DNA of 64,000 bases. Source: Myxococcales bacterium (GTDB lineage: Bacteria; Myxococcota_A; UBA9160; UBA4427). Below, piece after piece: positions 1-64,000 of this stretch. The stretch covers positions 43,754 to 107,753 of the forward strand of contig DUBZ01000041.1 of the NCBI GenBank assembly GCA_012960035.1, read 5' to 3'. The position numbers and the translations under genes were made by a program. Position 1 is the stretch's first letter. Every line of letters begins with the position of its first letter. The notes beneath the pieces were generated by a model, which saw only the letters and a program-made list of their open reading frames with translations, made no database searches and was not told where the DNA came from.

Positions 1-73
1 TCTATCAAAAAAGTTTCGATCTGGATCGCAAAATAAAAACACTGCCCACCGCCCACTCCCGGCGCGGCCGCGA

Positions 74-84
74 GGGGGGGGGGG
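74..84 (+). repeat. G11 homopolymer in the asmA leader
   Basis: An uninterrupted run of eleven G residues ends four bases before the ATG of the AsmA-like gene. It is the only Shine-Dalgarno-like sequence there, so the ribosome site lies inside a slippage-prone tract. The run is seen directly; any effect on translation is inference. Confidence 0.8.
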
Positions 85-88
85 CGAA

Positions 89-1981
89 ATGCGGAAATGG
101 GTCGGTGCGATCGCTGTCGTCGCGGTCATTTTGGCTGTGGTGGTCGCGGTTGCGATGAGCAATCTCGATTCGTGGCTCAACGACAACAAAGCGTGGATCG
201 TGGAACAGATCGAAGCCGCGGTCGAACGCCCGGTTGATTTTGATTCTGTCGGTGTTTCGTTCAGCCGTGGGCTCGCAGTTACCGTTGGGGGCTTTCGCAT
301 CGGTGAGGACGAGGCCTTCGGCGATGGCGACTTTCTTAACGTTGGGGCCGCCGAGCTTCGCGTCGCGTTATGGCCCGCGCTTTTCGGCGACATCGTGGTC
401 AACAAGATCTCATTTCGCGATGTGTCGCTTGTCGTGATTCAGACGGAGGGCGGGCTCAGCACCGACAGCGTCGGTGGCACCTCAGAACCCACAGACGAAC
501 CCGTTGCAACCCGCGAGCCGGACACGGGCTTGAACGAACAACCCGAATCGAGTCCGGTCAACAGCTTCAACGTTGCGCTTGCAGAGATTCGTTCCGGTCG
601 GCTGCAGTTCATTGACCGTTCCGTGAGTCCGCCCGCGGAAGTCGTCGTCGAGCAACTCGAGTTCGAGACCCGAAATTTTGGGCTCACCAAGCCGCTCGAT
701 TTTCAGTTCAGTGGCGAATGGCTGGGCGAAGAAGATGCCAACGTTCGTATCGTCGGGAGCGTTGGGCCCTTCGCGGCAACGCCCAGAGACCAGACACCGG
801 TAGATCTGACGTTCTCCCTGAACCCGATCGTTGTCGAACAGCTGCGCAGTCTGCCCGGAATGGCCGATGCGATCGATCCGAATTTCCCCCTCGACGGCAC
901 CATGAAAGTCAGCGGCACGCTAAGTGGAAGCGTCGAGAATCCGCAAGTCGCGCTTTCATTCGACGGAACCGACGCACTCGTGACTTACGCCGAAGACGGA
1001 CGAAAAGATCGTGGGGTTCCGCTCGGTCTCGACTTTGACGTTGCGATGAAGGGCCAAGACATTGAAATCAGTTCCGCTGAATTCAGACTCGAAGGGGTGA
1101 AGCTTCGCGCAAGCGGCACGGTGCAAAACGTGGACGACCCGTTCGTTGATCTCCTGGTCGAAGTGTTTGGCGGCCAGGTCGAAATCGACGGCGGCTGGAA
1201 TCAGGACGGTGTGCTCGACCTAACGGCGAATATCGACGGTCTTGAACTCGGAGAGATGGCATCCGCGCTTGCGCAAGAAGCCGCGATGGTGCTCGACGGT
1301 CAACTCAGCATGGCCCTCACGGTGACCGGCAACGGCACCACCTGGGAAGAGATCAAGCCCGGCCTCGAAGGGCTCGGGACCGCCAAAATTGAAGGCGGGG
1401 TTCTGCACGACATCAATCTGGTGGAAGAGGTACTTGGCGGACTGACGGGTATCCCCGGCCTCTCAGGACAGCTCTCGTCGAAATTGGCTGACAAGTATCC
1501 GACGCTCTTCAGCACTGGAGACACGCACTTCAAATCAATGCAGGGCAAAGTCGAAGTGCGGGAAGGGCGTGTTCAAATCCTCGGCGTTGAGTTCGATGCG
1601 AAGGACTTTGGAATGAACGGATGGGGGAGCGTGTCCCTCGACGGTGAGTTTGACTTGAATACACGGCTGGTGTTTGCCGAGCGGCTTTCAGAAGACTTGA
1701 TCGACGAGGCAAAGCTCTTGAGCTACTTGCGTGGTGAGACGGGGCTCGTCGAGTTGCCGATCGCCATTACCGGCGCGTTCCCCGAGATCAGCGCCCGACC
1801 CGACACGGGTGCCATCGCGAAGAAGCTCGGCGGTGGTGCCACGAGGGACAGGGTCAAGAGGTCCTTGAGCAAGTTCGTGAAAAAGATTAAGAAGAAGAAA
1901 AAGAAAAAGAAAAAGAAGAAGAGCGGCATCCCCGCCAGTGCCGACGACGGTCGGGACCTACTTGAGAACCTGCTCCGATAG
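89..1981 (+). CDS. AsmA-family inner-membrane-anchored envelope protein
   Basis: 630 aa. One N-terminal membrane anchor (about residues 5-25, hydrophobic Ala/Val-rich) is followed by a long beta-rich periplasmic region typical of AsmA-like proteins. The C-terminal AsmA signature, a pattern of G-x-A-x-I-x-G-G followed by I-N-L, lies near residues 430-450. AsmA-like proteins are long bridge-like proteins linked to lipid transfer between inner and outer membrane. The Asp/Glu-rich stretch with many Pro and Thr around residues 128-155 looks like a flexible insert. Oddity: near the C-terminus there is an almost pure lysine tract (residues about 594-611) before a normal end in DLLENLLR. The start is the ATG right behind a G11 tract. 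A DUF1318 (YdbL-like) gene lies downstream; in E. coli, ydbL sits with the AsmA-like ydbH, which supports an envelope role. The exact AsmA subfamily is not settled. Confidence 0.85.
   Translation: MRKWVGAIAVVAVILAVVVAVAMSNLDSWLNDNKAWIVEQIEAAVERPVDFDSVGVSFSRGLAVTVGGFRIGEDEAFGDGDFLNVGAAELRVALWPALFGDIVVNKISFRDVSLVVIQTEGGLSTDSVGGTSEPTDEPVATREPDTGLNEQPESSPVNSFNVALAEIRSGRLQFIDRSVSPPAEVVVEQLEFETRNFGLTKPLDFQFSGEWLGEEDANVRIVGSVGPFAATPRDQTPVDLTFSLNPIVVEQLRSLPGMADAIDPNFPLDGTMKVSGTLSGSVENPQVALSFDGTDALVTYAEDGRKDRGVPLGLDFDVAMKGQDIEISSAEFRLEGVKLRASGTVQNVDDPFVDLLVEVFGGQVEIDGGWNQDGVLDLTANIDGLELGEMASALAQEAAMVLDGQLSMALTVTGNGTTWEEIKPGLEGLGTAKIEGGVLHDINLVEEVLGGLTGIPGLSGQLSSKLADKYPTLFSTGDTHFKSMQGKVEVREGRVQILGVEFDAKDFGMNGWGSVSLDGEFDLNTRLVFAERLSEDLIDEAKLLSYLRGETGLVELPIAITGAFPEISARPDTGAIAKKLGGGATRDRVKRSLSKFVKKIKKKKKKKKKKKSGIPASADDGRDLLENLLR
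1878..1923 (+). repeat. Purine-only poly-lysine coding tract
   Basis: About 45 bases of nearly pure A/G (AAG/AAA/AGA units) encode the Lys-rich tail of the AsmA-like protein. The purine asymmetry and low complexity make it prone to slippage and to sequencing error, but the frame stays open on both sides and reaches a normal stop. Confidence 0.75.
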
Positions 1982-2649
1982 ACATCGTGAAGTTGTGCGA
2001 TTCGATTTCTTCGGTCGAAAAGCCGCGAAGAAGATGCGCGTGAACTCGCGCACGGAATCTGCGGTGGGCGAAGAGAGGCGGGTGGGAATTTCCGCTTCCA
2101 GTTGGGCGAACAGACTTGCGCGGTTTTCGCAGTGGATGAGGGTCATCGGGTCTCTGGGAACCGGCGCTGCTGACTCATAATTCAGATGACCGGAGCGGGG
2201 GGTTGAGCCCCGCGAATCAGTCCCGCTCCGCTGGCGCCGGGGCAGGTGCAAACGAGATAGACCTGGCCTTGGAACCTCGATGTTCGGCTCGCCGCGCACC
2301 GGCTGAGGGGGCGCGAGGCGACGATGATCTGCACGTGATTTGCCATTCGGACGCACCCTGAAGTTGAGGTCCCGATGGGTCTTCTCGCCGCAGGTGATTC
2401 GCGCCGGTATCGAATGGATCGGCGGCTGGCAACGTCGCAGGTGAAAGCTGGGAACCCCAAAGGAATCGGGCGCAGAATGACGAAGTAGCTGGAGCGACTG
2501 TTGATGAACCAAGTGACGAGGCACGTCGTCACAATGAGGAAGGCGTTCGCGCTGGACGCGCAAGAACCGGAAATGTACGCTTGGCCACGAATGTTGATAT
2601 TGCGAGTAGAAGAAGCAATAGAAACAAAAGAAGAAGAGGAAAATTTTTG
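1982..2649. other. 668-bp spacer without a convincing intact gene
   Basis: The track shows overlapping minus-strand ORFs here, but none reads as one known protein. Two patches look protein-derived. From about 2146 down to 2018 the minus strand reads a peptide starting MTLIHCENRASLF and ending FTRIFFAAF. It then loses similarity unless a frame change is allowed, and resembles the start of large NAD-glutamate dehydrogenases. Near 2321-2347 the minus strand reads MANHVQIIVA, close to the PNHVHLIV core of IS200-like transposases, with the second His replaced. Both readings are weak. The region is best described as decayed or non-coding DNA upstream of the YdbL-like gene. Confidence 0.5.
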
Positions 2650-3090
2650 ATGTCCGCAACGATTCAGTCTCAGAACAAGATTCAACGAGCAACCAGAACG
2701 TCCCGGCGCGGGCTTTTGCGCGCCGCCGTCGCAATGACCTGCATGATGGGCCTAGTGCTTGCGGGCTTCGCGGGGAGTGCCTCGGCCAAAGGCAAGTACA
2801 ATGGCAAGAAGCGGGGCGTGTACTTGCTCGGACAGGCGAAGGCGGATTCTCAGGTTGGAGAAAAGCCCGACGGGTACCTCGGTCTCATCGATGAGAAGGC
2901 GTCCGAAATGATCAAGAAAATGGTCATCGATACGAACGAGCGCCGCAAAGCACGCTACGAAGACGTGGCGCTCAGGCGCGGCTCGTCTCTTGAAAGCGTG
3001 CTCGAGATGGCGGGCGAGAAACTCGCTGCGATGGCGAAGACGGGCGATATGTTGCTCGATGCCAATGGAATCTGGACAAAGAAGAAGTAA
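2650..3090 (+). CDS. YdbL-like (DUF1318) secreted protein
   Basis: 146 aa with a long twin-Arg-containing signal peptide (RRGLL, hydrophobic core, cut near ASA-KG at about residue 47). The mature part has the DUF1318 pattern. A VGEKPDGYLG block comes first, then a charged helix around NERRKARYEDVA, a G-x-S-L-E-x-V turn, and a final short strand ending in W-x-K-K. E. coli YdbL is a periplasmic partner of the AsmA-like YdbH and the lipoprotein YnbE. Here an AsmA-like gene lies upstream on the same strand; no YnbE-like lipoprotein was seen. I chose the ATG at 2650 over the track start at 2581 because a GAGGA site sits just upstream and the signal peptide then begins properly. Confidence 0.75.
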   Translation: MSATIQSQNKIQRATRTSRRGLLRAAVAMTCMMGLVLAGFAGSASAKGKYNGKKRGVYLLGQAKADSQVGEKPDGYLGLIDEKASEMIKKMVIDTNERRKARYEDVALRRGSSLESVLEMAGEKLAAMAKTGDMLLDANGIWTKKK

Positions 3091-3239
3091 CCGCATCTCC
3101 GTACCGACCGGAACGGAAACCAAGAGCGAAGGTCGACTAGCCCACACAAATTGGAATCAGCCGAACAAGTGGTCGAATGTGGACATGCTCGACTGATGTT
3201 CGCTTTCATCGGTCGTGAATTCCGATAGACTTAGCTCCC

Positions 3240-4415
3240 ATGCGAATCGCCTATACCGATCAACAAATCGAACTTCGTGACGAACTGCGCGAGTATTTCG
3301 CCAAACTGATTACGCCGGAAGTTCGCTCGGAACTCGGCGCGATGGAAGGCGGCAAACTCTACCGCGACATCATCAAACAGATGGGTGGAGACAACTGGCT
3401 TGGCGTCGGTTGGCCCGAAGAGTTTGGTGGGCTGGGCAAGACGTGGGTTGAACAGCAGATCTGGTTCGACGAAGCCATGCGCGCCGGGGCACCGATCCCG
3501 TTCGTCACGATCAACACCGTGGGCCCGGCACTAATGGAGCTGGGCACCGAAGAGCAGAAGAAGCGCTTCTTGCCAGGCATTATGAGTGGAGACCTTCACT
3601 TCGCCATTGGCTACACCGAGCCAGACGCCGGGACCGATCTTGCGACCCTGACCACGACGGCGGTCCAGGACGGCAGCGATTTCATCGTAAACGGCACCAA
3701 GAGTTTCACCAGCGGCGCCGACGATGCGGACTACATCTGGCTCGCTTGCCGGACCGACTCCGAAGTGCCAAAGCACAAGGGCATTTCGATCCTCATCGTC
3801 GATACGAAGGCCGAAGGTTTTACATCGAGTCCGATTCACATCATCAACGGGGGTCATACCTATATGACCTACTACGAAAACGTTCGCGTGCCTGCAGAAA
3901 TGGTCGTGGGCGAAGTGAACCTCGGGTGGAAGCTCATCACATTGCAGTTGAACCATGAGCGGGTCGGACTCGCGGCTTTTTCCAATGCCGCCATTCGTCT
4001 GCTGCACGAAACGATCGACTGGGCTCGGGACACCAAAGACGAAACCGGAGAACGCGTCGCAGACAAGCCCTGGGTGCAGATGGCCCTTGCCGAAGCGTAT
4101 TCGTTGCTCGAAGCCATGAAGGTGACCAACTGGAATACTGCGGCTGGCTTGGAAACGGGTGACCTCGACCCCGCGCACGCGTCGGCGGCAAAGGTCTTGG
4201 CCACCGAATCGGTGATCGACGTGTTTCGTTTGCTAATCGAAGTGCTTGGCAGTTCGGGCACTCTGAAAGAGGGCTCCCCCGGAGCGGCACTTCACGGTCA
4301 CCTCGAACATGAGGTGCGCCTTGCGACCGTCAATACATTTGGCGGTGGTGTCAACGAAGTGCAGCGCGAACTTGTCGCGATGCTTGGTCTGCGGATGCCC
4401 AGAGCGCCGCGCTAA
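3240..4415 (+). CDS. Acyl-CoA dehydrogenase, FadE-type (subunit A of a pair)
   Basis: 391 aa, standard length for the family. The N-terminal helical domain is followed by the flavin/substrate loop GYTEPDAGTD (residues 124-133) and the middle beta domain with NGTKSFTSGA. The C-terminal helical domain ends with FGGGVNEVQRELVA, a tail seen in actinobacterial FadE proteins of sterol side-chain breakdown. It would oxidise an acyl-CoA to the 2,3-enoyl-CoA, passing electrons to ETF. The next gene is a second, divergent acyl-CoA dehydrogenase starting about 100 bp later on the same strand. Such adjacent pairs are known to form alpha2beta2 enzymes (ChsE type). Substrate is not known; pairing is inferred from order and from the two tail types. 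Confidence 0.9.
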   Translation: MRIAYTDQQIELRDELREYFAKLITPEVRSELGAMEGGKLYRDIIKQMGGDNWLGVGWPEEFGGLGKTWVEQQIWFDEAMRAGAPIPFVTINTVGPALMELGTEEQKKRFLPGIMSGDLHFAIGYTEPDAGTDLATLTTTAVQDGSDFIVNGTKSFTSGADDADYIWLACRTDSEVPKHKGISILIVDTKAEGFTSSPIHIINGGHTYMTYYENVRVPAEMVVGEVNLGWKLITLQLNHERVGLAAFSNAAIRLLHETIDWARDTKDETGERVADKPWVQMALAEAYSLLEAMKVTNWNTAAGLETGDLDPAHASAAKVLATESVIDVFRLLIEVLGSSGTLKEGSPGAALHGHLEHEVRLATVNTFGGGVNEVQRELVAMLGLRMPRAPR

Positions 4416-4516
4416 CCGAGCCGTTTTTTGAGTCGGGCGCACAAGTCCGCTTCTTAATGAATTTAGATGTCGTGACGCCGTCAGCTACCGCTATCGCGTA
4501 CACGACAGGAGTTGAA

Positions 4517-5653
4517 ATGGATTTTGCATTCACCGAAGACCAGGAGGCGGTCCGCGATCTGGCCGGTCAGATTTTCACCGACGCTTGCAATCACGAACGT
4601 TCGCGTGAGCTCGAAGACGCCGGCGCGTGGATGGACGACAAGCTTTGGAGCGAACTCGCCACCTCAAACCTGACAGCGGTCACCGTGCCTGAGAGTTGCG
4701 GTGGCAGCGGCCTCGGTCTTACCGAGTGCGCGCTCATGCTGGTGGAAGCCGGGCGCCACTGTGTCCCTGCGCCACTGTTCGAGACCTTGGTCCTGGGTGG
4801 CTTGCCGATTGCGAAGTTTGGCAATCCGGAACAACAAAAACGCTGGCTCGGCCCCGTCGTCGATTCCGGCGCGGTACTCACCGCTGCGTTGTCGGAACAC
4901 GGGAGCAGTGACCCTTCGCGCCCCAAGCTTAAGGCAACGCGAGACGGCGATGGTTGGCGACTCGACGGAGAGAAGTTTTCGGTACCTGCCGTGGGCAAAG
5001 CCAGTTGCATCTTGGTTCCTGCGTCGATAGAAGGTGGCAAGGTCGGCGTGTTTCTCGTGGCCGGCGATGCAGCCGGACTTGAAATCGCAGAACAGCGCTC
5101 GATCAATTGGCAGTTGCAGGGGCTGGTCAAGTTCAACGGCGTGACGGTGTCCGACGCTGACATACTTGGCGATCCCGACACCGGCGCTGACATCGTCAAC
5201 TGGATCGTCGATCATGCGCGCCTCGGGCAAGCCGCGCTTTTGCTTGGCGTTGGCGAAGAAGCATTGAAGCGCACGGCGATGTACCTGTCGGAGCGAAAGC
5301 AGTTCGGTCGACAGATCGGAAGTTTCCAGGCCGTACAGATGCGCTGTGCCGACGCGTACATCGATCTCATGGGCATGCGATCTACGTTGTGGCAGGCAGT
5401 TTGGCGTGTTGATACTGGCATTCGTTCCGGGGCGGAAGTTCGCGCAGCCAAATGGTGGGCTTCTCGGGCCGGCGACCGGGTCGTACACAGCGCACAGCAC
5501 TTGCACGGGGGGATCGGGTCCGACATTGACTATCCGATCCATCGCTACTTTCTCTGGGCGCAGTATCTGAAGTCACAGCTCGGCGGTCCGAGCCAATTGC
5601 TCGCGGAGTTGGGTGCATTGCTCGTGAGCGACGATCAACGTCCGAGCCTCTAA
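4517..5653 (+). CDS. Acyl-CoA dehydrogenase, FadE-type (subunit B of a pair)
   Basis: 378 aa. It starts MDFAFTEDQEAVRDLA, the usual N-terminus for the family, so I moved the start from 4457 to the ATG at 4517, which has an AGGAG site six bases upstream. The middle domain is diverged and lacks the clear T-E-P-x-A-G-S/T-D loop of the upstream paralogue (here SEHGSSDPSRP). The C-terminal part carries HGGIGSDIDYPIHRYF, the flavin-binding tail of FadE29-like proteins. The loss of the loop in one partner and the different tails fit a heteromeric dehydrogenase in which the two proteins share active sites. Function in beta-oxidation of an unusual acyl-CoA is inferred. Confidence 0.88.
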   Translation: MDFAFTEDQEAVRDLAGQIFTDACNHERSRELEDAGAWMDDKLWSELATSNLTAVTVPESCGGSGLGLTECALMLVEAGRHCVPAPLFETLVLGGLPIAKFGNPEQQKRWLGPVVDSGAVLTAALSEHGSSDPSRPKLKATRDGDGWRLDGEKFSVPAVGKASCILVPASIEGGKVGVFLVAGDAAGLEIAEQRSINWQLQGLVKFNGVTVSDADILGDPDTGADIVNWIVDHARLGQAALLLGVGEEALKRTAMYLSERKQFGRQIGSFQAVQMRCADAYIDLMGMRSTLWQAVWRVDTGIRSGAEVRAAKWWASRAGDRVVHSAQHLHGGIGSDIDYPIHRYFLWAQYLKSQLGGPSQLLAELGALLVSDDQRPSL

Positions 5654-5684
5654 AAAAGCCACGGCCGCCCAAGTTCCGAGCCAC

Positions 5685-7244
5685 CTATTCTACGTAGCCT
5701 AGAGCGCGTAGTGCCTCGATCTGATCTGGAGTCCGGCCCGGTGCGACTTTGGGACCCTCGAAGCGTTCGCCCTTCAATCCGCTCGTCGGTAGACCGACTG
5801 GGTCGGGGTCGGCTTCAAACCAACCGAGCAACGTGTTGGCTTTGCCACCGAGTCTCCATTCGATTGGATTGACTTCGCCTGGGTCAGCAACGAGGTCGAA
5901 GCTTCCGCTGGCAACGACATCACCTGCCCGGTCGACACTGGTGAACCATTTGTGTTGACCGCTGACGAGCGCCCGGTGCTGTCGGTAGACCCACTTCCCC
6001 ACACCCGCTTGATTAAACCCGCCCGCTTCGAGAGAAATGGAGTCCGTATCCGATCGCGATGCTACGGGCTTTCCGTCGAACGACTTTGAGCGAGGAGCGA
6101 GGGGATAATCGATCATGCCGAGTAGCGTGGGAGCAACATCAGCTAGAGACACGGGCCGGTCGACGATGGCACGGTTCCCGCCCGGAACGCGGACCAAGAG
6201 CGGTACCCGCATGACCGAGTTCCAGACTTGGTGCCCATGGTTGAAGTACACCTCGTGTTCAATCATGGTTTCGCCGTGGTCCGCGGTCAGCACGACGATC
6301 GCGGTCGCGCCGTAACCCAGAGCGTCATAGGCCGCGAGGAAGCGTCCGATTTCTCCGTCCGCATAGGCGATTTCTTCGTCGTAACGATCGATGTACGTCT
6401 TGCCGTCAGTGACCCCTGGCTTGCGCTGGTATGCGATCACACGTCTGAGGTCGATCGGTTGCGGCGTGTCGTGGTCAAAGGTCGCGGTCTTGGCGTCGAT
6501 CGGTCGTTCATAAGGGCCATGGGGGTCGATGTAGTGCAACCAAAGAAAGTGGGGACGCTCGCTGTCAGTTCGTTCGTTTAACCAGGCGAGGCCCGCATCG
6601 GTCGTGCGCGATGCTCGGCGTTCGTAGACTTTGAGATTCTCTTCGCGTTCGTCGACAAAGTCGTCGTACATGTCGAAGCGCGTGCCTAGCCCCGTGGCTT
6701 CATTGGTAAGGACAACGTTGGAAACGACGGCTGCGGTTTCGTAACCCGCCGCACCCAGGAAGTCTGGAAGCACCGGAACGGCGGCCGGGATCCGTTGGTA
6801 GAACTGGCGCACGCGATGCCGGCTCGGGTACAGACCCGACAATAGGCTCATGACGCTGGGTGGGGTGTTCGCCTCGGCGGAATAGGCGTTGTTGTATACG
6901 GTGGCGTCCGCGAAGTATGCGTCGATCGCCGGGCTGGTGGGGCGTTCGTAGCCGTAGATCGAAAGGTGATCGGCCCGCAGCGTATCGACGCTGACCAATA
7001 AAATATTCGGGGTCTTCGCGAGCTCTACGCTTGGCTGTGGCTCGGGGCGAGAAGCTTCGATTGGAGCGGGAGGCGTTTCTGATGGTTCGGCGTCCGTGTG
7101 CGCTGCAGTAGCCGACGTGCCTGCGGCCGGGGGCGCAGGCGCATTCGTGTTGCCGTCGCAGGCGGCGGCAAGCAAGAACAGGAAGATTGCGAGTGCGCTG
7201 CGTGCGAAAGCGAAACTCGTCGTCGATGTGAATTGGTTCTGCAT
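5685..7244 (-). CDS. Sulfatase-fold lipoprotein with Thr in the nucleophile position
   Basis: 519 aa from the ATG at 7244 (MQNQF); the track start nine codons earlier is less likely. A signal peptide ends in a lipobox (LLAAAC), so it is probably a lipoprotein. A Pro/Ala-rich linker (to about residue 75) leads into an alkaline-phosphatase-superfamily domain. Metal-ligand motifs are ILLVSVDTLRADH (Asp87) and TADHGE, with a later HGHQ. The catalytic loop reads ANTPPSVMSLLSG. Where sulfatases have Cys/Ser-x-P-x-R, this has Thr127-x-P-S and no Arg. A formylglycine sulfatase is therefore unlikely. Thr-type members of the superfamily include phosphodiesterases and phospho-transferases. It runs convergently with the dehydrogenase pair and divergently from the membrane protein at 7323. 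The substrate is unknown. Confidence 0.85.
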   Translation of the reverse strand: MQNQFTSTTSFAFARSALAIFLFLLAAACDGNTNAPAPPAAGTSATAAHTDAEPSETPPAPIEASRPEPQPSVELAKTPNILLVSVDTLRADHLSIYGYERPTSPAIDAYFADATVYNNAYSAEANTPPSVMSLLSGLYPSRHRVRQFYQRIPAAVPVLPDFLGAAGYETAAVVSNVVLTNEATGLGTRFDMYDDFVDEREENLKVYERRASRTTDAGLAWLNERTDSERPHFLWLHYIDPHGPYERPIDAKTATFDHDTPQPIDLRRVIAYQRKPGVTDGKTYIDRYDEEIAYADGEIGRFLAAYDALGYGATAIVVLTADHGETMIEHEVYFNHGHQVWNSVMRVPLLVRVPGGNRAIVDRPVSLADVAPTLLGMIDYPLAPRSKSFDGKPVASRSDTDSISLEAGGFNQAGVGKWVYRQHRALVSGQHKWFTSVDRAGDVVASGSFDLVADPGEVNPIEWRLGGKANTLLGWFEADPDPVGLPTSGLKGERFEGPKVAPGRTPDQIEALRALGYVE

Positions 7245-7322
7245 ACGCGGGGCGCTTATCATAGCCTCCATCCGGACATCTCGATTGCGTTCGAGTGTAT
7301 TGCGCGGACGCCCAAGGAGTTC

Positions 7323-9179
7323 ATGGTCAATCTAGCCCGCAAACCCATGTCATTGCTCGCGCCCACGCTGCTCGTGGTCTTTGCTTGGGCATTCGTCTTT
7401 TCGGTTGGCGGCGCGTCGAGTCGCGTCATGCAGAGTTACCACGGGCTGCATCACAGCGCCTATGTCTACCAGATTGCGAACGGGCTGACGCCACCCACCA
7501 ATCCGTCGAGCCTCGAGATGCCGGCGAATTTTTATTGGCTCTGGCACGCGGCGCTTGCCTCCTGCATGGCGACCTTCGATGCGACGCCGTTTGAAATGAG
7601 TTTGGTGAGCAATGCCATCGGGCTCTCGGGGTTTTTGTGCGCCATGTGGTGGTTGCTTGGGGCGGTCATCAAGCGGCCGGGGTTGCGCCTCGCCGCCTGT
7701 GGTTTGCCCTTCTTTATTTTGAATCCGCTCGGCTTGATCCAGTTCGATCTTCGGCTTGCGAGTGTTTGGATCCCCGAAATTTTGAACGGAAGTAACGCGG
7801 TAGAAACCGGGCTCTTCGACCATCTGGTTGCGATCGCGCGCCATCATTCGTCGCTTCAGATGACCGACAACGGCCTGGCGCCGCTTTTTCCGCGCGTCGG
7901 TTTTTTCGAATCTGTGCAGCTCAGTGATCGCCCGGGGCACTTGATCAATAAGTTTTTGAACTTCAACAGCTTTCCACTTGCGCTCGCGCTGTTTGCGTCG
8001 GCGCATGGGCTGCTTCGCGGAGCCGGCAACCCGGTGGCTCGGGGCGTTGCGCTTGGCTTTGTGACCGGGTGCATGGCATTGGTGAGTCCGCTTCCGGTCG
8101 CGGCCTTCGGAATGACCGTCTTCGCGATGTTGCTTGTTTCCGGCGCGAAACTCGCCGGCCCGGCGGGTGGGGAGCCCCGCTTTCCATCGTCAGTGTTGTG
8201 GCCGGCCGCGGGGAGTGCGATTGGCGTCGTGTGCGCGCTCCCATTCATTTTGCCCGTGGCGTCTGCCTATCAAGGTTCCTTCGTGGTGCTCGGTCCTGGA
8301 ACAGGGCTCTTTCGTCATGCCGCCGCCCTCGGTTGGGCGCTGGTCCCGAGCATCATCGTCATGCTCTTTGGCTTCTGGCTGCGCCGCGAGTTGAGTGCCC
8401 ACGCAAAAGTCGATGCCCTGAGCGTTCTGTTTTACGCGTTGGCCGCCCTGTGCCTCGTGACCCCGAGTGAAGATCCGAATGAGTACAAGATTGTCTTGCT
8501 CTGCGCGCTTCCAGCTTCGCTGCTTGCAGTTGAAGTTGGGCGCCTGCTGTGGGCTCGTTATGGAGAAGGACGCGCGCGGGCGGTCGCGCTGCGGCGCACG
8601 TTCACCGCCGCTCTCGTCGTGATGTCGCTGCTGCCAGTTTCAATCATCGCCTTGCTGTATGTCGCTTCGCCCTGGGCCAGCGAAGAGCCGTTTCGATTCG
8701 AAGGCGAAGTGACCTCACTGGGGAATCAAAGTGATCCTAGAAGCCAAGAACTCGACGCGGCTTACACATGGTTGCGGTCTTCGACCCCGACCCGCGCCGC
8801 GGTGTTGGTTGAGCCGGTCGCCAAAGACGTGGATCGCGTTCCGGTGGTCGCCCAGCGTCGCGTTGTCGCGCAGCTGGCCTCGCCATTCACGCACTCGATC
8901 ACGCATCACGCAGCGCTGATCGACGCGGTACAACGCGTGGTGCGTGCCACATCACGCTGTCGTCTCGAGGAAGCCGACCTAGCCCCCTTGCGTGACATTG
9001 GGCTCGCTTGGGATGCAGACCCCTATGTCTTGATCGACCGAAGTGAAGGGGCGTCGGCGTGTCGCCCGCGAACGACGTCGATTCTCGACCTCGAATTCGT
9101 GAACACTTCTGTTGCCGTGTATCGCTTGACCGGGATTGCGCACGGCGTCAGTGGGGAGGGTTCTGCCCCTTCACGATGA
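7323..9179 (+). CDS. Large polytopic membrane protein, GT-C-like
   Basis: 618 aa from the ATG at 7323, which follows a clear AAGGAG four bases upstream; the longer track start at 7098 overlaps the divergent gene and is rejected. About ten to twelve membrane helices are visible. They follow an N-terminal helix (SLLAPTLLVVFAWAFVFSVGG) and a conserved-looking loop with YHGLHHSAYVYQIANG. The arrangement of a first helix, a large polar loop and many helices resembles GT-C glycosyltransferases that use lipid-linked sugars, but I see no decisive DxD-type motif. A soluble C-terminal part (after about residue 480) is Arg/Asp-rich. Function is not assigned beyond a likely envelope role. Confidence 0.7.
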   Translation: MVNLARKPMSLLAPTLLVVFAWAFVFSVGGASSRVMQSYHGLHHSAYVYQIANGLTPPTNPSSLEMPANFYWLWHAALASCMATFDATPFEMSLVSNAIGLSGFLCAMWWLLGAVIKRPGLRLAACGLPFFILNPLGLIQFDLRLASVWIPEILNGSNAVETGLFDHLVAIARHHSSLQMTDNGLAPLFPRVGFFESVQLSDRPGHLINKFLNFNSFPLALALFASAHGLLRGAGNPVARGVALGFVTGCMALVSPLPVAAFGMTVFAMLLVSGAKLAGPAGGEPRFPSSVLWPAAGSAIGVVCALPFILPVASAYQGSFVVLGPGTGLFRHAAALGWALVPSIIVMLFGFWLRRELSAHAKVDALSVLFYALAALCLVTPSEDPNEYKIVLLCALPASLLAVEVGRLLWARYGEGRARAVALRRTFTAALVVMSLLPVSIIALLYVASPWASEEPFRFEGEVTSLGNQSDPRSQELDAAYTWLRSSTPTRAAVLVEPVAKDVDRVPVVAQRRVVAQLASPFTHSITHHAALIDAVQRVVRATSRCRLEEADLAPLRDIGLAWDADPYVLIDRSEGASACRPRTTSILDLEFVNTSVAVYRLTGIAHGVSGEGSAPSR

Positions 9180-9276
9180 GATCGGCTTCCAGTTGTTCAG
9201 CGAGGAGTAAGATCCCGGGGTCGGCGCGGTCCGACAACAGATGTCCTTCGCACACGAGCCCCGCGCAGCACGCCAC
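9148..9276 (-). CDS. Possible 42-aa ORF, universal-stress-protein-like tail
   Basis: Just behind the outer-membrane-barrel gene, a GTG overlaps its stop (TAGTG on the minus strand) and opens 42 codons, ending in LAEQLEADLIVKGQNPPH. The stretch DPGILLLAEQLEADLIVKG resembles the conserved helix-strand of universal stress proteins (usually G-D-P-x-x-x-I-L-x-x-A-x-x-x-x-A-D-L-I-V-x-G). It overlaps the 3' end of the plus-strand membrane-protein gene by about 30 bp. It may be a relic of a fused or following USP gene rather than a working gene. Confidence 0.3.
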   Translation of the reverse strand: MACCAGLVCEGHLLSDRADPGILLLAEQLEADLIVKGQNPPH

Positions 9277-9875
9277 TAGAACCGATACAGCACACCGAGC
9301 CCAATCGAGACGTGGTCAAGGTCTTTCACATCGCCGACGGTCCACACGTAGGTGGCCTCGGCGGTCACAGCAATGTGATCGTTGTAGTAGAAGTCAACGC
9401 CCCCGCCCCCGCGAAACTGCCAGTCTGCGTTGCTCTGACTGATCGAGCTACTCCGGTCGCGATGCTTCACGATCGTTGCCGCGATTCCGAGGCCCCCGAG
9501 CACAAAGGGCTGAACCCGCCCGCCCAATGGATAGATGCGGGTATTTGCGCCGGTGCTGATGAGCTGCAGGTCCTGTCGTTCGTCGGGAAAAAAATCGTCG
9601 ATCCATTCGAACTCCAACTCAGCGGATACCCACTGATTGACCCGTTGGCCGACGCGGAAGTTGAACCCGGCCGTGTCCTCGGCGCCCGCCTTGCGATTGC
9701 TGCTGGGCCAGGCTTCTGCCACGTAGACCCCCGAAACCGAGACATAGGTTCCGGTGCGAGAAAAGTCGGAATTCGATTCGTCGTCCGGATCTTCCGCAGC
9801 CGCGGTCAGGGCGAGCCCGAACGTGGTGAGCATGGCAACCCATGTGGCCAGCAGCAGACTTCGAAGCGCGCGCAT
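9276..9875 (-). CDS. Outer-membrane beta-barrel protein (OmpA-like/porin-like fold)
   Basis: 199 aa from the ATG at 9875 (MRALRSLLLATW), which has a purine-rich AAGGGGA site upstream. A signal peptide ends near TAAA-ED (about residue 27). The rest alternates polar and aromatic residues in short strands (YVSVSGVYVAEAW, ADWQFRGGGGVDFYYNDHIAV). It closes with VSIGLGVLYRF, ending in Phe, the usual C-terminal signal for barrel insertion. Size suggests an eight-stranded barrel. No ligand can be inferred. Confidence 0.8.
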   Translation of the reverse strand: MRALRSLLLATWVAMLTTFGLALTAAAEDPDDESNSDFSRTGTYVSVSGVYVAEAWPSSNRKAGAEDTAGFNFRVGQRVNQWVSAELEFEWIDDFFPDERQDLQLISTGANTRIYPLGGRVQPFVLGGLGIAATIVKHRDRSSSISQSNADWQFRGGGGVDFYYNDHIAVTAEATYVWTVGDVKDLDHVSIGLGVLYRF

Positions 9876-10001
9876 CCGATCCCCTTCGGTAGTTCCCGCG
9901 CTCAGGCGGGCTTGAGAGTCACCTAACCCTACCACTTGAGAGCGCGGGCGTGTCGCGGAATCGTCGGTACTGAATGCAACCGGGCCGGCGAATTTGGGGC
10001 G

Positions 10002-10628
10002 CTAGCGTGCTGGCGCGCAGAGCAGCATTCGGGCAACGAAGGCTTGGATTCGTTCGACGAGGATGTCGGAAGAATCGTCTACTTCGCGATGGAGCCAGTC
10101 CGCGAGCTGAACCTGGTAGACGGCGCTCACCATCTTGACCAGGAGTTCCGGATCACCGTCTTCGAACACACCTTCGTCGATGCCGCGCTGGATCGTCTTG
10201 GCTTGCTCGCTCACGTTGGCGTGCCAGTGGTCGGGGGTCGGCTGCGGCATGTCTCCGGATCCGACCGCCCAGGCGTTGCCTTCGCGCAGGTGAATTCGCA
10301 GAAAGTCTGGGTTCGCGAGCAGGTATTCGACGGTCACCCGAACTCGATTCATCATGACCTTCAGCGGAGGCCCTTCTGAAACGGCGCTGGAGAGGGCCAT
10401 GACCTCGTCAATTCGCTGATTTCGAATCGCCGCAAAGAGTTCGACTTTGCCCGGAAATGTTGCGTACAGGGTCTTGAGCGAGATCCCCGCTTCGAGGGCG
10501 ACCTCGCCCATCCTCGCGTCCGCAAAGCCTTTTTTCGCGAAGACGGCCTCGGCGGCCTGGGTGATGACTTGCCGGTACATCTTGCGGCGCGCTTCGCGAA
10601 TGCGGTTATTGGGCGCTGACTTTGCCAT
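10002..10628 (-). CDS. TetR/AcrR-family transcriptional regulator
   Basis: 208 aa from the ATG at 10628 (MAKSAP), with a GGAG-like site upstream. The N-terminal helix-turn-helix is clear: a first helix leading to AAEAVFAKKGFADARMGEVALEAGISLKTLYATFPGK, shown here in its usual order of A-x-x-x-F-x-x-x-G-F, then the recognition helix GISLKTLYATF. The C-terminal ligand domain is diverged. An acyl-CoA ligase gene lies upstream on the same strand and a palindromic operator candidate sits between them. The regulator may control itself, the ligase, or both; the ligand could be an acyl-CoA, but that is only context. Confidence 0.88.
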   Translation of the reverse strand: MAKSAPNNRIREARRKMYRQVITQAAEAVFAKKGFADARMGEVALEAGISLKTLYATFPGKVELFAAIRNQRIDEVMALSSAVSEGPPLKVMMNRVRVTVEYLLANPDFLRIHLREGNAWAVGSGDMPQPTPDHWHANVSEQAKTIQRGIDEGVFEDGDPELLVKMVSAVYQVQLADWLHREVDDSSDILVERIQAFVARMLLCAPAR

Positions 10629-10727
10629 AGGGCTCCACTTCGACGCGGCCAAAAGGGGACGACCGTGGCCTGGACGCCATTATGCCTGCCGGCAAAATAA
10701 TTGCGGCTCGCGTTTAGAAAACCTCGC

Positions 10728-10762
10728 ATTCGTATTGGATAATTATTATTATCCATCCGAAT
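10728..10762. promoter_or_regulatory. Palindromic operator candidate upstream of tetR
   Basis: The core GGATAATTATTATTATCC (10737-10754) matches its own reverse complement at 16 of 18 positions. It is flanked by ATTCG (10728-10732) and CGAAT (10758-10762), an outer inverted pair nearly centred on the core. It is strikingly A+T-rich in G+C-rich DNA, about 110 bp before the tetR start. Autoregulation by the TetR protein is the simplest reading, but binding is inferred. Confidence 0.5.
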
Positions 10763-10879
10763 CGCCCGCTGGCTCCAGGTGTTTAAGTCCAACGCGGTGC
10801 CCAAACGTACTTCTGGAGCTTGTGGGCGATTGTTTTGTCTGAGGCGCGCGAGTCACGCCTGATTTTTATTTCGACGCTA

Positions 10880-12421
10880 TTACGGGTTGTCGGTTTCCGT
10901 CCGCGCCTTACGAAGGGCCGCGCGCCGCAGCTTCCCGGCGTCGTCGCGCAGGCGCTCGCGTACGAACTCGAATGTGCTCGGGATCTTGTAGTGGACAAGA
11001 TTTGAAGCCACGTGATCGCGAAGCGCAGCCGGCTCCAAGTCGTTCGCGCACTCGATGATCGCGTGGATCGCCTGCCCGAGGTCGTCGTCGGGTAAGCCGA
11101 TGATCGCGCTACTCGCGACGCCGACAAACGCGTCGAGTACCGCTTCGATTTCGGCCGGGTAGATGTTCCGTCCAGCGGACAAGATCATGTCGCTGCGACG
11201 GTCGCCCAGGTAGAGGTAACCGTCGGCGTCGAGGTAGCCCATGTCTCCGACCGACTCCCATCCGTCATCGGTCGTTTGTGCCTGTGCGCCGACGTACTGG
11301 TATGTCGAGCCGGGGCCGCCTGCGGGCATCATGTAGATCTCCCCCATGGTTCCGGCCGGGGCCTCGTGGCCGTCGTCATCCAAGATCTTGATCTTTGCCC
11401 CACCCACCGGTGTGCCGACGGAGCCAGGATGTTCAAGCCATTCACGGCCGGTGATGAAGGTGCCGCCGATGCGTTCGCTCGGACCAAAGGCTTCGTGCAT
11501 GACGTCGGCTCCCAACCAATCGATCCAATTTCGCATCAACCATGCAGGGCAGGGCGCGCCGCCCGTCATCACGAATTCGAGCGATGAGACGTCGAAGGCT
11601 TGGCGTTCTTCTGCGGGCAAGCGCCAGATGCGGTGCATCATCGTCGGCACCAAACCGAGGCGGTCGACACTGTGCTTTTCGACGAGTTCGAGTGTGCGAC
11701 GCGCGTCGAACCGTTCCATGCTGACCACCATGCAGCCGGCGAATAACGCCTGCCAAGCAGAACTCCACGGGGCCGCGTGATAAAGGGGACCGGGCACCAA
11801 CACTGCACGTTTGGCTTTGAATATGGCCGATGCGAAGTTCTCGTCATAGACGGCTGGGTTCGACGCCACGATCAGTTTTGGAAGACCCGTACTTCCACCC
11901 GACGCCATCGCACGTTCGTTGGGCGGGATCTGATCCGGAAGCGGAGCATCGGAGAGATCGTCGCTCGGCTCGAAGCCAACCGGGATGCAGGAGACACCGC
12001 TGTCGTCGCTGTCGGCGCCGATGATCAGCTTTGGTTGAGCACGTGCGACGATGGCGCGGCGCTCCGGGGCCGCAAGCCGATTTGAAACTGGATTCGGAAC
12101 CGCGCCCAATCGCCACACCGCGAGGCACGCGACAAAAAAATCGACACAGTTCGGGAGTGTGATCGTCGCCCGATCCCCGAAGCCGAGACCACGAGCGGCG
12201 TACGCACGCGCCAGCCGGTTCGCGGATTTGTCGAAGTCGCCGCGCGTCAGCGCACCGTCATCGCAGATGATCGCGGGCGCATCGGGGGCTGCGATTGCCA
12301 GGGCTTCCAATCGAGCCCCGTAACTTTGTTGAGCCAAGCGGTGACCTCGAAGCGGGTGGGCGGGTTTCCCGGGCGAGTCTATCGCGTCGCGCCCCGGGCG
12401 CTTTCGACGTGAGGCCGTCAC
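10880..12421 (-). CDS. AMP-forming acyl-CoA synthetase (class I adenylate-forming)
   Basis: 513 aa. The fold is clear throughout. There is an N-terminal ligase domain (TRGDFDKSANRLARAYAARG), a P-loop ASGGSTGLPKLIV, an A5-type region GGTFITG, and GWESVGDMGYLDADGYLYLGDR (the TGD-like and hinge motifs). NIYPAEIEAVL follows, with a C-terminal cap ending near KLRRAALR, which holds the Lys of the catalytic motif. It would activate a carboxylic acid to its acyl-AMP and then to the CoA thioester. The start is uncertain by a few tens of codons. The following tetR gene on the same strand suggests ligand-responsive control. The acid is not known. Confidence 0.9.
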   Translation of the reverse strand: MTASRRKRPGRDAIDSPGKPAHPLRGHRLAQQSYGARLEALAIAAPDAPAIICDDGALTRGDFDKSANRLARAYAARGLGFGDRATITLPNCVDFFVACLAVWRLGAVPNPVSNRLAAPERRAIVARAQPKLIIGADSDDSGVSCIPVGFEPSDDLSDAPLPDQIPPNERAMASGGSTGLPKLIVASNPAVYDENFASAIFKAKRAVLVPGPLYHAAPWSSAWQALFAGCMVVSMERFDARRTLELVEKHSVDRLGLVPTMMHRIWRLPAEERQAFDVSSLEFVMTGGAPCPAWLMRNWIDWLGADVMHEAFGPSERIGGTFITGREWLEHPGSVGTPVGGAKIKILDDDGHEAPAGTMGEIYMMPAGGPGSTYQYVGAQAQTTDDGWESVGDMGYLDADGYLYLGDRRSDMILSAGRNIYPAEIEAVLDAFVGVASSAIIGLPDDDLGQAIHAIIECANDLEPAALRDHVASNLVHYKIPSTFEFVRERLRDDAGKLRRAALRKARTETDNP

Positions 12422-12422
12422 C

Positions 12423-12545
12423 TCGCGTTCGGTGGCCGCGCATGGCTACAAGCTCATGGCTTACCAGGACGAGGACGAATTCGAAGCGACGATTGTCGCA
12501 GTGGCCCGCGACCTGGCCCGAGCCGGCTCCGACTTGGCGCGGTGA
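12423..12545 (+). pseudogene. Possible tail of a lost gene before hupE
   Basis: A plus-strand frame with no credible start reads HGYKLMAYQDEDEFEATIV and ends in RAGSDLAR at the TGA at 12543. Its acidic, helical composition is protein-like and unlike the antisense shadow of the ligase upstream. I do not recognise the family. It could be the 3' end of a deleted gene. The rest of the 12422-12718 gap shows nothing else. Confidence 0.3.
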
Positions 12546-12718
12546 ATCGCTGGATCGCCGGGCAACATTCGTGGTTACGACCAGATCAAGGCCGATCGCC
12601 CCGACGCTGCGGGGATCGAACGCGAAGCCCTGATTCCTGCATCGCGCGAGGGACGCGACCCGAAATAACTCGGACATCAAGCTTCGCTGCGGTTGTCCTA
12701 TGTTCTGCCGCCGTGAAG

Positions 12719-13951
12719 ATGACCCCTCGAAGAAACGTTGTGTCCCTTGCCGTTGCACTGATCGCAGCCGCCGGTTGCGTCTTCGCGACCCACGCCGCCG
12801 CCCACACCAAGAGCATTTCGTATTCGAGCTGGGTCTTCAGTGAAGACGGCGCGAGTGTTCGCGTGCGCGTCTCGCTACTCGAGCTTTCGCGACTGGGTGT
12901 CGTCATAAACGGCGAAATCGACGACGAGCAAGTCGGCGGTTACCTTGAGGATCGGCTGCGTTTGTTTTCGGGCGGTGAGCGCTGCGCTGCGGCGAACCCG
13001 GCAAAGCAGGTCGGTGCTCCCCAGGGTTGGGTGATCTTCGAATGGCAATCGAGCTGTGCGGTGTCGGGCGAGCAGGTAATCGAAAGCTCGATCCTGCTCG
13101 ATGCGGCGCCGAGCCACATTCACTTTGCGCGGGTGCACGCCAGCGACGCACCGATGCGCGAGCGCGTGCTCAGCGCGCGCGAACCGAGTTGGTCGGTTGA
13201 GGACGAATCGGGCGATGCATCGGGGCAAGCGCAGGCGGGTACGTCTGTCGCCGGCTACGTGCGGATCGGTGTCGAACACATCGGTTCCGGTTGGGATCAC
13301 CTCGCGTTCGTTTTTGCGCTGTTGCTTCTAGCGGGAAGCGCCCGTGAGGTTGCGCGCTTGGTCACGGGCTTCACCCTGGCGCATAGCGTCACCTTGGCGC
13401 TCGCGGTGTTGGGTGTGCTGAACCCCGAGCCCGCGCCGATCGAAGCGCTGATCGGATTCTCCATCGCGCTCGTGGCCGCAGAAAATACTTGGCTCATCGC
13501 GGGGCGCGGTTGGTCAATTCCTTCCGTCGCGGTTCTTGGACTGCTCGCGATGATGGGCTTGTCGCTCGCCGGCATGGGTCTCATTCCCTGGATGATCCTG
13601 TTCGGGATCGCGCTCTTCACGGCCTGTCACTTTGGCCTGCTCGCAACCGTGCAATCGCCCGCAAATCTCCGCGTGGCTGTCGCCTTCGCTTTCGGTTTGA
13701 TTCATGGGTTCGGTTTTGCGGGCGTTCTCGTCGAGATGTCGCTCCCGACCGACCGGTTGATCGCCGCTTTGTTCGGCTTCAACGTCGGCGTCGAGCTAGG
13801 ACAGTTGGCGGTCGTGGCTCTGGTTTGGCCGGCGCTCCGGTTGCTTGCGCGGCCTTCGACGGCGTGGGTTCACGGCTGGACTACCGAACTGGGCTCGGCT
13901 GCGGTGTGCGGGCTCGGGCTGTTTTGGTTCGTGACCCGCAGCTTCGCTTGA
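12719..13951 (+). CDS. HupE/UreJ-family membrane protein
   Basis: 410 aa from the ATG at 12719; the track start at 12542 adds a non-conserved, Arg-rich stretch without a signal peptide. A signal peptide ends near THAAAH. A soluble beta-rich extracytoplasmic domain (about residues 30-175) follows, then the HupE/UreJ_2 membrane domain. That domain begins with GVEHIGSGWDHLAFVFALLL, continues with GFTLAHSVTLALAVLG and a later LIHGFGFAGVLVEM, and has seven to eight helices. The conserved His and Asp residues in the first helix and GFT-AHS segment are present. Relatives are linked to nickel or other metal transport for hydrogenase and urease, but this large two-domain form is widespread and unassigned. 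No hydrogenase or urease gene is nearby. Confidence 0.82.
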   Translation: MTPRRNVVSLAVALIAAAGCVFATHAAAHTKSISYSSWVFSEDGASVRVRVSLLELSRLGVVINGEIDDEQVGGYLEDRLRLFSGGERCAAANPAKQVGAPQGWVIFEWQSSCAVSGEQVIESSILLDAAPSHIHFARVHASDAPMRERVLSAREPSWSVEDESGDASGQAQAGTSVAGYVRIGVEHIGSGWDHLAFVFALLLLAGSAREVARLVTGFTLAHSVTLALAVLGVLNPEPAPIEALIGFSIALVAAENTWLIAGRGWSIPSVAVLGLLAMMGLSLAGMGLIPWMILFGIALFTACHFGLLATVQSPANLRVAVAFAFGLIHGFGFAGVLVEMSLPTDRLIAALFGFNVGVELGQLAVVALVWPALRLLARPSTAWVHGWTTELGSAAVCGLGLFWFVTRSFA

Positions 13952-13983
13952 AAGTTTGAGCGGGATCGTTCAGCATTGCGTCC

Positions 13984-14619
13984 ATGTTGTTTTCCCGAAA
14001 GCCCGTTGAAATTCCGACCGCCGAAGAGGCCCTTCCTGGCCGAAGTGAACCCTTGCCCGTTGCCGGCGTCCACGCCGTAAACGGCAACCCGACCGTGCCC
14101 CCCTTCGAGGGGATGGAACAGTTGATCGTCGGGATGGGTTGCTTTTGGGGGGCCGAACGAAAATTTTGGGAAGCGCCCGGTGTCTTCTCGACCGCGGTGG
14201 GTTACGCGGCGGGCCCCACGCCGAACCCGACCTATGAAGAAGTCTGTTCCGGACGCACCGGGCACAACGAAGTGGTGCTCGTGGTCTATGACCCCAAGCT
14301 GACCAATATCGAGGCCATGCTCGCTGTCTTTTGGGAGTCGCATGACCCCACCCAAGGGATGCGTCAGGGCAACGATGCCGGCACGCAGTACCGCTCGGGG
14401 ATCTACGCGTTGAGTGCGACGGACCGCGCTGCAGCCGAGCACAGCCGCGACGTGTTCCAGAAGGTCGTGAGCGAAGCGGGTGGGCCAGAAATTACGACCG
14501 AAGTGTTGGACGCGCCGACGTTCTACTACGCCGAAGATTATCACCAGCAGTACTTGGCGAAGAATCCGAATGGGTACTGCGGCCTTGGCGGGACGGGTCT
14601 TTGTTATCCGCCGCAGTAG
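13984..14619 (+). CDS. msrA: Peptide-methionine (S)-S-oxide reductase MsrA
   Basis: 211 aa, close to E. coli MsrA in length and layout. An N-terminal extension leads to the catalytic [11 protein letters not shown] motif (Cys in about residue 53). [18 protein letters not shown] and [12 protein letters not shown] follow, then the second conserved block [20 protein letters not shown]. The C-terminus, [12 protein letters not shown], carries the recycling Cys, with another Cys a few residues later. It repairs oxidised methionine in proteins using thioredoxin. It stands alone between hupE and a minus-strand membrane-protein gene. Confidence 0.95.
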
Positions 14620-14639
14620 TCCGCCCCGGAGTTCGCGCG

Positions 14640-16214
14640 TTACCAGAAGTAGTGATTACTCGACAAATGCGCGCGCACCGCGGCTTCGAGGTTCGCGTAA
14701 CGCTCGGCGCTCGCAACGCGCTTGACCCGTTGCATGGGGAGCGGCTCGGCGCCGCCATTGCCGTACGCAATGAACTCGCGATTGAAGGTCGCAGTGTTCG
14801 TGGAGCGAAGGTAGTTCCAGAGTTCAGGATCGCGGTCGTCGGTCAAACGAAACTGATGTCGTAGCCGGAAGAAGGCGTGAAACTCCAAACGGTTGACCAT
14901 GACTTGGGCTGCGCTGCCCGCGAGCAGCACCGCGATGACGCTCGCCGCCACGATGATGCGAAGCCAACCCGGTTCTAGCGTGCGAAGTCGATCGAATACG
15001 ATCAGCGCTGGAAGCGACACCACGGGAAGGCCAAAAAGTAAATAGCGCGCGCCGTAACTCGCTTCGCCGGTCCAGTAGGTGTAGTTGGCGTAGATAAAGA
15101 ACATGGTCAGAAAGAGGGCCCATGCCACGACGAGTTCGAAGCGATGACGCTTCCAGAACGCGCGCATCCCGAGAAGAGCGATCGCGAGCATGGGGAAGTG
15201 GATGAAGATGCTGAACCGGGGTGAGAACAAGTAAGCCGGCAGCGAATTGGCGAGACTTCCGCCGAAGAGATTGGTCTCGCGCTCGTAGCCCATGTTCGTG
15301 GGAGAGCCGAACTTCAAGTTGTTGATCCAAAGAAGCACTGCCAGAAGGATGAGCAGCGGAACGACGCCGCAGCGCACGTAAGTGGTGAAATTGTTGCGCA
15401 CGTTAGAAGTGAAGTGGGAGATCGGGTTGGCAGCTCCATCCCAATCCGCGAGCGCGATCGCGACACCGAAGATTGCGATGAAGGGAAGGAATGCCGTTTT
15501 TACGGCGCAGAGCAGGGCGAGGAAAATGACGCAACAGAGAAGCGTTCGAGGTTTCACCTTCGCGTCTTTTTTGGCTTCCTCGACGCATCGGACGAGATAC
15601 AGGAAGGCCGCCGAAAACAACAGCACCTGATAGATCTGAGACGACTGCGCCCTGGAGTAGTGCCAAAGATACGTCGAGTAGAGACAAGCGAGCACGAAGA
15701 CCGCGGCGGTCTCACGACGGGGTGTGAAGTGATTGGCGAGCTGATAGAGCACCGTCGCGAGCAGAAGCGTCAGCAGCAAATTGAAGCCATTAAACAGCTC
15801 GACGCGCCGAGTGATTTCGAACGGACCTGTAGGCTTGCCGAAGATCGAAGTGGGTGAGTCGGGAGGGCGGCCGCCGAAGATGAAGCGCTCGGCCGCGATC
15901 GGGATTGCGTAGATCCAGGTGTTCGCGATGCCGTATTTCGAATACCATTTCCCCGAGTTAGGGTTGAATACGAAGTACGGCGCACCCGGTGGCAAGCTTT
16001 CCGCGACACTCGCGCGCACTTCGAGGGTGCCTCGATAGACCAGAGACTCGGCTTCCATCTCCCATGCGATGACGTCGCCGTCGTACCGCACTGCCGGCAT
16101 CGAGAACAGGCTGACCACGAAGACCGCTCCGAGCAGGACCGCGAGTATGGAGTCGCGACCGGACGTCACTGGCGCGCTCCCCGGTGCACTTTCCGAATTG
16201 ACCGACTCGCTCAT
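14640..16214 (-). CDS. Polytopic membrane protein, probable GT-C-type glycosyltransferase
   Basis: 524 aa from the ATG at 16214 (MSESVNSES). The track extends far upstream, but that part is the antisense-like, Arg-rich shadow of the next gene. About ten to twelve membrane helices follow an N-terminal cytosolic tail. The first extracytoplasmic loop holds VRYDGDVIAWEMEAESL and GKWYSKYGIANTWIYAIPI, similar to dolichyl-phosphate-mannose-mannosyltransferase-like proteins. Mid-protein helices and a YWTGEASYGARYLLFGLPV loop are consistent. Its ATG overlaps the stop of the upstream lysoplasmalogenase-family gene (ATGA), so the two are translated together. The donor sugar and acceptor are unknown. Confidence 0.75.
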   Translation of the reverse strand: MSESVNSESAPGSAPVTSGRDSILAVLLGAVFVVSLFSMPAVRYDGDVIAWEMEAESLVYRGTLEVRASVAESLPPGAPYFVFNPNSGKWYSKYGIANTWIYAIPIAAERFIFGGRPPDSPTSIFGKPTGPFEITRRVELFNGFNLLLTLLLATVLYQLANHFTPRRETAAVFVLACLYSTYLWHYSRAQSSQIYQVLLFSAAFLYLVRCVEEAKKDAKVKPRTLLCCVIFLALLCAVKTAFLPFIAIFGVAIALADWDGAANPISHFTSNVRNNFTTYVRCGVVPLLILLAVLLWINNLKFGSPTNMGYERETNLFGGSLANSLPAYLFSPRFSIFIHFPMLAIALLGMRAFWKRHRFELVVAWALFLTMFFIYANYTYWTGEASYGARYLLFGLPVVSLPALIVFDRLRTLEPGWLRIIVAASVIAVLLAGSAAQVMVNRLEFHAFFRLRHQFRLTDDRDPELWNYLRSTNTATFNREFIAYGNGGAEPLPMQRVKRVASAERYANLEAAVRAHLSSNHYFW

Positions 16215-16858
16215 ATGTGGGCCCCGAAGGCTAAGATCAATTGCGCCACGAAGTAGAACGGCAAGCCCCAGGCGCCGTTCCAGAATCCCGGAGCGACAAA
16301 CTTGTCGCGCGCGACGGCAAAGTCCGAAAGATAGAAGAGCAGGGCACCCACGAAGATGTCGGGTCGATCGTGGAGCGAAGCGGCTCCCGTTGCGGCCACG
16401 AGCATGCTCGAGATGACGATCGTGTATGCGAGCACTGGAACGCGCATGTCCGTATCTACGTTGGGTGTGAGCCAGCGCAAAACCGCTCGGCCGATGACGA
16501 CGACGGCAACGAGCGCGATCCCGGCGGCTTGGAAGTCCACGCCAATCGAGAGGAAGGCGGCGGCGTAGGCGACGTGTCCGAGCAAAAAACTGACAAGTCC
16601 GGCCTTGAAGGTCTTGTCGTTGTTTTCTGGGATGAGAAGAACGTCGCCGGCCATGGAGAGCACGAGGCCCAATAAAATAACTGCGCCGTAGGGGGTGTTG
16701 AGCGCACCCGTGACCAATGCGAGGACGACGAAGCCGGCGGCCGCGATGGGCTTGGAGATCCAAACGCCTAGGTGCGAGCCGCGGCGCTTGGCGATCAGCA
16801 GTGCGGCGAGGGCGAAGAGAGTTGTAGCAGTTGGGAGGGCGGGGTCGATCGCAGGCAT
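16211..16858 (-). CDS. YhhN/TMEM86-family lysoplasmalogenase-like protein
   Basis: 215 aa with seven to eight membrane helices. Family markers are KPIAAAGFVVLAL near the start, SMAGDVLLIP in the middle and FLLGHVAYAAAF; the final part has LFYLSDFAVARDKF. TMEM86/YhhN proteins cleave the vinyl-ether bond of lysoplasmalogens; bacterial members can have broader or unknown roles. The conserved Asp residues of GDVLL and SDFAVARD are present. It is followed by a 4-nt overlap with the GT-C-like gene, so lipid and glycan functions share one transcript here. Confidence 0.85.
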   Translation of the reverse strand: MPAIDPALPTATTLFALAALLIAKRRGSHLGVWISKPIAAAGFVVLALVTGALNTPYGAVILLGLVLSMAGDVLLIPENNDKTFKAGLVSFLLGHVAYAAAFLSIGVDFQAAGIALVAVVVIGRAVLRWLTPNVDTDMRVPVLAYTIVISSMLVAATGAASLHDRPDIFVGALLFYLSDFAVARDKFVAPGFWNGAWGLPFYFVAQLILAFGAHI

Positions 16859-16895
16859 CCGTTCATGCTAGCGGAAGACGCCAGCGATACTGAGT

Positions 16896-16925
16896 GGCAC
16901 CCCGCTCCGTAGGAAGCGGGGTGCC
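16896..16925 (-). terminator. Strong hairpin behind the TonB-receptor relic
   Basis: GGCACCCCGCT pairs perfectly with AGCGGGGTGCC (11 bp) around an 8-base loop. It lies just past the stop of the mini TonB-receptor ORF on the minus strand and before the lysoplasmalogenase gene. No T-run follows, so it may be a terminator of the weak type or an mRNA-stabilising stem. Confidence 0.55.
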
Positions 16926-16943
16926 CGAGCTAGGCGTCGCTCC

Positions 16944-17357
16944 TCAGAAGTCGCGGGTAACCTTGCCGTAAAACATGCGCGGGATCTTCGTGCCGGAAAT
17001 GAACTGCTCCGAGTTCCATTCCTTGTGCTCCGCGTCGAGGAGGTTCTCGACGGTGAAGGCAAGGGGCACGTTCTCCGCAGCGTTCCAAGCCGTTTGAATA
17101 TCAACCTTGGGGTACGCGTCCAGGCTGTCGCCGAATACGTCCGCGACTTTGCTGGTGATCACGTATGCCGCGGCCGGAGCTTCGAAAGCGCGTTCAGCCT
17201 TTTTCGAGACCGACGTCAGCTCCATCGACATGAGATCTTCGAGGTCGAAGGACGCGAGATCGATGTCCTCCTCCGCTGCGACGACACCGCCATTCAGCAC
17301 GCAGAGCGAACAAATCGCCGTCATCAAAAAGCTTGGCTTCAGCCTTAGATTTGTCAT
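16944..17357 (-). pseudogene. Internally deleted TonB-dependent receptor (137-codon relic)
   Basis: The ORF from the ATG at 17357 has a good GGAGGGG site and a signal peptide ending near VVAAEE. DLEDLMSMELTSVSKKAER and APAAAYVITSK follow, the usual N-terminal plug start of TonB-dependent receptors. After about residue 72 it jumps straight into a typical C-terminal barrel end: KVDIQTAWNA, FTVENLLDAEHKEW, then IPRMFYGKVTRDF. Full receptors have 600-800 residues; roughly 500 or more are missing, yet the frame is kept. The deletion joint is near 17120-17150. A working receptor is impossible; a small secreted product could still be made from the intact signals. The terminator-like stem directly downstream is intact. 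Confidence 0.8.
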
Positions 17358-17616
17358 TTGCCCCTCCGGACACACTGCGCTGGCTCGGGTGGAAGGCCCG
17401 GGCCCATTCAAGTTCTGCAAAGCGCATCGGAAGTCGAAGTTGCATCCTTTAGGTCGGAGAATTGCGGGTCATGTAGAGAAGTACGTTTTCTCAAAGGAGA
17501 GTGAGGAATGCCCCGGTTTCAGCTTGGAATCGGCGCGAAATTCCCCAGGGAAGCGGGGGGTGGGGCGATACGGGAAACCTTCGCCGTCGCGGAATGGGTT
17601 GCTCGGTGTTTCGGTG

Positions 17617-18636
17617 TTACAGCACAAACTCCGCCATGGTCTGCATGGCATCCGGATCGGTACTGCCGAGGAGCAAGCTCGTTACCGGGCTTTCCCGCCA
17701 TGCATCGAGGCGCTCCTTGATGCGTTCCTTCGGACCACAAAGTGAGATCTCGTCGGCGAATGCATCCGGAACGGCGGCGATGGCTTCGGCGCGTTTGCCG
17801 TCGAGAAAAAGCTCCTGAATCTTCAATGCTTCTTGCTCGTATCCCATGCGACCCATGAGTTCCATGTGGAAGTTTCGGCTTTTTGCCCCCATGCCGCCGA
17901 TGTAAAACCCGAGCATGGCTTTGACTGGCATCAGCGCTTGCTCGAGGTCGTCGACCATGTTGACCATCACGAGCTGAGAAATCTCGAAACCCGGCTTCAT
18001 GTCCTTGAGGGAGTCTGCGTAGATTTCAGGGCGAAACGGGTTCGTGTAAAGCGGCAGCCAGCCGTCCGCAATTTCCGCGGCAAGCGCCACGTTCTTCGGG
18101 CCTTCGGCTCCCATGAAAATCGGGAGGTCGGCGCGTAGGGGATGGGTAATCGAGCGAAGCGGTTTGCCGAGTTGCCAGGCGCCTTCACCCTTGTACGGGA
18201 GTGGGTAGTGGGGGCCGTCACTCGTGACCGGTCCTTCGCGCGCGAGGACCTGACGAATGATGCCAATGTACTCGCGCGTGCGTGAAAGAGGTTTCGAGAA
18301 AGGCTGTCCGTACCAACCTTCGACGACCTGGGGGCCGGAAACACCGAGTCCCAAAATCATGCGCCCTTTGGAAAGGTGGTCGAGGGTGAGTGCGGCCATG
18401 GCGGTCGCCGTGGGGGTTCGCGCAGAAAGCTGCACGACAGAAGTGCCAAGACGAATCTTCGACGTGTGCGCGCCGACCCAGGAAAGCGGCGTAAAGGCGT
18501 CAGACCCCCAGGCTTCAGCGGTCCAAATCGAATCGAAACCAAGCTGTTCCGCGCGCTGCGCCGTTTCGACGACGTTGTCAGAGGGCTGCGCGCCCCAGTA
18601 TCCGAGTTGAAGACCGAGTTTGAGTTCTTGTGCCAT
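17617..18636 (-). CDS. LLM-class F420-dependent oxidoreductase
   Basis: 339 aa, a luciferase-like TIM barrel. Motifs are LGLQLGYWG at the start, a LGFDSIWTAEAWGSDAF block, and IRLGTSVVQLSARTPTATAMAA. GRMILGLGVSGPQVVEGWYG follows, with PIFMGAEGPKNVALAAEIADGWLP in the second half. The sequence resembles actinobacterial F420-dependent LLM proteins of the Rv3520c kind. The cofactor (F420 versus FMN) cannot be proved from sequence. Downstream is the TonB-receptor relic; upstream is a crotonase-family gene on the same strand, about 58 bp away, so the two may be co-transcribed in lipid or xenobiotic metabolism. Confidence 0.9.
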   Translation of the reverse strand: MAQELKLGLQLGYWGAQPSDNVVETAQRAEQLGFDSIWTAEAWGSDAFTPLSWVGAHTSKIRLGTSVVQLSARTPTATAMAALTLDHLSKGRMILGLGVSGPQVVEGWYGQPFSKPLSRTREYIGIIRQVLAREGPVTSDGPHYPLPYKGEGAWQLGKPLRSITHPLRADLPIFMGAEGPKNVALAAEIADGWLPLYTNPFRPEIYADSLKDMKPGFEISQLVMVNMVDDLEQALMPVKAMLGFYIGGMGAKSRNFHMELMGRMGYEQEALKIQELFLDGKRAEAIAAVPDAFADEISLCGPKERIKERLDAWRESPVTSLLLGSTDPDAMQTMAEFVL

Positions 18637-18694
18637 GACGAATGTTTCTCCTGGATGCAGTGGGATGTGTGCGTTGGGACGGCGAGGGCAGGGC

Positions 18695-19528
18695 CTACTT
18701 GTCAGCCTTAGCGCTCGGTGCGTAGGAAGGCGCTCGGCCTTCGACCTGGGCTTTCACCGTTTCGATCTGTTCAGGCTTTCCGATCAGAGCCTTTTGCAGT
18801 TGGGCTTCGAGGGAAAGCCCGTCGGCGTATTCGCCAACGACTGCGTCGTTGAGGAGTCGCTTTCCCGCTTGGACGGCGCTCGGAGATTTGCTCGCGATTT
18901 GCTCAGCAATCGCGCGAGCGTCTTCAAGGGGCTGATCACTCACTCGGGTAGCCAAGCCAAGTTCAACGGCCTCGACGCCAGACACGACGCGCCCGGTAAA
19001 GGTGAGTTCTTTGGCGACGTCGAGACGAGTCAAGTTGCGAAGGAGCTGGGTGCCCGCCATATCGGGGACCATGCCCCACTTGATTTCCATCACGCTCATG
19101 CGCGCGTCGGGCGCAATGATGCGGATGTCGGCGCCGAGCGCGATTTGCAAACCGCCGCCGTACGCAACGCCATGCACGGCTGCGATCACCGGGACGTTGA
19201 GGGTTTGCCATACCCAGCCGGGGAGTTGTGCGTAATTTGCAATGGAGCCTTCCGGCTTGTCGAAAAGATTGCGCGCGGAACCTGCATCGGTCCCACCGCC
19301 GCCCCCCTTCGCGGTCGCTGCGAAATTGCCCACATCGAGCCCGGCGCAGAAGCAGCGGCCCGCTCCGGACAACACCACGGCGCGCACATCCGGGTCGTCA
19401 TTGAGTGCGCGGCCCGCCTCGAAGATGGCTTGGAACATGGCGCCGTCGAGGGCGTTCATTTTGTCGGGACGGTTGAGCCGAACATCTGCAACGCCATTCT
19501 GAATATCGATAGACACGCGATCGGACAA
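18695..19528 (-). CDS. Enoyl-CoA hydratase/isomerase (crotonase) family protein
   Basis: 277 aa. The first oxyanion-hole block is VLSGAGRCFCAGLDVGNF and the second is HGVAYGGGLQIALGADIRI, both complete. EIKWGMVPDMAGTQLL follows in the place of the catalytic Glu region, then a long C-terminal helix set. In classical hydratases two Glu residues act; here the second catalytic area reads MVPDMAGT, as in dienoyl-CoA isomerase-like paralogues. The exact reaction is therefore open. It is followed at 58 bp by the LLM oxidoreductase gene. Confidence 0.88.
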   Translation of the reverse strand: MSDRVSIDIQNGVADVRLNRPDKMNALDGAMFQAIFEAGRALNDDPDVRAVVLSGAGRCFCAGLDVGNFAATAKGGGGGTDAGSARNLFDKPEGSIANYAQLPGWVWQTLNVPVIAAVHGVAYGGGLQIALGADIRIIAPDARMSVMEIKWGMVPDMAGTQLLRNLTRLDVAKELTFTGRVVSGVEAVELGLATRVSDQPLEDARAIAEQIASKSPSAVQAGKRLLNDAVVGEYADGLSLEAQLQKALIGKPEQIETVKAQVEGRAPSYAPSAKADK

Positions 19529-19627
19529 GAGGAGGCTCCGGGGGTTGGCTCTCAGAATCGAAACGAGGCGAGTGTCGCCGGCCAGCGATTAGAGATCGGG
19601 AAAGGGGTTCGTGAAATTAAGTTGAGG

Positions 19628-20404
19628 TCAGGGCTGCGAGACCAATTTGGGTAGCAAGTCGCTAATGCTACCGGTCAAGAGGACGTCGGCGAGCGAATCC
19701 ATTTCTGTCGGTCCGCCATTCATGATGATCACCCGTGCGCCCGCGTTCTTCGCGACGGGAATCACGTTCGCAATCGGATAGACAGATAGCGTTGAGCCGA
19801 CCGCAATCGCCAGATCGCAGCGCCGCGCCGCTTGCTCGCTGCGTTCGAGATCTTCCGAAACCAAGCCTTGCCCGAAGGAAATGGTGGCCGATTTCAAGAT
19901 CCCCCCACACTTGTTGCATTCGGGGTCTTCTTCTCCCGCTCGCACCCGCTCGAGGGTCGGTTCCATCGGGCCTCGGTCGTCACACGCCATGCAGACAACT
20001 TCGCGGATCGTCCCGTGGATTTCGACGATGCGCTCGGGAGAGTTGCCCGCCTTGTGGTGCAAGCCATCGACGTTTTGCGTGATTAGCATTTCGAGTCGCT
20101 CTTGATTTTCGAGATCGACCAACGCGAGGTGTCCGGCATTCGGTTCTCGCCGTTCGAATTGACTTTCGAGTTTCATTTGCCAAGAAGCGGCGCGAACCTC
20201 CGACTCAGCCATATAGTTCTGAAGGGTCGCCATTTTTTCGGCGCCCGGGTTCTGGGTCCAGATTCCCTTCGGGCCGCGAAAGTCGGGGATTCCCGAATCC
20301 GTAGAAATTCCAGCACCCGTGAGAAGGATGATGTGTTCGGAACCCGCGACGAGTTCGCGTGCGATTCGCAGCGCTTCATCTGCGCTCTCAAAATTGTCAG
20401 TCAT
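19628..20404 (-). CDS. Sir2-family NAD-dependent protein deacylase
   Basis: 258 aa. All sirtuin motifs are present. They are [31 protein letters not shown], the catalytic His in EIHGT, and four zinc-type cysteines (CMAC and CNKC). [10 protein letters not shown] and a nucleotide-binding end, [16 protein letters not shown], complete the set. It removes acyl groups from lysines with NAD as co-substrate. It is a short, stand-alone enzyme with no extra domain, so it is a metabolic or regulatory deacylase rather than a phage-defence SIR2. CobB-like in general layout; subclass not resolved. Confidence 0.93.
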
Positions 20405-20668
20405 TGTGGTTTGTCATGCCGAGTGGGTTTCTCCCCGCGATTGTTGCACGCTGCGCAGCTTGTGGCGCGTGTTGGCCATGAAAATTATAGAAGCGTATCT
20501 TCAAGTCTTGAACCGATTCTCGGCTCCTATACGAAATAGTTGTCTAGACTAACGCCCTCCGAGGGCCGGTACTTCGCGAGTCATTCGAGGAAGATACGGG
20601 GCAAAGGCGCGAATGGTTTTGCATTTTTTCGATGAACGACACTGCGCGAGTTCAGCAGGAGTTGCGGG

Positions 20669-21142
20669 TTGCAGGCGCTAATTCTCTTTTTACATCTCGC
20701 CGTCGTTTGGATGCTCTGGTCGGGCTACTTCGAATTTGCTCTCCTCTCTTATGGCGCGATTTCATGCGCGCTCGTCGTTTTCGCGACGTCTCGGGCTCGC
20801 ACCCTCGACCGAGAAAGTCTCCCGTTCCACATGATATTTCGATCCTGGACGTACTTGCCTTGGCTGTTGCTCGAGATCGTGAAGTCGAACATCGCCGTTG
20901 CCAAGATCGTCCTTAATCCAAAACTTCCGATGCGTCCGCACATCATTCGTGTCGGCTATTCCCAGAAGACTGATGTGGGCCGCGTGATCTACGCGAACTC
21001 GATCACGCTCACTCCAGGCACGATCACGTTAGCGGTCCGACAAGGCGAGATCGTCGTGCACACGCTATCCGATGATTTCGCGGACGACCTTCAGAGCGGT
21101 GAAATGGACCGTCGCGTCGCCGTCATGGAAGGCGGCGCTTAG
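20669..21142 (+). CDS. Mrp-type Na+/H+ antiporter subunit E (MnhE)
   Basis: 157 aa from a TTG with AGGAG seven bases upstream. Two to three N-terminal helices (LILFLHLAVVWMLWSGYFE) are followed by the MnhE-type soluble part. That part has RVGYSQKTDVGRVIYANSITLTPGT, in which the ANSITLTPGT block is the family signature, and then HTLSDDF. It heads a ten-gene operon whose members mostly overlap. MnhE is an accessory membrane subunit needed for assembly of Mrp complexes. Confidence 0.88.
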   Translation: MQALILFLHLAVVWMLWSGYFEFALLSYGAISCALVVFATSRARTLDRESLPFHMIFRSWTYLPWLLLEIVKSNIAVAKIVLNPKLPMRPHIIRVGYSQKTDVGRVIYANSITLTPGTITLAVRQGEIVVHTLSDDFADDLQSGEMDRRVAVMEGGA

Positions 21143-21417
21143 TGTTCGTTGTTGCAACCGCCGCAATTCTCGCGACAATGCTGATGGCGCTGGTGCGCGC
21201 GTTTCGTGGGCCAAGTGTGTTCGATCGCGTCCAGGCTGTGAACATGATGGGGACCAAGACGGTCTTGCTGATCGCGGTCACTGGCTTCGCGGCCGGCCGT
21301 CCCGAGTGGCTCGATCTCGCGATCCTTTACGCACTGATGAACTTCATCGGAATGTTGGCGCTGTTGCGCTTCAGTGCGTTTGGAAGCTTGGCGGGCGACG
21401 GTGAGGAGGAGTCGTGA
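21142..21417 (+). CDS. Mrp-type antiporter subunit F (MnhF)
   Basis: 91 aa with three helices. It starts at a GTG that overlaps the mnhE stop (TAGTG). The MnhF pattern is clear: RAFRGPSVFDRVQAVNMMGTKTVLL in the middle and LDLAILYALMNFIGMLALLRF at the end. It is a small subunit of the cation/proton antiporter. Confidence 0.88.
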   Translation: MFVVATAAILATMLMALVRAFRGPSVFDRVQAVNMMGTKTVLLIAVTGFAAGRPEWLDLAILYALMNFIGMLALLRFSAFGSLAGDGEEES

Positions 21418-21785
21418 ACAGTGAACTCGTAGCGCTTGGTCTCGACACCCTGAGTTGGCTGTTCATCTTGGGCGGTTCGATCTTCTGTATGATCGGCGGG
21501 ATCGGCATCCTTCGCATGCCCGACTTTTATACCCGCGGTCATGCGGCCGGGTTGACTGACACCCTCGGCGCGGGCCTGATTCTCATTGGCCTGATGTTTC
21601 AAGCCGGGCTGACCCTGGTTGTCGTCAAACTCGCGATGGTGTTCTTCTTTCTCTACGTCACCAGCCCCACGGCGACGCACGCACTCTTCAAGTCGGCATA
21701 CGCTGGAGGGGTGCGGTGGGATGGATCTGCCGAAGCGCACGAGGAACGTGCGAGCAAGGAGGGGGACCGCGATGATTCAAATTGA
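21414..21785 (+). CDS. Mrp-type antiporter subunit G (MnhG)
   Basis: 123 aa from a GTG overlapping the mnhF stop (GTGA), with GGAGGAG upstream. Three helices carry the MnhG marks GIGILRMPDFYTRGHAAG and the end VTSPTATHALFKSAY. The C-terminal 25 residues are charged and run 14 bases into the next gene. Confidence 0.88.
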   Translation: MNSELVALGLDTLSWLFILGGSIFCMIGGIGILRMPDFYTRGHAAGLTDTLGAGLILIGLMFQAGLTLVVVKLAMVFFFLYVTSPTATHALFKSAYAGGVRWDGSAEAHEERASKEGDRDDSN

Positions 21786-22338
21786 ATTCGTGCTCTTCGC
21801 CTTTCTGATCGCCACCGCGCTCGCAGTCTTGATTGTTCGAGACCTGTTCGCGGCCGCGATGCTGTTTGGCATCTTCAGCCTACTGTCCTCAGGCATGATG
21901 TTGATGATGGACGCGGTTGACGTTTCATTTACCGAAGCCGCCGTCGGCGCAGGGATCTCAACGGTTCTGATTCTGGGTGCCCTCAGCTTGACGGACTCTT
22001 CCGAAAAGACGTCAACGTATCATCAATGGTCCGCGAAGCTCGTCGTTGTGGCGACTGGAGCGTTGTTGATCTTCGGAACGTTCGACATGCCGTACTACGG
22101 GGACCCAGAAGCTCCGATTCATAATCACGTCGCGCCTGACTACATCGAAGGCTCGCGCACGGATATCGAAATCCCCAACATCGTGACGTCTGTGTTGACG
22201 AGTTATAGAGGCTTCGACACCTTTGGTGAAACGACCGTCGTGTTGACCGCTCTGGTCGGCGCGATGTTATTGCTCGGCGGTTCTAGGAAGGGCGAAGACG
22301 AAACACCCGAAATGACCGACGAGCCCGAGGCTTCGTGA
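21772..22338 (+). CDS. MbhD/MbhE-like subunit (C-terminal part of MrpA as a separate gene)
   Basis: 188 aa from the ATG at 21772 with an AAGGAGGGGG site; the track start at 21619 lies inside mnhG and is rejected. The first part has the DUF4040/MbhD pattern (VRDLFAAAMLFGIFSLLSSGMMLMMDAVDVSFTEAAVGAG in family order, quoted in brief as FTEAAVGAG). The second is MbhE-like (YRGFDTFGETTVVLTAL). In classical Mrp systems these domains form the C-terminus of the large MrpA protein; here they stand alone, as in membrane-bound hydrogenase-type modules. Five to six helices. Confidence 0.85.
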   Translation: MIQIEFVLFAFLIATALAVLIVRDLFAAAMLFGIFSLLSSGMMLMMDAVDVSFTEAAVGAGISTVLILGALSLTDSSEKTSTYHQWSAKLVVVATGALLIFGTFDMPYYGDPEAPIHNHVAPDYIEGSRTDIEIPNIVTSVLTSYRGFDTFGETTVVLTALVGAMLLLGGSRKGEDETPEMTDEPEAS

Positions 22339-22793
22339 TGGAGACCGTCAAGACGCCGCGCCCGTTACGCGACAACCTAATCTTGCGCGTTGTTGCGAAG
22401 GCCCTGTTTCCCTTCATCCTGTTGTTTGGTCTTTACGTGCAATTTCACGGCGACTTTGGTCCCGGTGGTGGCTTCCAGGCAGGCGTGATTGTGGCGGCGG
22501 GCTTTATCCTTTACGGGTTGGTGTTCGGTTTGGCCGACATGCAACGCACGTTGCCTCCGCGCTGGGTCGAAGTCGGTAGCGCCCTGGGCGTCTTGCTTTA
22601 CGGCGGCGTGGGGGTCTACGCGATGTTCAACCACGGCGCATTCCTCGACTTCAACGCCCTCGATCATCACAGCGCGATCCACGGCCAACACCGCGGCATC
22701 TTCTGGGTCGAGTTGGGGGTTGGAATCACCGTGGCATCGGTGATGGTCGGCTTGTTCTACGCCTTCGCGGGGCGGGGGAAAAGGCGCGAGTGA
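22338..22793 (+). CDS. Mrp-type antiporter subunit B (MnhB)
   Basis: 151 aa. The ATG at 22338 overlaps the preceding stop (TGATG). Four helices, with the MnhB hallmark HGDFGPGGGFQAGVIVAAGF after the first helix. The C-terminal helix ends in a basic tail. It is a core small subunit of the complex. Confidence 0.9.
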   Translation: METVKTPRPLRDNLILRVVAKALFPFILLFGLYVQFHGDFGPGGGFQAGVIVAAGFILYGLVFGLADMQRTLPPRWVEVGSALGVLLYGGVGVYAMFNHGAFLDFNALDHHSAIHGQHRGIFWVELGVGITVASVMVGLFYAFAGRGKRRE

Positions 22794-23161
22794 GCTTGGA
22801 TACTTTCGCCGGTCTGTGGAACTACTGGGCAGTCATTATTTTGATGATGATCGGGCTCTACACCATGATTTCTCGCGGCAACCTCGTGAAGAAAGTCATG
22901 GGCATGAACATCTTTCAAGTGGCCGTGATCATGCTTTACGTCTCGATGGGGAAGGTCGAAGGGGGCACGCCGCCCATTTTAATCGAAGGCGTAACCGACA
23001 CCGTCTTCTCGAACCCTCTGCCCCACGTTCTGATGCTGACTGCGATCGTGGTTGGTGTGGCCACTACCGCGGTAGGGCTCGCGCTGACTGTCCGCATCAA
23101 AGAGGCATACGGCACCGTTGAAGAGGACGAGATCGTGGACCTTGAGCGGGACGCGCAGTGA
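22790..23161 (+). CDS. Mrp-type antiporter subunit C (MnhC, NuoK-like)
   Basis: 123 aa from a GTG overlapping the mnhB stop. Three helices with the NuoK/MnhC-like motif VKKVMGMNIFQVAVIMLYVS and VLMLTAIVVGVATTAVGLAL. It corresponds to the NuoK-type subunit that lies next to the antiporter-like subunits. Confidence 0.9.
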   Translation: MSLDTFAGLWNYWAVIILMMIGLYTMISRGNLVKKVMGMNIFQVAVIMLYVSMGKVEGGTPPILIEGVTDTVFSNPLPHVLMLTAIVVGVATTAVGLALTVRIKEAYGTVEEDEIVDLERDAQ

Positions 23162-24627
23162 GCGAACATCTACCCGCGCTGCAGGTCGTGATCCCGCTTT
23201 TGGCGGCGCCCCTGTGTCTGCTGATCCGAAACCACGCCGTTGTTCGCGCGATGTCCATTGCCGTGACATTCGTGGGCTTGGGGATTTCACTTTCTCTACT
23301 TGTCCGGGTTCAGGACGTCGGCACCGTCGTTTACGAATTTGGCAATTGGATTCGGCCTCTCGGGATCGAGTACGCAGTCGACATCACCAATGCATTCGTA
23401 CTGGTGATCATTTCGATGATCGCGGCCGTGGTGTTGCCGATCGGTCCGGGGCACAGCCAGGTCGAGAAGGGGCGCGAGTACCTCTTCTACGCCGCCTTCC
23501 TTTTGTGTTTGACGGGACTTCTCGGCGTTACGATCACCGGCGACGTGTTCAACGCCTATGTCTTCCTCGAGATCGCATCGCTCTCGACCTATATCTTGAT
23601 CGCGCTCGGCCGCGATCGCCGCGCACTGATGGCCGCTTTCTCGTATTTGGTCGTGGGCACGATCGGCGCGTCGTTTTTGCTGATCGGCATCGGCCTGCTT
23701 TACCAGATGACCGGCACACTCAATATGGCCGATCTCGCGGTTCGGCTCGAAGCCGTCAAAGAAACCCGCACGGTGGTTGTTGCGTTCAGCTTCGTGATGG
23801 TCGGAATCAGCATCAAGCTCGCACTCTTGCCGCTCCATCAATGGTTGCCCAATTCGTACACCTACGCGCCGCCCGTGGTGTCGGCGTTTCTCTCCGCCAC
23901 CGCGACCAAGGTGGCCTACTACCTGATGCTGCGGTTCGTATTTACGATCCTAGGGGCGGCCTACGTATTCGAAACTCTGCACTTGAACTTGATCCTGACT
24001 CCGCTTTCGATTGCTGCGATGTTCATTGGCTCGACCGCGGCCATTTATCAGACAGACTTCAAACGACTCCTCGCGTATTCGAGCATCGCGCAAATTGGTT
24101 ACATGACCCTTGCGCTGAGCTTGAACACCGAACTCGGTGTGACTGCCGGCATTGTTCATTTGTTCAACCACGCGCTCATGAAGGGCGGGCTCTTCCTTGT
24201 CGCGGGCTGCATCGTTGCCCGGCTCGGCTCGAGCGCCATCGCGGACATGCGGGGGCTTGGCAAGCGAATGCCGCTCACCGCCGCGGCGTTGGTGGTTGGC
24301 GGGCTCGGCTTGATCGGGGTGCCTGGAACTGCGGGCTTTGTGAGCAAGTGGGTACTGATCTCTGCGGCGCTCGAGCAGGAATACTTCGGTGTCACCCTCT
24401 TAATCTTGCTGAGTTCGCTCCTTGCCTTGGTCTACGTCTGGCGCTTGATCGAAGTGATGTATCTGAGTGAGCCGCCCGAAGGTGCGGAGAAAAACGAAGC
24501 CCCGCTTCTTTTTCTGGTGCCCGCGTGGATTCTGGTGGCAGCGTCGATCTACTTCGGGATCTCAACAGACTCAACCCTGGGCGTGGCCTCGGCGGCAGCA
24601 AGGCAATTGTTGGGAGGTGGCGGATGA
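23158..24627 (+). CDS. Antiporter-like subunit D, first copy (NuoN/MnhD-like)
   Basis: 489 aa, about fourteen helices, GTG-type start overlapping mnhC. It has the proton-channel family core. This includes ITGDVFNAYVFLEIASLSTYILIA, where the Glu of FLEIAS is the conserved helix-5 glutamate. KLALLPLHQWLPNSYTYAPP with the conserved Lys follows, then KRLLAYSSIAQIGYM. These subunits translocate protons or cations. First of three related large subunits in the operon. Confidence 0.93.
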   Translation: MSEHLPALQVVIPLLAAPLCLLIRNHAVVRAMSIAVTFVGLGISLSLLVRVQDVGTVVYEFGNWIRPLGIEYAVDITNAFVLVIISMIAAVVLPIGPGHSQVEKGREYLFYAAFLLCLTGLLGVTITGDVFNAYVFLEIASLSTYILIALGRDRRALMAAFSYLVVGTIGASFLLIGIGLLYQMTGTLNMADLAVRLEAVKETRTVVVAFSFVMVGISIKLALLPLHQWLPNSYTYAPPVVSAFLSATATKVAYYLMLRFVFTILGAAYVFETLHLNLILTPLSIAAMFIGSTAAIYQTDFKRLLAYSSIAQIGYMTLALSLNTELGVTAGIVHLFNHALMKGGLFLVAGCIVARLGSSAIADMRGLGKRMPLTAAALVVGGLGLIGVPGTAGFVSKWVLISAALEQEYFGVTLLILLSSLLALVYVWRLIEVMYLSEPPEGAEKNEAPLLFLVPAWILVAASIYFGISTDSTLGVASAAARQLLGGGG

Positions 24628-26093
24628 ACGAAGCCAGCATCGCCCTCGCGACCGCCATCAGTCTGCCGTTTTGCGGCGCGTTGCTCGTCTCGTTGACCGG
24701 ACGATCTGCGAACATTCGCGACGGCATCACGTTCGTCACCACAATTTTGACGTTTGCAGTCGTTGCGAGCATTACGCCGAATGTCCTCGCGGGCGGACGT
24801 CCCGAACTGAACTTACTTACGGTTCTACCGGGCGTTGACCTCGCATTTCGCATCGAACCCCTCGGCATGTTGTTTGCGCTGGTGTCTTCGGGGCTTTGGA
24901 TCGTGACGTCGATCTACGCGTTTGGGTACATGCGCGGCCACCACGAAGAGAATCAAACTCGCTTCTTCGTCTGTTTTGCAGTCGCGATTGCGGCGGCACT
25001 TGGAATCGCGTTTTCGGCCAACCTCTTTACGCTCTTTCTCTTCTACGAACTGATGACGTTTTCGACCTATCCGCTCGTCACCCACCACGGGACAGAAGCG
25101 GCAAAGTCGGCCGGGCGCATTTACCTTGGCATTCTGGTTTCGACGTCGGTGTTGTTCTTCTTGTTCGGCATCCTCTGGACCTACGCGATCGCGGACACGC
25201 TCGATTTCACCGAGGGGGGGATCCTCGCCGGCAAGCTAGACCCGGGCCCCCTCGCGCTGCTGTTGGCTCTGTTCGCATTTGGCCTCGGCAAGGCGGCGCT
25301 GATGCCGTTCCATCGCTGGCTGCCCGCTGCGATGGTCGCGCCAACCCCCGTCAGTGCATTGCTCCACGCGGTTGCCGTCGTGAAGGCCGGTGTCTTTTCG
25401 ATGGTGAAGATCTTGGTTTACATCTTCGGGATGGAAAACCTGCGTGAGTCGGGTTCCTCGGTTTGGCTCATGTATGCGGCCGCGGCGACGATCCTGATCG
25501 CGTCCGTGCGCGCGATCACGATGGAAAATTTGAAGGCTCGGCTCGCATACTCGACCATCAGCCAGCTTTCTTACATCACCCTGGGGGCCGCCCTCGCGAC
25601 GTCGTCGGCGGTCTTGGGTGCGGGGATGCACATCGCGATGCATGCGGTCGCCAAGATCACGCTGTTCTTCTGTGCGGGCGCGATCTACGTCACCGCTCAC
25701 AAGACCGAAATCAAAGAACTCGATGGTCTGGGTCGCCGGATGCCGCTGACCTTCGCCGCCTTCTTCTTGGGGTCGCTTTCGATCATCGGTCTTCCGCCGA
25801 TGGGCGGCGCCTGGAGCAAGTGGTATCTCGCGCTTGGTGCCGCGGAAGGGCACCAGTTTTTCTTCATTGGGGTGTTGATGCTCAGTAGCCTGCTTTCAAT
25901 CGGCTACCTCATACCGGTCGTCGTACGTGCCTTCTTTCATGCCCCGCCTGAGGGCGAAGAAGGGGAGGGGCTCAAAGAAGCCGCCCCCGCAATGCTTGTA
26001 CCCCTGATGCTCACTGCGATCGGAAGTATGGCGCTGTTCTTCTTTGCACCCGCGATCAGAAAACTCCTTCTCCCTGTGGTTGGAGGTCAGTGA
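24624..26093 (+). CDS. Antiporter-like subunit D, second copy (NuoM/MnhD-like)
   Basis: 489 aa from the ATG at 24624, overlapping the first copy by four bases. Fourteen or so helices. The conserved Glu lies in LFTLFLFYELMTFSTYPLV, the Lys in GKAALMPFHRWLPAAMVAPTP, and the broken-helix region in ARLAYSTISQLSYITLG. It is clearly a paralogue but not a recent duplicate of the gene before it. It likely replaces one half of MrpA in this split complex. Confidence 0.93.
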   Translation: MNEASIALATAISLPFCGALLVSLTGRSANIRDGITFVTTILTFAVVASITPNVLAGGRPELNLLTVLPGVDLAFRIEPLGMLFALVSSGLWIVTSIYAFGYMRGHHEENQTRFFVCFAVAIAAALGIAFSANLFTLFLFYELMTFSTYPLVTHHGTEAAKSAGRIYLGILVSTSVLFFLFGILWTYAIADTLDFTEGGILAGKLDPGPLALLLALFAFGLGKAALMPFHRWLPAAMVAPTPVSALLHAVAVVKAGVFSMVKILVYIFGMENLRESGSSVWLMYAAAATILIASVRAITMENLKARLAYSTISQLSYITLGAALATSSAVLGAGMHIAMHAVAKITLFFCAGAIYVTAHKTEIKELDGLGRRMPLTFAAFFLGSLSIIGLPPMGGAWSKWYLALGAAEGHQFFFIGVLMLSSLLSIGYLIPVVVRAFFHAPPEGEEGEGLKEAAPAMLVPLMLTAIGSMALFFFAPAIRKLLLPVVGGQ

Positions 26094-26100
26094 GGCGTCT

Positions 26101-26379
26101 ATGAGTGAAGAACCCGAGGTCGTGATCGTGAACCCTGCCGACGAGAAGCCCGGCTGGTTCGACAAACCCAGCAACGTCAACAAAATCGTGTGGGCGTTGG
26201 TCGCCATGTGTACTGCTTCAGTGCTCGCCGACTTTTTCTATCACAAGCACACCCACTACGACTTCCAGGGATACGTAGGCTTCGACGCCTTTTACGGTTT
26301 TGTCTCCTGCGTACTCCTCGTGCTCGTCGCCAAACAGCTGCGCAAGATTCTGATGCGCGACGAAGACTATTATGATTGA
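26101..26379 (+). CDS. 92-aa two-helix membrane protein inside the Mrp operon
   Basis: The protein starts MSEEPEVVIV seven bases after the preceding subunit gene. It has an acidic N-terminus, a helix (VWALVAMCTASVLADFFY), a polar loop rich in His and aromatic residues (HKHTHYDFQGYVGFDAFYG), a second helix, and a tail KILMRDEDYYD. It has no match to a named Mrp subunit that I know. Its position between the second and third large subunits, its same strand and its tight spacing argue that it belongs to the complex. The His cluster could bind a metal or help proton access, which is inference. Confidence 0.85.
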   Translation: MSEEPEVVIVNPADEKPGWFDKPSNVNKIVWALVAMCTASVLADFFYHKHTHYDFQGYVGFDAFYGFVSCVLLVLVAKQLRKILMRDEDYYD

Positions 26380-26412
26380 TCGACAAACCAAGACGATGAG
26401 GTGGCTCGGGGA

Positions 26413-28116
26413 ATGAGCGGCTCAGACGTCACATCGCTTTTGCCTCCCGGCTGGCTGTTGATCGTCGGCGCACTTCTCGTGCCGGTGCTTCGCGGCGCCG
26501 CGCGCCAGGCCTACATGCTCGTCTTACCAGGGCTCGGCCTATGGCAACTGCTCGCGATCCCGCTCGGTACGAGCCTTGTTTACAGCTTCATGGGTTATGA
26601 CCTGGAACTCGTGCGGGTGGACGCGCTGGCCCGGGCATTCGGCATCGTGTTCTACGTCGCCACGTTTATCAGCGTGATCTACGCGATGAAGGTGAAGAGT
26701 GCGCTCGAGTCTGCAGCGGCGTTGGTCTACGCGGGCAGCGCGATTGCCGCGGTATTCGCGGGCGATCTCATCACGCTCTTTGTGAGCTGGGAACTCACCG
26801 CGATTTCGTCCGTCTTTTTGGTTTGGGCGAGTGGGACCGAAGCCGCGCTGCGGTCAGGCATGCGGTACCTGATCATTCAGGTGGGCTCGGGAGTCTTGCT
26901 CTTGGCGGGCGCCATCATTCATTACGCGGAGACGGGGTCCCTGGCATTCGGCCACTTGGGGCTGGGGACTGTGGGCACCAGCCTGATCTTCGTGGCGTTT
27001 GGCATCAAAGCCGCGTTCCCGTTCATGCACAACTGGCTACAGGACGCCTACCCGAACGCGACTGTGACCGGCACCGTCTTTCTTTCTGCATTTACCACCA
27101 AGCTTGCGATCTATGCACTGGCACGAGGATTTGCGGGCGAGGCGATTTTGATTCCGATCGGTGCAACGATGACCGCGTTCCCAATCTTTTATGCCGTCAT
27201 TGAAAATGACCTGCGCAAAGTCCTCGCCTACAGCTTGAACAACCAGTTGGGCTACATGGTGGTGGGCATCGGGATCGGAACCGAACTCGCGCTTAACGGT
27301 ACCGTGGCCCACGTGTTTGCCCACGTGATCTACAAGGGCTTGCTCTTCATGAGCATGGGCGCCGTGCTTTACCGGGTCGGAACGATGAAGGGCTCGGAAT
27401 TGGGCGGGCTCTACAAGTCGATGCCGCTGACGACAATCTTCTGCATTATCGGCGCAGCTTCCATTTCTGCGTTCCCGCTGACGAGTGGCTTCGTGACGAA
27501 GTCGATGATTTTGACCGCAGCTGCGGACGGCGAATACACCATCGCATTTCTGGTTCTGCTGTTCGCGTCGGCAGGCGTCTTCCATCACTCGGGAATCAAG
27601 ATTCCGTTCTTCGCGTTTTTCGCGCACGACCGTGGGTTGCGCGTAAAAGAAGCGCCGATCAATATGCTTATCGCGATGGGGCTCGCGTCGGCGCTTTGTC
27701 TGGCGATCGGAATATTCCCGAGCGTGTTGTACGGGTTGCTTCCTTACAGCGTTGATTATGTGCCGTACACGACGTCCCACGTTGTGACGATGCTCCAGTT
27801 GCTCTTGTTTTCTGCCTTGGCGTTTACGTTCCTGATGAAGACGGGTTTGTATCCCCCCGAGCTTCGCAGCACCGTGCTCGACACGGACTGGATCTATCGC
27901 CGCGCGCTGCCGTGGGTGCGAGATGGGCTTGGCCACGCTTACACCCAAAGCGTCGATGTCGCCGTGGCCCGTTTTAGGCGCGTTCGCGGCGCGGTGCTCC
28001 ACCGCATCGCCGTCGTGTGTCAACCCTTCGGAACGTTGGGTGAACCGTGGCCGACCGGCGTGACCACAATGTGGGCCGCGATCATGTTGTTTACGTACCT
28101 CGTCCTCTATTACTAA
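26413..28116 (+). CDS. Antiporter-like subunit D, third copy (NuoL/MrpA-like core)
   Basis: 567 aa from the ATG at 26413, which has GAGG at a good distance; a GTG at 26401 is possible. About fourteen to sixteen helices. It has the conserved Glu in LITLFVSWELTAISSVFLVW, the Lys in GIKAAFPFMHNWLQDAYPNAT and the core KVLAYSLNNQLGYMVVG. A C-terminal amphipathic stretch and final helix (after about residue 485) extend it, as in larger NuoL/MrpA-type proteins. It is the last gene of the antiporter operon. Confidence 0.92.
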   Translation: MSGSDVTSLLPPGWLLIVGALLVPVLRGAARQAYMLVLPGLGLWQLLAIPLGTSLVYSFMGYDLELVRVDALARAFGIVFYVATFISVIYAMKVKSALESAAALVYAGSAIAAVFAGDLITLFVSWELTAISSVFLVWASGTEAALRSGMRYLIIQVGSGVLLLAGAIIHYAETGSLAFGHLGLGTVGTSLIFVAFGIKAAFPFMHNWLQDAYPNATVTGTVFLSAFTTKLAIYALARGFAGEAILIPIGATMTAFPIFYAVIENDLRKVLAYSLNNQLGYMVVGIGIGTELALNGTVAHVFAHVIYKGLLFMSMGAVLYRVGTMKGSELGGLYKSMPLTTIFCIIGAASISAFPLTSGFVTKSMILTAAADGEYTIAFLVLLFASAGVFHHSGIKIPFFAFFAHDRGLRVKEAPINMLIAMGLASALCLAIGIFPSVLYGLLPYSVDYVPYTTSHVVTMLQLLLFSALAFTFLMKTGLYPPELRSTVLDTDWIYRRALPWVRDGLGHAYTQSVDVAVARFRRVRGAVLHRIAVVCQPFGTLGEPWPTGVTTMWAAIMLFTYLVLYY

Positions 28117-28206
28117 CCGCCGTGTTTCTGAAAAAAGTTCCGTGATCTTGGCATGCCGGTGCAACCGGTTTGTGCAAAAATCATGGGCAATAATTTGCCG
28201 ACGAGG

Positions 28207-28224
28207 GGTCGCGCTTCCGCGACC
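28207..28224 (+). promoter_or_regulatory. Hairpin just upstream of the acyltransferase start
   Basis: GGTCGCG-CTTC-CGCGACC is a perfect 7-bp stem with a four-base loop, ending 11 bases before the ATG at 28236. It sits where a ribosome-binding site should be, and no Shine-Dalgarno sequence is visible between it and the ATG. It could act as a terminator of the antiporter transcript or as a translation control element. Confidence 0.45.
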
Positions 28225-28235
28225 GACGTCCCTTC

Positions 28236-29252
28236 ATGGAGATCCGGCGAGTGCTCGACATACCCCGCCTCAGGAACATCCCGCTCAGCGCGACACCGTT
28301 TACCCAGAAGCTCATGGGCTATCTCGCGTTGTGGCCGAACTTTCGCTTCCCGCCCAAGGTCGAGATCAGCTTCGAAAACTTCGACCGCGTGCCCAACGAA
28401 CCCGTGATCTTCGCGATGAATCACACGGACCGATACAACTACTGGCCCTTTCAATTTCAGATGTGGCAACAGTACGGCCGCTTCACGTCCACCTGGGTGA
28501 AGGGCAAGTACTACGAGAACCCGGCAATCGGAAAATTCATGCAGCTCACGAATAACCTGCCCACCGTGTCGCGCGGGTATTTGATTACGCGGGATTTCTT
28601 GTCGGTGATGAAGCGCGCGCCGAACAACGACGAATACGCGGCGCTGCGCAATTGGGTCGACGCCACGTCCCAAGGGCGGGGGGAGGACACGCCCGAACTC
28701 GCCGCCGAAGTTGTAGACAAGCTTTTTGGCCAAGCGCGAGACGTGTTCGGTCATCCGTTCGATCCGAGCCGCGAGACGTATCCCGTCTACGTCAATTCGA
28801 TCTTCCGCATCATGATGGAATTGTTCGTCGCCCTGAACCAACAGGCGCGGGACCTCGGACTCGACATTTTAGTCTTTCCCCAGGGCACCCGATCGATTCG
28901 CCTGATTCGGGGGCACATTGGTCTTGCGGAATTGGCGATGAAGTTTCAAGCCACCGTGGTGCCTGTCGGCTGTAATGGCGCCGATCTCGTCTATCCAGGC
29001 GGCTCGCCAATCGGTCAGCGGGGCAAGATCGTTTATCGCGTTGGAGAGCCGATCCCGTACAAAGAAAAGGGGCGTTTCCATGTGCCGTCGGACTTCACGC
29101 CCTTTGACGCGATGCACGAAGCCGAACACCGAGACAAGCTTCAGGGCTACGTCGACGTCGTGATGGATCGGATCAACGAACTTGTCGACCCGCAGTATCA
29201 GTACGGTGATGAGGCTGCTCCGATCGAGGACGGCGAGCGGCGCTTCGTCTGA
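28236..29252 (+). CDS. PlsC-like glycerophospholipid acyltransferase with a variant HX4D motif
   Basis: 338 aa. Motif I reads NHTDRYNYWP, so the usual His-x4-Asp has Asn in the Asp place. Motif III is present as FPQGTRSIRLI in place of FPEGTRS, and motif IV as VVPVGCNGADLVYPGG. The family adds an acyl chain to lysophosphatidic acid or similar lipids on the inner membrane. The Asp-to-Asn change may alter activity or substrate, unless Asp at His+2 takes over. An alternative start is the GTG at 28251, which has GGAG at a good distance and would drop five residues. It follows the Mrp operon after 119 bp. Confidence 0.8.
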   Translation: MEIRRVLDIPRLRNIPLSATPFTQKLMGYLALWPNFRFPPKVEISFENFDRVPNEPVIFAMNHTDRYNYWPFQFQMWQQYGRFTSTWVKGKYYENPAIGKFMQLTNNLPTVSRGYLITRDFLSVMKRAPNNDEYAALRNWVDATSQGRGEDTPELAAEVVDKLFGQARDVFGHPFDPSRETYPVYVNSIFRIMMELFVALNQQARDLGLDILVFPQGTRSIRLIRGHIGLAELAMKFQATVVPVGCNGADLVYPGGSPIGQRGKIVYRVGEPIPYKEKGRFHVPSDFTPFDAMHEAEHRDKLQGYVDVVMDRINELVDPQYQYGDEAAPIEDGERRFV

Positions 29253-29449
29253 TTCGCCTGGGGCGGGTCGCGACAAAAAATACGACGCTCATTAGGAAGT
29301 AAACCACCCTCGCAGCCCGGGTGACAAAATTCGCCTTCGCGCAATTCGGTCGGCAGATCGCCCGTAACGCATCCTTTTTAGGATTGCGTCGCATTGAATG
29401 CCAGCTCGCACGCTTCTTGCATTACCTCACGACAGACATCGAGGTAGTG

Positions 29450-29632
29450 ATGAGACGACCGAGCGAAGCCCTAGCGACGACGACATTCTTTCCTTTTGAC
29501 GCATTGCGTTGGGGTAGACCCAAACGCCTGCGGGACGTTGCCGCGATCGCAGCAGGTCTAGGCTTTGCGGTCTTCCTGGTGGCTCTTGCGTATGCGCCCG
29601 ATTGGTTCGCGAGCCAGCCCCGACCGCGCTAG
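29450..29632 (+). CDS. Small single-helix membrane protein (60 aa)
   Basis: The frame from the ATG at 29450, behind a GAGGTAG site, gives an N-terminal basic stretch (RWGRPKRLRD), one helix (VAAIAAGLGFAVFLVALAYA) and a short tail. The track start at 29321 adds an unconvincing leader. It overlaps the stop of the convergent fructosamine-kinase gene by four bases. No family is recognised and it could be spurious. Confidence 0.4.
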   Translation: MRRPSEALATTTFFPFDALRWGRPKRLRDVAAIAAGLGFAVFLVALAYAPDWFASQPRPR

Positions 29633-30489
29633 ACGAACCTACGAACCACCTGGGCGACGGAGTGCACGTAGCTCCCGCCGCCGAACAGGTTGACGTGCAC
29701 GAGCAGCGGGTAGAGCTGCCATAGGCCGACCCGCTCTTCGGTTCCGTCGGGCAAGGGTGCCGCTTCTCGGTATGCGTCGAATACACGCTCCGCGAAGCCG
29801 CCGAACAGCCGCATCATGCTGAGGTCGACTTCGGGGTGTCCTGCGTAGGCCGCGGGGTCGACGAGGCAAGGTTGCCCGCGTTCGTCCGCGATCACGTTTC
29901 CCGACCAGAGGTCGCCGTGGAGCCGAGCGGGCCGAACCTCGGGGCCGCAGTGTTGGTCCATGGTTTCGATGAGTTGCATGAGGGCTCGGCCGAGTTCATT
30001 TCCGATGTGTCCGGCGCGGGTCGCCATTTTTAATTGGGGCGCGATGCGTTCGTGCGCGTAGAAGTCGGACCACCGGGGCTGGGGAGTGTTGCGCTGAGGA
30101 AGCGTGCCGATGAAGTTGTTTCGTTCGTATCCGAAGCCGGGTGCCCCGGCCCCGTGAAGTCGCGCGAGTCCTCGCCCCAGCGCTTCGTCGAAGCCAGGAG
30201 CGCGCGTTCCCTGGTCGATCCATTCGAGTACCAACACGGGCGAAGGCGCGGCATTCGCTGCAATGACGTGAGGCACTCGAACTGATTTCGCAGCGGCGAG
30301 CCAGCGAAGGCTCGCCGCCTCGGCTTCGGCCATCTGGGCATTGCCGTCGCAATACCGCTTCGCGAAGTACGACGGGCCATCTTCGCATTCGAGGCGCACG
30401 CTCTCCCCGATATCGCCGCCCGAGACTGGCGTCACACGAGCGATGCGACGTTCAAGCAGCGCTTCGTAGTCTGCCTTTGCGAAGGTCAT
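29629..30489 (-). CDS. Fructosamine/ketosamine-3-kinase family protein
   Basis: 286 aa with the aminoglycoside-kinase-like fold. YFAKRY holds the ATP-binding Lys, VLVLEWIDQG the hinge, and GRGLARLHGAGAPGFGYERNNFIGTLPQ the typical family block. The catalytic loop is RLHGDLWSGNVI and the metal site is LVDPAAYAGHPEVDLSMMRLFGGF. It phosphorylates sugar-lysine adducts (ketosamines) on proteins, which then fall apart, so it repairs glycated proteins. Its ATG overlaps the stop of the upstream LMW-phosphatase gene by four bases. Bacterial members mostly prefer ribulosamines and erythrulosamines. Confidence 0.9.
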   Translation of the reverse strand: MTFAKADYEALLERRIARVTPVSGGDIGESVRLECEDGPSYFAKRYCDGNAQMAEAEAASLRWLAAAKSVRVPHVIAANAAPSPVLVLEWIDQGTRAPGFDEALGRGLARLHGAGAPGFGYERNNFIGTLPQRNTPQPRWSDFYAHERIAPQLKMATRAGHIGNELGRALMQLIETMDQHCGPEVRPARLHGDLWSGNVIADERGQPCLVDPAAYAGHPEVDLSMMRLFGGFAERVFDAYREAAPLPDGTEERVGLWQLYPLLVHVNLFGGGSYVHSVAQVVRRFV

Positions 30490-30983
30490 TTTTCCTTGCG
30501 CGTGCGCAAGTCATGTTCATCGACAATGTGCGCGAGCAAACCACGGCAACCCGCTTCGCAAATGTCGAAGACGTCCGCGAAGCCACTCGGCCCCCCGTAG
30601 TACGGATCGGGAACGTCGAGAGTTCGCTTGCTAGCCGGGTCGAAGCTTCGGAGCCAGTGAAGTCGTTCGCGATCCTGCGTGCCGTCGCAGAGCGACTGAA
30701 GGTTGTCCATGTTCTCCGAGTCCATGGCGAGCACATAGTCGAAGCGAGCATAGTCGTCGGCCTGAAATTGTCTCGCGTGACTTTCGAGTCGGATACCGCG
30801 TCGCAATGACTCTTCTCGGCTGCGCGGGTCGGGAAGTTCGCCCGCGTGATAGGCCGCCGTTCCCGCGCTCTCGATCTCAATTTTGTCTTCGTAGCCCGCC
30901 TCGGCGACGAGTCTGCGCATCACGCCCTCGGCAGTAGGGGAACGGCAAATGTTTCCGAGGCAAACGAAGCAGACACGAATCAT
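30486..30983 (-). CDS. Low-molecular-weight protein-tyrosine-phosphatase family protein (possible ribulosamine-5-phosphatase)
   Basis: 165 aa from the ATG at 30983; the longer track start runs into the promoter region. The P-loop CLGNICRS (Cys8 to Arg14) and the general-acid motif DPYYGG are both intact, as in eukaryotic and bacterial LMW-PTPs. It overlaps the fructosamine-kinase gene (ATGA). Human LMW-PTP-A has been described as a protein-ribulosamine-5-phosphatase, and bacterial kinases of this type are often next to such a phosphatase. A role in deglycation together with the kinase is therefore likelier here than tyrosine-phosphate signalling. Confidence 0.92.
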   Translation of the reverse strand: MIRVCFVCLGNICRSPTAEGVMRRLVAEAGYEDKIEIESAGTAAYHAGELPDPRSREESLRRGIRLESHARQFQADDYARFDYVLAMDSENMDNLQSLCDGTQDRERLHWLRSFDPASKRTLDVPDPYYGGPSGFADVFDICEAGCRGLLAHIVDEHDLRTRKEK

Positions 30984-31108
30984 AGACGGGGGACCGTAAA
31001 GAGTTCCGTGAAGAGTTCCAGATAGAAAACAGGTGAAGTGCCAGCGTAGCAATTCACCGCACATGCGGTGGTTCGGCTAAGGTCCCGTCGCAAAAGCAGA
31101 GGGGTGAA

Positions 31109-31900
31109 GTGGGCAACGCAGAATCGCGAATGAAAAAACGGGGCCACAGCGAACTCGTGGTGTTCGGACGACGCGCCGTCCTCGAAGCGCTCGCACAGCC
31201 AGACAGCGATGTTGAAGTCTGCGAGGTCTGGGTCGTGAAGTCGACGCCCGGGACGTTTCGAAGTGAGCTTGCCGCCGCGTGTCGAAAGCGCGCGCTCGAG
31301 CTTCGCTCGGGGTCCCTAGCCCAGGTCAACGCGTTTTCGGGAGAACCGAAGCACGACCAGGGCGTGGCGGCGCGCATCCGTCTCGGCAGGATCGCCGAAG
31401 TAGAATCATTCCTCGAAGCCCGCAAAGGCAAGCACGCTCGGGCCCCGATGCGGTTGCTCGCCCTGGACGGCGTGACGAACTCGCAGAATATCGGCATGGC
31501 GGTACGGACTCTCGTGGGCTGCCAACTCGACGGCTTGATCTGGCCCGCCCAGGGGTCCCCCTGGATCAATGGCCTGGTCATCAAAGCGTCGGCATCCGCG
31601 ATCTATCGCTGCAACGTACTGTGCTGCGACACGCTGTCAGAGGGGTTGATCGCGACAAAGCGCCAAGGATTCGAGCTGGTTGGGCTCGCGCACCCCGCGG
31701 ACGGCAACCTGTTCGAATACGAGCTGCCCCACCGCGCGGTGTTCGTCGTCGGCAGCGAAACGCTGGGCCTTTCTGACGATGTGATGGGGCTCCTCGACCA
31801 AACCCTCGAAATTCCACTCGCAGGGCCGGTCGAATCCCTCAATGTGGCAGTCGCGGCGTCGCTCGCCTGCTACAAAGCGGCGGGCATCGTGACCGCGTAG
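31109..31900 (+). CDS. SpoU/TrmH-family RNA 2'-O-methyltransferase
   Basis: 263 aa from a GTG with AGAGGGG just upstream; an ATG seven codons on lacks such a site. An N-terminal substrate-binding part is followed by the SPOUT knot. Motif 1 is DGVTNSQNIGMAVRTL, motif 2 VFVVGSETLGLS, and motif 3 IPLAGPVESLNVAVAASLACY. It methylates the 2'-OH of a ribose in rRNA or tRNA using SAM. Target not assigned. Divergent from the phosphatase/kinase pair. Confidence 0.9.
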   Translation: MGNAESRMKKRGHSELVVFGRRAVLEALAQPDSDVEVCEVWVVKSTPGTFRSELAAACRKRALELRSGSLAQVNAFSGEPKHDQGVAARIRLGRIAEVESFLEARKGKHARAPMRLLALDGVTNSQNIGMAVRTLVGCQLDGLIWPAQGSPWINGLVIKASASAIYRCNVLCCDTLSEGLIATKRQGFELVGLAHPADGNLFEYELPHRAVFVVGSETLGLSDDVMGLLDQTLEIPLAGPVESLNVAVAASLACYKAAGIVTA

Positions 31901-32003
31901 CGAACGAGTCCCGAGTTAAAAGTCGACCGTCGCCGACCGCAGAGCTTCGGTATAGTGCCCGCCGCGGCAAACGCCCCGCCGCTTGAACGGAGAAGAAAAT
32001 CCC

Positions 32004-32747
32004 TTGTACACCGCATTGGTATCGTTGTTAATCGGAGCCGCCGCCGGAGGCGCATGGACTGTCCTCGACCTGTGGAAGGGTTGGGCGATGGGCATCGTGC
32101 TCCTGTTCCTCGTCTTCTTTCTTTCCTTCTTCATCATCTCGCGGATACTCGCCAGTCGCCTGGAACCGAAGTTTCTTGCAGCCCAAAAGCAGATTCAGGC
32201 AGGCGCATCGAACGCGGCAGTGAAGTCCCTCGAAGCGATGCTTCCGATGGCGCGCTGGCAGATCATGTTGAAGGGCCAGATCTATGCGCAGATGGGCTGC
32301 TTGCAGTACACGGTTGGCGACGACAAGGACGCGCTCGTCAGTTTGGAAAAGGCAGCGCGACGCAGTGCCGAGGCACAGCTCTTTCTCGGTGCGCTCCATT
32401 ATCGGAACAAGGCTATAGACAAGACCAAGAAAGTCCTAGAAGACGCCATTGCGTTCAACAAGAAGCAGGTTCTGCTCTACAACGTCTTGGCTTGGGTCTT
32501 GTTGAAGGAAGGCGATCGCAAAGAGGCGACCGAAATCCTGCTCCGCTGCGAAAAAGCAGACAAGGACAGCGAGGCCACCAAGGACAATCTCAACCGCCTG
32601 CAGAACGGCAAGAAGATGAACATGAAGCGCTTCGGGATGGGGTGGTATGCGCTCAAGTTGGAAAAACCGCCGGCGTCTCTTCGCCAAACCGCACCCGGGC
32701 AGCCGCGTCCCGGCTTCCGTCAAAAGCGCAAAGGCGGCATGCGCTAG
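32004..32747 (+). CDS. Membrane-anchored TPR-like protein
   Basis: 247 aa from a TTG with GGAGAAG eight bases upstream; a second TTG at 31983 is less likely. Two N-terminal helices (SLLIGAAAGGAWTVLDL; MGIVLLFLVFFLSFFIISRIL) hold a cytosolic helical domain. That domain has tetratricopeptide-like repeats, e.g. LKGQIYAQMGCLQYTVGDDKDALVSLEKA and AQLFLGALHYRNKAIDKTKKVLEDAI, shown in outline. The C-terminus is basic and Pro/Gln-rich. Probably a scaffold protein; partner unknown. Confidence 0.7.
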   Translation: MYTALVSLLIGAAAGGAWTVLDLWKGWAMGIVLLFLVFFLSFFIISRILASRLEPKFLAAQKQIQAGASNAAVKSLEAMLPMARWQIMLKGQIYAQMGCLQYTVGDDKDALVSLEKAARRSAEAQLFLGALHYRNKAIDKTKKVLEDAIAFNKKQVLLYNVLAWVLLKEGDRKEATEILLRCEKADKDSEATKDNLNRLQNGKKMNMKRFGMGWYALKLEKPPASLRQTAPGQPRPGFRQKRKGGMR

Positions 32748-32789
32748 GAGTCTGCGCACGCTGTACAGGCGGAAGAGTAGACTTTCGCC

Positions 32790-33017
32790 ATGTGCAGAAA
32801 CATTCGAACGCTTGATAACGGCGAGCCTGGCGCCAGCGACGAAAAGATTCAGGACGCAGCCCTTCAGTACGTGCGCAAGCTCGCCGGGATCCGTAAGCCG
32901 TCGCGGTCTACTTCGGAGCGGAGGAAATCTTCGACGAAGAGTTCATCGAAGATCGGAAGCAGATGCTGCCGGGTACTGACGTCGGGGCTGCGCGAAGGGC
33001 AGGGCCCGCCAAGTTGA
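32790..33017 (+). pseudogene. DUF2277 N-terminus fused to foreign sequence
   Basis: The first 38 residues (MCRNIRTLDNGEP to RKLAGIRKPS) match the start of the small DUF2277 family. Those proteins normally run another 35-45 residues with an Ala-rich helix. Here the frame leaves the family right after KPS and continues out of frame through the remains of a GST gene, giving a Ser/Arg-rich tail. The start codon and its surroundings look intact, so a short hybrid could be made, but the protein is broken. Confidence 0.7.
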
Positions 33018-33497
33018 TGCAGCTTCGTTCGAATCTTGAAAACCTTGAAGAACAATTGCGAGACGGACGGGCGTATCTGCTGGGCGACTAGCTCTGCATC
33101 GCCGACCTTGTGGCCCTACCCCCGCACATTGTTTCTTGGACGTGCATCCCGCTACGGTCGCATTGCGAACGCCGTACACCCGTCTTCAGGCTTGGCTTGA
33201 TCGCGACGGGGCGGTTGGACACGGCGAAAGGTCCGAGAGCAACGCGAAAGGCGCCATCGCGTTTGCGCGCGAAGCGAGGCCGGCCGACGCGATCGACGAT
33301 GCACCCCTCCCGACGGCGGCTTGAAGGTCGGGGATGCGATGGTTGTACTTCCCGAAGACGACGGCTCTGGCGTGGTCGCAGGTGAGCTAGCCGCGTCCGG
33401 GTTGCACGAGTTCGCGATTCGTCGTCAATCGGAGCAGGCCGACGAACTCATGGTGCATTTTCCGCGGGAAGACTACATGGTCATGAAGGCCGGGTAG
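32900..33497 (+). pseudogene. Decayed glutathione S-transferase gene (3' two-thirds)
   Basis: Three reading frames in turn carry pieces of one proteobacterial GST. Frame A, from 32900, reads FDEEFIEDRKQMLPG and DGRAYLLGD; a TAG at 33089 sits where Glu is normal, and LCIADLVALPP follows in the same frame. Frame B (about 33136-33318) reads YTRLQAWLDRDGAVGHGERS. Frame C (about 33322-33497) reads PEDDGSGVVAGELAASGLHE and MVHFPREDYMV, the typical tail domain of these GSTs. The thioredoxin-like N-terminal half is absent and DUF2277 sequence abuts the break. So there was a deletion joint, one nonsense change and at least two frameshifts. Confidence 0.8.
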
Positions 33498-33640
33498 CCG
33501 TCACGTCCATTTGACCCGCGCGAGTGCAGGGCGAGTGAACTAAGGTTGCGGCCATCGCCACGTGTCGGAAGTGATTTTTACGCGCGAGTTTCGGTACCAG
33601 GAATGGGCGTCTGGGGAGAAAAATTGTGAGGAGGCTTTTG

Positions 33641-35713
33641 GTGAATCGTCTTTCAAATCCTGGCATGGCCGTCGTTTGGGCCGCGTCGATGACGTTGATC
33701 TTGACCATGGGAGCATGCGGAGATTCAGAACCAGCCGCCAAGCCTGCCGATCCGTCGCCAGCAGCGGAAGCACCCGTTCCCGAAAAAGCCGTCGTCGAGC
33801 ACCCCGAGAAGTACAGCGAAACGCGCGAAGCCTGCGACGACTACACGCCGCTGCGGCAACCTCTCTTTGGGGATACCCACGTGCATACGAGCTTTTCGTT
33901 CGATGCTGCTGCGAACACAACCGGGTCCACGCCCGTCGACGCCAACCGCTTTGCGCGGGGCGAGTCGATCGCGTTCTGGCCGATGGGCGAAGACGGCAAA
34001 CCCGCCGGCACGTTCAAGATCGACCGACCGCTGGACTTTCTCGCGGTAACGGACCACGGCGAATTCTTGGGCGAACGTTCGCTGTGCCGCGAGGTGAACT
34101 CACCTCGCTACGATTCTGACTTCTGCAAGGGGACCCGGGTGAGCGAACGTCAAAGCATGATGATGTTCGCAGCGGTGATCACAACAGAAGATCCTGCGCG
34201 GGTGCCGGAGGTATGCGGGGAGGACGGTCAGCTCTGTCGCGACTTTGCGAAGGCTCCGTGGCAGAAGATCATCGAAGCGTCGGAGGAGGCTTATGATCGA
34301 AGCTCGACGTGCGAGTTTACGAGCTTTATCGCTTACGAATACACGGGCACGCCGGGCACGTCGAACTATCACCGCAACGTCATCTTCCGCAACAACAATG
34401 TTCCAGACCTGCCGGTCTCCTACATCGACGCGCCCCTCGACAGCAAACTATGGGCCCGCCTCGACGAGGTCTGCACCGACGAAGCGGGATGCGACTACAT
34501 CACGATCCCGCACAATTCGAACCTTGCGAATGGCCGCATGGGTCCTTACATGAAGCTCGAGCCCACCAAGGCAAACCGCATCGCTTACGCGGAAAAGCGA
34601 CAGCAGCGTGAGCCCATCATCGAAATCTTTCAGCACAAGGGCGCATCTGAATGTGTGAATGGCTTGTCGATGATCCTGGGTCCGCCGGACGAACTGTGTG
34701 ATGTTGAGGCGGTGCGGGTGATGGGGCGCAACGAAACGTTTGCGACCCGCGAACGTGTTGGCAACAAAATTGTTTTGGGCGAAACCAGTCGCGTCACCGA
34801 TGAGTGCGGGGACGGTACAGGCGACAGCGGAATGTTGGGTGCGGGCTGCATCGACGAGACGGACTTCGTTCGTTCAGGCTTGCTTGTGGGGCTCAACGAA
34901 GAGAACGACATCGGCATCAATCCAATGAAGCTCGGCATCATTGCCGCCACCGACACCCATGCCGCGACCCCGGGCTCGGTTTCGGAATCGGATTGGCGTG
35001 GTGCCGTGAGCGGCGAGTCGACGCCGCTTGAACGACTGCAGCCCGGCCTGCTCACCAGTGGCATTAAGGGCAACCCCGGCGGTCTCGCTGGGGTCTGGGC
35101 CGAAGAGAATTCTCGTGACTCGATCTTTGATGCCATGAAGCGCCGAGAAGTGTTCGGCACTTCGGGCCCCCGCATCGTGCCGCGTTTCTTCGGGGGTTGG
35201 AATTACCCGGACGATCTCTGCGATGACCCACACCGCGTCGAACAGGCGTATCGCGATGGCGTGCCGATGGGTGGCGACTTTGAGCAAGCCCCGATCGACA
35301 CGGCGCCCGTGTTCCTCGCGTTCGCATCCCGCGATCCGGGTGAAGGCTCGAGACCATTGCAACAGATGCAGCTCATCAAGGGTTGGGTCGATGCCGAAGG
35401 CAAGATGTACAACGAAGTGATGCCGATCGCGGGGACGCCGAACAATGGGGCGGACGTCGATTCCACCTCGGCCGAGTCTCGCGGCGACGGTCATGACACG
35501 TTGTGCCGGGTTTATCGCGATGCCTCGTTCGACCCGGCGCTTGCGGCGTACTACTACCTTCGCGTCGTCGAAAACCCGACGGCAAGGTGGAGCGTGCACG
35601 ACTGCATGCGAATCCCCGAAGCGGATCGCCCCGCGGTGTGCAGCGATGGCTCGTACCCGTCGACCATCCAGGAAATGGCCTGGACGTCGCCTATCTGGTA
35701 TCGCCCGAACTAA
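33641..35713 (+). CDS. DUF3604 lipoprotein, PHP-like metal-dependent family
   Basis: 690 aa from the GTG at 33641, placed six bases after AGGAGG; the GTG at 33626 is an alternative. The signal peptide ends in a lipobox-like MGAC. After a Pro/Ala-rich linker comes the DUF3604 core. LFGDTHVHTSFSFDA has the His pair typical of PHP-like phosphoesterases, AVTDHGEFLGE follows, and further conserved blocks are IPHNSNLANGRMG and IIAATDTHAATPG. The C-terminal half includes FWG-like and GxSGPRI patterns (REVFGTSGPRIVPRFF) and KGWVDAEGK. The family is common in marine bacteria and its substrate is unknown; a phosphoesterase role is inferred from the His/Asp sites. Confidence 0.88.
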   Translation: MNRLSNPGMAVVWAASMTLILTMGACGDSEPAAKPADPSPAAEAPVPEKAVVEHPEKYSETREACDDYTPLRQPLFGDTHVHTSFSFDAAANTTGSTPVDANRFARGESIAFWPMGEDGKPAGTFKIDRPLDFLAVTDHGEFLGERSLCREVNSPRYDSDFCKGTRVSERQSMMMFAAVITTEDPARVPEVCGEDGQLCRDFAKAPWQKIIEASEEAYDRSSTCEFTSFIAYEYTGTPGTSNYHRNVIFRNNNVPDLPVSYIDAPLDSKLWARLDEVCTDEAGCDYITIPHNSNLANGRMGPYMKLEPTKANRIAYAEKRQQREPIIEIFQHKGASECVNGLSMILGPPDELCDVEAVRVMGRNETFATRERVGNKIVLGETSRVTDECGDGTGDSGMLGAGCIDETDFVRSGLLVGLNEENDIGINPMKLGIIAATDTHAATPGSVSESDWRGAVSGESTPLERLQPGLLTSGIKGNPGGLAGVWAEENSRDSIFDAMKRREVFGTSGPRIVPRFFGGWNYPDDLCDDPHRVEQAYRDGVPMGGDFEQAPIDTAPVFLAFASRDPGEGSRPLQQMQLIKGWVDAEGKMYNEVMPIAGTPNNGADVDSTSAESRGDGHDTLCRVYRDASFDPALAAYYYLRVVENPTARWSVHDCMRIPEADRPAVCSDGSYPSTIQEMAWTSPIWYRPN

Positions 35714-35798
35714 GAGGCCGCCCCGAGGTTTTCGCGACCCCTGGACGCCGTGGCATCGCCGGTGTCTGCAATTTCTTGGTTCGCGGCCAGGCGAGCCG

Positions 35799-36281
35799 CT
35801 ACTCGAGAGACGTAAGGCCACCCGTATGATTGAGGGCTGTGTAAGCACTCAGGCACACGATGCTGGCGAGGTTGAGGCTGCGTACGTTCTCGCGGATTGG
35901 GACGCGCACTCGTTGGGAGGGGTGGGTTTCGAGCAGTTCTTTCGGGAGCCCTGTTGATTCTCGACCAAAGACCAAGATGTCATCGGGTTGAAAGTCGACT
36001 TCGAAGAGCGAGTCGCCTCCCCGTGCGGTGAACAGTCGCAGTCGGTCGTTGAATGGAGTTGCGGAGTCCACCTCGAGCGCCTTCGTGAGTGCAGGCCAAT
36101 CGGAATGAACCGTCATGTCGACGTCAGGCCAGTAGTCGAGGCCCGCGCGCTTTAGGTGCTTGCTGTCGAGACTGAAGCCGATCGGTTCCACCAGGTGGAG
36201 TCGCAGGCCGATCGCCGCGGCAAGACGCGCGGTACTCCCCGTATTCGGAGGAATTTCTGGATGAACGAGAACGATTTCCAT
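35799..36281 (-). CDS. trmL: tRNA (cytidine/uridine-34) 2'-O-methyltransferase TrmL
   Basis: 160 aa from the ATG at 36281 (MEIVLVHPEIPPNTG), the normal start and length of TrmL; the track start is 20 codons too early. SPOUT motifs are PNTGSTARLAAAIGLRLHLV, LVFGRESTGLP and VPIRENVRSLNLASIVCLSAY. It methylates the wobble ribose of some leucine tRNAs. It follows pheT on the same strand after about 31 bases, so pheS-pheT-trmL probably form one operon of translation genes. Confidence 0.93.
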   Translation of the reverse strand: MEIVLVHPEIPPNTGSTARLAAAIGLRLHLVEPIGFSLDSKHLKRAGLDYWPDVDMTVHSDWPALTKALEVDSATPFNDRLRLFTARGGDSLFEVDFQPDDILVFGRESTGLPKELLETHPSQRVRVPIRENVRSLNLASIVCLSAYTALNHTGGLTSLE

Positions 36282-36312
36282 CGGCGGGACGCTGCAAGAG
36301 GTCGCTGAGCGA

Positions 36313-38736
36313 CTACTTGCGCAGTCGTCCGTCGAGCGCATCGAGGCCCTTTTCGAATCGCTTCAAGAACTTCGCTTGGTCTTTGTCCGTGAGGGTCTTC
36401 GTGTCGGACTGAAGAACCACGTGGTAGGCGAGGCTCTTGCGCCCGGCGCCGACGTTGTCGCCTGTATAGACGTCAAATAGTTCGGTGCTCGTGACTTGCT
36501 TCTTTCCCGCAGTCTCAATGACCGCGACGAGCTCTGCCGCTTGGGTTTGTTCGGGCATGTCGACCGCGACATCAACCTTGATTCCCGGGAAGCGGGGAAT
36601 CGCTCGATAGTCCGGCCCACGTTCTGCGGCGGCGAGGAGTTCGTCGATCGAGACTTCGGCGATCGCAACGTCACTGGTGAGGTCACCGTCGAGACCGAGG
36701 TCGCGCGCGATGCCGGGTTCGAGTGTCGCAATGTAGAGCGCCGGTTCGTCGCGGCCGGCGAATTTTCCAACCAGCGCTCGCGCGCCGTGTCCCCAGGCCG
36801 GCGCGTCGCTGGCTTGGTCGATCGCGGGAGCCTTCAAACCCAAGTGATGAATCAAGTCGACGACGACGCCGTACAGACGCGCGAACGCGTTGTCGTCGAA
36901 AGCGGACTTTTTGCCGGGAGGCGTAGTCGCCCATGCGAGTGCGAGACGGTGGACTTCTCGGGGTTCGCCTTTTTCATTCGCATTCTCGGGGTGGTAGCCC
37001 TTACCGATCTCGAACAATCGCACGTCCCCGCGTTGGCGTCGGTTCGGTTCGAGTACTTGAAGCAGTGACGGCGCAATGCTTCGGCGCATGCGCGAGATTG
37101 ACTGGTCCATCGGGTTCACGATGCGAATGTGGGGCAGCTCGTCCTCGCCCAGGCGCTTTACCATGGTATCGGGAACGAACGAATAACTCATGACCTCGTG
37201 AAACGACGGCGAGCCTGAAAGTCGGTCCTGAATTTTGCGAACCATCAGCCGGCGGGTGTCGCGGACCGGCGGGGCGATCTCGGCCATGAGTGGCTGCTCG
37301 GGAATATTTCCGTAGCGGTAAACGCGGCCAATCTCTTCGACAAGGTCTTGCTCGATCGCGATGTCCTTCGTCGCACGGGCCGAAGGAATGCCGACGTCGA
37401 ATGCGTCGCCCTTCGGCGCAACCTCGAAGCCCAGTCGCGTGAGAATGTCTTCGAGTTCCGCGTCCGGGATGTCCTTGCCCAGTGCCGTGCGAACCCGGGA
37501 CGGGCGCATCGTAATCGTGCTCGCCGGGTCGCTCCAATCGCCTGCGTCAGCGAGCTGCGCGGGAAACGTGACATCGGGCTGAAGGCCAAGAAGCAGCTGC
37601 GCGAAATGTCCCGCGGCTTTGAGGGGAAGTGTCGGGTCCAAGCTCTTTTCGAACCGAGACGACGACTCTGTGCGCAGGCCGAGATGCGTTGACGTACGTC
37701 GGACGACCGTTGGATGGAAAGTCGCGACTTCGAGGAGCAATTGGCTGGTGTCGTCGCCGACCTTGGAGGTTTCACCGCCCATGACGCCTGCGAGCGCGAT
37801 TGGCGTATCTCCGGAACAAATGAGCAAGTCGGCCGGTCGGAGTTTGCGTTCTTCGCCGTCGAGGGTGGTGATGGTTTCGCCTTCTTTGGCGTCGCGCACC
37901 ACGATGCCATCCTTCGAGAGCTGCTTCGCATCAAAGGTGTGATTCGGCTGGCCGATGTCGAGCATGACAAAGTTCGAAAGGTCGACGATCTGATCGATCG
38001 GCCGTTGTCCGACCGCGAGCAGGAGAAACTGCAGCCACGAAGGGGAAGGCAAGGGCTTCGCGTTTTCGATACTGAGACCGAGGTAGCGACTGCAAGCTTC
38101 CGACTCGACTTGGAGATTGATCGGCGTGCCGTTCCCGAGTGCGGGCAATGAAACGTCGAGCGGCAATAGCGGTCGCTTGTAAATCGCGCCGACCTCGGCC
38201 GCGATGCCACGGTGGCCCCAGAGGTCTGGACGATGGGTAAGCGACTTGTTGTCGATCTCGATGATCCAGTCGTCGATTCCGAGAGCCTTAGAAACCGGCG
38301 TGCCGACTTTGCAGTCGCTTGGCAGAACCCAGATGCCGTCGTGATTGTCGCCGAGCTCGAGTTCGCGTTCCGAGCAGATCATGCCGCGCGACTCGACGCC
38401 ACGGATCTTCGACTTCTTGATCTTGAAGTCACCGGGAAGCACCGTGCCCACGGTTGCGACCGCGACGTTCTGACCTCGGTCAACGTTCGGTGCGCCGCAA
38501 ACGATCTGCACCGGTTCGTCTTCGCCAACGTCGACCTTGCACAGTGACAACTTGTCTGCGTCCGGGTGTTGTTCCTTGGAAATGACATGGCCGACCACGA
38601 CGTCGAGCAAATGCGGCGCAAAGGCTTCGACGCCTTCGACCTCTGCGGTCGAGAGCGTCAAGTCGTTGGCGAGGGTCTCGGGATCAATCCCTTCGAGGTT
38701 GACGTGGCGTGCAAGCCAGCGAAAAGAAATCAACAT
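36313..38736 (-). CDS. pheT: Phenylalanyl-tRNA synthetase beta subunit
   Basis: 807 aa, full length. It has the order of domains usual for PheT. These are an N-terminal part (MLISFRWLARHVNL), a tRNA-binding OB-fold domain (VVGHVISKEQHPDADKLSLCKVDVG), the B3/B4 editing domain, B5, and the core-like catalytic fold. A C-terminal ferredoxin-like anticodon-binding domain ends the protein (FPGIKVDVAVDMPEQTQ to the end). Its ATG overlaps the pheS stop by one base. It forms the alpha2beta2 enzyme with PheS. Confidence 0.97.
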   Translation of the reverse strand: MLISFRWLARHVNLEGIDPETLANDLTLSTAEVEGVEAFAPHLLDVVVGHVISKEQHPDADKLSLCKVDVGEDEPVQIVCGAPNVDRGQNVAVATVGTVLPGDFKIKKSKIRGVESRGMICSERELELGDNHDGIWVLPSDCKVGTPVSKALGIDDWIIEIDNKSLTHRPDLWGHRGIAAEVGAIYKRPLLPLDVSLPALGNGTPINLQVESEACSRYLGLSIENAKPLPSPSWLQFLLLAVGQRPIDQIVDLSNFVMLDIGQPNHTFDAKQLSKDGIVVRDAKEGETITTLDGEERKLRPADLLICSGDTPIALAGVMGGETSKVGDDTSQLLLEVATFHPTVVRRTSTHLGLRTESSSRFEKSLDPTLPLKAAGHFAQLLLGLQPDVTFPAQLADAGDWSDPASTITMRPSRVRTALGKDIPDAELEDILTRLGFEVAPKGDAFDVGIPSARATKDIAIEQDLVEEIGRVYRYGNIPEQPLMAEIAPPVRDTRRLMVRKIQDRLSGSPSFHEVMSYSFVPDTMVKRLGEDELPHIRIVNPMDQSISRMRRSIAPSLLQVLEPNRRQRGDVRLFEIGKGYHPENANEKGEPREVHRLALAWATTPPGKKSAFDDNAFARLYGVVVDLIHHLGLKAPAIDQASDAPAWGHGARALVGKFAGRDEPALYIATLEPGIARDLGLDGDLTSDVAIAEVSIDELLAAAERGPDYRAIPRFPGIKVDVAVDMPEQTQAAELVAVIETAGKKQVTSTELFDVYTGDNVGAGRKSLAYHVVLQSDTKTLTDKDQAKFLKRFEKGLDALDGRLRK

Positions 38737-39755
38737 TAGAACTGCTCCAAGAAGCGCATGTCGCCGCCAAGCAAGTGACGCACGTCATCGATGCGGTAAC
38801 GAAGCATAGCCAGGCGAGAGAGCCCGAGACCAAATGCGAAGCCGCTCCATTCTTCAGGGTCGATGCCGCTCATCTTCAAAACGTTCGGGTGTACCAAGCC
38901 GCAAGGCAAAAGTTCGATCCAAGTTGTGCGGCCGCAAACACTGCAACCGCCTTCGCAGAACGGGCAGCGCGCATCGAGTTCGAAGCCTGGTTCAACGAAC
39001 GGGAAATGCCCCGGGCGCAGTCGCACTTCGACGTCGCGGTGGAAGATGCCGCGGAGCAACGTCTTCATCGCGCCGATCAAGTGTCCGACTGAGATGTCTT
39101 TTCCGATCACCATACCTTCCATCTGATGGAAGGTGTGTTCGTGGCTCGCGTCGGTGGTTTCGTTCCGAAAACAGCGTCCGGGGGCCACGATGCGAAAGGG
39201 CGGGTCGAGCTTTTCCATCGCGCGCACCTGCACCGGTGACGTGTGCGGGCGTAGAGACAAGTCGCCGGCGTCGTCGCAATAGAAGGTGTCTTGAGAATCC
39301 CGCGCGGGATGATCGCGTCCAATGTTCAGCGCTTCGAAGTTATAATGATCGAGTTCAACTTCGGGGCCGTCTAGCACCGTATATCCCATGGAAAGGAACA
39401 GGTCTTCGAGCTGGCGCGTGAGCTGGGTGATCGGATGCAGGGAGCCGCTCTGAAGCGTCTTCGGCGGAAGCGTGGCATCAAAACCATCGCCACTTCGTTC
39501 GGCAGAGAGCGTCGACTGTGCGAGTTCGGCCTGGCGCGCGTCGAGGCTTTCTTGGATCGCCTTCTTTAGGATATTGGCGTTCTTGCCAACGTCCCGGCGT
39601 TCTTCGGGCGGCAAGGTCGGGATCGACGCGAGGAGTGCCGCGACCGCGCCCTTTTTCCCCAGAAATTCTCGCTCGATCTCCTTGAGTGAGTCATGGGTAG
39701 ACGCTGCGAGGATTTGCTCCTTCGCGCGCTTCAATAGGTCGTCGTGACTCTCCAT
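38736..39755 (-). CDS. pheS: Phenylalanyl-tRNA synthetase alpha subunit
   Basis: 339 aa. A coiled-coil N-terminus is followed by the class II catalytic core with TSPVQVRAMEK, FRNETTDASHEHTFHQMEG (motif 2) and GFAFGLGLSRLAMLRY (motif 3). Between motifs 2 and 3 it carries an extra four-Cys pattern (CPFCEGGCSVCG) that looks like a small zinc knuckle. That pattern is seen in many non-enterobacterial PheS proteins. It charges tRNA-Phe. The usual neighbours rplT and ihfA are absent; the gene starts the operon. Confidence 0.97.
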   Translation of the reverse strand: MESHDDLLKRAKEQILAASTHDSLKEIEREFLGKKGAVAALLASIPTLPPEERRDVGKNANILKKAIQESLDARQAELAQSTLSAERSGDGFDATLPPKTLQSGSLHPITQLTRQLEDLFLSMGYTVLDGPEVELDHYNFEALNIGRDHPARDSQDTFYCDDAGDLSLRPHTSPVQVRAMEKLDPPFRIVAPGRCFRNETTDASHEHTFHQMEGMVIGKDISVGHLIGAMKTLLRGIFHRDVEVRLRPGHFPFVEPGFELDARCPFCEGGCSVCGRTTWIELLPCGLVHPNVLKMSGIDPEEWSGFAFGLGLSRLAMLRYRIDDVRHLLGGDMRFLEQF

Positions 39756-39903
39756 GGGTTCTCCGAGAGGGGGTCGTGGCTGCCGCGAAAAATGGCGCGA
39801 TCGAATTTTGCGGGGGGTGGGGGGTTGGATTGATCTAAGTTGCTGATTTGGTTAGCGTAACGCGCCGCGTAATGCACGGCGATCTAGCCGGGGGAGAAGT
39901 TCG

Positions 39904-41601
39904 TTGAGCGTTAAAGAACCCACTGATACGGAAAAGCTGAACGACTTCGTTCGCACCATCATCGCCGATGATGTCGCGTCGAACAAGCATGGTGGCAGCG
40001 TCGTTACGAGATTTCCGCCTGAACCGAGCGGCCTACTTCACATCGGCCACGCCAAGGCGATCTGCCTCGACTTTGGGGTCGCGAGCGAGTTCGGGGGTCG
40101 TTGCCACCTGCGCTTCGACGACACCAACCCCGAAGTCGAAGAAGACGAATACGTTCAGTCCATTCATCGAGACATCAAATGGTTGGGCTTCGATTGGGGC
40201 GAGCATTTCTACCACGCCTCCGACTATTTTGAGCGGCTATATGACTTCGCGGTAGAATTGATCGGCAAAGGCAGCGCCTATGTGTGCGACTGGAGTTCGG
40301 AAGAAATCGCGGCCAACCGCGGCACGTTGACCGAGCCGGCGAATGCGAGCCCGGGGCGTTCTCGCTCGGTCGAAGAGAACCTCGATCTCTTCGCACGCAT
40401 GCGCGCGGGCGAATTCGAAGAGGGTGCCTGTGTGGTTCGGGCGAAGATCGACCTTGGCTCGTCGGTGCTGCCCCTGCGCGACCCGACGATTTACCGAATT
40501 CTGAAGACCCCTCATCACCGCACCGGAACCGAATGGTGTGTGTATCCGATGTACGACTTCGCACACTGCCTGTCGGACTCTCTCGAATTGATCACCCACT
40601 CGCTGTGCACGCTTGAATTCATAGATCGACGGCCGCTTTACGAGTGGTTCCTGGCGCAGCTCGATGTGCCGTCGAACCCACAGCAGATCGAATTCGCCCG
40701 TCTCAATGTCGCCTACACGGTGACGTCCAAGCGGAACCTCAAGCGCTTTGTCGAAGAAGGTTTCGTATCGGGCTGGGACGACCCGCGTATGCCGACCCTC
40801 GCTGGCCTGCGGCGCCGCGGGTACACGCCAGAGTCCATCCGCAACTTCTGCAAGGGCGTTGGCGTCGCGAAGCGCGAGAACTTGATTCAGGTCGCCCGGC
40901 TCGAGTTCAGCGTTCGCGAACATTTGAATCGCATCGCAGACCGCCGCATGGCTGTGTTGAAGCCGCTCAAGGTCGTCATCACGAACTATCCCGAAGACGA
41001 AATCGAACAGCTCGACGCCATCAACAACCCCGAAGACCCGGGCGCAGGTTCGCGGCAGGTTCCGTTTTCGCGGGAGATCTACATCGAGCAGGACGACTTC
41101 ATGGAGGACGCACCCAAGAAGTTCTTCCGTCTTTCACAGGGACGAGAAGTGCGGCTTCGCTACGCGTACTTCGTGACCTGCAATGATGTCATCAAGGATG
41201 ACGCTGGGAATGTCGTCGAGCTTCACTGCACCTATGACCCTGCGACGCGCGGTGGCAACTCGCCGGACGGTCGCAAGGTGAAAGGGACGCTGCATTGGGT
41301 ATCCGCGGCTGCGGGCGTTCCCGCCGAAGTGCGCCTTTACGACACGTTGCTCGACCTCGAAGATCCGTCCGACCTCGAAGAGGGCAAGACACTTCTCGAT
41401 CATGTTCGACCGAACTCTCTCGAGACGTTGACCGACTGCGTCGTTGAGCCGATCCTCGCGGATACACCAGAAGGAACATCGGTTCAGTTCGAGCGGCTCG
41501 GCTATTACTGCGTCGATCCCGATTCCGAAGCCGGGCGTCCGGTGTTTAATCGCACCGTCACACTTCGGGATACGTGGGCCAAAGTCGCTAAAAAGAAATA
41601 G
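39904..41601 (+). CDS. glnS: Glutaminyl-tRNA synthetase
   Basis: 565 aa from a TTG behind GGGGGAGAAG. The class I signature is [16 protein letters not shown] (HIGH form HIGH). [27 protein letters not shown] is the GlnRS/GluRS block, and VTSKRNL stands for KMSKS, as in E. coli GlnS. The C-terminal half has the two beta-barrels that read the anticodon, including [12 protein letters not shown]. The wording of the GWDDPRMPT region and the beta-barrel end mark it as GlnRS, not GluRS. So this organism charges tRNA-Gln directly, at least in part. It is divergent from pheS. Confidence 0.95.
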
Positions 41602-41609
41602 GAGACAGC

Positions 41610-42929
41610 ATGGACAAAACTCCCTTCTATCTGCAGGGCAATTTCGGTCCGGTTGACGACGAGGTCGAAGCCTTCGATCTAAAAGTCGAGGGTGAGATCC
41701 CCGAGTATCTCGAGGGGATGTTCTTGCGCAACGGCCCAAACCCGACCCGTGGCGACCCGGGACATTGGTTTTTCGGCGACGGCATGATCCACGCCACCCG
41801 GCTCGAAGGAGGGCGCGCGTCGTGGTATCGCAACCGCTACGTCGACACGGCTTCGAGGCGCGGCGCACCGGCCATGCAACTGACCGAAGACTTGAAGTTC
41901 GACCATACCGTGGGTGTGTCGAATACCCACGTGGTGTCGCACGCGGGCAAGATCTTGGCCTTGGTCGAATCGTCGTATCCCGCAGAACTGGACCGCGAAC
42001 TCAATACCGTGGGGCCGCTTGATTTCGACGGCAAACTCACGACGTCGTTCACCGCGCACCCGAAGGTCTGCGCCAAGACGGGCGAGATGCTGGCGTTCGG
42101 GTACAGCGCGCTGCCGCCGTTCTTGACCTATCACCGCATCAGTCCCGATGGCACGCTGGTGCAAAGCGAAGAAATCAAAGTCCCCGGTTCGACCATGATG
42201 CACGATTTTTCGGTGACCGAGAACCACGTCGTGTTCATGGACCTTCCAATTGTCTTTAAAGCGGAGCAGGTTACGTCCGGCATGCCGTATCAGTGGGACG
42301 CGTCCTATGGTGCGCGGCTTGGTGTTATGCCCCGCAACGGTTCGAATGCCGACGTGGTTTGGATGGAGATCGAGCCGTGCTTCGTTTTTCATCCGATGAA
42401 CGCATACGAGCGCGATGGCAGGATCGTGATGGACGTTGTTCGCTACCCCGAGTTCATGTCGGGAGGACCGTTCGCGACGGACGCCGGTGAACTGTGGCGT
42501 TGGACGATTGATCTCGCCGCCCACATCGTAAAGGAAGAGAAGCTCGACGATCGAGCCACGGAATTTCCGCGCATCGACCCGCGCCGGGAATGCCTCGAGA
42601 ATCGCTACGGCTATGCAGTGCTAAACGGCAGCGGCAAAGGATTGAGCTTCGAAGGCCTGGTCAAGCACGACCTCGAACGCGGGACCAGCGAAGTGCACAA
42701 CTTCGGCCCCGGGGCCGCGCCGAGCGAGTGCGTGTTCGTGCCCGCCGGCCCAGACGCTGCCGAAGACGAGGGTGTCGTGATGGCGTACGTCTATCATGAA
42801 GACACCAACGCGAGCGAGTTTGTCGTGCTCGACGCCCAGAACTTCAGCAAGCCAGCGCTGGGAAGGGTCGCGTTGCCGCAGCGCGTTCCCTTCGGTTTCC
42901 ACGGAAGCTGGTCTCCAGACCCGCGGTAG
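41610..42929 (+). CDS. Carotenoid oxygenase (RPE65/CCD) family dioxygenase
   Basis: 439 aa. It begins eight bases after the glnS stop. The seven-bladed propeller family is clear from LRNGPNPTRGDPGHWFFGDGMIH in outline, and from the four iron-binding His. These are TAHPKVCAKTG, MMHDFSVTENHVVFMDLP, FVFHPMNAYE and the final FGFHGSW. It splits carotenoids, or related alkenes such as lignostilbenes, with O2. No carotenoid biosynthesis gene is in the window, so the substrate is open. Close spacing to glnS suggests shared transcription without a clear link in function. Confidence 0.92.
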   Translation: MDKTPFYLQGNFGPVDDEVEAFDLKVEGEIPEYLEGMFLRNGPNPTRGDPGHWFFGDGMIHATRLEGGRASWYRNRYVDTASRRGAPAMQLTEDLKFDHTVGVSNTHVVSHAGKILALVESSYPAELDRELNTVGPLDFDGKLTTSFTAHPKVCAKTGEMLAFGYSALPPFLTYHRISPDGTLVQSEEIKVPGSTMMHDFSVTENHVVFMDLPIVFKAEQVTSGMPYQWDASYGARLGVMPRNGSNADVVWMEIEPCFVFHPMNAYERDGRIVMDVVRYPEFMSGGPFATDAGELWRWTIDLAAHIVKEEKLDDRATEFPRIDPRRECLENRYGYAVLNGSGKGLSFEGLVKHDLERGTSEVHNFGPGAAPSECVFVPAGPDAAEDEGVVMAYVYHEDTNASEFVVLDAQNFSKPALGRVALPQRVPFGFHGSWSPDPR

Positions 42930-42962
42930 AGCGATGCGCTGATTTGAGGCTGGCTGCTGAAT

Positions 42963-42983
42963 CCGTGTTCGCCATCGACACGG
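42963..42983. terminator. Possible bidirectional terminator stem
   Basis: CCGTGT and ACACGG form a 6-bp stem with a 9-base loop between the convergent carotenoid-oxygenase and GST genes. There is no T-tract, so the call rests on position only. Confidence 0.3.
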
Positions 42984-42994
42984 GGTAGCGTCTT

Positions 42995-43606
42995 CTAGTC
43001 CGGAATTGCCATCCCCAGGGCGACGGCGGGGCGGGCTTCGATGCGCTCAAGCCATTCGCATACGCGCTTGCTTGCGAGGAGTTCTTTGCTGCCGAGGTTC
43101 TTCATGATCTGCAGCCATGGGAAGTGCATGATGTCGCCGATGCTGTAGGGGCCGGCCAAGTATTGGCGGCCGTCGCTCAGGATGGTTTCGATGACGCCGA
43201 CGAGTCGGATGACTTCGCCGCTGAAGATCTGAATCATTTCGACGTTCTTTTCGCCGTCTTTGCGAAGCGCTGCGCCGAGACGTCCGAGGTTCGGACCGAT
43301 GCCACCGGTCTGGAAGAACGCGTATTGGATCGCCTCCATCCGCTGAACCGGATCTTTCGGCAAGATGATCCCATTGGGGTCATATCTTTCGCCGAGGTGG
43401 AGCAAGATTGCACCCGATTCCCAAATCACTTGTCCATCGTCGTCGAGGACGGGAATTTTGTGGTTGGGGTTCATTGCCAAAAATTCATCTGACATCTGTT
43501 CTTCTTTGTCGAGGTGAACCCAACAAACGTCGTAGTCGAGCCCGAGTTCTTCGAGGGCGATCGAAATCTTGCGGCCGTTCGGAGTTCCCGCGGTGTAGAG
43601 AATCAT
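42995..43606 (-). CDS. Glutathione S-transferase family protein (Ure2p/YfcG-like)
   Basis: 203 aa from the ATG at 43606 (MILYTAGTPNGRKISIALEE); the much longer track start is an unconserved leader. The thioredoxin-like domain has TPNGRKISIALEELGLDYDV, the cis-Pro loop NPNHKIPVLDDD and ESGAILLHLGERY. The helical C-terminal domain has YLAGPYSIGDIMHFPWL. The Asn of TPNGRK is in the place of the catalytic Ser/Tyr, as in the YfcG/Ure2p group, which act as disulfide reductases with glutathione. The gene is alone, convergent with the oxygenase. Confidence 0.9.
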   Translation of the reverse strand: MILYTAGTPNGRKISIALEELGLDYDVCWVHLDKEEQMSDEFLAMNPNHKIPVLDDDGQVIWESGAILLHLGERYDPNGIILPKDPVQRMEAIQYAFFQTGGIGPNLGRLGAALRKDGEKNVEMIQIFSGEVIRLVGVIETILSDGRQYLAGPYSIGDIMHFPWLQIMKNLGSKELLASKRVCEWLERIEARPAVALGMAIPD

Positions 43607-43766
43607 GTTCGAGCTTCCTTGATCATGGCGGTGGGTGAGGGCGCGAGTGCGCGACACTAGCCGATCTGAAAGGCAGGCCGACGGACTCGCAGGGAGGGAA
43701 GTGCCGCGAGCGTCTTTGAAAATGGACAATGTGATAGTCTGACGCCAATGTGGACGGTGATCGTCA

Positions 43767-45665
43767 ATGTCTGGAACTGAATTCGAAGCGGGCAGGCTTC
43801 TGGAGTACGTGCTCTTCTTCGCCTTTGCGGGAGTCACGCTCCTAACCACACGCATGTACTGGCGTGGGTCCGCAGGCGGGATCATGCCGGTCAGCCTCGC
43901 GGTTCTAGGGGTCGGACTCGTTTTCGCTGCGATGTGGACCCCGCGGACTCCCACTGTCCCCGAACAACAGACGCCGGAAAAGACCGTCGAGCAGGGCTTC
44001 GTTTCTTCCGAGACCTGTCGCGCGTGTCACCCGGGACAGTACGAAAGCTGGTATGCCAGCTATCACCGCACGATGACCCAGGTTGCGAGTCCCGAATCCA
44101 TCATGGCCCCGCACGAAAATGCGTCAATGATCGGAGGCAGTCGCCGTTTTGACGTTCGCTTCGACGACGAGGGTGCCATGATCATCGACGACGTCGATCC
44201 TTGGCCGGCGTTCGTCAAGTTTCGAAAGAACAACGGCATCTTGCCCAAGGACTTCCCGCGCAAGCAAGGCGAGGTCGTGATGACGACCGGGTCTCATCAC
44301 ATGCAGCTCTACTGGGTCCCCCTCGAAGACGACGGGCTGACTCAAATGTCTTGGACTTGGCTGATTCGGGATCAACGTTGGGTGCCGGGAGAAACCGTTT
44401 ACCTCCAACCGCCAAGCGGGGGCTCTGGCATTGCCGGGACCTGGACGCTCAACTGCATCAAGTGCCACAGCACGGGTGGGCAGCCGCGAAGCGAACTTGG
44501 AAGCGAACCTCATCCCGCGGCAGATCCATGGGTGGGTGAGCTAGGGATCGCATGTGAGTCCTGCCATGGTCCCGGCGACGAGCACGTGGCAGCAAACGGA
44601 AACCCGGCAAGGCGTTACGCGTTACATCTGAGTGGCGAACCCGACGACACGATCATCAACCCCATGAACCTCGACTCGAAGCTTGCGGCAGAAGCGTGCG
44701 CGGCGTGTCACGCCGGTCGCGTAGACACGAGCTGGGACAACAATACCGGTGGCAAGTTCCGTCCCGGTGAGCGGATCGAAGGCTCGATGAAGCTGCGTAA
44801 ATTCGAATTGGTCCCGGATCATTTAAAGCCAGACTACTTTTGGGGTGACGGAACTTCCCGGGTAACCGGGCGAGAGTTTACAGGCATGTCCGCTTCCGCG
44901 TGTTATACGCGGGGCGAAATCACCTGCGCGTCCTGTCATTCGATGCACGACAGCGACCCGAACGATCAACTTGCACGCGACCGCGTTGGCGACGAGGCGT
45001 GCCTACAGTGTCATCCCCAGTACGTCGGGCGAATCTCAGAACACACCAACCACGTAGAAGATTCGCCGGGATCGCGCTGTTACAACTGCCACATGCCGAA
45101 TACGACGTATGGCATCCTGCAGCTGACGCGGAGCCACCGCATCGACATCCCGACCGCCGCGGGAACGGCAACGACGGGCAGACCCAACGCGTGCAATCTC
45201 TGTCATCTCGATCAAACCCTCGAATGGGCCGACACGCGGATCGCTCGCTGGTACGACAAGCCAAAGGCTGAGTTTGACGAGGACGGTAGAACGGTGCCCA
45301 CCGGCGCCCTGTGGCTACTCAAAGGAGACGCAGTCGATCGCGCGACCGCGTCCTGGCACTTAGGGTGGGACCCGGCGATCGCCGCGTCAAAAGCCAATAT
45401 TCAGCCACCGCTGTTGGCCCGAGGTCTCGCCGATCCGTATGCCGCCGTTCGCTATCTCGCGGAGCGATCCCTTCGCAAGTTCAGCGGATACGAAGACATC
45501 GAATACGATTTCGTAAGACCAGCGAGAGTGCAGGCGGGTGCTGTGCAAACTGTACTGGCAATTGGTCAAGCTCCGGAGAACGCGCCGCTTGACCCTCTCG
45601 AAGAAGCGCTGATCGAACGTTTGCTGCGAGAGCGCGACAATTCAGTGCGGGTCATTCGCGAATAG
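43767..45665 (+). CDS. Membrane-anchored multihaem cytochrome c (eight CXXCH) with HEAT-like tail
   Basis: 632 aa. Two N-terminal helices are followed by a periplasmic part with eight CXXCH motifs: CRACH, CIKCH, CESCH, CAACH, CASCH, CLQCH, CYNCH and CNLCH. Spacing is wide for the first four and close for the last four. The C-terminal 120 residues lack haem sites and look like HEAT-type helical pairs (LARGLADPYAAVRYLAERSL). It is likely an electron carrier or reductase of the octahaem class, but catalytic residues of nitrite or hydroxylamine enzymes cannot be assigned. It is followed by a small four-TM protein gene on the same strand. The region needs cytochrome-c maturation genes elsewhere. 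Confidence 0.9.
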   Translation: MSGTEFEAGRLLEYVLFFAFAGVTLLTTRMYWRGSAGGIMPVSLAVLGVGLVFAAMWTPRTPTVPEQQTPEKTVEQGFVSSETCRACHPGQYESWYASYHRTMTQVASPESIMAPHENASMIGGSRRFDVRFDDEGAMIIDDVDPWPAFVKFRKNNGILPKDFPRKQGEVVMTTGSHHMQLYWVPLEDDGLTQMSWTWLIRDQRWVPGETVYLQPPSGGSGIAGTWTLNCIKCHSTGGQPRSELGSEPHPAADPWVGELGIACESCHGPGDEHVAANGNPARRYALHLSGEPDDTIINPMNLDSKLAAEACAACHAGRVDTSWDNNTGGKFRPGERIEGSMKLRKFELVPDHLKPDYFWGDGTSRVTGREFTGMSASACYTRGEITCASCHSMHDSDPNDQLARDRVGDEACLQCHPQYVGRISEHTNHVEDSPGSRCYNCHMPNTTYGILQLTRSHRIDIPTAAGTATTGRPNACNLCHLDQTLEWADTRIARWYDKPKAEFDEDGRTVPTGALWLLKGDAVDRATASWHLGWDPAIAASKANIQPPLLARGLADPYAAVRYLAERSLRKFSGYEDIEYDFVRPARVQAGAVQTVLAIGQAPENAPLDPLEEALIERLLRERDNSVRVIRE

Positions 45666-45726
45666 CCGCGAATAGCCGCGTATAACCGGGGCCGCCTCGA
45701 TGGCGTGCCCGCGTGAAAGGCATCCA

Positions 45727-46170
45727 ATGAATTCGACAGGCGATCCTTTGGTAGGGCGGCACTTGCGCGTGGGGTGGTGGGGCTTGCTTCTATTTCTGAC
45801 CATGGGAGGCGGGCTCGAAATACTTCATGGATTGAAGCTCGGATTTTACGTCGACGTTGCGAGCGATACGCGAAGACTTCTTTGGACTCTCGCCCATGCC
45901 CACGGATCGCTCCTGGCAATGATTCACATTGGTTTCGCCACAACGCTTTCGCTCGCACCAAACTGGTCGGGAAGCCGCCGAGACAACGCGTCGCGCAATT
46001 TGATCTTGTCGCTGTTCTTGATTCCCGGCGGTTTCTTTTTGGGCGGCCTGTTTATACACCGGGGTGATCCAGGCCTCGGGATCTTCCTGCTTCCAATCGG
46101 CTTCGCGTTTCTCTTCCTCGCCGTTTGGCGAACCGCGCAGGCGATGTCGGCGCAGGGCCACGAGCAATAA
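45727..46170 (+). CDS. Four-helix membrane protein next to the cytochrome
   Basis: 147 aa from the ATG at 45727 (MNSTGDPLVG). Four helices: LLLFLTMGGGLEILHG, AHAHGSLLAMIHIGFAT, ILSLFLIPGGFFLGGLFI and GIFLLPIGFAFLFLAVWR. The His-rich second helix (AHAHGS, MIHIG) could hold a haem or metal. It lies 61 bp behind the octahaem cytochrome, so it may serve as its membrane partner. The family is not named to my knowledge. Confidence 0.7.
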   Translation: MNSTGDPLVGRHLRVGWWGLLLFLTMGGGLEILHGLKLGFYVDVASDTRRLLWTLAHAHGSLLAMIHIGFATTLSLAPNWSGSRRDNASRNLILSLFLIPGGFFLGGLFIHRGDPGLGIFLLPIGFAFLFLAVWRTAQAMSAQGHEQ

Positions 46171-46173
46171 CGC

Positions 46174-46555
46174 GTGACTCGACGGGAATGGCTGCCGGTC
46201 GCGATCTAGACCGCCGTCGCGGCATTTGCGCTCGCGCTACATATCTTTCCCATGACACAGGGCAGTGATGCGCACTACGCCTACGGCGACAGCGCGTATT
46301 TGCTTTGGAGCTTTTGGTGGACTGATCACGCGCTGCGAAATGGAAGAACGCTTTCTTCACCAACTACGTGTTTCATCCCACGAGCACCCGTATTCGCTCT
46401 CACCTGCAGCCTGCTGTCGATTCCGATCCAGCACATCATCCCATCAACCAACGCCTCGGTGCGACGTTTCGCGATGAAGGTATGTTCTTCGTCGCCGAGT
46501 TCCCGATGCAGAAGTCGAACCCCGGCGGTTCCGCCGCTAGAACTCGATCGGGTAA
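46174..46555 (+). pseudogene. Dead GT-C-type membrane protein gene with an amber stop and frameshifts
   Basis: A GTG at 46174 opens VTRREWLPVAI and hits TAG at 46207. The same frame goes on with AFALALHIFPMTQGSDAHYAYG and GDSAYLLWSFWWTDHALRNG, a normal N-terminus for a GT-C-like membrane protein. After NGRT the frame slips; the next frame gives FFTNYVFHPTSTRIRSH, the expected follow-on. Another slip gives VFALTCSLLSIPIQHII. The rest of the gene (some 400 residues) is gone, and the end runs into the 3' end of the minus-strand gene at 46537. Confidence 0.75.
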
Positions 46556-47844
46556 CTAAGCTCGTGCACGGCGGCGGCTTCGCCCTCGATCTCGAAACCC
46601 GCATCCATCGTACCTTTGGCACCGGTGGAATAGACGAGCTTGTGTGCACGGGAATAGCGGATCGGCTTACCGCCGAATGAATCCGTCGGAATCGATTCGA
46701 GGTAGGCCGGAACCAAATCGTTCAGATCTTCGGGGAGGCGATTGTTGTCCTGTTGATAGGCCCGAAGTGCGATCAAGGTCTGGGTTGCGGCGAGGGCGGT
46801 GTCTTCGGCGCAACGCTTGATGAAAAAATCGCGGTAGTCGGGGGTCGCGATGTCGAGTGCGACTTCCGAGTCGTCGGCGCCCGGTCCTTCAAACGTGGGG
46901 GCCGACGTGTCCCCTTGGTCTTCCGGGAACGGGATCGACGTCATGTCAGAACAGTCGAGCTCACTCGCGCGTTGGTACGTCCGCGTCACGGCTGCAAAGG
47001 CTTCAAGAGTGCGTGCGGTTTCGCTACGGAGTGCGGCGATGTCGAGCAGCGTGAATTCGGGCGCCTTCACGGAACCTTCTCCGTTGCGGAAATCATGTTC
47101 GGCGCGTTCGGCGATCCATCCCAAGAGCGCCTTCCACTGCTGATATTCGACGGCCCACATTCGCTTCCAGGCCGAAGGGTCACTTCGAAAGGAGGGGAGT
47201 GTTTCGACCCAATGTTTGGCTTGTTCGTTTTCCAACGGCGCGAAGGACGCGAGTCGGCGCAGGGTTTCGAGCCCCATCGACCGGTACCTCACACTTAACA
47301 TCGTGGTCGTGAGTGCGGCGTGGTTTGCTCCCTCGATCCGCTGCGCGAAGCGAAGGATGTCGACGGCGCTATTGAAGGCGCCGTCCCAGTCTCCAGTTCG
47401 TGCAAGGTAGAGAGACTCGAATCGCAGGAGTTCGATGAGAGATTCCGTTTCGATCGGAATCTCGGGTACGACGTCAAATTCGTCGGCGGACAGTTCGGGG
47501 AGTCGAAAGTGGGGCGCCTCGAGCGCGCGTCGCAAGCGTGCGAGAGCTTCGCGATTCGCATCGAGCAACGACGCCATGTCGCCCGTCGAAATGTCGCCAC
47601 CTCGCCACACGGCTTCGGCGAGCAATCGATCGTCGTCGTCGACCTCGCAGACTTTCACCGCAGCAAGCAAGTGTGTGAGTCCGTCTTCTGGTGCTGCGAC
47701 GTTCTGATGAGTCACGGAAAGGTCGGCATCATCCGGACCGCCGGCGGGATCGCGGCGGGTTGAGACGTAGTCGGGGAGGCACAGCGCAATGAGCAGTGTG
47801 CACACCATTCCGATCCATAAAACCCGCTGTCGCATTTTCAGCAC
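46537..47844 (-). CDS. Secreted/anchored hypothetical protein with pseudopilin-like C-terminal block
   Basis: 435 aa, starting MLKMRQRVLWIGMV; a second start at 47835 would drop three residues. One N-terminal helix acts as signal or anchor. A long alpha-helical middle follows, then an acidic linker. The last 90 residues have LIALRAYQQDNNRLPEDLND, LVPAYLESIPTDSFGGKPI and YSRAHKLVYSTG, a block found at the end of many planctomycete- and deltaproteobacterial-type proteins that resembles type II secretion pseudopilins. No function is assigned. It overlaps the pseudogene from the other strand by some 20 bases. Confidence 0.75.
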   Translation of the reverse strand: MLKMRQRVLWIGMVCTLLIALCLPDYVSTRRDPAGGPDDADLSVTHQNVAAPEDGLTHLLAAVKVCEVDDDDRLLAEAVWRGGDISTGDMASLLDANREALARLRRALEAPHFRLPELSADEFDVVPEIPIETESLIELLRFESLYLARTGDWDGAFNSAVDILRFAQRIEGANHAALTTTMLSVRYRSMGLETLRRLASFAPLENEQAKHWVETLPSFRSDPSAWKRMWAVEYQQWKALLGWIAERAEHDFRNGEGSVKAPEFTLLDIAALRSETARTLEAFAAVTRTYQRASELDCSDMTSIPFPEDQGDTSAPTFEGPGADDSEVALDIATPDYRDFFIKRCAEDTALAATQTLIALRAYQQDNNRLPEDLNDLVPAYLESIPTDSFGGKPIRYSRAHKLVYSTGAKGTMDAGFEIEGEAAAVHELSYPIEF

Positions 47845-47956
47845 CCACCGGGCGTTGAGTGCCCCCGAATAGCATCGGCACCCCGCAGTGCTGCCTAGAG
47901 CCGGGATTACCTGAATCGTGACCGAAGTCGGTTACGTGCCGCTATCCTGTGCCGCG

Positions 47957-48739
47957 ATGACGGCCAAGGCGGTAGACACGACAACATCTAAAACCCCGCA
48001 AACCCCGCGCAAGCAGTTGCGCAGTGCAGAAGAAATCGGCCTCGCGCTTGATCGTGGTGCGCCGGTTCACTTCGTGCTGTGCCTCGAAGGGGCATGTGAC
48101 CCGGCGGTTGAACGAGTGGTTGAACGTGCCGCCGAGATGGGAATCTCGGTTCGTCGCGTGGCCGAACGACAGTTGCGCAGGTTGTTGCCGCACGGCACCC
48201 AGAGCCAAGTGCTCGCCCTCGAGGGGCCGGGGCCGGGTGCGAGCCTGGCCGAAGTCATGCAGCGCCCCGAGGTGGTGTGGATGCTGGTGGGATGCGGGTA
48301 CCCAGGCAATGTCGGGTATGCGATTCGCAGTGCCGAAGTTTCCGGGGCCGCCGGGATCGTCGTCGCGTCAGATTTCGACCGCACCGAACGACGGGATTGT
48401 CTGCGTTACGGCATGCGGGTCGATCGTTTCTTTCCGGTTCATTTTGCCGATGCGGCTGAGTCGTTGGCGTTGTCGCGGACGGCTGGGCGTACCGTGGTCG
48501 CGGTGGAAGATGTCGGGAACGACGCACCGTGGCAGGTTGATCTGTCCGGCCCATTGCTCATCGTGATCGGTGGCGAGGAGGCGGGCATTCCGAAGAGCGT
48601 GCTCGCCGAAGCAGATTACGTTGTTCGTGTACCGATGAATGGCTTTTTGCCGTCGTTCAACTTGCAAGCCGCGATGGCGATCGTGATGGGTGAGCGGCTG
48701 CGGCAGACACAACCGACAACCAACACATCGAGTGACTAG
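47957..48739 (+). CDS. SpoU/TrmH-family RNA methyltransferase (second copy)
   Basis: 260 aa from the ATG at 47957, or 273 aa from a GTG at 47918; no strong ribosome site marks either. The N-terminal part has FVLCLEGACDPAVERVVERAAEMG. The SPOUT core has LVGCGYPGNVGYAIRSAEVS, GGEEAGIPKSVL and VPMNGFLPSFNLQAAMAIVMGERL. The SAM-knot motifs are intact. It is diverged from the paralogue at 31109. The target RNA is unknown. Confidence 0.85.
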   Translation: MTAKAVDTTTSKTPQTPRKQLRSAEEIGLALDRGAPVHFVLCLEGACDPAVERVVERAAEMGISVRRVAERQLRRLLPHGTQSQVLALEGPGPGASLAEVMQRPEVVWMLVGCGYPGNVGYAIRSAEVSGAAGIVVASDFDRTERRDCLRYGMRVDRFFPVHFADAAESLALSRTAGRTVVAVEDVGNDAPWQVDLSGPLLIVIGGEEAGIPKSVLAEADYVVRVPMNGFLPSFNLQAAMAIVMGERLRQTQPTTNTSSD

Positions 48740-48772
48740 GAATCAGCAGAACCTTTGATTGCTGCTGCCGCT

Positions 48773-49783
48773 CTAGATCTCACGAATGGCAGGGATCAGG
48801 TCGGCAATTTCTTGGGCGTCAATGCCGTAAGGCACGAGGCTCACTCGGTCGACGGACGTTCCGTAGCGTTGGCGTAGTTTTTCGGGGATCTCTTCGACGG
48901 GGCCAACGAGGGCGATCTGCTCGAGCAAGTCGTCGTTGATCAGCGCCGGCATGTCCGCCCATCCGCCTTGCTTCGTCAGACGATTGAGTTCGGTTTGCAG
49001 TTCACCTTGGCCCACACTTTCGAGAACGCCGCGGTATGCGGGGGTCGAGCCGTAAAACGAAATCTGCGCCTTGGCGCCTCGCTTCGCTTGTTTGATAGCA
49101 GCGTCATCTTTACCACTCACCACAATGACCTGGGCCGAAATTTCGAACTCACTTCGCGGACGGCCCGAACTTTCGATGCCCGTAGTGAGCGACGGCATGG
49201 TCGTCTCGGCGAGAAACTCTTCGGTGTGGAACGGGTGCAGGAAGTACCCGTCCGCGACTTCGCCCGCGACCCGGGTCATGATCGGCCCGACACCCGCGAG
49301 AAAGATGGGCGGCGTGCCGTGCGGGTTCGGACCTGGATTGAAGAAGGGCGCCATCAACGTGTGGGTATAGAATTCGCCGCGATGGTCGAGCTTGTCGCCG
49401 GTTTCAAAGGTGTGCCAGATCGCGCGAATCGCGCTGATCATTTCCTTCATGCGTGCTGCAGGTTTCGACCACGGCATGCTGAAGCGACGTTCGATATGGG
49501 GCTTGATCTGTGAGCCGAGTCCGAGGATGAAGCGACCCTTCGAGTGAAGCTGAAGGTCGTAGCCGAGATTCGCAAGCGTCATCGGGTTGCGCGCGAACGC
49601 GACCGCGATTGCTGTAATGAGTTCGATGCGCTCGCTGCGTTCGGCCATCACGCAGATAGGAAGGAAGGGGTCATGGCGACCTTCGAAGATGAATGCGCCG
49701 TCGTAGCCTTGGTTCTCGAGGGAAACGCTTGCCGGGCCCGCATCGCGCGGGTCTTCGACCATCACTGCGCCGTCAACTTTCAT
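48773..49783 (-). CDS. LLM-class F420-dependent oxidoreductase, MSMEG_2256-type
   Basis: 336 aa. Luciferase-like barrel with MKVDGAVMVEDPRDAG at the start. AENQGYDGAFIFEGRHDPFLP-type wording (here LENQGYDGAFIFEGRHDPF) comes next, then ITAIAVAFARNPMTLANLGYDLQ and GRFILGLGSQIKPHIERRF. PIFLAGVGPIMTRVAGEVADGYF lies in the second half. The last three are hallmarks of the TIGR03617-type LLM group from mycobacteria. It is divergent from the acyl-CoA ligase/thiolase/DUF35 operon, which suggests a shared catabolic role. Cofactor and substrate are inferred only. Confidence 0.9.
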   Translation of the reverse strand: MKVDGAVMVEDPRDAGPASVSLENQGYDGAFIFEGRHDPFLPICVMAERSERIELITAIAVAFARNPMTLANLGYDLQLHSKGRFILGLGSQIKPHIERRFSMPWSKPAARMKEMISAIRAIWHTFETGDKLDHRGEFYTHTLMAPFFNPGPNPHGTPPIFLAGVGPIMTRVAGEVADGYFLHPFHTEEFLAETTMPSLTTGIESSGRPRSEFEISAQVIVVSGKDDAAIKQAKRGAKAQISFYGSTPAYRGVLESVGQGELQTELNRLTKQGGWADMPALINDDLLEQIALVGPVEEIPEKLRQRYGTSVDRVSLVPYGIDAQEIADLIPAIREI

Positions 49784-50024
49784 GGGAACCTCCTAGTTTG
49801 GGGCAAATCATCCTATGGCATTGGGTTCCGGTTCGCTTGAGGTTCCTGCGAACAAGAAGCTTTGCGGTATGGTCAATCGACTCGCGTTTTTGTGCGCGGG
49901 TCGCGCCGCAAACCATGTCGGTCTGGGCCGTTTATTCCTCGCATGTTGTACGCGCCGGAAATACGCGGCGCCGGCGCGCGAGGCAATCCGTGTTCGTGGT
50001 CTAAGTGAGTGCTCCGAGGTAGTG

Positions 50025-51620
50025 GTGTCCAACAAGGCGACGATTTCGCAATGTGTTTCGAACCTGGCAGTAACCCAGGGCGATGCGCGCGCGTTTTCGA
50101 CTTCCGAGGGCTCCGTTAGCTGGCGTGCTTATGACGAGGCCGCGAATGAACTTGCGCGCGCATTGGTCCACCTCGGTGTTGGTGTGGGAGACCGCGTTGG
50201 CGTGTTGCTCCCCGACGGCCCCGGTGTGCATGTCGCTTTCCTTGCGATCGAACGCGCGGGGGCGGTGATCGTCGGAGCGGGCGCGCGTTCGGGTGTCAAA
50301 GAGCTTGTGCACTTGTTCGGACTTACCCAGTGCACGGTCTTGATTAGCGCGGCCGAGCATCAGGGCCTTGGCGCAGTTGCATTGCGAGCGGAGCTCGCTG
50401 AAGCGGACGTTTCGCTAACCCTTCATTTGATCGTCGACTCTGAATCGGGCCGTCAGTCCGAGCCCCTTTCAGAGACTGCGGGCATGGATGAAGAGGACGC
50501 GGCGGCGAGGCGTCACGATCCCGACGATATCTGGCTCTTGAACTCGACTTCGGGCACGACGGGGATGCCCAAGTGCGTCGTGCATGACCAGTCGCGCTGG
50601 TTTGTCTTCCACGACTTTGCGGTCGAAGCGGGCCAGCTCGATCAGAACGACGTGTTCATGAGTGTCGTGCCGGCGCCGTTCGGCTTCGGAATCTGGACGG
50701 CCCACGTGACTCCGGTCTTGCTCGGCGTTCCGACGGTCTTGATGACAGGCTTCGACGCAGATGCCGCCCTGGACTTGATTGAACAACATCGGGTTACGGT
50801 CCTCGCGGCCGTATCGACGCAATTCATCATGATGTTGAACAGCGCGAAAATCGACTCTTGCGACCTGTCGTCGTTGCGGGTCTTGTTTACCGGCGGCGAA
50901 GCTGTTCCCCGTGATCGCGCGTCGGTGTTTGAAGAGAAGACCGGGGCCAAGGTGTTGCAGTTCTACGGCTCGAACGAAGTGGGTGCGGTGAGCCGTACGA
51001 CGCTTGACGATTCGAGTGACCGGCGTTGGACTACGGCGGGGCGCGTGATCAAAGAAATGAAAGTGCGCTTGTTTGACGAACAAGGTGCGGACGTCACGCA
51101 TACCGGCCGTGGGCAGCCTGGCTGTCTGGGCCCGACGCTGAGTCAAGGGTACTACGGGGACCCGCAGGCGAACGCAAAGCTATATCGCGACGACGGTTGG
51201 ATGATGCTCGGGGACATCGTCACCATCGACGATGAAGGCTACTTGACCGTGGTTGGACGTACGGATGACTTCATTATCCGCGGCGGCAAAAACATCAGCG
51301 CCGCTGCCGTCGAAGAACAAGTTGGCACCCATCCGCGGGTCGCGCATGTCGGAGTCGTTGCGATGCCAGACCCCGTGTTCGGCGAGCGGGTTTGTGCATT
51401 CGTTGAATTGGACGGAAGGTCCGCGCTTGATTTGAATACGCTCTGCGCTTACTTGCGGGAACACGGGACGTCGAAGGAATACCTCCCGGAGCATTTGGTT
51501 GTACTAGACGCCTTGCCTCGGGCCGCGGGTGGGAAAATTGCAAAGGCCGAGCTTTGTTCACACGTTGCTGCGCTGAGCAATAAACTGGATTCAGCAACCT
51601 GCACTCAAGGAAAAGATTGA
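50025..51620 (+). CDS. AMP-forming acyl-CoA ligase (second)
   Basis: 531 aa from the GTG at 50025 behind GAGG; the track runs to 49815 but that leader is not family-like. Motifs are LLNSTSGTTGMPKCVVHDQ (P-loop), FYGSNEVGAVSRTTLDD, and GWMMLGDIVTIDDEGYLTVVGRTDDFIIRGGKNIS. The C-terminal end, LPRAAGGKIAKAEL, has the catalytic Lys. It makes acyl-CoA from a carboxylic acid. Its stop is directly followed by the ATG of the thiolase-like gene (TGAATG), then DUF35, so it is the first gene of a three-gene operon. Confidence 0.92.
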   Translation: MSNKATISQCVSNLAVTQGDARAFSTSEGSVSWRAYDEAANELARALVHLGVGVGDRVGVLLPDGPGVHVAFLAIERAGAVIVGAGARSGVKELVHLFGLTQCTVLISAAEHQGLGAVALRAELAEADVSLTLHLIVDSESGRQSEPLSETAGMDEEDAAARRHDPDDIWLLNSTSGTTGMPKCVVHDQSRWFVFHDFAVEAGQLDQNDVFMSVVPAPFGFGIWTAHVTPVLLGVPTVLMTGFDADAALDLIEQHRVTVLAAVSTQFIMMLNSAKIDSCDLSSLRVLFTGGEAVPRDRASVFEEKTGAKVLQFYGSNEVGAVSRTTLDDSSDRRWTTAGRVIKEMKVRLFDEQGADVTHTGRGQPGCLGPTLSQGYYGDPQANAKLYRDDGWMMLGDIVTIDDEGYLTVVGRTDDFIIRGGKNISAAAVEEQVGTHPRVAHVGVVAMPDPVFGERVCAFVELDGRSALDLNTLCAYLREHGTSKEYLPEHLVVLDALPRAAGGKIAKAELCSHVAALSNKLDSATCTQGKD

Positions 51621-52829
51621 ATGAATCAAGATGAGGCTTGGGGGACTGCGGGGACGATTGAAGACGTGTCTGGCCAGGTGGCGATCGTGGGCGTCGGAGA
51701 TGCGATCTACCAGCGAGCATCGGGAAAGAATGGACTCGAACTCGCGATCGAAGCGACCGAGCGCGCGCTGGCGGACAGCGGGCTCGCTCCGGGTGATATC
51801 GACGGAATTATGGTAACCCCGTACATGGGCGCTCAACTCGACGCCGATGCGTACCGTGCTCACTTCGGTACCGAGCAAGAAATCTGGATGTCGAACAAAG
51901 GCGGTGCCATGACGTGGGCCGCGACGGCACCGGCCGTCGCCGCGGCGGCGATTCGCGAGGGCAAGGCGAGTGCGATCTTGAACTTGTTCGCAGTCGACTG
52001 GTTTAGCCAGAAGGGAAGCGATAGCGACGAAGGACCTGGCAAGTTTCACGGCCAGGAACGCATGAAGGCCAACTTCGAATTGCCTCACGGTTGGTTTCCG
52101 CAGCCTGTTTACTTCGCCACGATCGCACGTCGACACATGTGGCAGTACGGAACCCGGGAAGAAGATTTAGGCGCGCTCGCGGTCACCTGTCGCAGACACG
52201 CGAACGGGCATCCTGACGCAATTACGCGGGACCGAACATTGAGCCTCGACGAATACCTGGCTCGCCCGATGATGGTAGACCCACTGCGCATGGAAGACTG
52301 CTGCCTTATTTCCGATGGCGGTGGCGCGTACATCATGACGTCAGTAGAACGCGCCAGAGATCTCGCGAAACCGTTGGTCGTGGTTGAAGGGGTGTCGGAC
52401 GGCTATTCGAATAGCGGCGCCTACTGGAGTCAGCAGGGCAATTTCACTGCTTCGCCTCAAGTCTATTCCGCACCCAAGGCGTTCGAGATGGCAGGGCTGG
52501 TACCGAGTGATGTCGACGTGCTGACGCTATACGACCCGTTTTCAATCGTGGCGTTGATGCAGATCGAAGACATGGGGTTCTGCGAGAAGGGTGGGGCGAG
52601 TGAGTTTGTTGCCGGAACCAACCTGCAATACGACAGCCCGGGCCTCGCGTACAACACCCACGGTGGCTTGCTCTCCCATGCCTACGTGCTCGGTATCTCG
52701 CACGTCAATGAAATCGTCCGACAACTGCGGGGCGAAGCTGCCAACCAGGTCAGCGATGCAAACGTTGGAGTCTACGGTGGATACACCGGACACATGGCGA
52801 GCACGTTGATTTTGAAGTCCGGCAGTTGA
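51621..52829 (+). CDS. Thiolase-fold protein lacking the nucleophile Cys (Ltp2-like retro-aldolase candidate)
   Basis: 402 aa. The thiolase fold is seen from VSGQVAIVGVGDAIYQRAS, LALADSG-type helix (ATERALADSGLAPGDIDG), the loop EIWMSNKGGAMTWAATAPAVA, and the end NTHGGLLSHAYVLGISHVNE and YGGYTGHMASTLIL. In true thiolases the loop has a Cys in the x-C-x-S-G position; here it reads S-N-K-G-G. That is the state of Ltp2-type lipid-transfer proteins, which cleave C-C bonds of steroid side chains by a retro-aldol step and need a DUF35 partner. A DUF35 gene follows at once, which supports this reading. Substrate is inferred. Confidence 0.85.
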   Translation: MNQDEAWGTAGTIEDVSGQVAIVGVGDAIYQRASGKNGLELAIEATERALADSGLAPGDIDGIMVTPYMGAQLDADAYRAHFGTEQEIWMSNKGGAMTWAATAPAVAAAAIREGKASAILNLFAVDWFSQKGSDSDEGPGKFHGQERMKANFELPHGWFPQPVYFATIARRHMWQYGTREEDLGALAVTCRRHANGHPDAITRDRTLSLDEYLARPMMVDPLRMEDCCLISDGGGAYIMTSVERARDLAKPLVVVEGVSDGYSNSGAYWSQQGNFTASPQVYSAPKAFEMAGLVPSDVDVLTLYDPFSIVALMQIEDMGFCEKGGASEFVAGTNLQYDSPGLAYNTHGGLLSHAYVLGISHVNEIVRQLRGEAANQVSDANVGVYGGYTGHMASTLILKSGS

Positions 52830-52853
52830 GGTCGACGCGATGAGGAGCGAACG

Positions 52854-53282
52854 ATGAGTCAATCACCGTTACCCGAAACAGACTGGGATCTCACCCGGGC
52901 ATTTTGGCAAGCCGCGAAAGAGAATGAGTTCGTGATGCCGCGCTGCGCGGGTTGTGAGCGCTACGTCTGGTATCCAGAAGAACAATGCCCGCACTGCGGC
53001 GCCGGCGACGTCCTTTGGGTTCAAGTCGAAGGAAGAGGCCTGCTTTTTTCATGGGCCGAAGTGCGGCACCCGCTGCACCCCCCGTATAAGAACCAGCTTC
53101 CCTACATCACGGGGATCGTGGCGCTGGAGGTCGATCCACGCGTCCACTATGTGACCCGGATCGTCGAATGTACGACGCGCGAACTTGTGATCGAGATGCC
53201 GATGGAAGTTGTCTATCGCGAACTTTCGTTTCACGAGGTCGAGGGCGCCGTGGTTGCGCCGGTATTCCGTCCAGTTGCCTGA
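52854..53282 (+). CDS. Zn-ribbon/OB-fold DUF35 protein
   Basis: 142 aa. The N-terminal zinc ribbon has CAGCERYVWYPEEQCPHCG, with all four Cys, and the following OB-fold has the DUF35 strands LFSWAEVRHPLHPPYK and LPYITGIVALEV. Such proteins bind acyl-CoA and complete the active site of thiolase-like partners (SCP2/Ltp2 type). The gene is 24 bases behind the thiolase-like gene. Together they probably form a heteromeric aldolase or acyl-transfer complex. Confidence 0.92.
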   Translation: MSQSPLPETDWDLTRAFWQAAKENEFVMPRCAGCERYVWYPEEQCPHCGAGDVLWVQVEGRGLLFSWAEVRHPLHPPYKNQLPYITGIVALEVDPRVHYVTRIVECTTRELVIEMPMEVVYRELSFHEVEGAVVAPVFRPVA

Positions 53283-53437
53283 GCCGGGTTGAGGTAGATC
53301 GCGGTGAGTCGGCTAGGGAAGGGAGCGCCATGCGATGGCTGCTGGTTTGGCCTCGCGCTATCGTACGAGCCAGCGTAAGACCTGCAAACCTCTAGCCGAG
53401 TGAGAGACCGATCTTCGGGAGCGATGAGAGATTCAAC

Positions 53438-54718
53438 ATGAGTTCGCGCCCACCGCTAAGCCCAGTCAAGATCGCCGGCTTCAGTCTGTTGACTCTGGTG
53501 TTATTTGCCGTCGTCTTCGAGTTTGGCTCGTGGGGGCTGCTCAGAGCTTTCGATGCGAAAATGAACACGCGGTACAACCGGATCGCTTCGGGCTATTCGG
53601 TTTTTCGCACCACGCCCAATTTTACGTTCATCACGAACAAGACAGACCCTTCTCAATCCGACATCACGACCGAATCGCACGGCTTCGTTCATGACACCCC
53701 GTTAAGCGAAGCGAAGCCCGAAGGGACGATCCGAGTATTTCTAAACGGCGGGTCGGCGCTGTTTGGGGCGGGGCAGGCGGCGGTGTACGAGCCGGCCAAG
53801 AAATTTCCGCGTGGGCTCTACAGCTATCCGTTGAGTATCGCGGGCAAGCTTAAGGCGATCTTGAAAGAGAAACGGCCTGATCTCGACTTCGAAGTCATTA
53901 ACGCCGCTGCGTATACGAAGAAAATGCACCAGTCGATTCCCGACTATCTCGCGACAATTTCACGCATGTCGCCGGACTTCGTGATCAACATGGACGGCTA
54001 CAACGACCTGAATGCGTTTAGTTCGGGCACCCCTTACGCGGACCTCCACGAAGAACTGCAGACCTACATAGACCTCGAAGCAGCGCCTCGTTTTCCAGAG
54101 ACGTTGAGTTCGTATCAGGTCGCGAAGCGGATCGTGGGCCGGCTATTTGTAACGCCCTTCGCGACCGGGCTCAGTATTCGAGTCGAAGACGCGCCGCCCT
54201 CTGAGACGGTTCCGCATCGCGAGTATCTGAAGAAGAAGCCGGAGTTCGTCGCGGCGTCGGCGCGTTTTCTCGACATCGTTGATCACTACACCGCGCTCAT
54301 GCGGCAGGACGGCGTCGAGTTTATGTTCGGCTTGCAGCCCATGGTTGACCGCGGGGAGAACAAAGCCCTCACGGAGTCGGAGGCAGCCTGGCAGCGTTAC
54401 GTGCAGTCCTTCAAAGACGAGCACCCCGACTATCGTTTGATCATCCGGTATTTCTTCGACGACTACCTGTCCGACCAGCTCGAAGCACGTGTGACGAAAG
54501 CTGGATTTCGATACGTCGATTTTGGGCGGGCATCCCAGGCGCTGAGTTCGGACTTCCAGCTGTTTACGGATTACTGTCACCTGACGGTCCCCGGCAATGA
54601 GTTCATCGCCCAGCATATGGCTGACTTTGTCCTGGAAAAGCTGGCGTCGAATGGGGCCTCTGAATCGGGGCCACGAAGCAAATTGGCATTCGTGGCGTCC
54701 GACGGAGGGGGGCAGTGA
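53438..54718 (+). CDS. Membrane-anchored SGNH/GDSL-type hydrolase
   Basis: 426 aa. One N-terminal helix (IAGFSLLTLVLFAVVFEFG) anchors it. The blocks are block I VFLNGGSALFGAG (Ser in G-G-S), block III INMDGYNDLNAF (Asn of GYND), and block V DYCHLTVPGNEFIAQHMADF (Asp and His). So the SGNH set is complete in spaced form. Such proteins remove or add acyl groups on surface glycans. It is followed by a GT-C-type gene, with the next frame opening 20 bases past its stop. Confidence 0.82.
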   Translation: MSSRPPLSPVKIAGFSLLTLVLFAVVFEFGSWGLLRAFDAKMNTRYNRIASGYSVFRTTPNFTFITNKTDPSQSDITTESHGFVHDTPLSEAKPEGTIRVFLNGGSALFGAGQAAVYEPAKKFPRGLYSYPLSIAGKLKAILKEKRPDLDFEVINAAAYTKKMHQSIPDYLATISRMSPDFVINMDGYNDLNAFSSGTPYADLHEELQTYIDLEAAPRFPETLSSYQVAKRIVGRLFVTPFATGLSIRVEDAPPSETVPHREYLKKKPEFVAASARFLDIVDHYTALMRQDGVEFMFGLQPMVDRGENKALTESEAAWQRYVQSFKDEHPDYRLIIRYFFDDYLSDQLEARVTKAGFRYVDFGRASQALSSDFQLFTDYCHLTVPGNEFIAQHMADFVLEKLASNGASESGPRSKLAFVASDGGGQ

Positions 54719-54737
54719 CCAGCGGGCGGCTGGCTTC

Positions 54738-56522
54738 GTGATCGAGCGCCAGTTCTTTTGGGCGGGTGCTCTGGCGATCGTCTCTGCTGGGTTGGTGGTC
54801 TACGTCGAACAGCTCGGCTTTTACTTCACCGACGTCGACACGTTTTCGCTGATCGCAACGAGCCGCCTCCATTCGTTTGACGAGTTCATGTCGATCTTCA
54901 CCTCGCCCATGATGAAGGGCCACCTTCCGAACGCGCTGTTCTTTAGGCCATTTGCGAGTTTGACTTGGGGGGGCGACGAACTGATCTGGGGCATGAATCC
55001 CCTTGGCTACCACCTGACCGATCTATTGATCCATCTCGCCAACTCGTTGCTCCTGTTCCAGCTGGTTCGGCGAACCGCACGTTTTCAAACGGGCGTCGGC
55101 AATGCACCCGACGGGATCAGTCGGGGTGACGTAGAGGGACTTGTCGCCGGCGGACTCTTTGTGATCCATCCGGTTGCGGTTGAAACCGTGAGCGCCATTG
55201 CGCGCCGTCCCGACCTGCTGTTCGGCTTCTTTGCGCTGCTCGCACTCAACTTTGCGCTGCGCTTTATTCGCTTCGAGTCGAATCGAGACCGGCTCGCGAT
55301 CGCGGTTTGCTGTGTGCTTGGGCTCGCTTCGAAAGACTCCGCGGTGATCGTGCTCGCACTCGTGGGAGCGTTTGGCTTTTGTCTCTGTGAGACGGATTCG
55401 TTCCGCGAACGACTTTTCTTCTGCGTGCGTCTTTGTTGGGTGCCGCTCGTAGCGGTCGCGCTTTACATCGGCGCGCGCAGTCTGGTGCTCGGCGGATTGG
55501 GGGGATACGAGACCGCATTCGGTGTCGAGCTCACGTCGGTCGTCAAGACGAGTTCGCTGGTGTTGCTTTGTGCATTCACGATCCCGGGCCAACTCGATTC
55601 GTGTACGTCTTCTTTCGCGCCCTTTACCGCGTTGGTGACGGTCGCGTTTTTTGTGCTCAGCGCGCTGCGACTCCTGTCCGATCGCACGGCGCCGGAAGCT
55701 CGAAGGGTTGCCTTTGGTTGGTTGTGCCTCTCATTGTTCTTCGTGTTGTACCTGGCGACGCGGACGGTTGCATTAACGCGCACGATGTACGCCCTCATTC
55801 CATTTCTCTGTATCCTGCTCGCATGGGCGTGTGTCGATAGTGGCGCGCTGCTTCGAGACTTCAGAAAACGATCTGCCGGAGGCTTGGCAAGCACGCTCTC
55901 GCGCTTGGGATTGATGGGGATCAGTTTTGCAATTGTCGGTGCGATGTTTCTTGCCGCGCTGCGGGGCCAGTACGTTGACGAATGGCGTGCCATGGGAGAA
56001 TTGACTCGTGAGATCGTCGACGCAATCGATCCACTGGTCGCGTCGGTTCCAGCCGGAAGTACGGTCTACACGGTCAACCTGCCGTTCAAGGCAAGCGACC
56101 CCCAACCCAGGCTTCGCGATCATCCGATCCTTGACGACTACAGCCTCCAGGGTTGGGTCGACCTCGCGCACCCCAAAAAGCAGCTTTCGATCGTCGGCCT
56201 CACCCGCGTTCGAATGCAGCTGAATGATCCCGGGGAGCTTTCGTCGCGGGTTTCGTTCGACCCTGTAACGGCGAGGTTGTTTACGGACGTGGCCACAAGC
56301 GGGCGGGTTGAAGCGTTCCTCAAAAAAAGAAAGTGGGGGAAAGAGCATCCTCTTGAAGTCGTTCGTCATGAACGGGACGGGTCGGGAAGCCGGCTCGAGA
56401 TCCAGCTTCTCCCCGAGGCTTTCGAGCCCGGACCGATCGCATTCTGGGTTTTCGTCGGCAATCGCGTCGAACTGGCTCGACACGAAGCGTTTCAGTTTTC
56501 TCATGATGGAGCAGGCCAGTGA
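54738..56522 (+). CDS. TMTC/PMT-like GT-C glycosyltransferase
   Basis: 594 aa from the GTG at 54738 (MIERQFFWAG); the longer track start lies inside the SGNH gene. About ten to twelve helices. The first loops hold DVDTFSLIATSRLHSFDEF and FFRPFASLTWGGDELIWG. GYHLTDLLIHLANSLLLFQ and FVIHPVAVETVSAIARRPDLL follow, a pattern known from TMTC-type and related bacterial GT-C proteins. A soluble C-terminal domain of some 170 residues ends the protein. Likely sugar donor is lipid-linked. Its stop overlaps the ATG of the Nudix gene. Confidence 0.78.
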   Translation: MIERQFFWAGALAIVSAGLVVYVEQLGFYFTDVDTFSLIATSRLHSFDEFMSIFTSPMMKGHLPNALFFRPFASLTWGGDELIWGMNPLGYHLTDLLIHLANSLLLFQLVRRTARFQTGVGNAPDGISRGDVEGLVAGGLFVIHPVAVETVSAIARRPDLLFGFFALLALNFALRFIRFESNRDRLAIAVCCVLGLASKDSAVIVLALVGAFGFCLCETDSFRERLFFCVRLCWVPLVAVALYIGARSLVLGGLGGYETAFGVELTSVVKTSSLVLLCAFTIPGQLDSCTSSFAPFTALVTVAFFVLSALRLLSDRTAPEARRVAFGWLCLSLFFVLYLATRTVALTRTMYALIPFLCILLAWACVDSGALLRDFRKRSAGGLASTLSRLGLMGISFAIVGAMFLAALRGQYVDEWRAMGELTREIVDAIDPLVASVPAGSTVYTVNLPFKASDPQPRLRDHPILDDYSLQGWVDLAHPKKQLSIVGLTRVRMQLNDPGELSSRVSFDPVTARLFTDVATSGRVEAFLKKRKWGKEHPLEVVRHERDGSGSRLEIQLLPEAFEPGPIAFWVFVGNRVELARHEAFQFSHDGAGQ

Positions 56523-57157
56523 TGTCCGATGCTCCGAATACCGTGCGACCGCGTGACGCGGCGAGCCTCTTGATCGTGCGCGAGCGCCGCGGTCAACATC
56601 AAGTATTGATGGGCAAGCGTTCGTCCAAAGATCGCTTCATGCCCGACGTATTTGTTTTCCCGGGTGGGCGAGTCGACCCGAGCGACGCAGACGTGCCGGT
56701 CCGCACCCCATTGCCACGTCGTCAACTCGAAAGACTCGGTCCGGCCTTGCCCGAGCGACGGGCGCGCATGCTCGCGGTGGCGGCGGTTCGTGAGACGTTC
56801 GAAGAGACGGGCCTCGTAGTAGGTGAACAGCGCGCAGGTGAATTGCGACCCCACCTGAAAGGGCTCGAGTACATCGCCCGGGCGATCACGCCGGCACAGT
56901 CTCCTATTCGCTATCACGCACGGTTTTTCATGACTCGGGAAGAGCACATCACGGGCAAGCTGCGCAGCAATGGCGAATTGATCGAGATGAATTGGCTTAG
57001 TTTCGATCAAGCGCGCGAAGCGGCCAGCGTCGACGTGACCCAGATGGTGTTGGACGAGGCCCAGTACCGGCTCGCGAAGCGGCCGTTTCGAGGCGTTCCG
57101 CTGATTTGTTATCGCCACGGTGTGATTCAGCGGCGCTACCGCGAGTCGGGCAAGTGA
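56522..57157 (+). CDS. Nudix hydrolase
   Basis: 211 aa, ATG overlapping the stop before it. The Nudix box is recognisable as a split form: FPGGRVDPSD, then after an insert of some 35 residues, AAVRETFEETGLVVGE (REXXEEXG). The insert between the Gly and the Glu helix is longer than in MutT and is typical of the larger NUDT19/CoA-pyrophosphatase-like group. FMPDVFVFPGG and the end LICYRHGVIQRRY fit that. It would hydrolyse a nucleoside-diphosphate compound; an acyl-CoA or NDP-sugar is possible. Confidence 0.85.
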   Translation: MSDAPNTVRPRDAASLLIVRERRGQHQVLMGKRSSKDRFMPDVFVFPGGRVDPSDADVPVRTPLPRRQLERLGPALPERRARMLAVAAVRETFEETGLVVGEQRAGELRPHLKGLEYIARAITPAQSPIRYHARFFMTREEHITGKLRSNGELIEMNWLSFDQAREAASVDVTQMVLDEAQYRLAKRPFRGVPLICYRHGVIQRRYRESGK

Positions 57158-57284
57158 GGAGGATGCGCGAAGCGTTCAACCTCCGCCCTCCTCGGGCCGC
57201 TAAGGTCACGGTTCCCGACGTGGGGTTGGCCCTTGGGCTGCTAGACTCCGCGCGCATTCAAGACGGAAGGTCGACAAAATCGCA

Positions 57285-58322
57285 ATGAGCAAAAAAGTTG
57301 CACTCATCACTGGAGTCACGGGGCAGGACGGCTCGTACCTCGCCGAATTCCTGCTCGACAAGGGCTATGACGTTCACGGCATCGCCCGGCGCACGTCGCT
57401 GTTCAATCGTGCAAGGGTCGAAGACCGAGTCCGCAAGGCGCGCAGTGACGGGGACGTCTACGAACTTCACTACGGCGACATGGGCGACTCGAGCAGCATT
57501 AACCGCATTTTGAGCCAGGTTCGCCCGTCGGAGCTGTACAACCTCGCCGCGCAGTCCCACGTGGGCGTCTCGTTTGATCAGCCGGAATACACCTCCGATG
57601 TCGACGCCACCGGGGTACTGCGCTTTCTCGAAGGGATCCGATCCCTGGGCTTGCCGACTCGCTTTTATCAGGCTTCGACGTCCGAGCTGTACGGCAAAGT
57701 CGAAGAAGTGCCGCAGACCGAAACCACACCGTTTCATCCGTGCTCACCGTATGCGGTTGCAAAGCTCTATGGCTATTGGATCGTGCGCAACTACCGCGAA
57801 GCGTATGACATGCATGCGAGCAACGGCATCTTGTTCAATCACGAGTCTCCGCGCCGTGGCGAAAACTTCGTGACACGCAAAGTCACCCTCGGACTCGCAC
57901 GCATCAAAGCCGGCCAGCAAGAAACGATTTCGATGGGCAACATCGATTCGAAGCGCGACTGGGGCTATGCCGCCGACTACGTTGAGATGATGTGGTTGAT
58001 GTTGCAGCAGGAGGTCCCGGACGACTTCGTGGTCGCGACCGGAGAAACTCACACCGTGCGCGAATTCATCGAGCACGCCGCTGACATCGCTGGCTATCAG
58101 ATCGAATGGGAAGGCAGCGACGTCAATGAAGTGGCCCGCGATGCGAAGTCGGGCAAGGTGATCGTCGACATCGATCCGCGCTTCTATCGGCCCGCCGAGG
58201 TGGACTTGCTCCTCGGCGACCCCAGCAAGGCCAAGAACGTTTTGGGCTGGGAGCCCAAGGTGAAGTTCGAAGCGCTAGTCGAGATGATGATGCGGGCCGA
58301 CCTCGAAGAGGTCGGGCTCTAA
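57285..58322 (+). CDS. gmd: GDP-mannose 4,6-dehydratase
   Basis: 345 aa, full length. The Rossmann motif is [20 protein letters not shown], followed by [16 protein letters not shown]. The catalytic set is [16 protein letters not shown] with Thr-Glu and [11 protein letters not shown] with Tyr-x3-Lys. [17 protein letters not shown] and [16 protein letters not shown] complete the GMD block. It turns GDP-mannose into GDP-4-keto-6-deoxymannose, the parent of GDP-fucose, rhamnose and perosamine. No fcl, rmd or per gene follows within the window, so the end sugar is open. It fits with the SGNH and GT-C genes upstream. Confidence 0.97.
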
Positions 58323-58347
58323 CCAGCTCGTCGTATACTGACGTCGC

Positions 58348-59103
58348 TCAGGCCAGCCTCGCGACGACCACGATCAGGTCGGCTTCCGGTGTGAAGGGCG
58401 TCCCTTGGTAGTCGCCGTCCAAGCTCACGAGGTCGAGTCCGGCGCGGTTTAGCAGCGGCTCGATCTGTCGGCTGAGTAGATAGCGGTGTTGTAGTGGGGC
58501 CGCGATGGTATGTCCACCTTCCCTGGGCTCGTGGACATAGACGACGTCCATGCGCTGTTCTTCCCGCCACCACTGACTTTGTTCAGTGACGTGATACGTG
58601 ATGCCTTCGTGGGTAATCGTGGCGATGTCCTCCGGCGCGTCGTCCTCTGCGTCTTCGTCCTGCTCCGGATCGTCATGGAAATTGTCCGCGCTATACGCGT
58701 CAAAGATGAACTGGCCGGCGGGCGTCAGGTGTGACGCAATATTTTGGAGACATGCCTCGACGTCCGACTGCGAGGTAAGGCAGAAAAGCCCGCTGTAAGG
58801 GATCAGGATGCGGTCGAACTTTTGGTCGAAAGCGAATTGCCGCATGTCGCCGAGTACGAGCGCGCCCTTGTTTCCGTCTACACGCTGGAGCCGAGCTTCT
58901 GCAAGTGCGAGCAGCTCCCGGCTCGCGTCGAGTCCTGTGATCTGAAGACCCTCTGTGGCGAGTGCTTCGAGCACGCGTCCGTATCCGCATCCAAGTTCGA
59001 GCACAGAGTCCGCGCCGCGGCATCGTGCGCGGTAAAAGTCGAGGTCGCCGGGATTTCCGAGGTGCAGTGCTGCGTAGAGCTCTGCCGGGTAAGGCTGATT
59101 CAT
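58348..59103 (-). CDS. Class I SAM-dependent methyltransferase
   Basis: 251 aa. Motif I is SVLELGCGYGRVLEALATEG, motif II is GLDASRELLALAEARLQ and GDMRQFAFDQKFDRILIPYSGLF is the motif III/IV region. The acidic insert with EDAEDDAPED is unusual. The sequence fits small-molecule methyltransferases of broad type, target unknown. Convergent with gmd. Confidence 0.88.
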   Translation of the reverse strand: MNQPYPAELYAALHLGNPGDLDFYRARCRGADSVLELGCGYGRVLEALATEGLQITGLDASRELLALAEARLQRVDGNKGALVLGDMRQFAFDQKFDRILIPYSGLFCLTSQSDVEACLQNIASHLTPAGQFIFDAYSADNFHDDPEQDEDAEDDAPEDIATITHEGITYHVTEQSQWWREEQRMDVVYVHEPREGGHTIAAPLQHRYLLSRQIEPLLNRAGLDLVSLDGDYQGTPFTPEADLIVVVARLA

Positions 59104-59156
59104 GATTGAAAGTTACGAGTCTGGCTGAAATTCGCTAGCGAGCGACTTGCTCCGGC

Positions 59157-59579
59157 TTACGCTTCGAGCTGTTCGACCTTGATCCCGACGGTCTTCAGTA
59201 ATTCAAGTGAGTCGCGCACTCGATAGTCTTCGCCGTAAAAAATCTCTCGAACGTTACCGAGGTTGATGAGGCGCTTCGCGCACGCCGAGCAGGGCAGGTG
59301 CGTGACAAATACGATTTTTTCGACATGTCTAGGTGCGTCGCAGTTGATGACTGCGTTTTCTTCCGAGTGGAGACAGCCGCAATTGCCGGGCTCCTCGCGG
59401 TCGCATCGGTTAGGGAGTCCAGTCGCGTTGCCGTTGTAGCCGACCGCGAGCACTTTGCGGTAGTCGGTGCTCGTGATCACCGTACCGACGTTCAAGCGCA
59501 CGCAGGTCGATCGATTGGCCAGCGTACGTGCCAAGTCCATGTAGATGCTTTCAAAACTCGGTCGCATCTTGTCTTCCAT
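59157..59579 (-). CDS. dCMP/cytidine deaminase family protein
   Basis: 140 aa from the ATG at 59579 (MEDKMRPSFE). The zinc motifs HSEENAVI (His and catalytic Glu) and PCSACAKRLIN (two Cys) are complete, as in dCMP deaminases. ANRSTCVRLNVGTVI and VLAVGYNGNATGLPN at the start also fit ComE/dCMP-type enzymes. Reaction would be dCMP to dUMP. An extra Cys cluster before the motif (RCDREEPGNCGC) may hold a second zinc, as in known dCMP deaminases. Confidence 0.92.
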   Translation of the reverse strand: MEDKMRPSFESIYMDLARTLANRSTCVRLNVGTVITSTDYRKVLAVGYNGNATGLPNRCDREEPGNCGCLHSEENAVINCDAPRHVEKIVFVTHLPCSACAKRLINLGNVREIFYGEDYRVRDSLELLKTVGIKVEQLEA

Positions 59580-59828
59580 GCTGGCGTGGTTTCCTCGTTT
59601 GGGTGGGGTCGGTGGCGTGAGGCTTGCGCAACGCAATGTCGCACGACTTGCCTGTTGCTGATAGACGTTTTGCTGAAGTTGGGTGTCGAAGGGGAATGCG
59701 CAACCGAGGTTGAAAGTGGCTGCCGTGTTGGGCTGACAATCTACCCGAGTCGCTGCTCACCCGAAACGACCCGGGATTTTCTCCGTTTCCCCTCACAAGT
59801 GCGGCGCACATGACCGAATTAGAGGGGG

Positions 59829-60164
59829 ATGCGACACCTCATTACTTTGGCGATTGTCGGGCTCGCGCTGGCGAACAGTGGTTGTTTCGTCTTCGATGAA
59901 ATTGACAAGGGCATGGCGATGTTGGAAAAACACTCGCCGCCTTCGAAGAAGCAAGGCGAGAAGGTCGAGGCAGACAGCGGTCTTTCGTTTGCCGCTCTGC
60001 GTGAGCGAGGGCAGAATGCGCTCGGCGACTTGTCGGTCAAGGTAGAGGAAGCCATGGCGAAAGCTCCGGACCCGGCCAACGTGGTGATCACGTGTGAGAC
60101 CGAAGGTCGGACCGAATTTACCCGCAAGTTCGACTGTCTAAGTCGCGGCGGGCGAGTTCGATAG
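59829..60164 (+). CDS. Small hypothetical lipoprotein
   Basis: 111 aa. The signal peptide ends in a lipobox (LANSGC). The mature part is helical and charged, ending in ITCETEGRTEFTRKFDCLSRGG with two Cys that could form a disulfide. A purine-rich AGAGGGGG lies directly before the ATG. No family is recognised. Upstream 59637-59828 holds no other gene. Confidence 0.65.
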   Translation: MRHLITLAIVGLALANSGCFVFDEIDKGMAMLEKHSPPSKKQGEKVEADSGLSFAALRERGQNALGDLSVKVEEAMAKAPDPANVVITCETEGRTEFTRKFDCLSRGGRVR

Positions 60165-60299
60165 CGTCGCGTACGGCAAGCAATCCATCCCCTGAGTTCG
60201 GAAAGCGACTCGCACTGTCCCCATCGTGGGCTGTCGCGAAATGGTTTGCTATTGCCTAACGGCTAGCGAGTGAGCCGAGTCATCAACCGAGGAGGGTAC

Positions 60300-62954
60300 G
60301 TGAGCGAGTCGAGTCCCGAAAAACCGAAGACAACGTATCGCCACGACTACACCCCCCCCGACTACTGGATCGACACGGTCGATCTAGACTTTGTGCTCGA
60401 CGAAGACTGCACCCGAGTGCGCAGCACGTTGTCTGTGCGGCGCAACGACAGCTTGCAGGGTGACCCGCCGCCCTTTGTCTTGAACGGCGAAGACCTCAGT
60501 CTCGAAAGCGTGTCGGTCGACGGTCGTCGTCTCGAGCCAAAAGAATACGATAACAACGAAGAGACGTTGAAAGTCTTCTCGGTACCGGCAAGCTTCACCT
60601 TCGAAACCGTGATCACAACCAAACCCGCCGCCAACACGGCGCTTTCGGGTTTGTATTGCACGGGCGGCTTGTTCTGTACCCAATGCGAGGCGATGGGGTT
60701 TCGTCGCATTACCTATTTCCCCGATCGTCCAGACATCATGTCGCGCTATTCGACCACGATCACCGCGCACAACACACGTTACCCGGTTCTGCTTTCCAAC
60801 GGAAACCTCGTCGCGGAAGAAACGCTCGACGACGGGCGCAGGCGCGTGCGATGGGAAGATCCCTTCCCGAAGCCGAGCTATCTGTTCGCATTGGTGGGGG
60901 GCGATCTGCGATGTCATGCCGGCACGTTCACGACGTGTTCTGGGCGTGAGGTGAAACTCGAAATTTGGGTCGAGCCCGAAAATATTGACATGTGCGAGCA
61001 CGCTCTCGTCTCGCTCGGCAATGCGATGAAGTGGGACGAAGAACGGTTTGGCCGGGAATACGACCTCGACATCTACATGGTCGTCGCGGTGAATGATTTC
61101 AATATGGGCGCCATGGAAAACAAGGGCCTCAACGTCTTCAATGCGAAGTACGTGCTTGCAAAGCCCGAGACCGCGACCGACGACGATTGCCTGGGGATCG
61201 AGGCCGTGATCGGCCACGAATACTTTCACAATTGGACGGGCAATCGCGTGACCTGCCGTGACTGGTTCCAGCTCACCTTGAAGGAAGGGCTCACCGTTTT
61301 CCGTGATCAAGAATTTACGGCGGACATGACGTCCGAATCCGTCAAGCGGATCGACGACGTCAAGGCACTTCGTGCGGCGCAGTTCGCGGAAGATGCTGGG
61401 CCGATGAAGCACCCGATTCGCCCCGATTCCTATATTTCGATGGATAACTTCTATACGGCCACCGTTTACAGCAAGGGTGCCGAAGTGATTCGCATGCTCA
61501 ATACGCTGCTCGGCGTCGAGGGCTTCCGAAAGGGGATGGATCTCTACTTCGAACGCCACGACGGGCAGGCGGTCACCTGCGATGATTTCGTCGCCGCGCT
61601 CTCGAAAGCAAACGACGAAGATCTGGAAGCCTTCATGGGTTGGTACGCGCAACCGGGGACACCGGAGGTCGAGGCGATCGGGACATACGACGCTGCGGCA
61701 AAGACCTACACATTGACGTTGACCCAGGGAAATGCGGCAGCAAAGGGCGACGCGGCGCCTCTCCACATTCCAGTCTTGGTGGGGTTGTTGGGGCGCGACG
61801 GTAGCGATCTGTCCCTCGATGTCGGTACCGAAAACACCCGCATGCGAGGCTCAAGCGCCGTTCTGGAACTGAAAGAAACGTCGCAGGAGTTTGTGTTTCG
61901 TGGCGTTGCCGAGGCACCGGTCCCGTCGGTGCTGCGCCAGTTTTCGGCACCGGTTCGGTTGCGCATGGAAAGGTCAAGGGATGAGCTTGCGTTCTTGATG
62001 TCGCATGACAGCGATTCGTTTTCGCGTTGGGACGCAGGGCAGGAACTCGCCATGGGGCTGTTGCTCGACGCCGCGGTGGATGCCGCGGCAGGGCGCCCGT
62101 TGTTGTTGGACCCCTTGTTGCGAGAAGGCTTTGGAAAGATTCTCGTTGATCCTCGGCTCGATCATTCGCTCCGATCCCTCGCCCTGATCTTGCCCGGCGA
62201 AAAAGTGCTGGGCCAGGAAATGGACGTGATCGACGTGGACGCGTTGCACACCGCGCGCGAGTTTACCCTGCGCGCCCTTGCCGAAGCCCATCGCGAACCC
62301 CTGATGTCGCTCTATCGCTCACTCGCATCGCCGCGGCCATACAGCAACGACGCGACCTCGATCGCAGAGCGGCGCATCAAGAACACGGTGCTTGCGTATC
62401 TCGCCTGTCTCAAAGACGATGAAGTGACTTTGCTGGTTCGCGCTCAGTTTGATCAGGCCACGAACATGACGGATTCGCAGAGCGCCCTCATGCTTCTCGT
62501 CGATCTCGGCGGTGACGCGTGTGAGCAGGCCTTGTCGGCGTTCCATGAACGTTGGCGCAGGGACCCCCTGGTGCTCGACAAATGGTTTTCCGTGCAGGCA
62601 ATGGGGAAGCGACCGGAGACCCTCGACCAGGTGATCGCGCTTTCGCGCCATCCCGACTTCAGTACGAAGAACCCGAACCGTATTCGGTCCCTCGTCGGGA
62701 TGTTTTGCGCCGCGAATCAAGTGCGGTTTCACGACCGAAGCGGCCGCGGTTACGCCTTCCTTGCGGATATTGTGCTCGACCTTGATGAGATGAACCCGCA
62801 GATTGCAGCCCGGATGGTTTCCCAGTTCAATCAATGGAAGCGCTTCGATCCGGCGCGGAGAGAACTGATGCAGGGGGAGTTGCAGCGCATTGCTTCCCAA
62901 GCGTCGCTATCGAAGGACGTGTTCGAGATCGTGGAGCGTGCACTCTCGGCCTGA
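60300..62954 (+). CDS. pepN: Aminopeptidase N (M1 family)
   Basis: 884 aa from the GTG at 60300, a few bases behind AGGAGGG; the GTG at 60270 is an alternative. Like E. coli PepN it has an N-terminal beta domain, the GAMEN exopeptidase motif (FNMGAMENKGLN), and the zinc site HEYFHNW with a second Glu in LKEGLTVFRDQEF. TVYSKGAEVIRML follows. The C-terminal part is an Ig-like strand set and the large alpha-helical domain. It removes N-terminal residues from peptides in the cytoplasm. Confidence 0.97.
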   Translation: MSESSPEKPKTTYRHDYTPPDYWIDTVDLDFVLDEDCTRVRSTLSVRRNDSLQGDPPPFVLNGEDLSLESVSVDGRRLEPKEYDNNEETLKVFSVPASFTFETVITTKPAANTALSGLYCTGGLFCTQCEAMGFRRITYFPDRPDIMSRYSTTITAHNTRYPVLLSNGNLVAEETLDDGRRRVRWEDPFPKPSYLFALVGGDLRCHAGTFTTCSGREVKLEIWVEPENIDMCEHALVSLGNAMKWDEERFGREYDLDIYMVVAVNDFNMGAMENKGLNVFNAKYVLAKPETATDDDCLGIEAVIGHEYFHNWTGNRVTCRDWFQLTLKEGLTVFRDQEFTADMTSESVKRIDDVKALRAAQFAEDAGPMKHPIRPDSYISMDNFYTATVYSKGAEVIRMLNTLLGVEGFRKGMDLYFERHDGQAVTCDDFVAALSKANDEDLEAFMGWYAQPGTPEVEAIGTYDAAAKTYTLTLTQGNAAAKGDAAPLHIPVLVGLLGRDGSDLSLDVGTENTRMRGSSAVLELKETSQEFVFRGVAEAPVPSVLRQFSAPVRLRMERSRDELAFLMSHDSDSFSRWDAGQELAMGLLLDAAVDAAAGRPLLLDPLLREGFGKILVDPRLDHSLRSLALILPGEKVLGQEMDVIDVDALHTAREFTLRALAEAHREPLMSLYRSLASPRPYSNDATSIAERRIKNTVLAYLACLKDDEVTLLVRAQFDQATNMTDSQSALMLLVDLGGDACEQALSAFHERWRRDPLVLDKWFSVQAMGKRPETLDQVIALSRHPDFSTKNPNRIRSLVGMFCAANQVRFHDRSGRGYAFLADIVLDLDEMNPQIAARMVSQFNQWKRFDPARRELMQGELQRIASQASLSKDVFEIVERALSA

Positions 62955-62968
62955 TAAAATGAGATCGT

Positions 62969-64000
62969 TTAGTCGAATGCGTGTTCGGCTGTCTCGAGTT
63001 CGAGGCAGATCTGCGCGAATGGGTGTTTCGGATCGGCAACGTCGACATCGATGAACGATGCCCGGGCGAGCGCGCTGCGGATCGGGATGTCGGGGAAAAC
63101 GTCATCGCGAACCGCGTGAATGAATTTGAGTGTCGCGAGAGCGTCAAAGTTTTCGTTGAGGGAGCGAGCACGATCTCCCTTCCGAGAAAGGAGTTTTCGC
63201 GACGCTTCTAACGCGCCCAACCGATCAAGGATGGCACGCAGCGGGTCGAGTTCGATCCCTGTGTGGATCGCGGCGACCTCAAGGTGGTGGTCGATCGATT
63301 GCTCGGGTTGGCTAGCGGACTTCGCGAGGGCTGAGATCCATGTCGCGAGCCAACGAAAGCAGCGTGGGTCGTATACGCGAAGGTCTTCCTCTCGCCCGCG
63401 GCTCTGCATCATGGCGCGACCGGTCCCAAACGGAACTCGCTCAGATTCTCGGCCGCTGAGCAAGATTGCTTCACCTCGCCGTGGAATGATCGCGCCGACC
63501 TTTGCGAGTTTCGCCAGGAGATGAAAGTCTTCGGCGGCGACACGTTTCGGAAACCCGCGCACCGCCGCGTAGGCGTCGGCGTGTAGGGCGATGGTGCTTC
63601 CGATCGTGTGGAAGGCGTAGGGCGAACCGGCGTAGCGCAAGCCGAGTACCCGGTAGCGAAGAAACACTTCGTATTGGTCGATGGCGTTGCCTAAGCCGTC
63701 CGCACCTTGTCGGGTATGGGTGAAGTCATAGACGAGCGCGGCGGGGAAGGGGGGCTGGCCTGCGGCCTCGGTGCGATCGAAATAGTCCACGGGTAGGGAG
63801 ACGTCTGCGTCGGTGCAGTGAATCCATGGAGACCGAAGGACTCCCGCCGCAAAGAGTGCCGTCGCCAAGTCAGCGCCGATCTTTCGCGCCAGGCCCACGC
63901 CTTGTTTTGCTGGCAAGCATCGGGCGGACTGGGTTCGATCAATCAGAACCAAGTCGTTGTGTGTACCGGAGAGAAACGTGCCGGCATCGCTGAGTTCAAG
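62969..64000 (-). CDS. Glycosyltransferase-like protein, 5' end cut by window edge
   Basis: At least 343 aa; the frame is open to the last base of the window, so the N-terminus is missing. The visible part has ARKIGADLATALFAAG and WIHCTDADVSLPVDYF, where DAD is a DxD-type metal site. IGSTIALHADAYAAVRGFP and AAEDFHLLAKLAKVGAI follow, which fits family-2 glycosyltransferases (acceptor-side E-D). The C-terminal 120 residues are helical and not typical. Donor and acceptor unknown. Convergent with pepN. Confidence 0.78.
   Translation of the reverse strand, partial: LELSDAGTFLSGTHNDLVLIDRTQSARCLPAKQGVGLARKIGADLATALFAAGVLRSPWIHCTDADVSLPVDYFDRTEAAGQPPFPAALVYDFTHTRQGADGLGNAIDQYEVFLRYRVLGLRYAGSPYAFHTIGSTIALHADAYAAVRGFPKRVAAEDFHLLAKLAKVGAIIPRRGEAILLSGRESERVPFGTGRAMMQSRGREEDLRVYDPRCFRWLATWISALAKSASQPEQSIDHHLEVAAIHTGIELDPLRAILDRLGALEASRKLLSRKGDRARSLNENFDALATLKFIHAVRDDVFPDIPIRSALARASFIDVDVADPKHPFAQICLELETAEHAFD

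Follow-up and report, generated by a model that had tools for sequence, protein, structure and literature searches.

Two described systems stand closest to the locus analysed here. The first is the aldolase Ltp2 of Thermomonospora curvata (TcLtp2) with the DUF35 domain of ChsH2. According to a paper on Sal that reviews the studies of Ltp2 (PMC12329534), Tyr294 of its YDHF motif acts as the base, Tyr344 acts as the acid and His296 lies in the oxyanion hole, where its replacement causes only a 14-fold loss. The second is the ibuprofen pathway, in which CoA ligation and dihydrodiol formation are followed by a retro-aldolase step that yields 4-isobutylcatechol and propionyl-CoA; insertion into ipfD abolishes growth on ibuprofen (PMC9195938). 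The gene order on plasmid pIBU218 is ring dioxygenase ipfAB, SCP-x ipfD, DUF35 ipfE and ligase ipfF, with names that we assigned from order and products. Judging from residues and from these analogues, we consider that a 402-amino-acid thiolase-fold protein and its DUF35 partner in the present window (the whole 64,000-nucleotide stretch of DNA analysed) probably form a retro-aldolase that depends on CoA and belongs to the SCP-x type without Cys.

Operon layout and gene neighbourhood

Re-checking of the open reading frame coordinates confirmed a three-gene operon on the + strand (50025–53282) that encodes a CoA ligase, an SCP-x-type thiolase-fold protein and a DUF35 protein. The ligase (50025..51620, +) is an AMP-forming acyl-CoA ligase of 531 amino acids with a GTG start (AMP-binding, PF00501, E = 5e-65; AMP-binding_C, PF13193); a further in-frame ATG lies upstream at 49815. 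The ATG of the second gene is the next base after the ligase end (a gap of 0 bp), and this gene (51621..52829, +) encodes the Cys-less SCP-x/thiolase-fold protein, the putative retro-aldolase (Thiolase_C_1, PF22691, 127 bits). After a gap of 24 bp follows a stand-alone DUF35 protein of 142 amino acids (52854..53282, +) with a zinc ribbon and an OB fold (zf-ChsH2 and OB_ChsH2_C in Pfam). Its ribbon, C-x2-C-x10-C-x2-C (Cys31, 34, 45 and 48; 52944..52997, +), has spacing identical to that of the TcChsH2 DUF35 zinc ribbon (PMC12329534) and such a ribbon is present in 57 of 63 locus copies. The DUF35 protein is not fused to MaoC, and no MaoC hydratase gene adjoins the pair. Divergent from the operon is a gene for an F420-type LLM oxidoreductase (48773..49783, −; Bac_luciferase; TIGR03617, 452 bits against a cut-off of 278), whose functional link to the operon is putative. 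The layout given in the initial annotation, with a divergent F420-type LLM gene and a Zn-ribbon/OB-fold protein 3′ of the thiolase-like gene, is borne out by these open reading frames and by the Pfam and TIGR matches. We found no hydratase or oxygenase in the operon clearly able to make a β-hydroxyl, and no Rieske oxygenase in its window neighbourhood.

We then compared the neighbours of the loci that carry orthologues of the thiolase-like gene (hereafter clade loci), using a codon-score open reading frame caller and tblastn counts. In 52 of 53 clade loci the gene that comes next is DUF35; in the remaining one the contig stops at this point. Amidohydro_2 genes were found nearby in 25 of the 53 loci and CaiB genes in 24. 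All six proteobacterial loci are flanked by genes for KshA-type Rieske oxygenases, flanks that recall the ipf cluster. The LLM gene adjoins the pair only within the host genus, and in congeners it does so without any ligase. We rejected the LLM gene as an essential pathway gene, since one congener (G003) has a 74% identical LLM copy in a genome without the pair. The window's ligase is found at the locus in the window species only, and LLM and ligase genes are generally absent from the locus outside the genus. Ligase homologues in relatives (49–60% identity) are located elsewhere, several of them in clusters with TetR, ALDH, acyl-CoA dehydrogenase and SDR genes. Four other loci nonetheless have an AMP-ligase gene immediately upstream and equally oriented, with 23–26% identity to the ligase probes used, and two of these four have the order Rieske–ligase–thiolase–DUF35. 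That unrelated ligases recur at this position supports, in general terms, a scheme in which an acid is first activated and then cleaved. The compact ligase and LLM pathway proposed in the initial annotation is thus retained in that general form and not as a conserved gene set, as the LLM gene is a genus-level feature, the ligase a species-level one, and the partners elsewhere are Amidohydro_2, CaiB and Rieske genes. Since many relatives have Amidohydro_2 and CaiB instead of a ligase, the pathway may differ between lineages. A set of Amidohydro_2, double CaiB and DUF35 genes also surrounds C12, a host paralogue in the Ltp2 group, so that this cassette is joined to two family branches. Our literature search returned nothing relevant on an Amidohydro_2/CaiB/DUF35/F420 cluster, and no work on steroid breakdown in Myxococcota that names the phylum.

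The neighbours also bear on the direction of the reaction. The pair might work synthetically, as an aldolase that condenses an acyl-CoA with a ketone or aldehyde for a natural product, and fold relatives with DUF35 do include the carbon–carbon bond-forming PhlABC and the archaeal HMG-CoA complex. We regard this as unlikely, because the genes that adjoin the pair in relatives (ligase, Rieske, P450, CaiB, Amidohydro_2 and TonB receptor) appear catabolic, and the neighbours scanned include no gene for a carrier protein, a PKS or an NRPS.

Fold and active site of the thiolase-fold protein

The closest PDB entry by sequence is TcLtp2 (6ok1_A, E = 1.4e-53; 35% identity), and the closest entry for the DUF35 protein is the DUF35 partner of Ltp2 in the same structure (6ok1_B). 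An AlphaFold2 model of the 402-amino-acid protein, made with 38 natural sequences as input, reached a pLDDT of 88 and a pTM of 0.92. Its best solved match in Foldseek was again 6ok1 (Ltp2–ChsH2(DUF35); E = 1.7e-36, TM 0.82), followed by Sal–Shy(DUF35) and 4U4E. The loop beside Tyr355 is the least certain region of the model (residues 352–354, pLDDT <50).

The motif SNKGG, which the initial annotation had placed in a Cys-less active loop, occupies residues 91–95, and codons 91–97 (SNKGGAM; 51891..51911, +) cover the loop and helix start at the site of the thiolase nucleophilic Cys. Among orthologues GG alone is conserved, preceded by K, N, E, D, Q, R, W or other residues. Profile–profile alignment of the clade with thiolases (HHalign) places Met97, two residues past GG, at the nucleophile Cys, as does an ungapped stretch of the pairwise alignment to TcLtp2; the residue at this position is Met in 34 of 36 clade members and Ala in the other two. 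One small MAFFT alignment put Gly95 at the Cys position rather than Met97. The claim that Cys is absent from the active loop therefore stands, with Met97 in its place, whereas the SNK of the motif is not conserved and GG lies two residues before the nucleophile position. The window protein has no Cys there or in the second motif, which reads YDPF (HDCF or HDAF in thiolases). Its four cysteines (190, 227, 228 and 321) all lie outside both thiolase positions in the alignment; Cys 227, 228 and 321 are common to the window protein and Ltp2 in the pairwise alignment.

The remaining catalytic positions resemble those of Ltp2. Tyr304, the first residue of YDPF (codons 304–307; 52530..52541, +), aligns with the base Tyr294, and Tyr355 (52683..52685, +; NTHGGLLSHAYVLG) aligns with the catalytic acid Tyr344 and replaces the His of the thiolase GHP motif (residue roles from PMC12329534). 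Both tyrosines are invariant in the 36 clade members. In the YDxF motif Y, D and F are likewise invariant, and the third position is Pro in 31 of 36 members and Cys in five, all five from Halieaceae or Spongiibacteraceae. In the window protein this position is Pro306, which stands in place of the oxyanion-hole His296. Two differences count against the retro-aldolase reading: Pro306 takes away the oxyanion-hole side chain used by Ltp2, and Met97 occupies more space than the Gly that Ltp2 and Sal have there, so that the pocket is different. The combination of YDPF and Tyr355 also sets the protein apart from Ltp2 (YDHF/Tyr), Sal (YDCY/Gln), the 4U4E group (YDSF/His) and paralogues with YDCF/His. 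The conservation of the base and acid tyrosines is a point of support for a retro-aldolase that the initial annotation had not raised.

These residues bear on two further explanations. The protein could be a thiolase or acyltransferase that uses another nucleophile residue, or a malonyl-type thioester decarboxylase. It has the thiolase fold, its profile matches are to NCBIfam thiolase and lipid-transfer protein subfamilies (below cut-off), and TbSLP, which has a Sal-type active site, shows trace malonyl-CoA decarboxylase activity (PMC12329534). Nevertheless, true thiolases combine a Cys nucleophile with His at the equivalents of both Tyr304 and Tyr355 and the window protein has none of these. 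The nucleophile position lacks Cys, the window protein also lacks it in the motif that corresponds to HDCF, and in every clade member Tyr stands for His at the two other catalytic residues; we therefore judge this family of explanations improbable, a little more so than the synthetic direction. Loss of the nucleophile and replacement of the oxyanion His could instead mark a catalytically dead scaffold or a CoA-binding regulator, but sequences from several phyla, with identities as low as 51%, retain the motif residues Y, D and F together with the second Tyr and the His of NTHGG, which makes such a role very improbable. Nor is the pattern due to chance, because orthologues that share these features are present in 16 of 80 genomes from the order and on about 50 named contigs.

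Clade, distribution and proposed reaction

In a maximum-likelihood tree, 26 clade members including the window protein form a single group on a long stem (100/100 support, stem 1.27; the bootstrap is not fully settled), separate from the Ltp2 and Sal/4U4E groups and from true thiolases. TcLtp2 groups with other paralogues of the host genome and not with the window protein, and IpfD forms a long branch outside both the window clade and the Ltp2 clade. The host is a 5.5-Mb draft genome; among named relatives, metagenome-assembled Myxococcota/'Deltaproteobacteria' are nearest to it. About 20 matches to the thiolase-fold family occur in this genome. Three of these, C70, C99 and C12, have 69%, 63% and 53% identity to TcLtp2, and C70 and C99 adjoin MaoC–DUF35 (ChsH2-type) genes; the steroid C17 side-chain role therefore already has candidates elsewhere in the genome. 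That the window protein is Ltp2 itself, the host's steroid C17 side-chain aldolase, is largely refuted and the least probable reading of all: Ltp2–DUF35 is the nearest solved structure and both tyrosines are kept, but identity to TcLtp2 is only 35% against the values of the other host copies, the clade is different, YDPF replaces YDHF and no MaoC gene adjoins.

Clade members are present in 16 of the 80 genomes of the order and, by about 50 named contigs, in Acidimicrobiia, one Binatia genome, Halieaceae, Spongiibacteraceae and a Sphingomonas. Cultured carriers are Parahaliea mediterranea, Parahaliea aestuarii, Sediminihaliea albiluteola and Sphingomonas formosensis. A plasmid search returned no clade member, and relatives at ≤37% identity only. 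The GC3 of the three operon genes is 0.65–0.69, compared with 0.73 ± 0.03 for 20 other window genes; together with the patchy presence, this slightly low value is suggestive of horizontal acquisition of the three genes.

Returning to the retro-aldolase, Cys is lost and both Ltp2 tyrosines are kept, and the protein therefore probably removes a carbon chain from an acid that contains a ring. By analogy with the described aldolases, it most likely splits a β-hydroxyacyl-CoA, whose hydroxyl is probably borne by a ring carbon, in a retro-aldol reaction once the ligase has activated the acid; the chemistry, its direction and the order of steps are read from residues and analogues. The ligase would convert a carboxylic acid to its CoA ester, and the β carbon, probably part of a ring, would receive its hydroxyl from other enzymes, not all encoded here. 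At the active site of the aldolase, Tyr304 would take the proton from the β-hydroxyl, the α–β carbon bond would break and the enolate would be reprotonated by Tyr355, giving a ketone (or aldehyde) and a short acyl-CoA. DUF35 would have a structural role and give the substrate cleft its shape. A steroid C17 side chain is an improbable substrate. The retro-aldolase proposed in the initial annotation is hence kept as the best reading, given the missing Cys, the two tyrosines and the DUF35 pairing; identity with the side-chain enzyme Ltp2 is not supported.

We propose, more tentatively, that the clade could represent, next to Ltp2 and Sal, another lineage of retro-aldolases that depend on CoA, with Tyr/Tyr catalysis, Pro (or Cys) third in the motif and Met at the position of the lost Cys. 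It would occur in Myxococcota, Actinomycetota (Acidimicrobiia), Binatota and Proteobacteria, serve to degrade acids that contain a ring and are not steroid C17 side chains, and be encoded in cassettes with Amidohydro_2 and double CaiB, Rieske oxygenases or ligases. Profile libraries assign the clade to thiolase or lipid-transfer subfamilies, and the residues argue against a thiolase. If the clade is one of aldolases, dozens of genomes carry a mis-named carbon–carbon lyase, and the third YDxF residue (His, Cys, Ala or Pro) is variable across thiolase-fold aldolases. The cultured carriers make the clade open to knock-out study.

Comparison with known systems

The Ltp2–ChsH2(DUF35) complex of T. 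curvata (6OK1) shares with the window proteins the fold, the absence of Cys, the Tyr base and Tyr acid, and a DUF35 with a C4 zinc ribbon. The comparison with Ltp2-type aldolases suggested in the initial annotation hence identifies the nearest solved structure by both sequence and fold, and the likeness in Cys-less state and DUF35 pairing holds. Identity with Ltp2 does not: the window protein has YDPF for YDHF, Met for Gly at the Cys position and a separate clade, its DUF35 stands alone without a MaoC hydratase (no ChsH1–ChsH2 arrangement), its operon includes a ligase, and Ltp2-type operons lie elsewhere in the host. Sal–Shy(DUF35), the bile acid aldolase of Comamonas testosteroni (9MYR), also combines DUF35 with a thiolase fold that lacks the nucleophilic Cys and has Tyr in the YD motif, but it uses Cys304 (YDCY) as the acid, has Gln at the second Tyr position and a C3H1 zinc site in DUF35, and belongs to a separate clade. 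The putative thiolase 4U4E of Sphaerobacter thermophilus is likewise Cys-less, with YDSF, and differs by His at the second Tyr position and by its clade. SCP-2 thiolases, BbsAB and the archaeal acetoacetyl-CoA thiolase with DUF35 share the fold and in part DUF35, whereas their Cys nucleophile, HDxF and GHP are all missing from the window protein.

As an analogue, the closest working counterpart of the operon layout is ipfDEF of Rhizorhabdus wittichii pIBU218, which offers a worked example of a ligase–SCP-x–DUF35 set. Both operons encode a Cys-less SCP-x protein, a DUF35 protein and an AMP-ligase, and IpfD shares the missing Cys, a small non-His residue in YDxF (YDAF) and the second Tyr. Since IpfD works in a retro-aldolase pathway, a non-His third motif residue has a precedent and is compatible with retro-aldol chemistry. 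The systems differ in that the thiolase-fold proteins have 32% identity and the ligases are distant (30%), a two-subunit ring dioxygenase lies beside IpfD, and IpfE is without the zinc Cys set that the window DUF35 protein shares with TcChsH2.

Ltp2-type proteins elsewhere in the genome and on an ibuprofen plasmid

We found two operons combining MaoC-DUF35 and Ltp2 genes elsewhere in the window's own genome, on contig 70 (4185-6838) and contig 99 (5230-7968), with Ltp2 proteins that match TcLtp2, the steroid aldolase of Thermomonospora curvata, at 69% and 63%, respectively. The contig 99 copy carries YDAF in place of YDHF. An FAD-dependent oxidoreductase or ferredoxin is encoded near these operons, which, in a Myxococcota-like genome, are candidates for steroid side-chain breakdown in that group.

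On contig 12 (4100-9314 and 10037-11200), genes for Amidohydro_2, a double CaiB of 838 aa and DUF35 form a row with the gene of a Cys-less, Ltp2-like protein that is 53% identical to TcLtp2; a further Amidohydro_2 gene accompanies them. The partners in this row match those surrounding the window clade (orthologues of the window's Cys-less thiolase-fold protein) in other phyla. On the ibuprofen plasmid pIBU218, a second SCP-x/DUF35 pair (L165:939-2503) is adjoined by enoyl-CoA hydratase and CaiB genes; its SCP-x protein (59% to TcLtp2) has YDHF and the full Ltp2 pattern.

Proteobacterial loci and other window genes

The window clade is present in cultured or named proteobacteria, including Parahaliea, Sediminihaliea and Sphingomonas formosensis (loci L091, L092, L094, L095, L104 and L087). 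KshA-type Rieske oxygenase genes adjoin the clade's genes at these loci, and some of these loci also adjoin TauD, P450, fatty-acid/sterol-hydroxylase-like, SDR and TonB receptor genes. This neighbourhood is a putative catabolic cluster, possibly terpenoid- or steroid-like.

The window also contains an RPE65-type carotenoid cleavage oxygenase gene (41610-42929; PF03055, 426 bits) and, at 17617-19459, a further luciferase-like (LLM) gene with an adjacent, codirectional gene for an enoyl-CoA hydratase/isomerase.

A second Cys-less group in the order

Loci L022-L038, L124 and L125 form a second common Cys-less group in the host's taxonomic order. Its proteins have YDCF, plus His where the second Tyr would be (IYDCFT / SEAHVL), a pattern that differs from those of both Ltp2 and the bile acid aldolase Sal.
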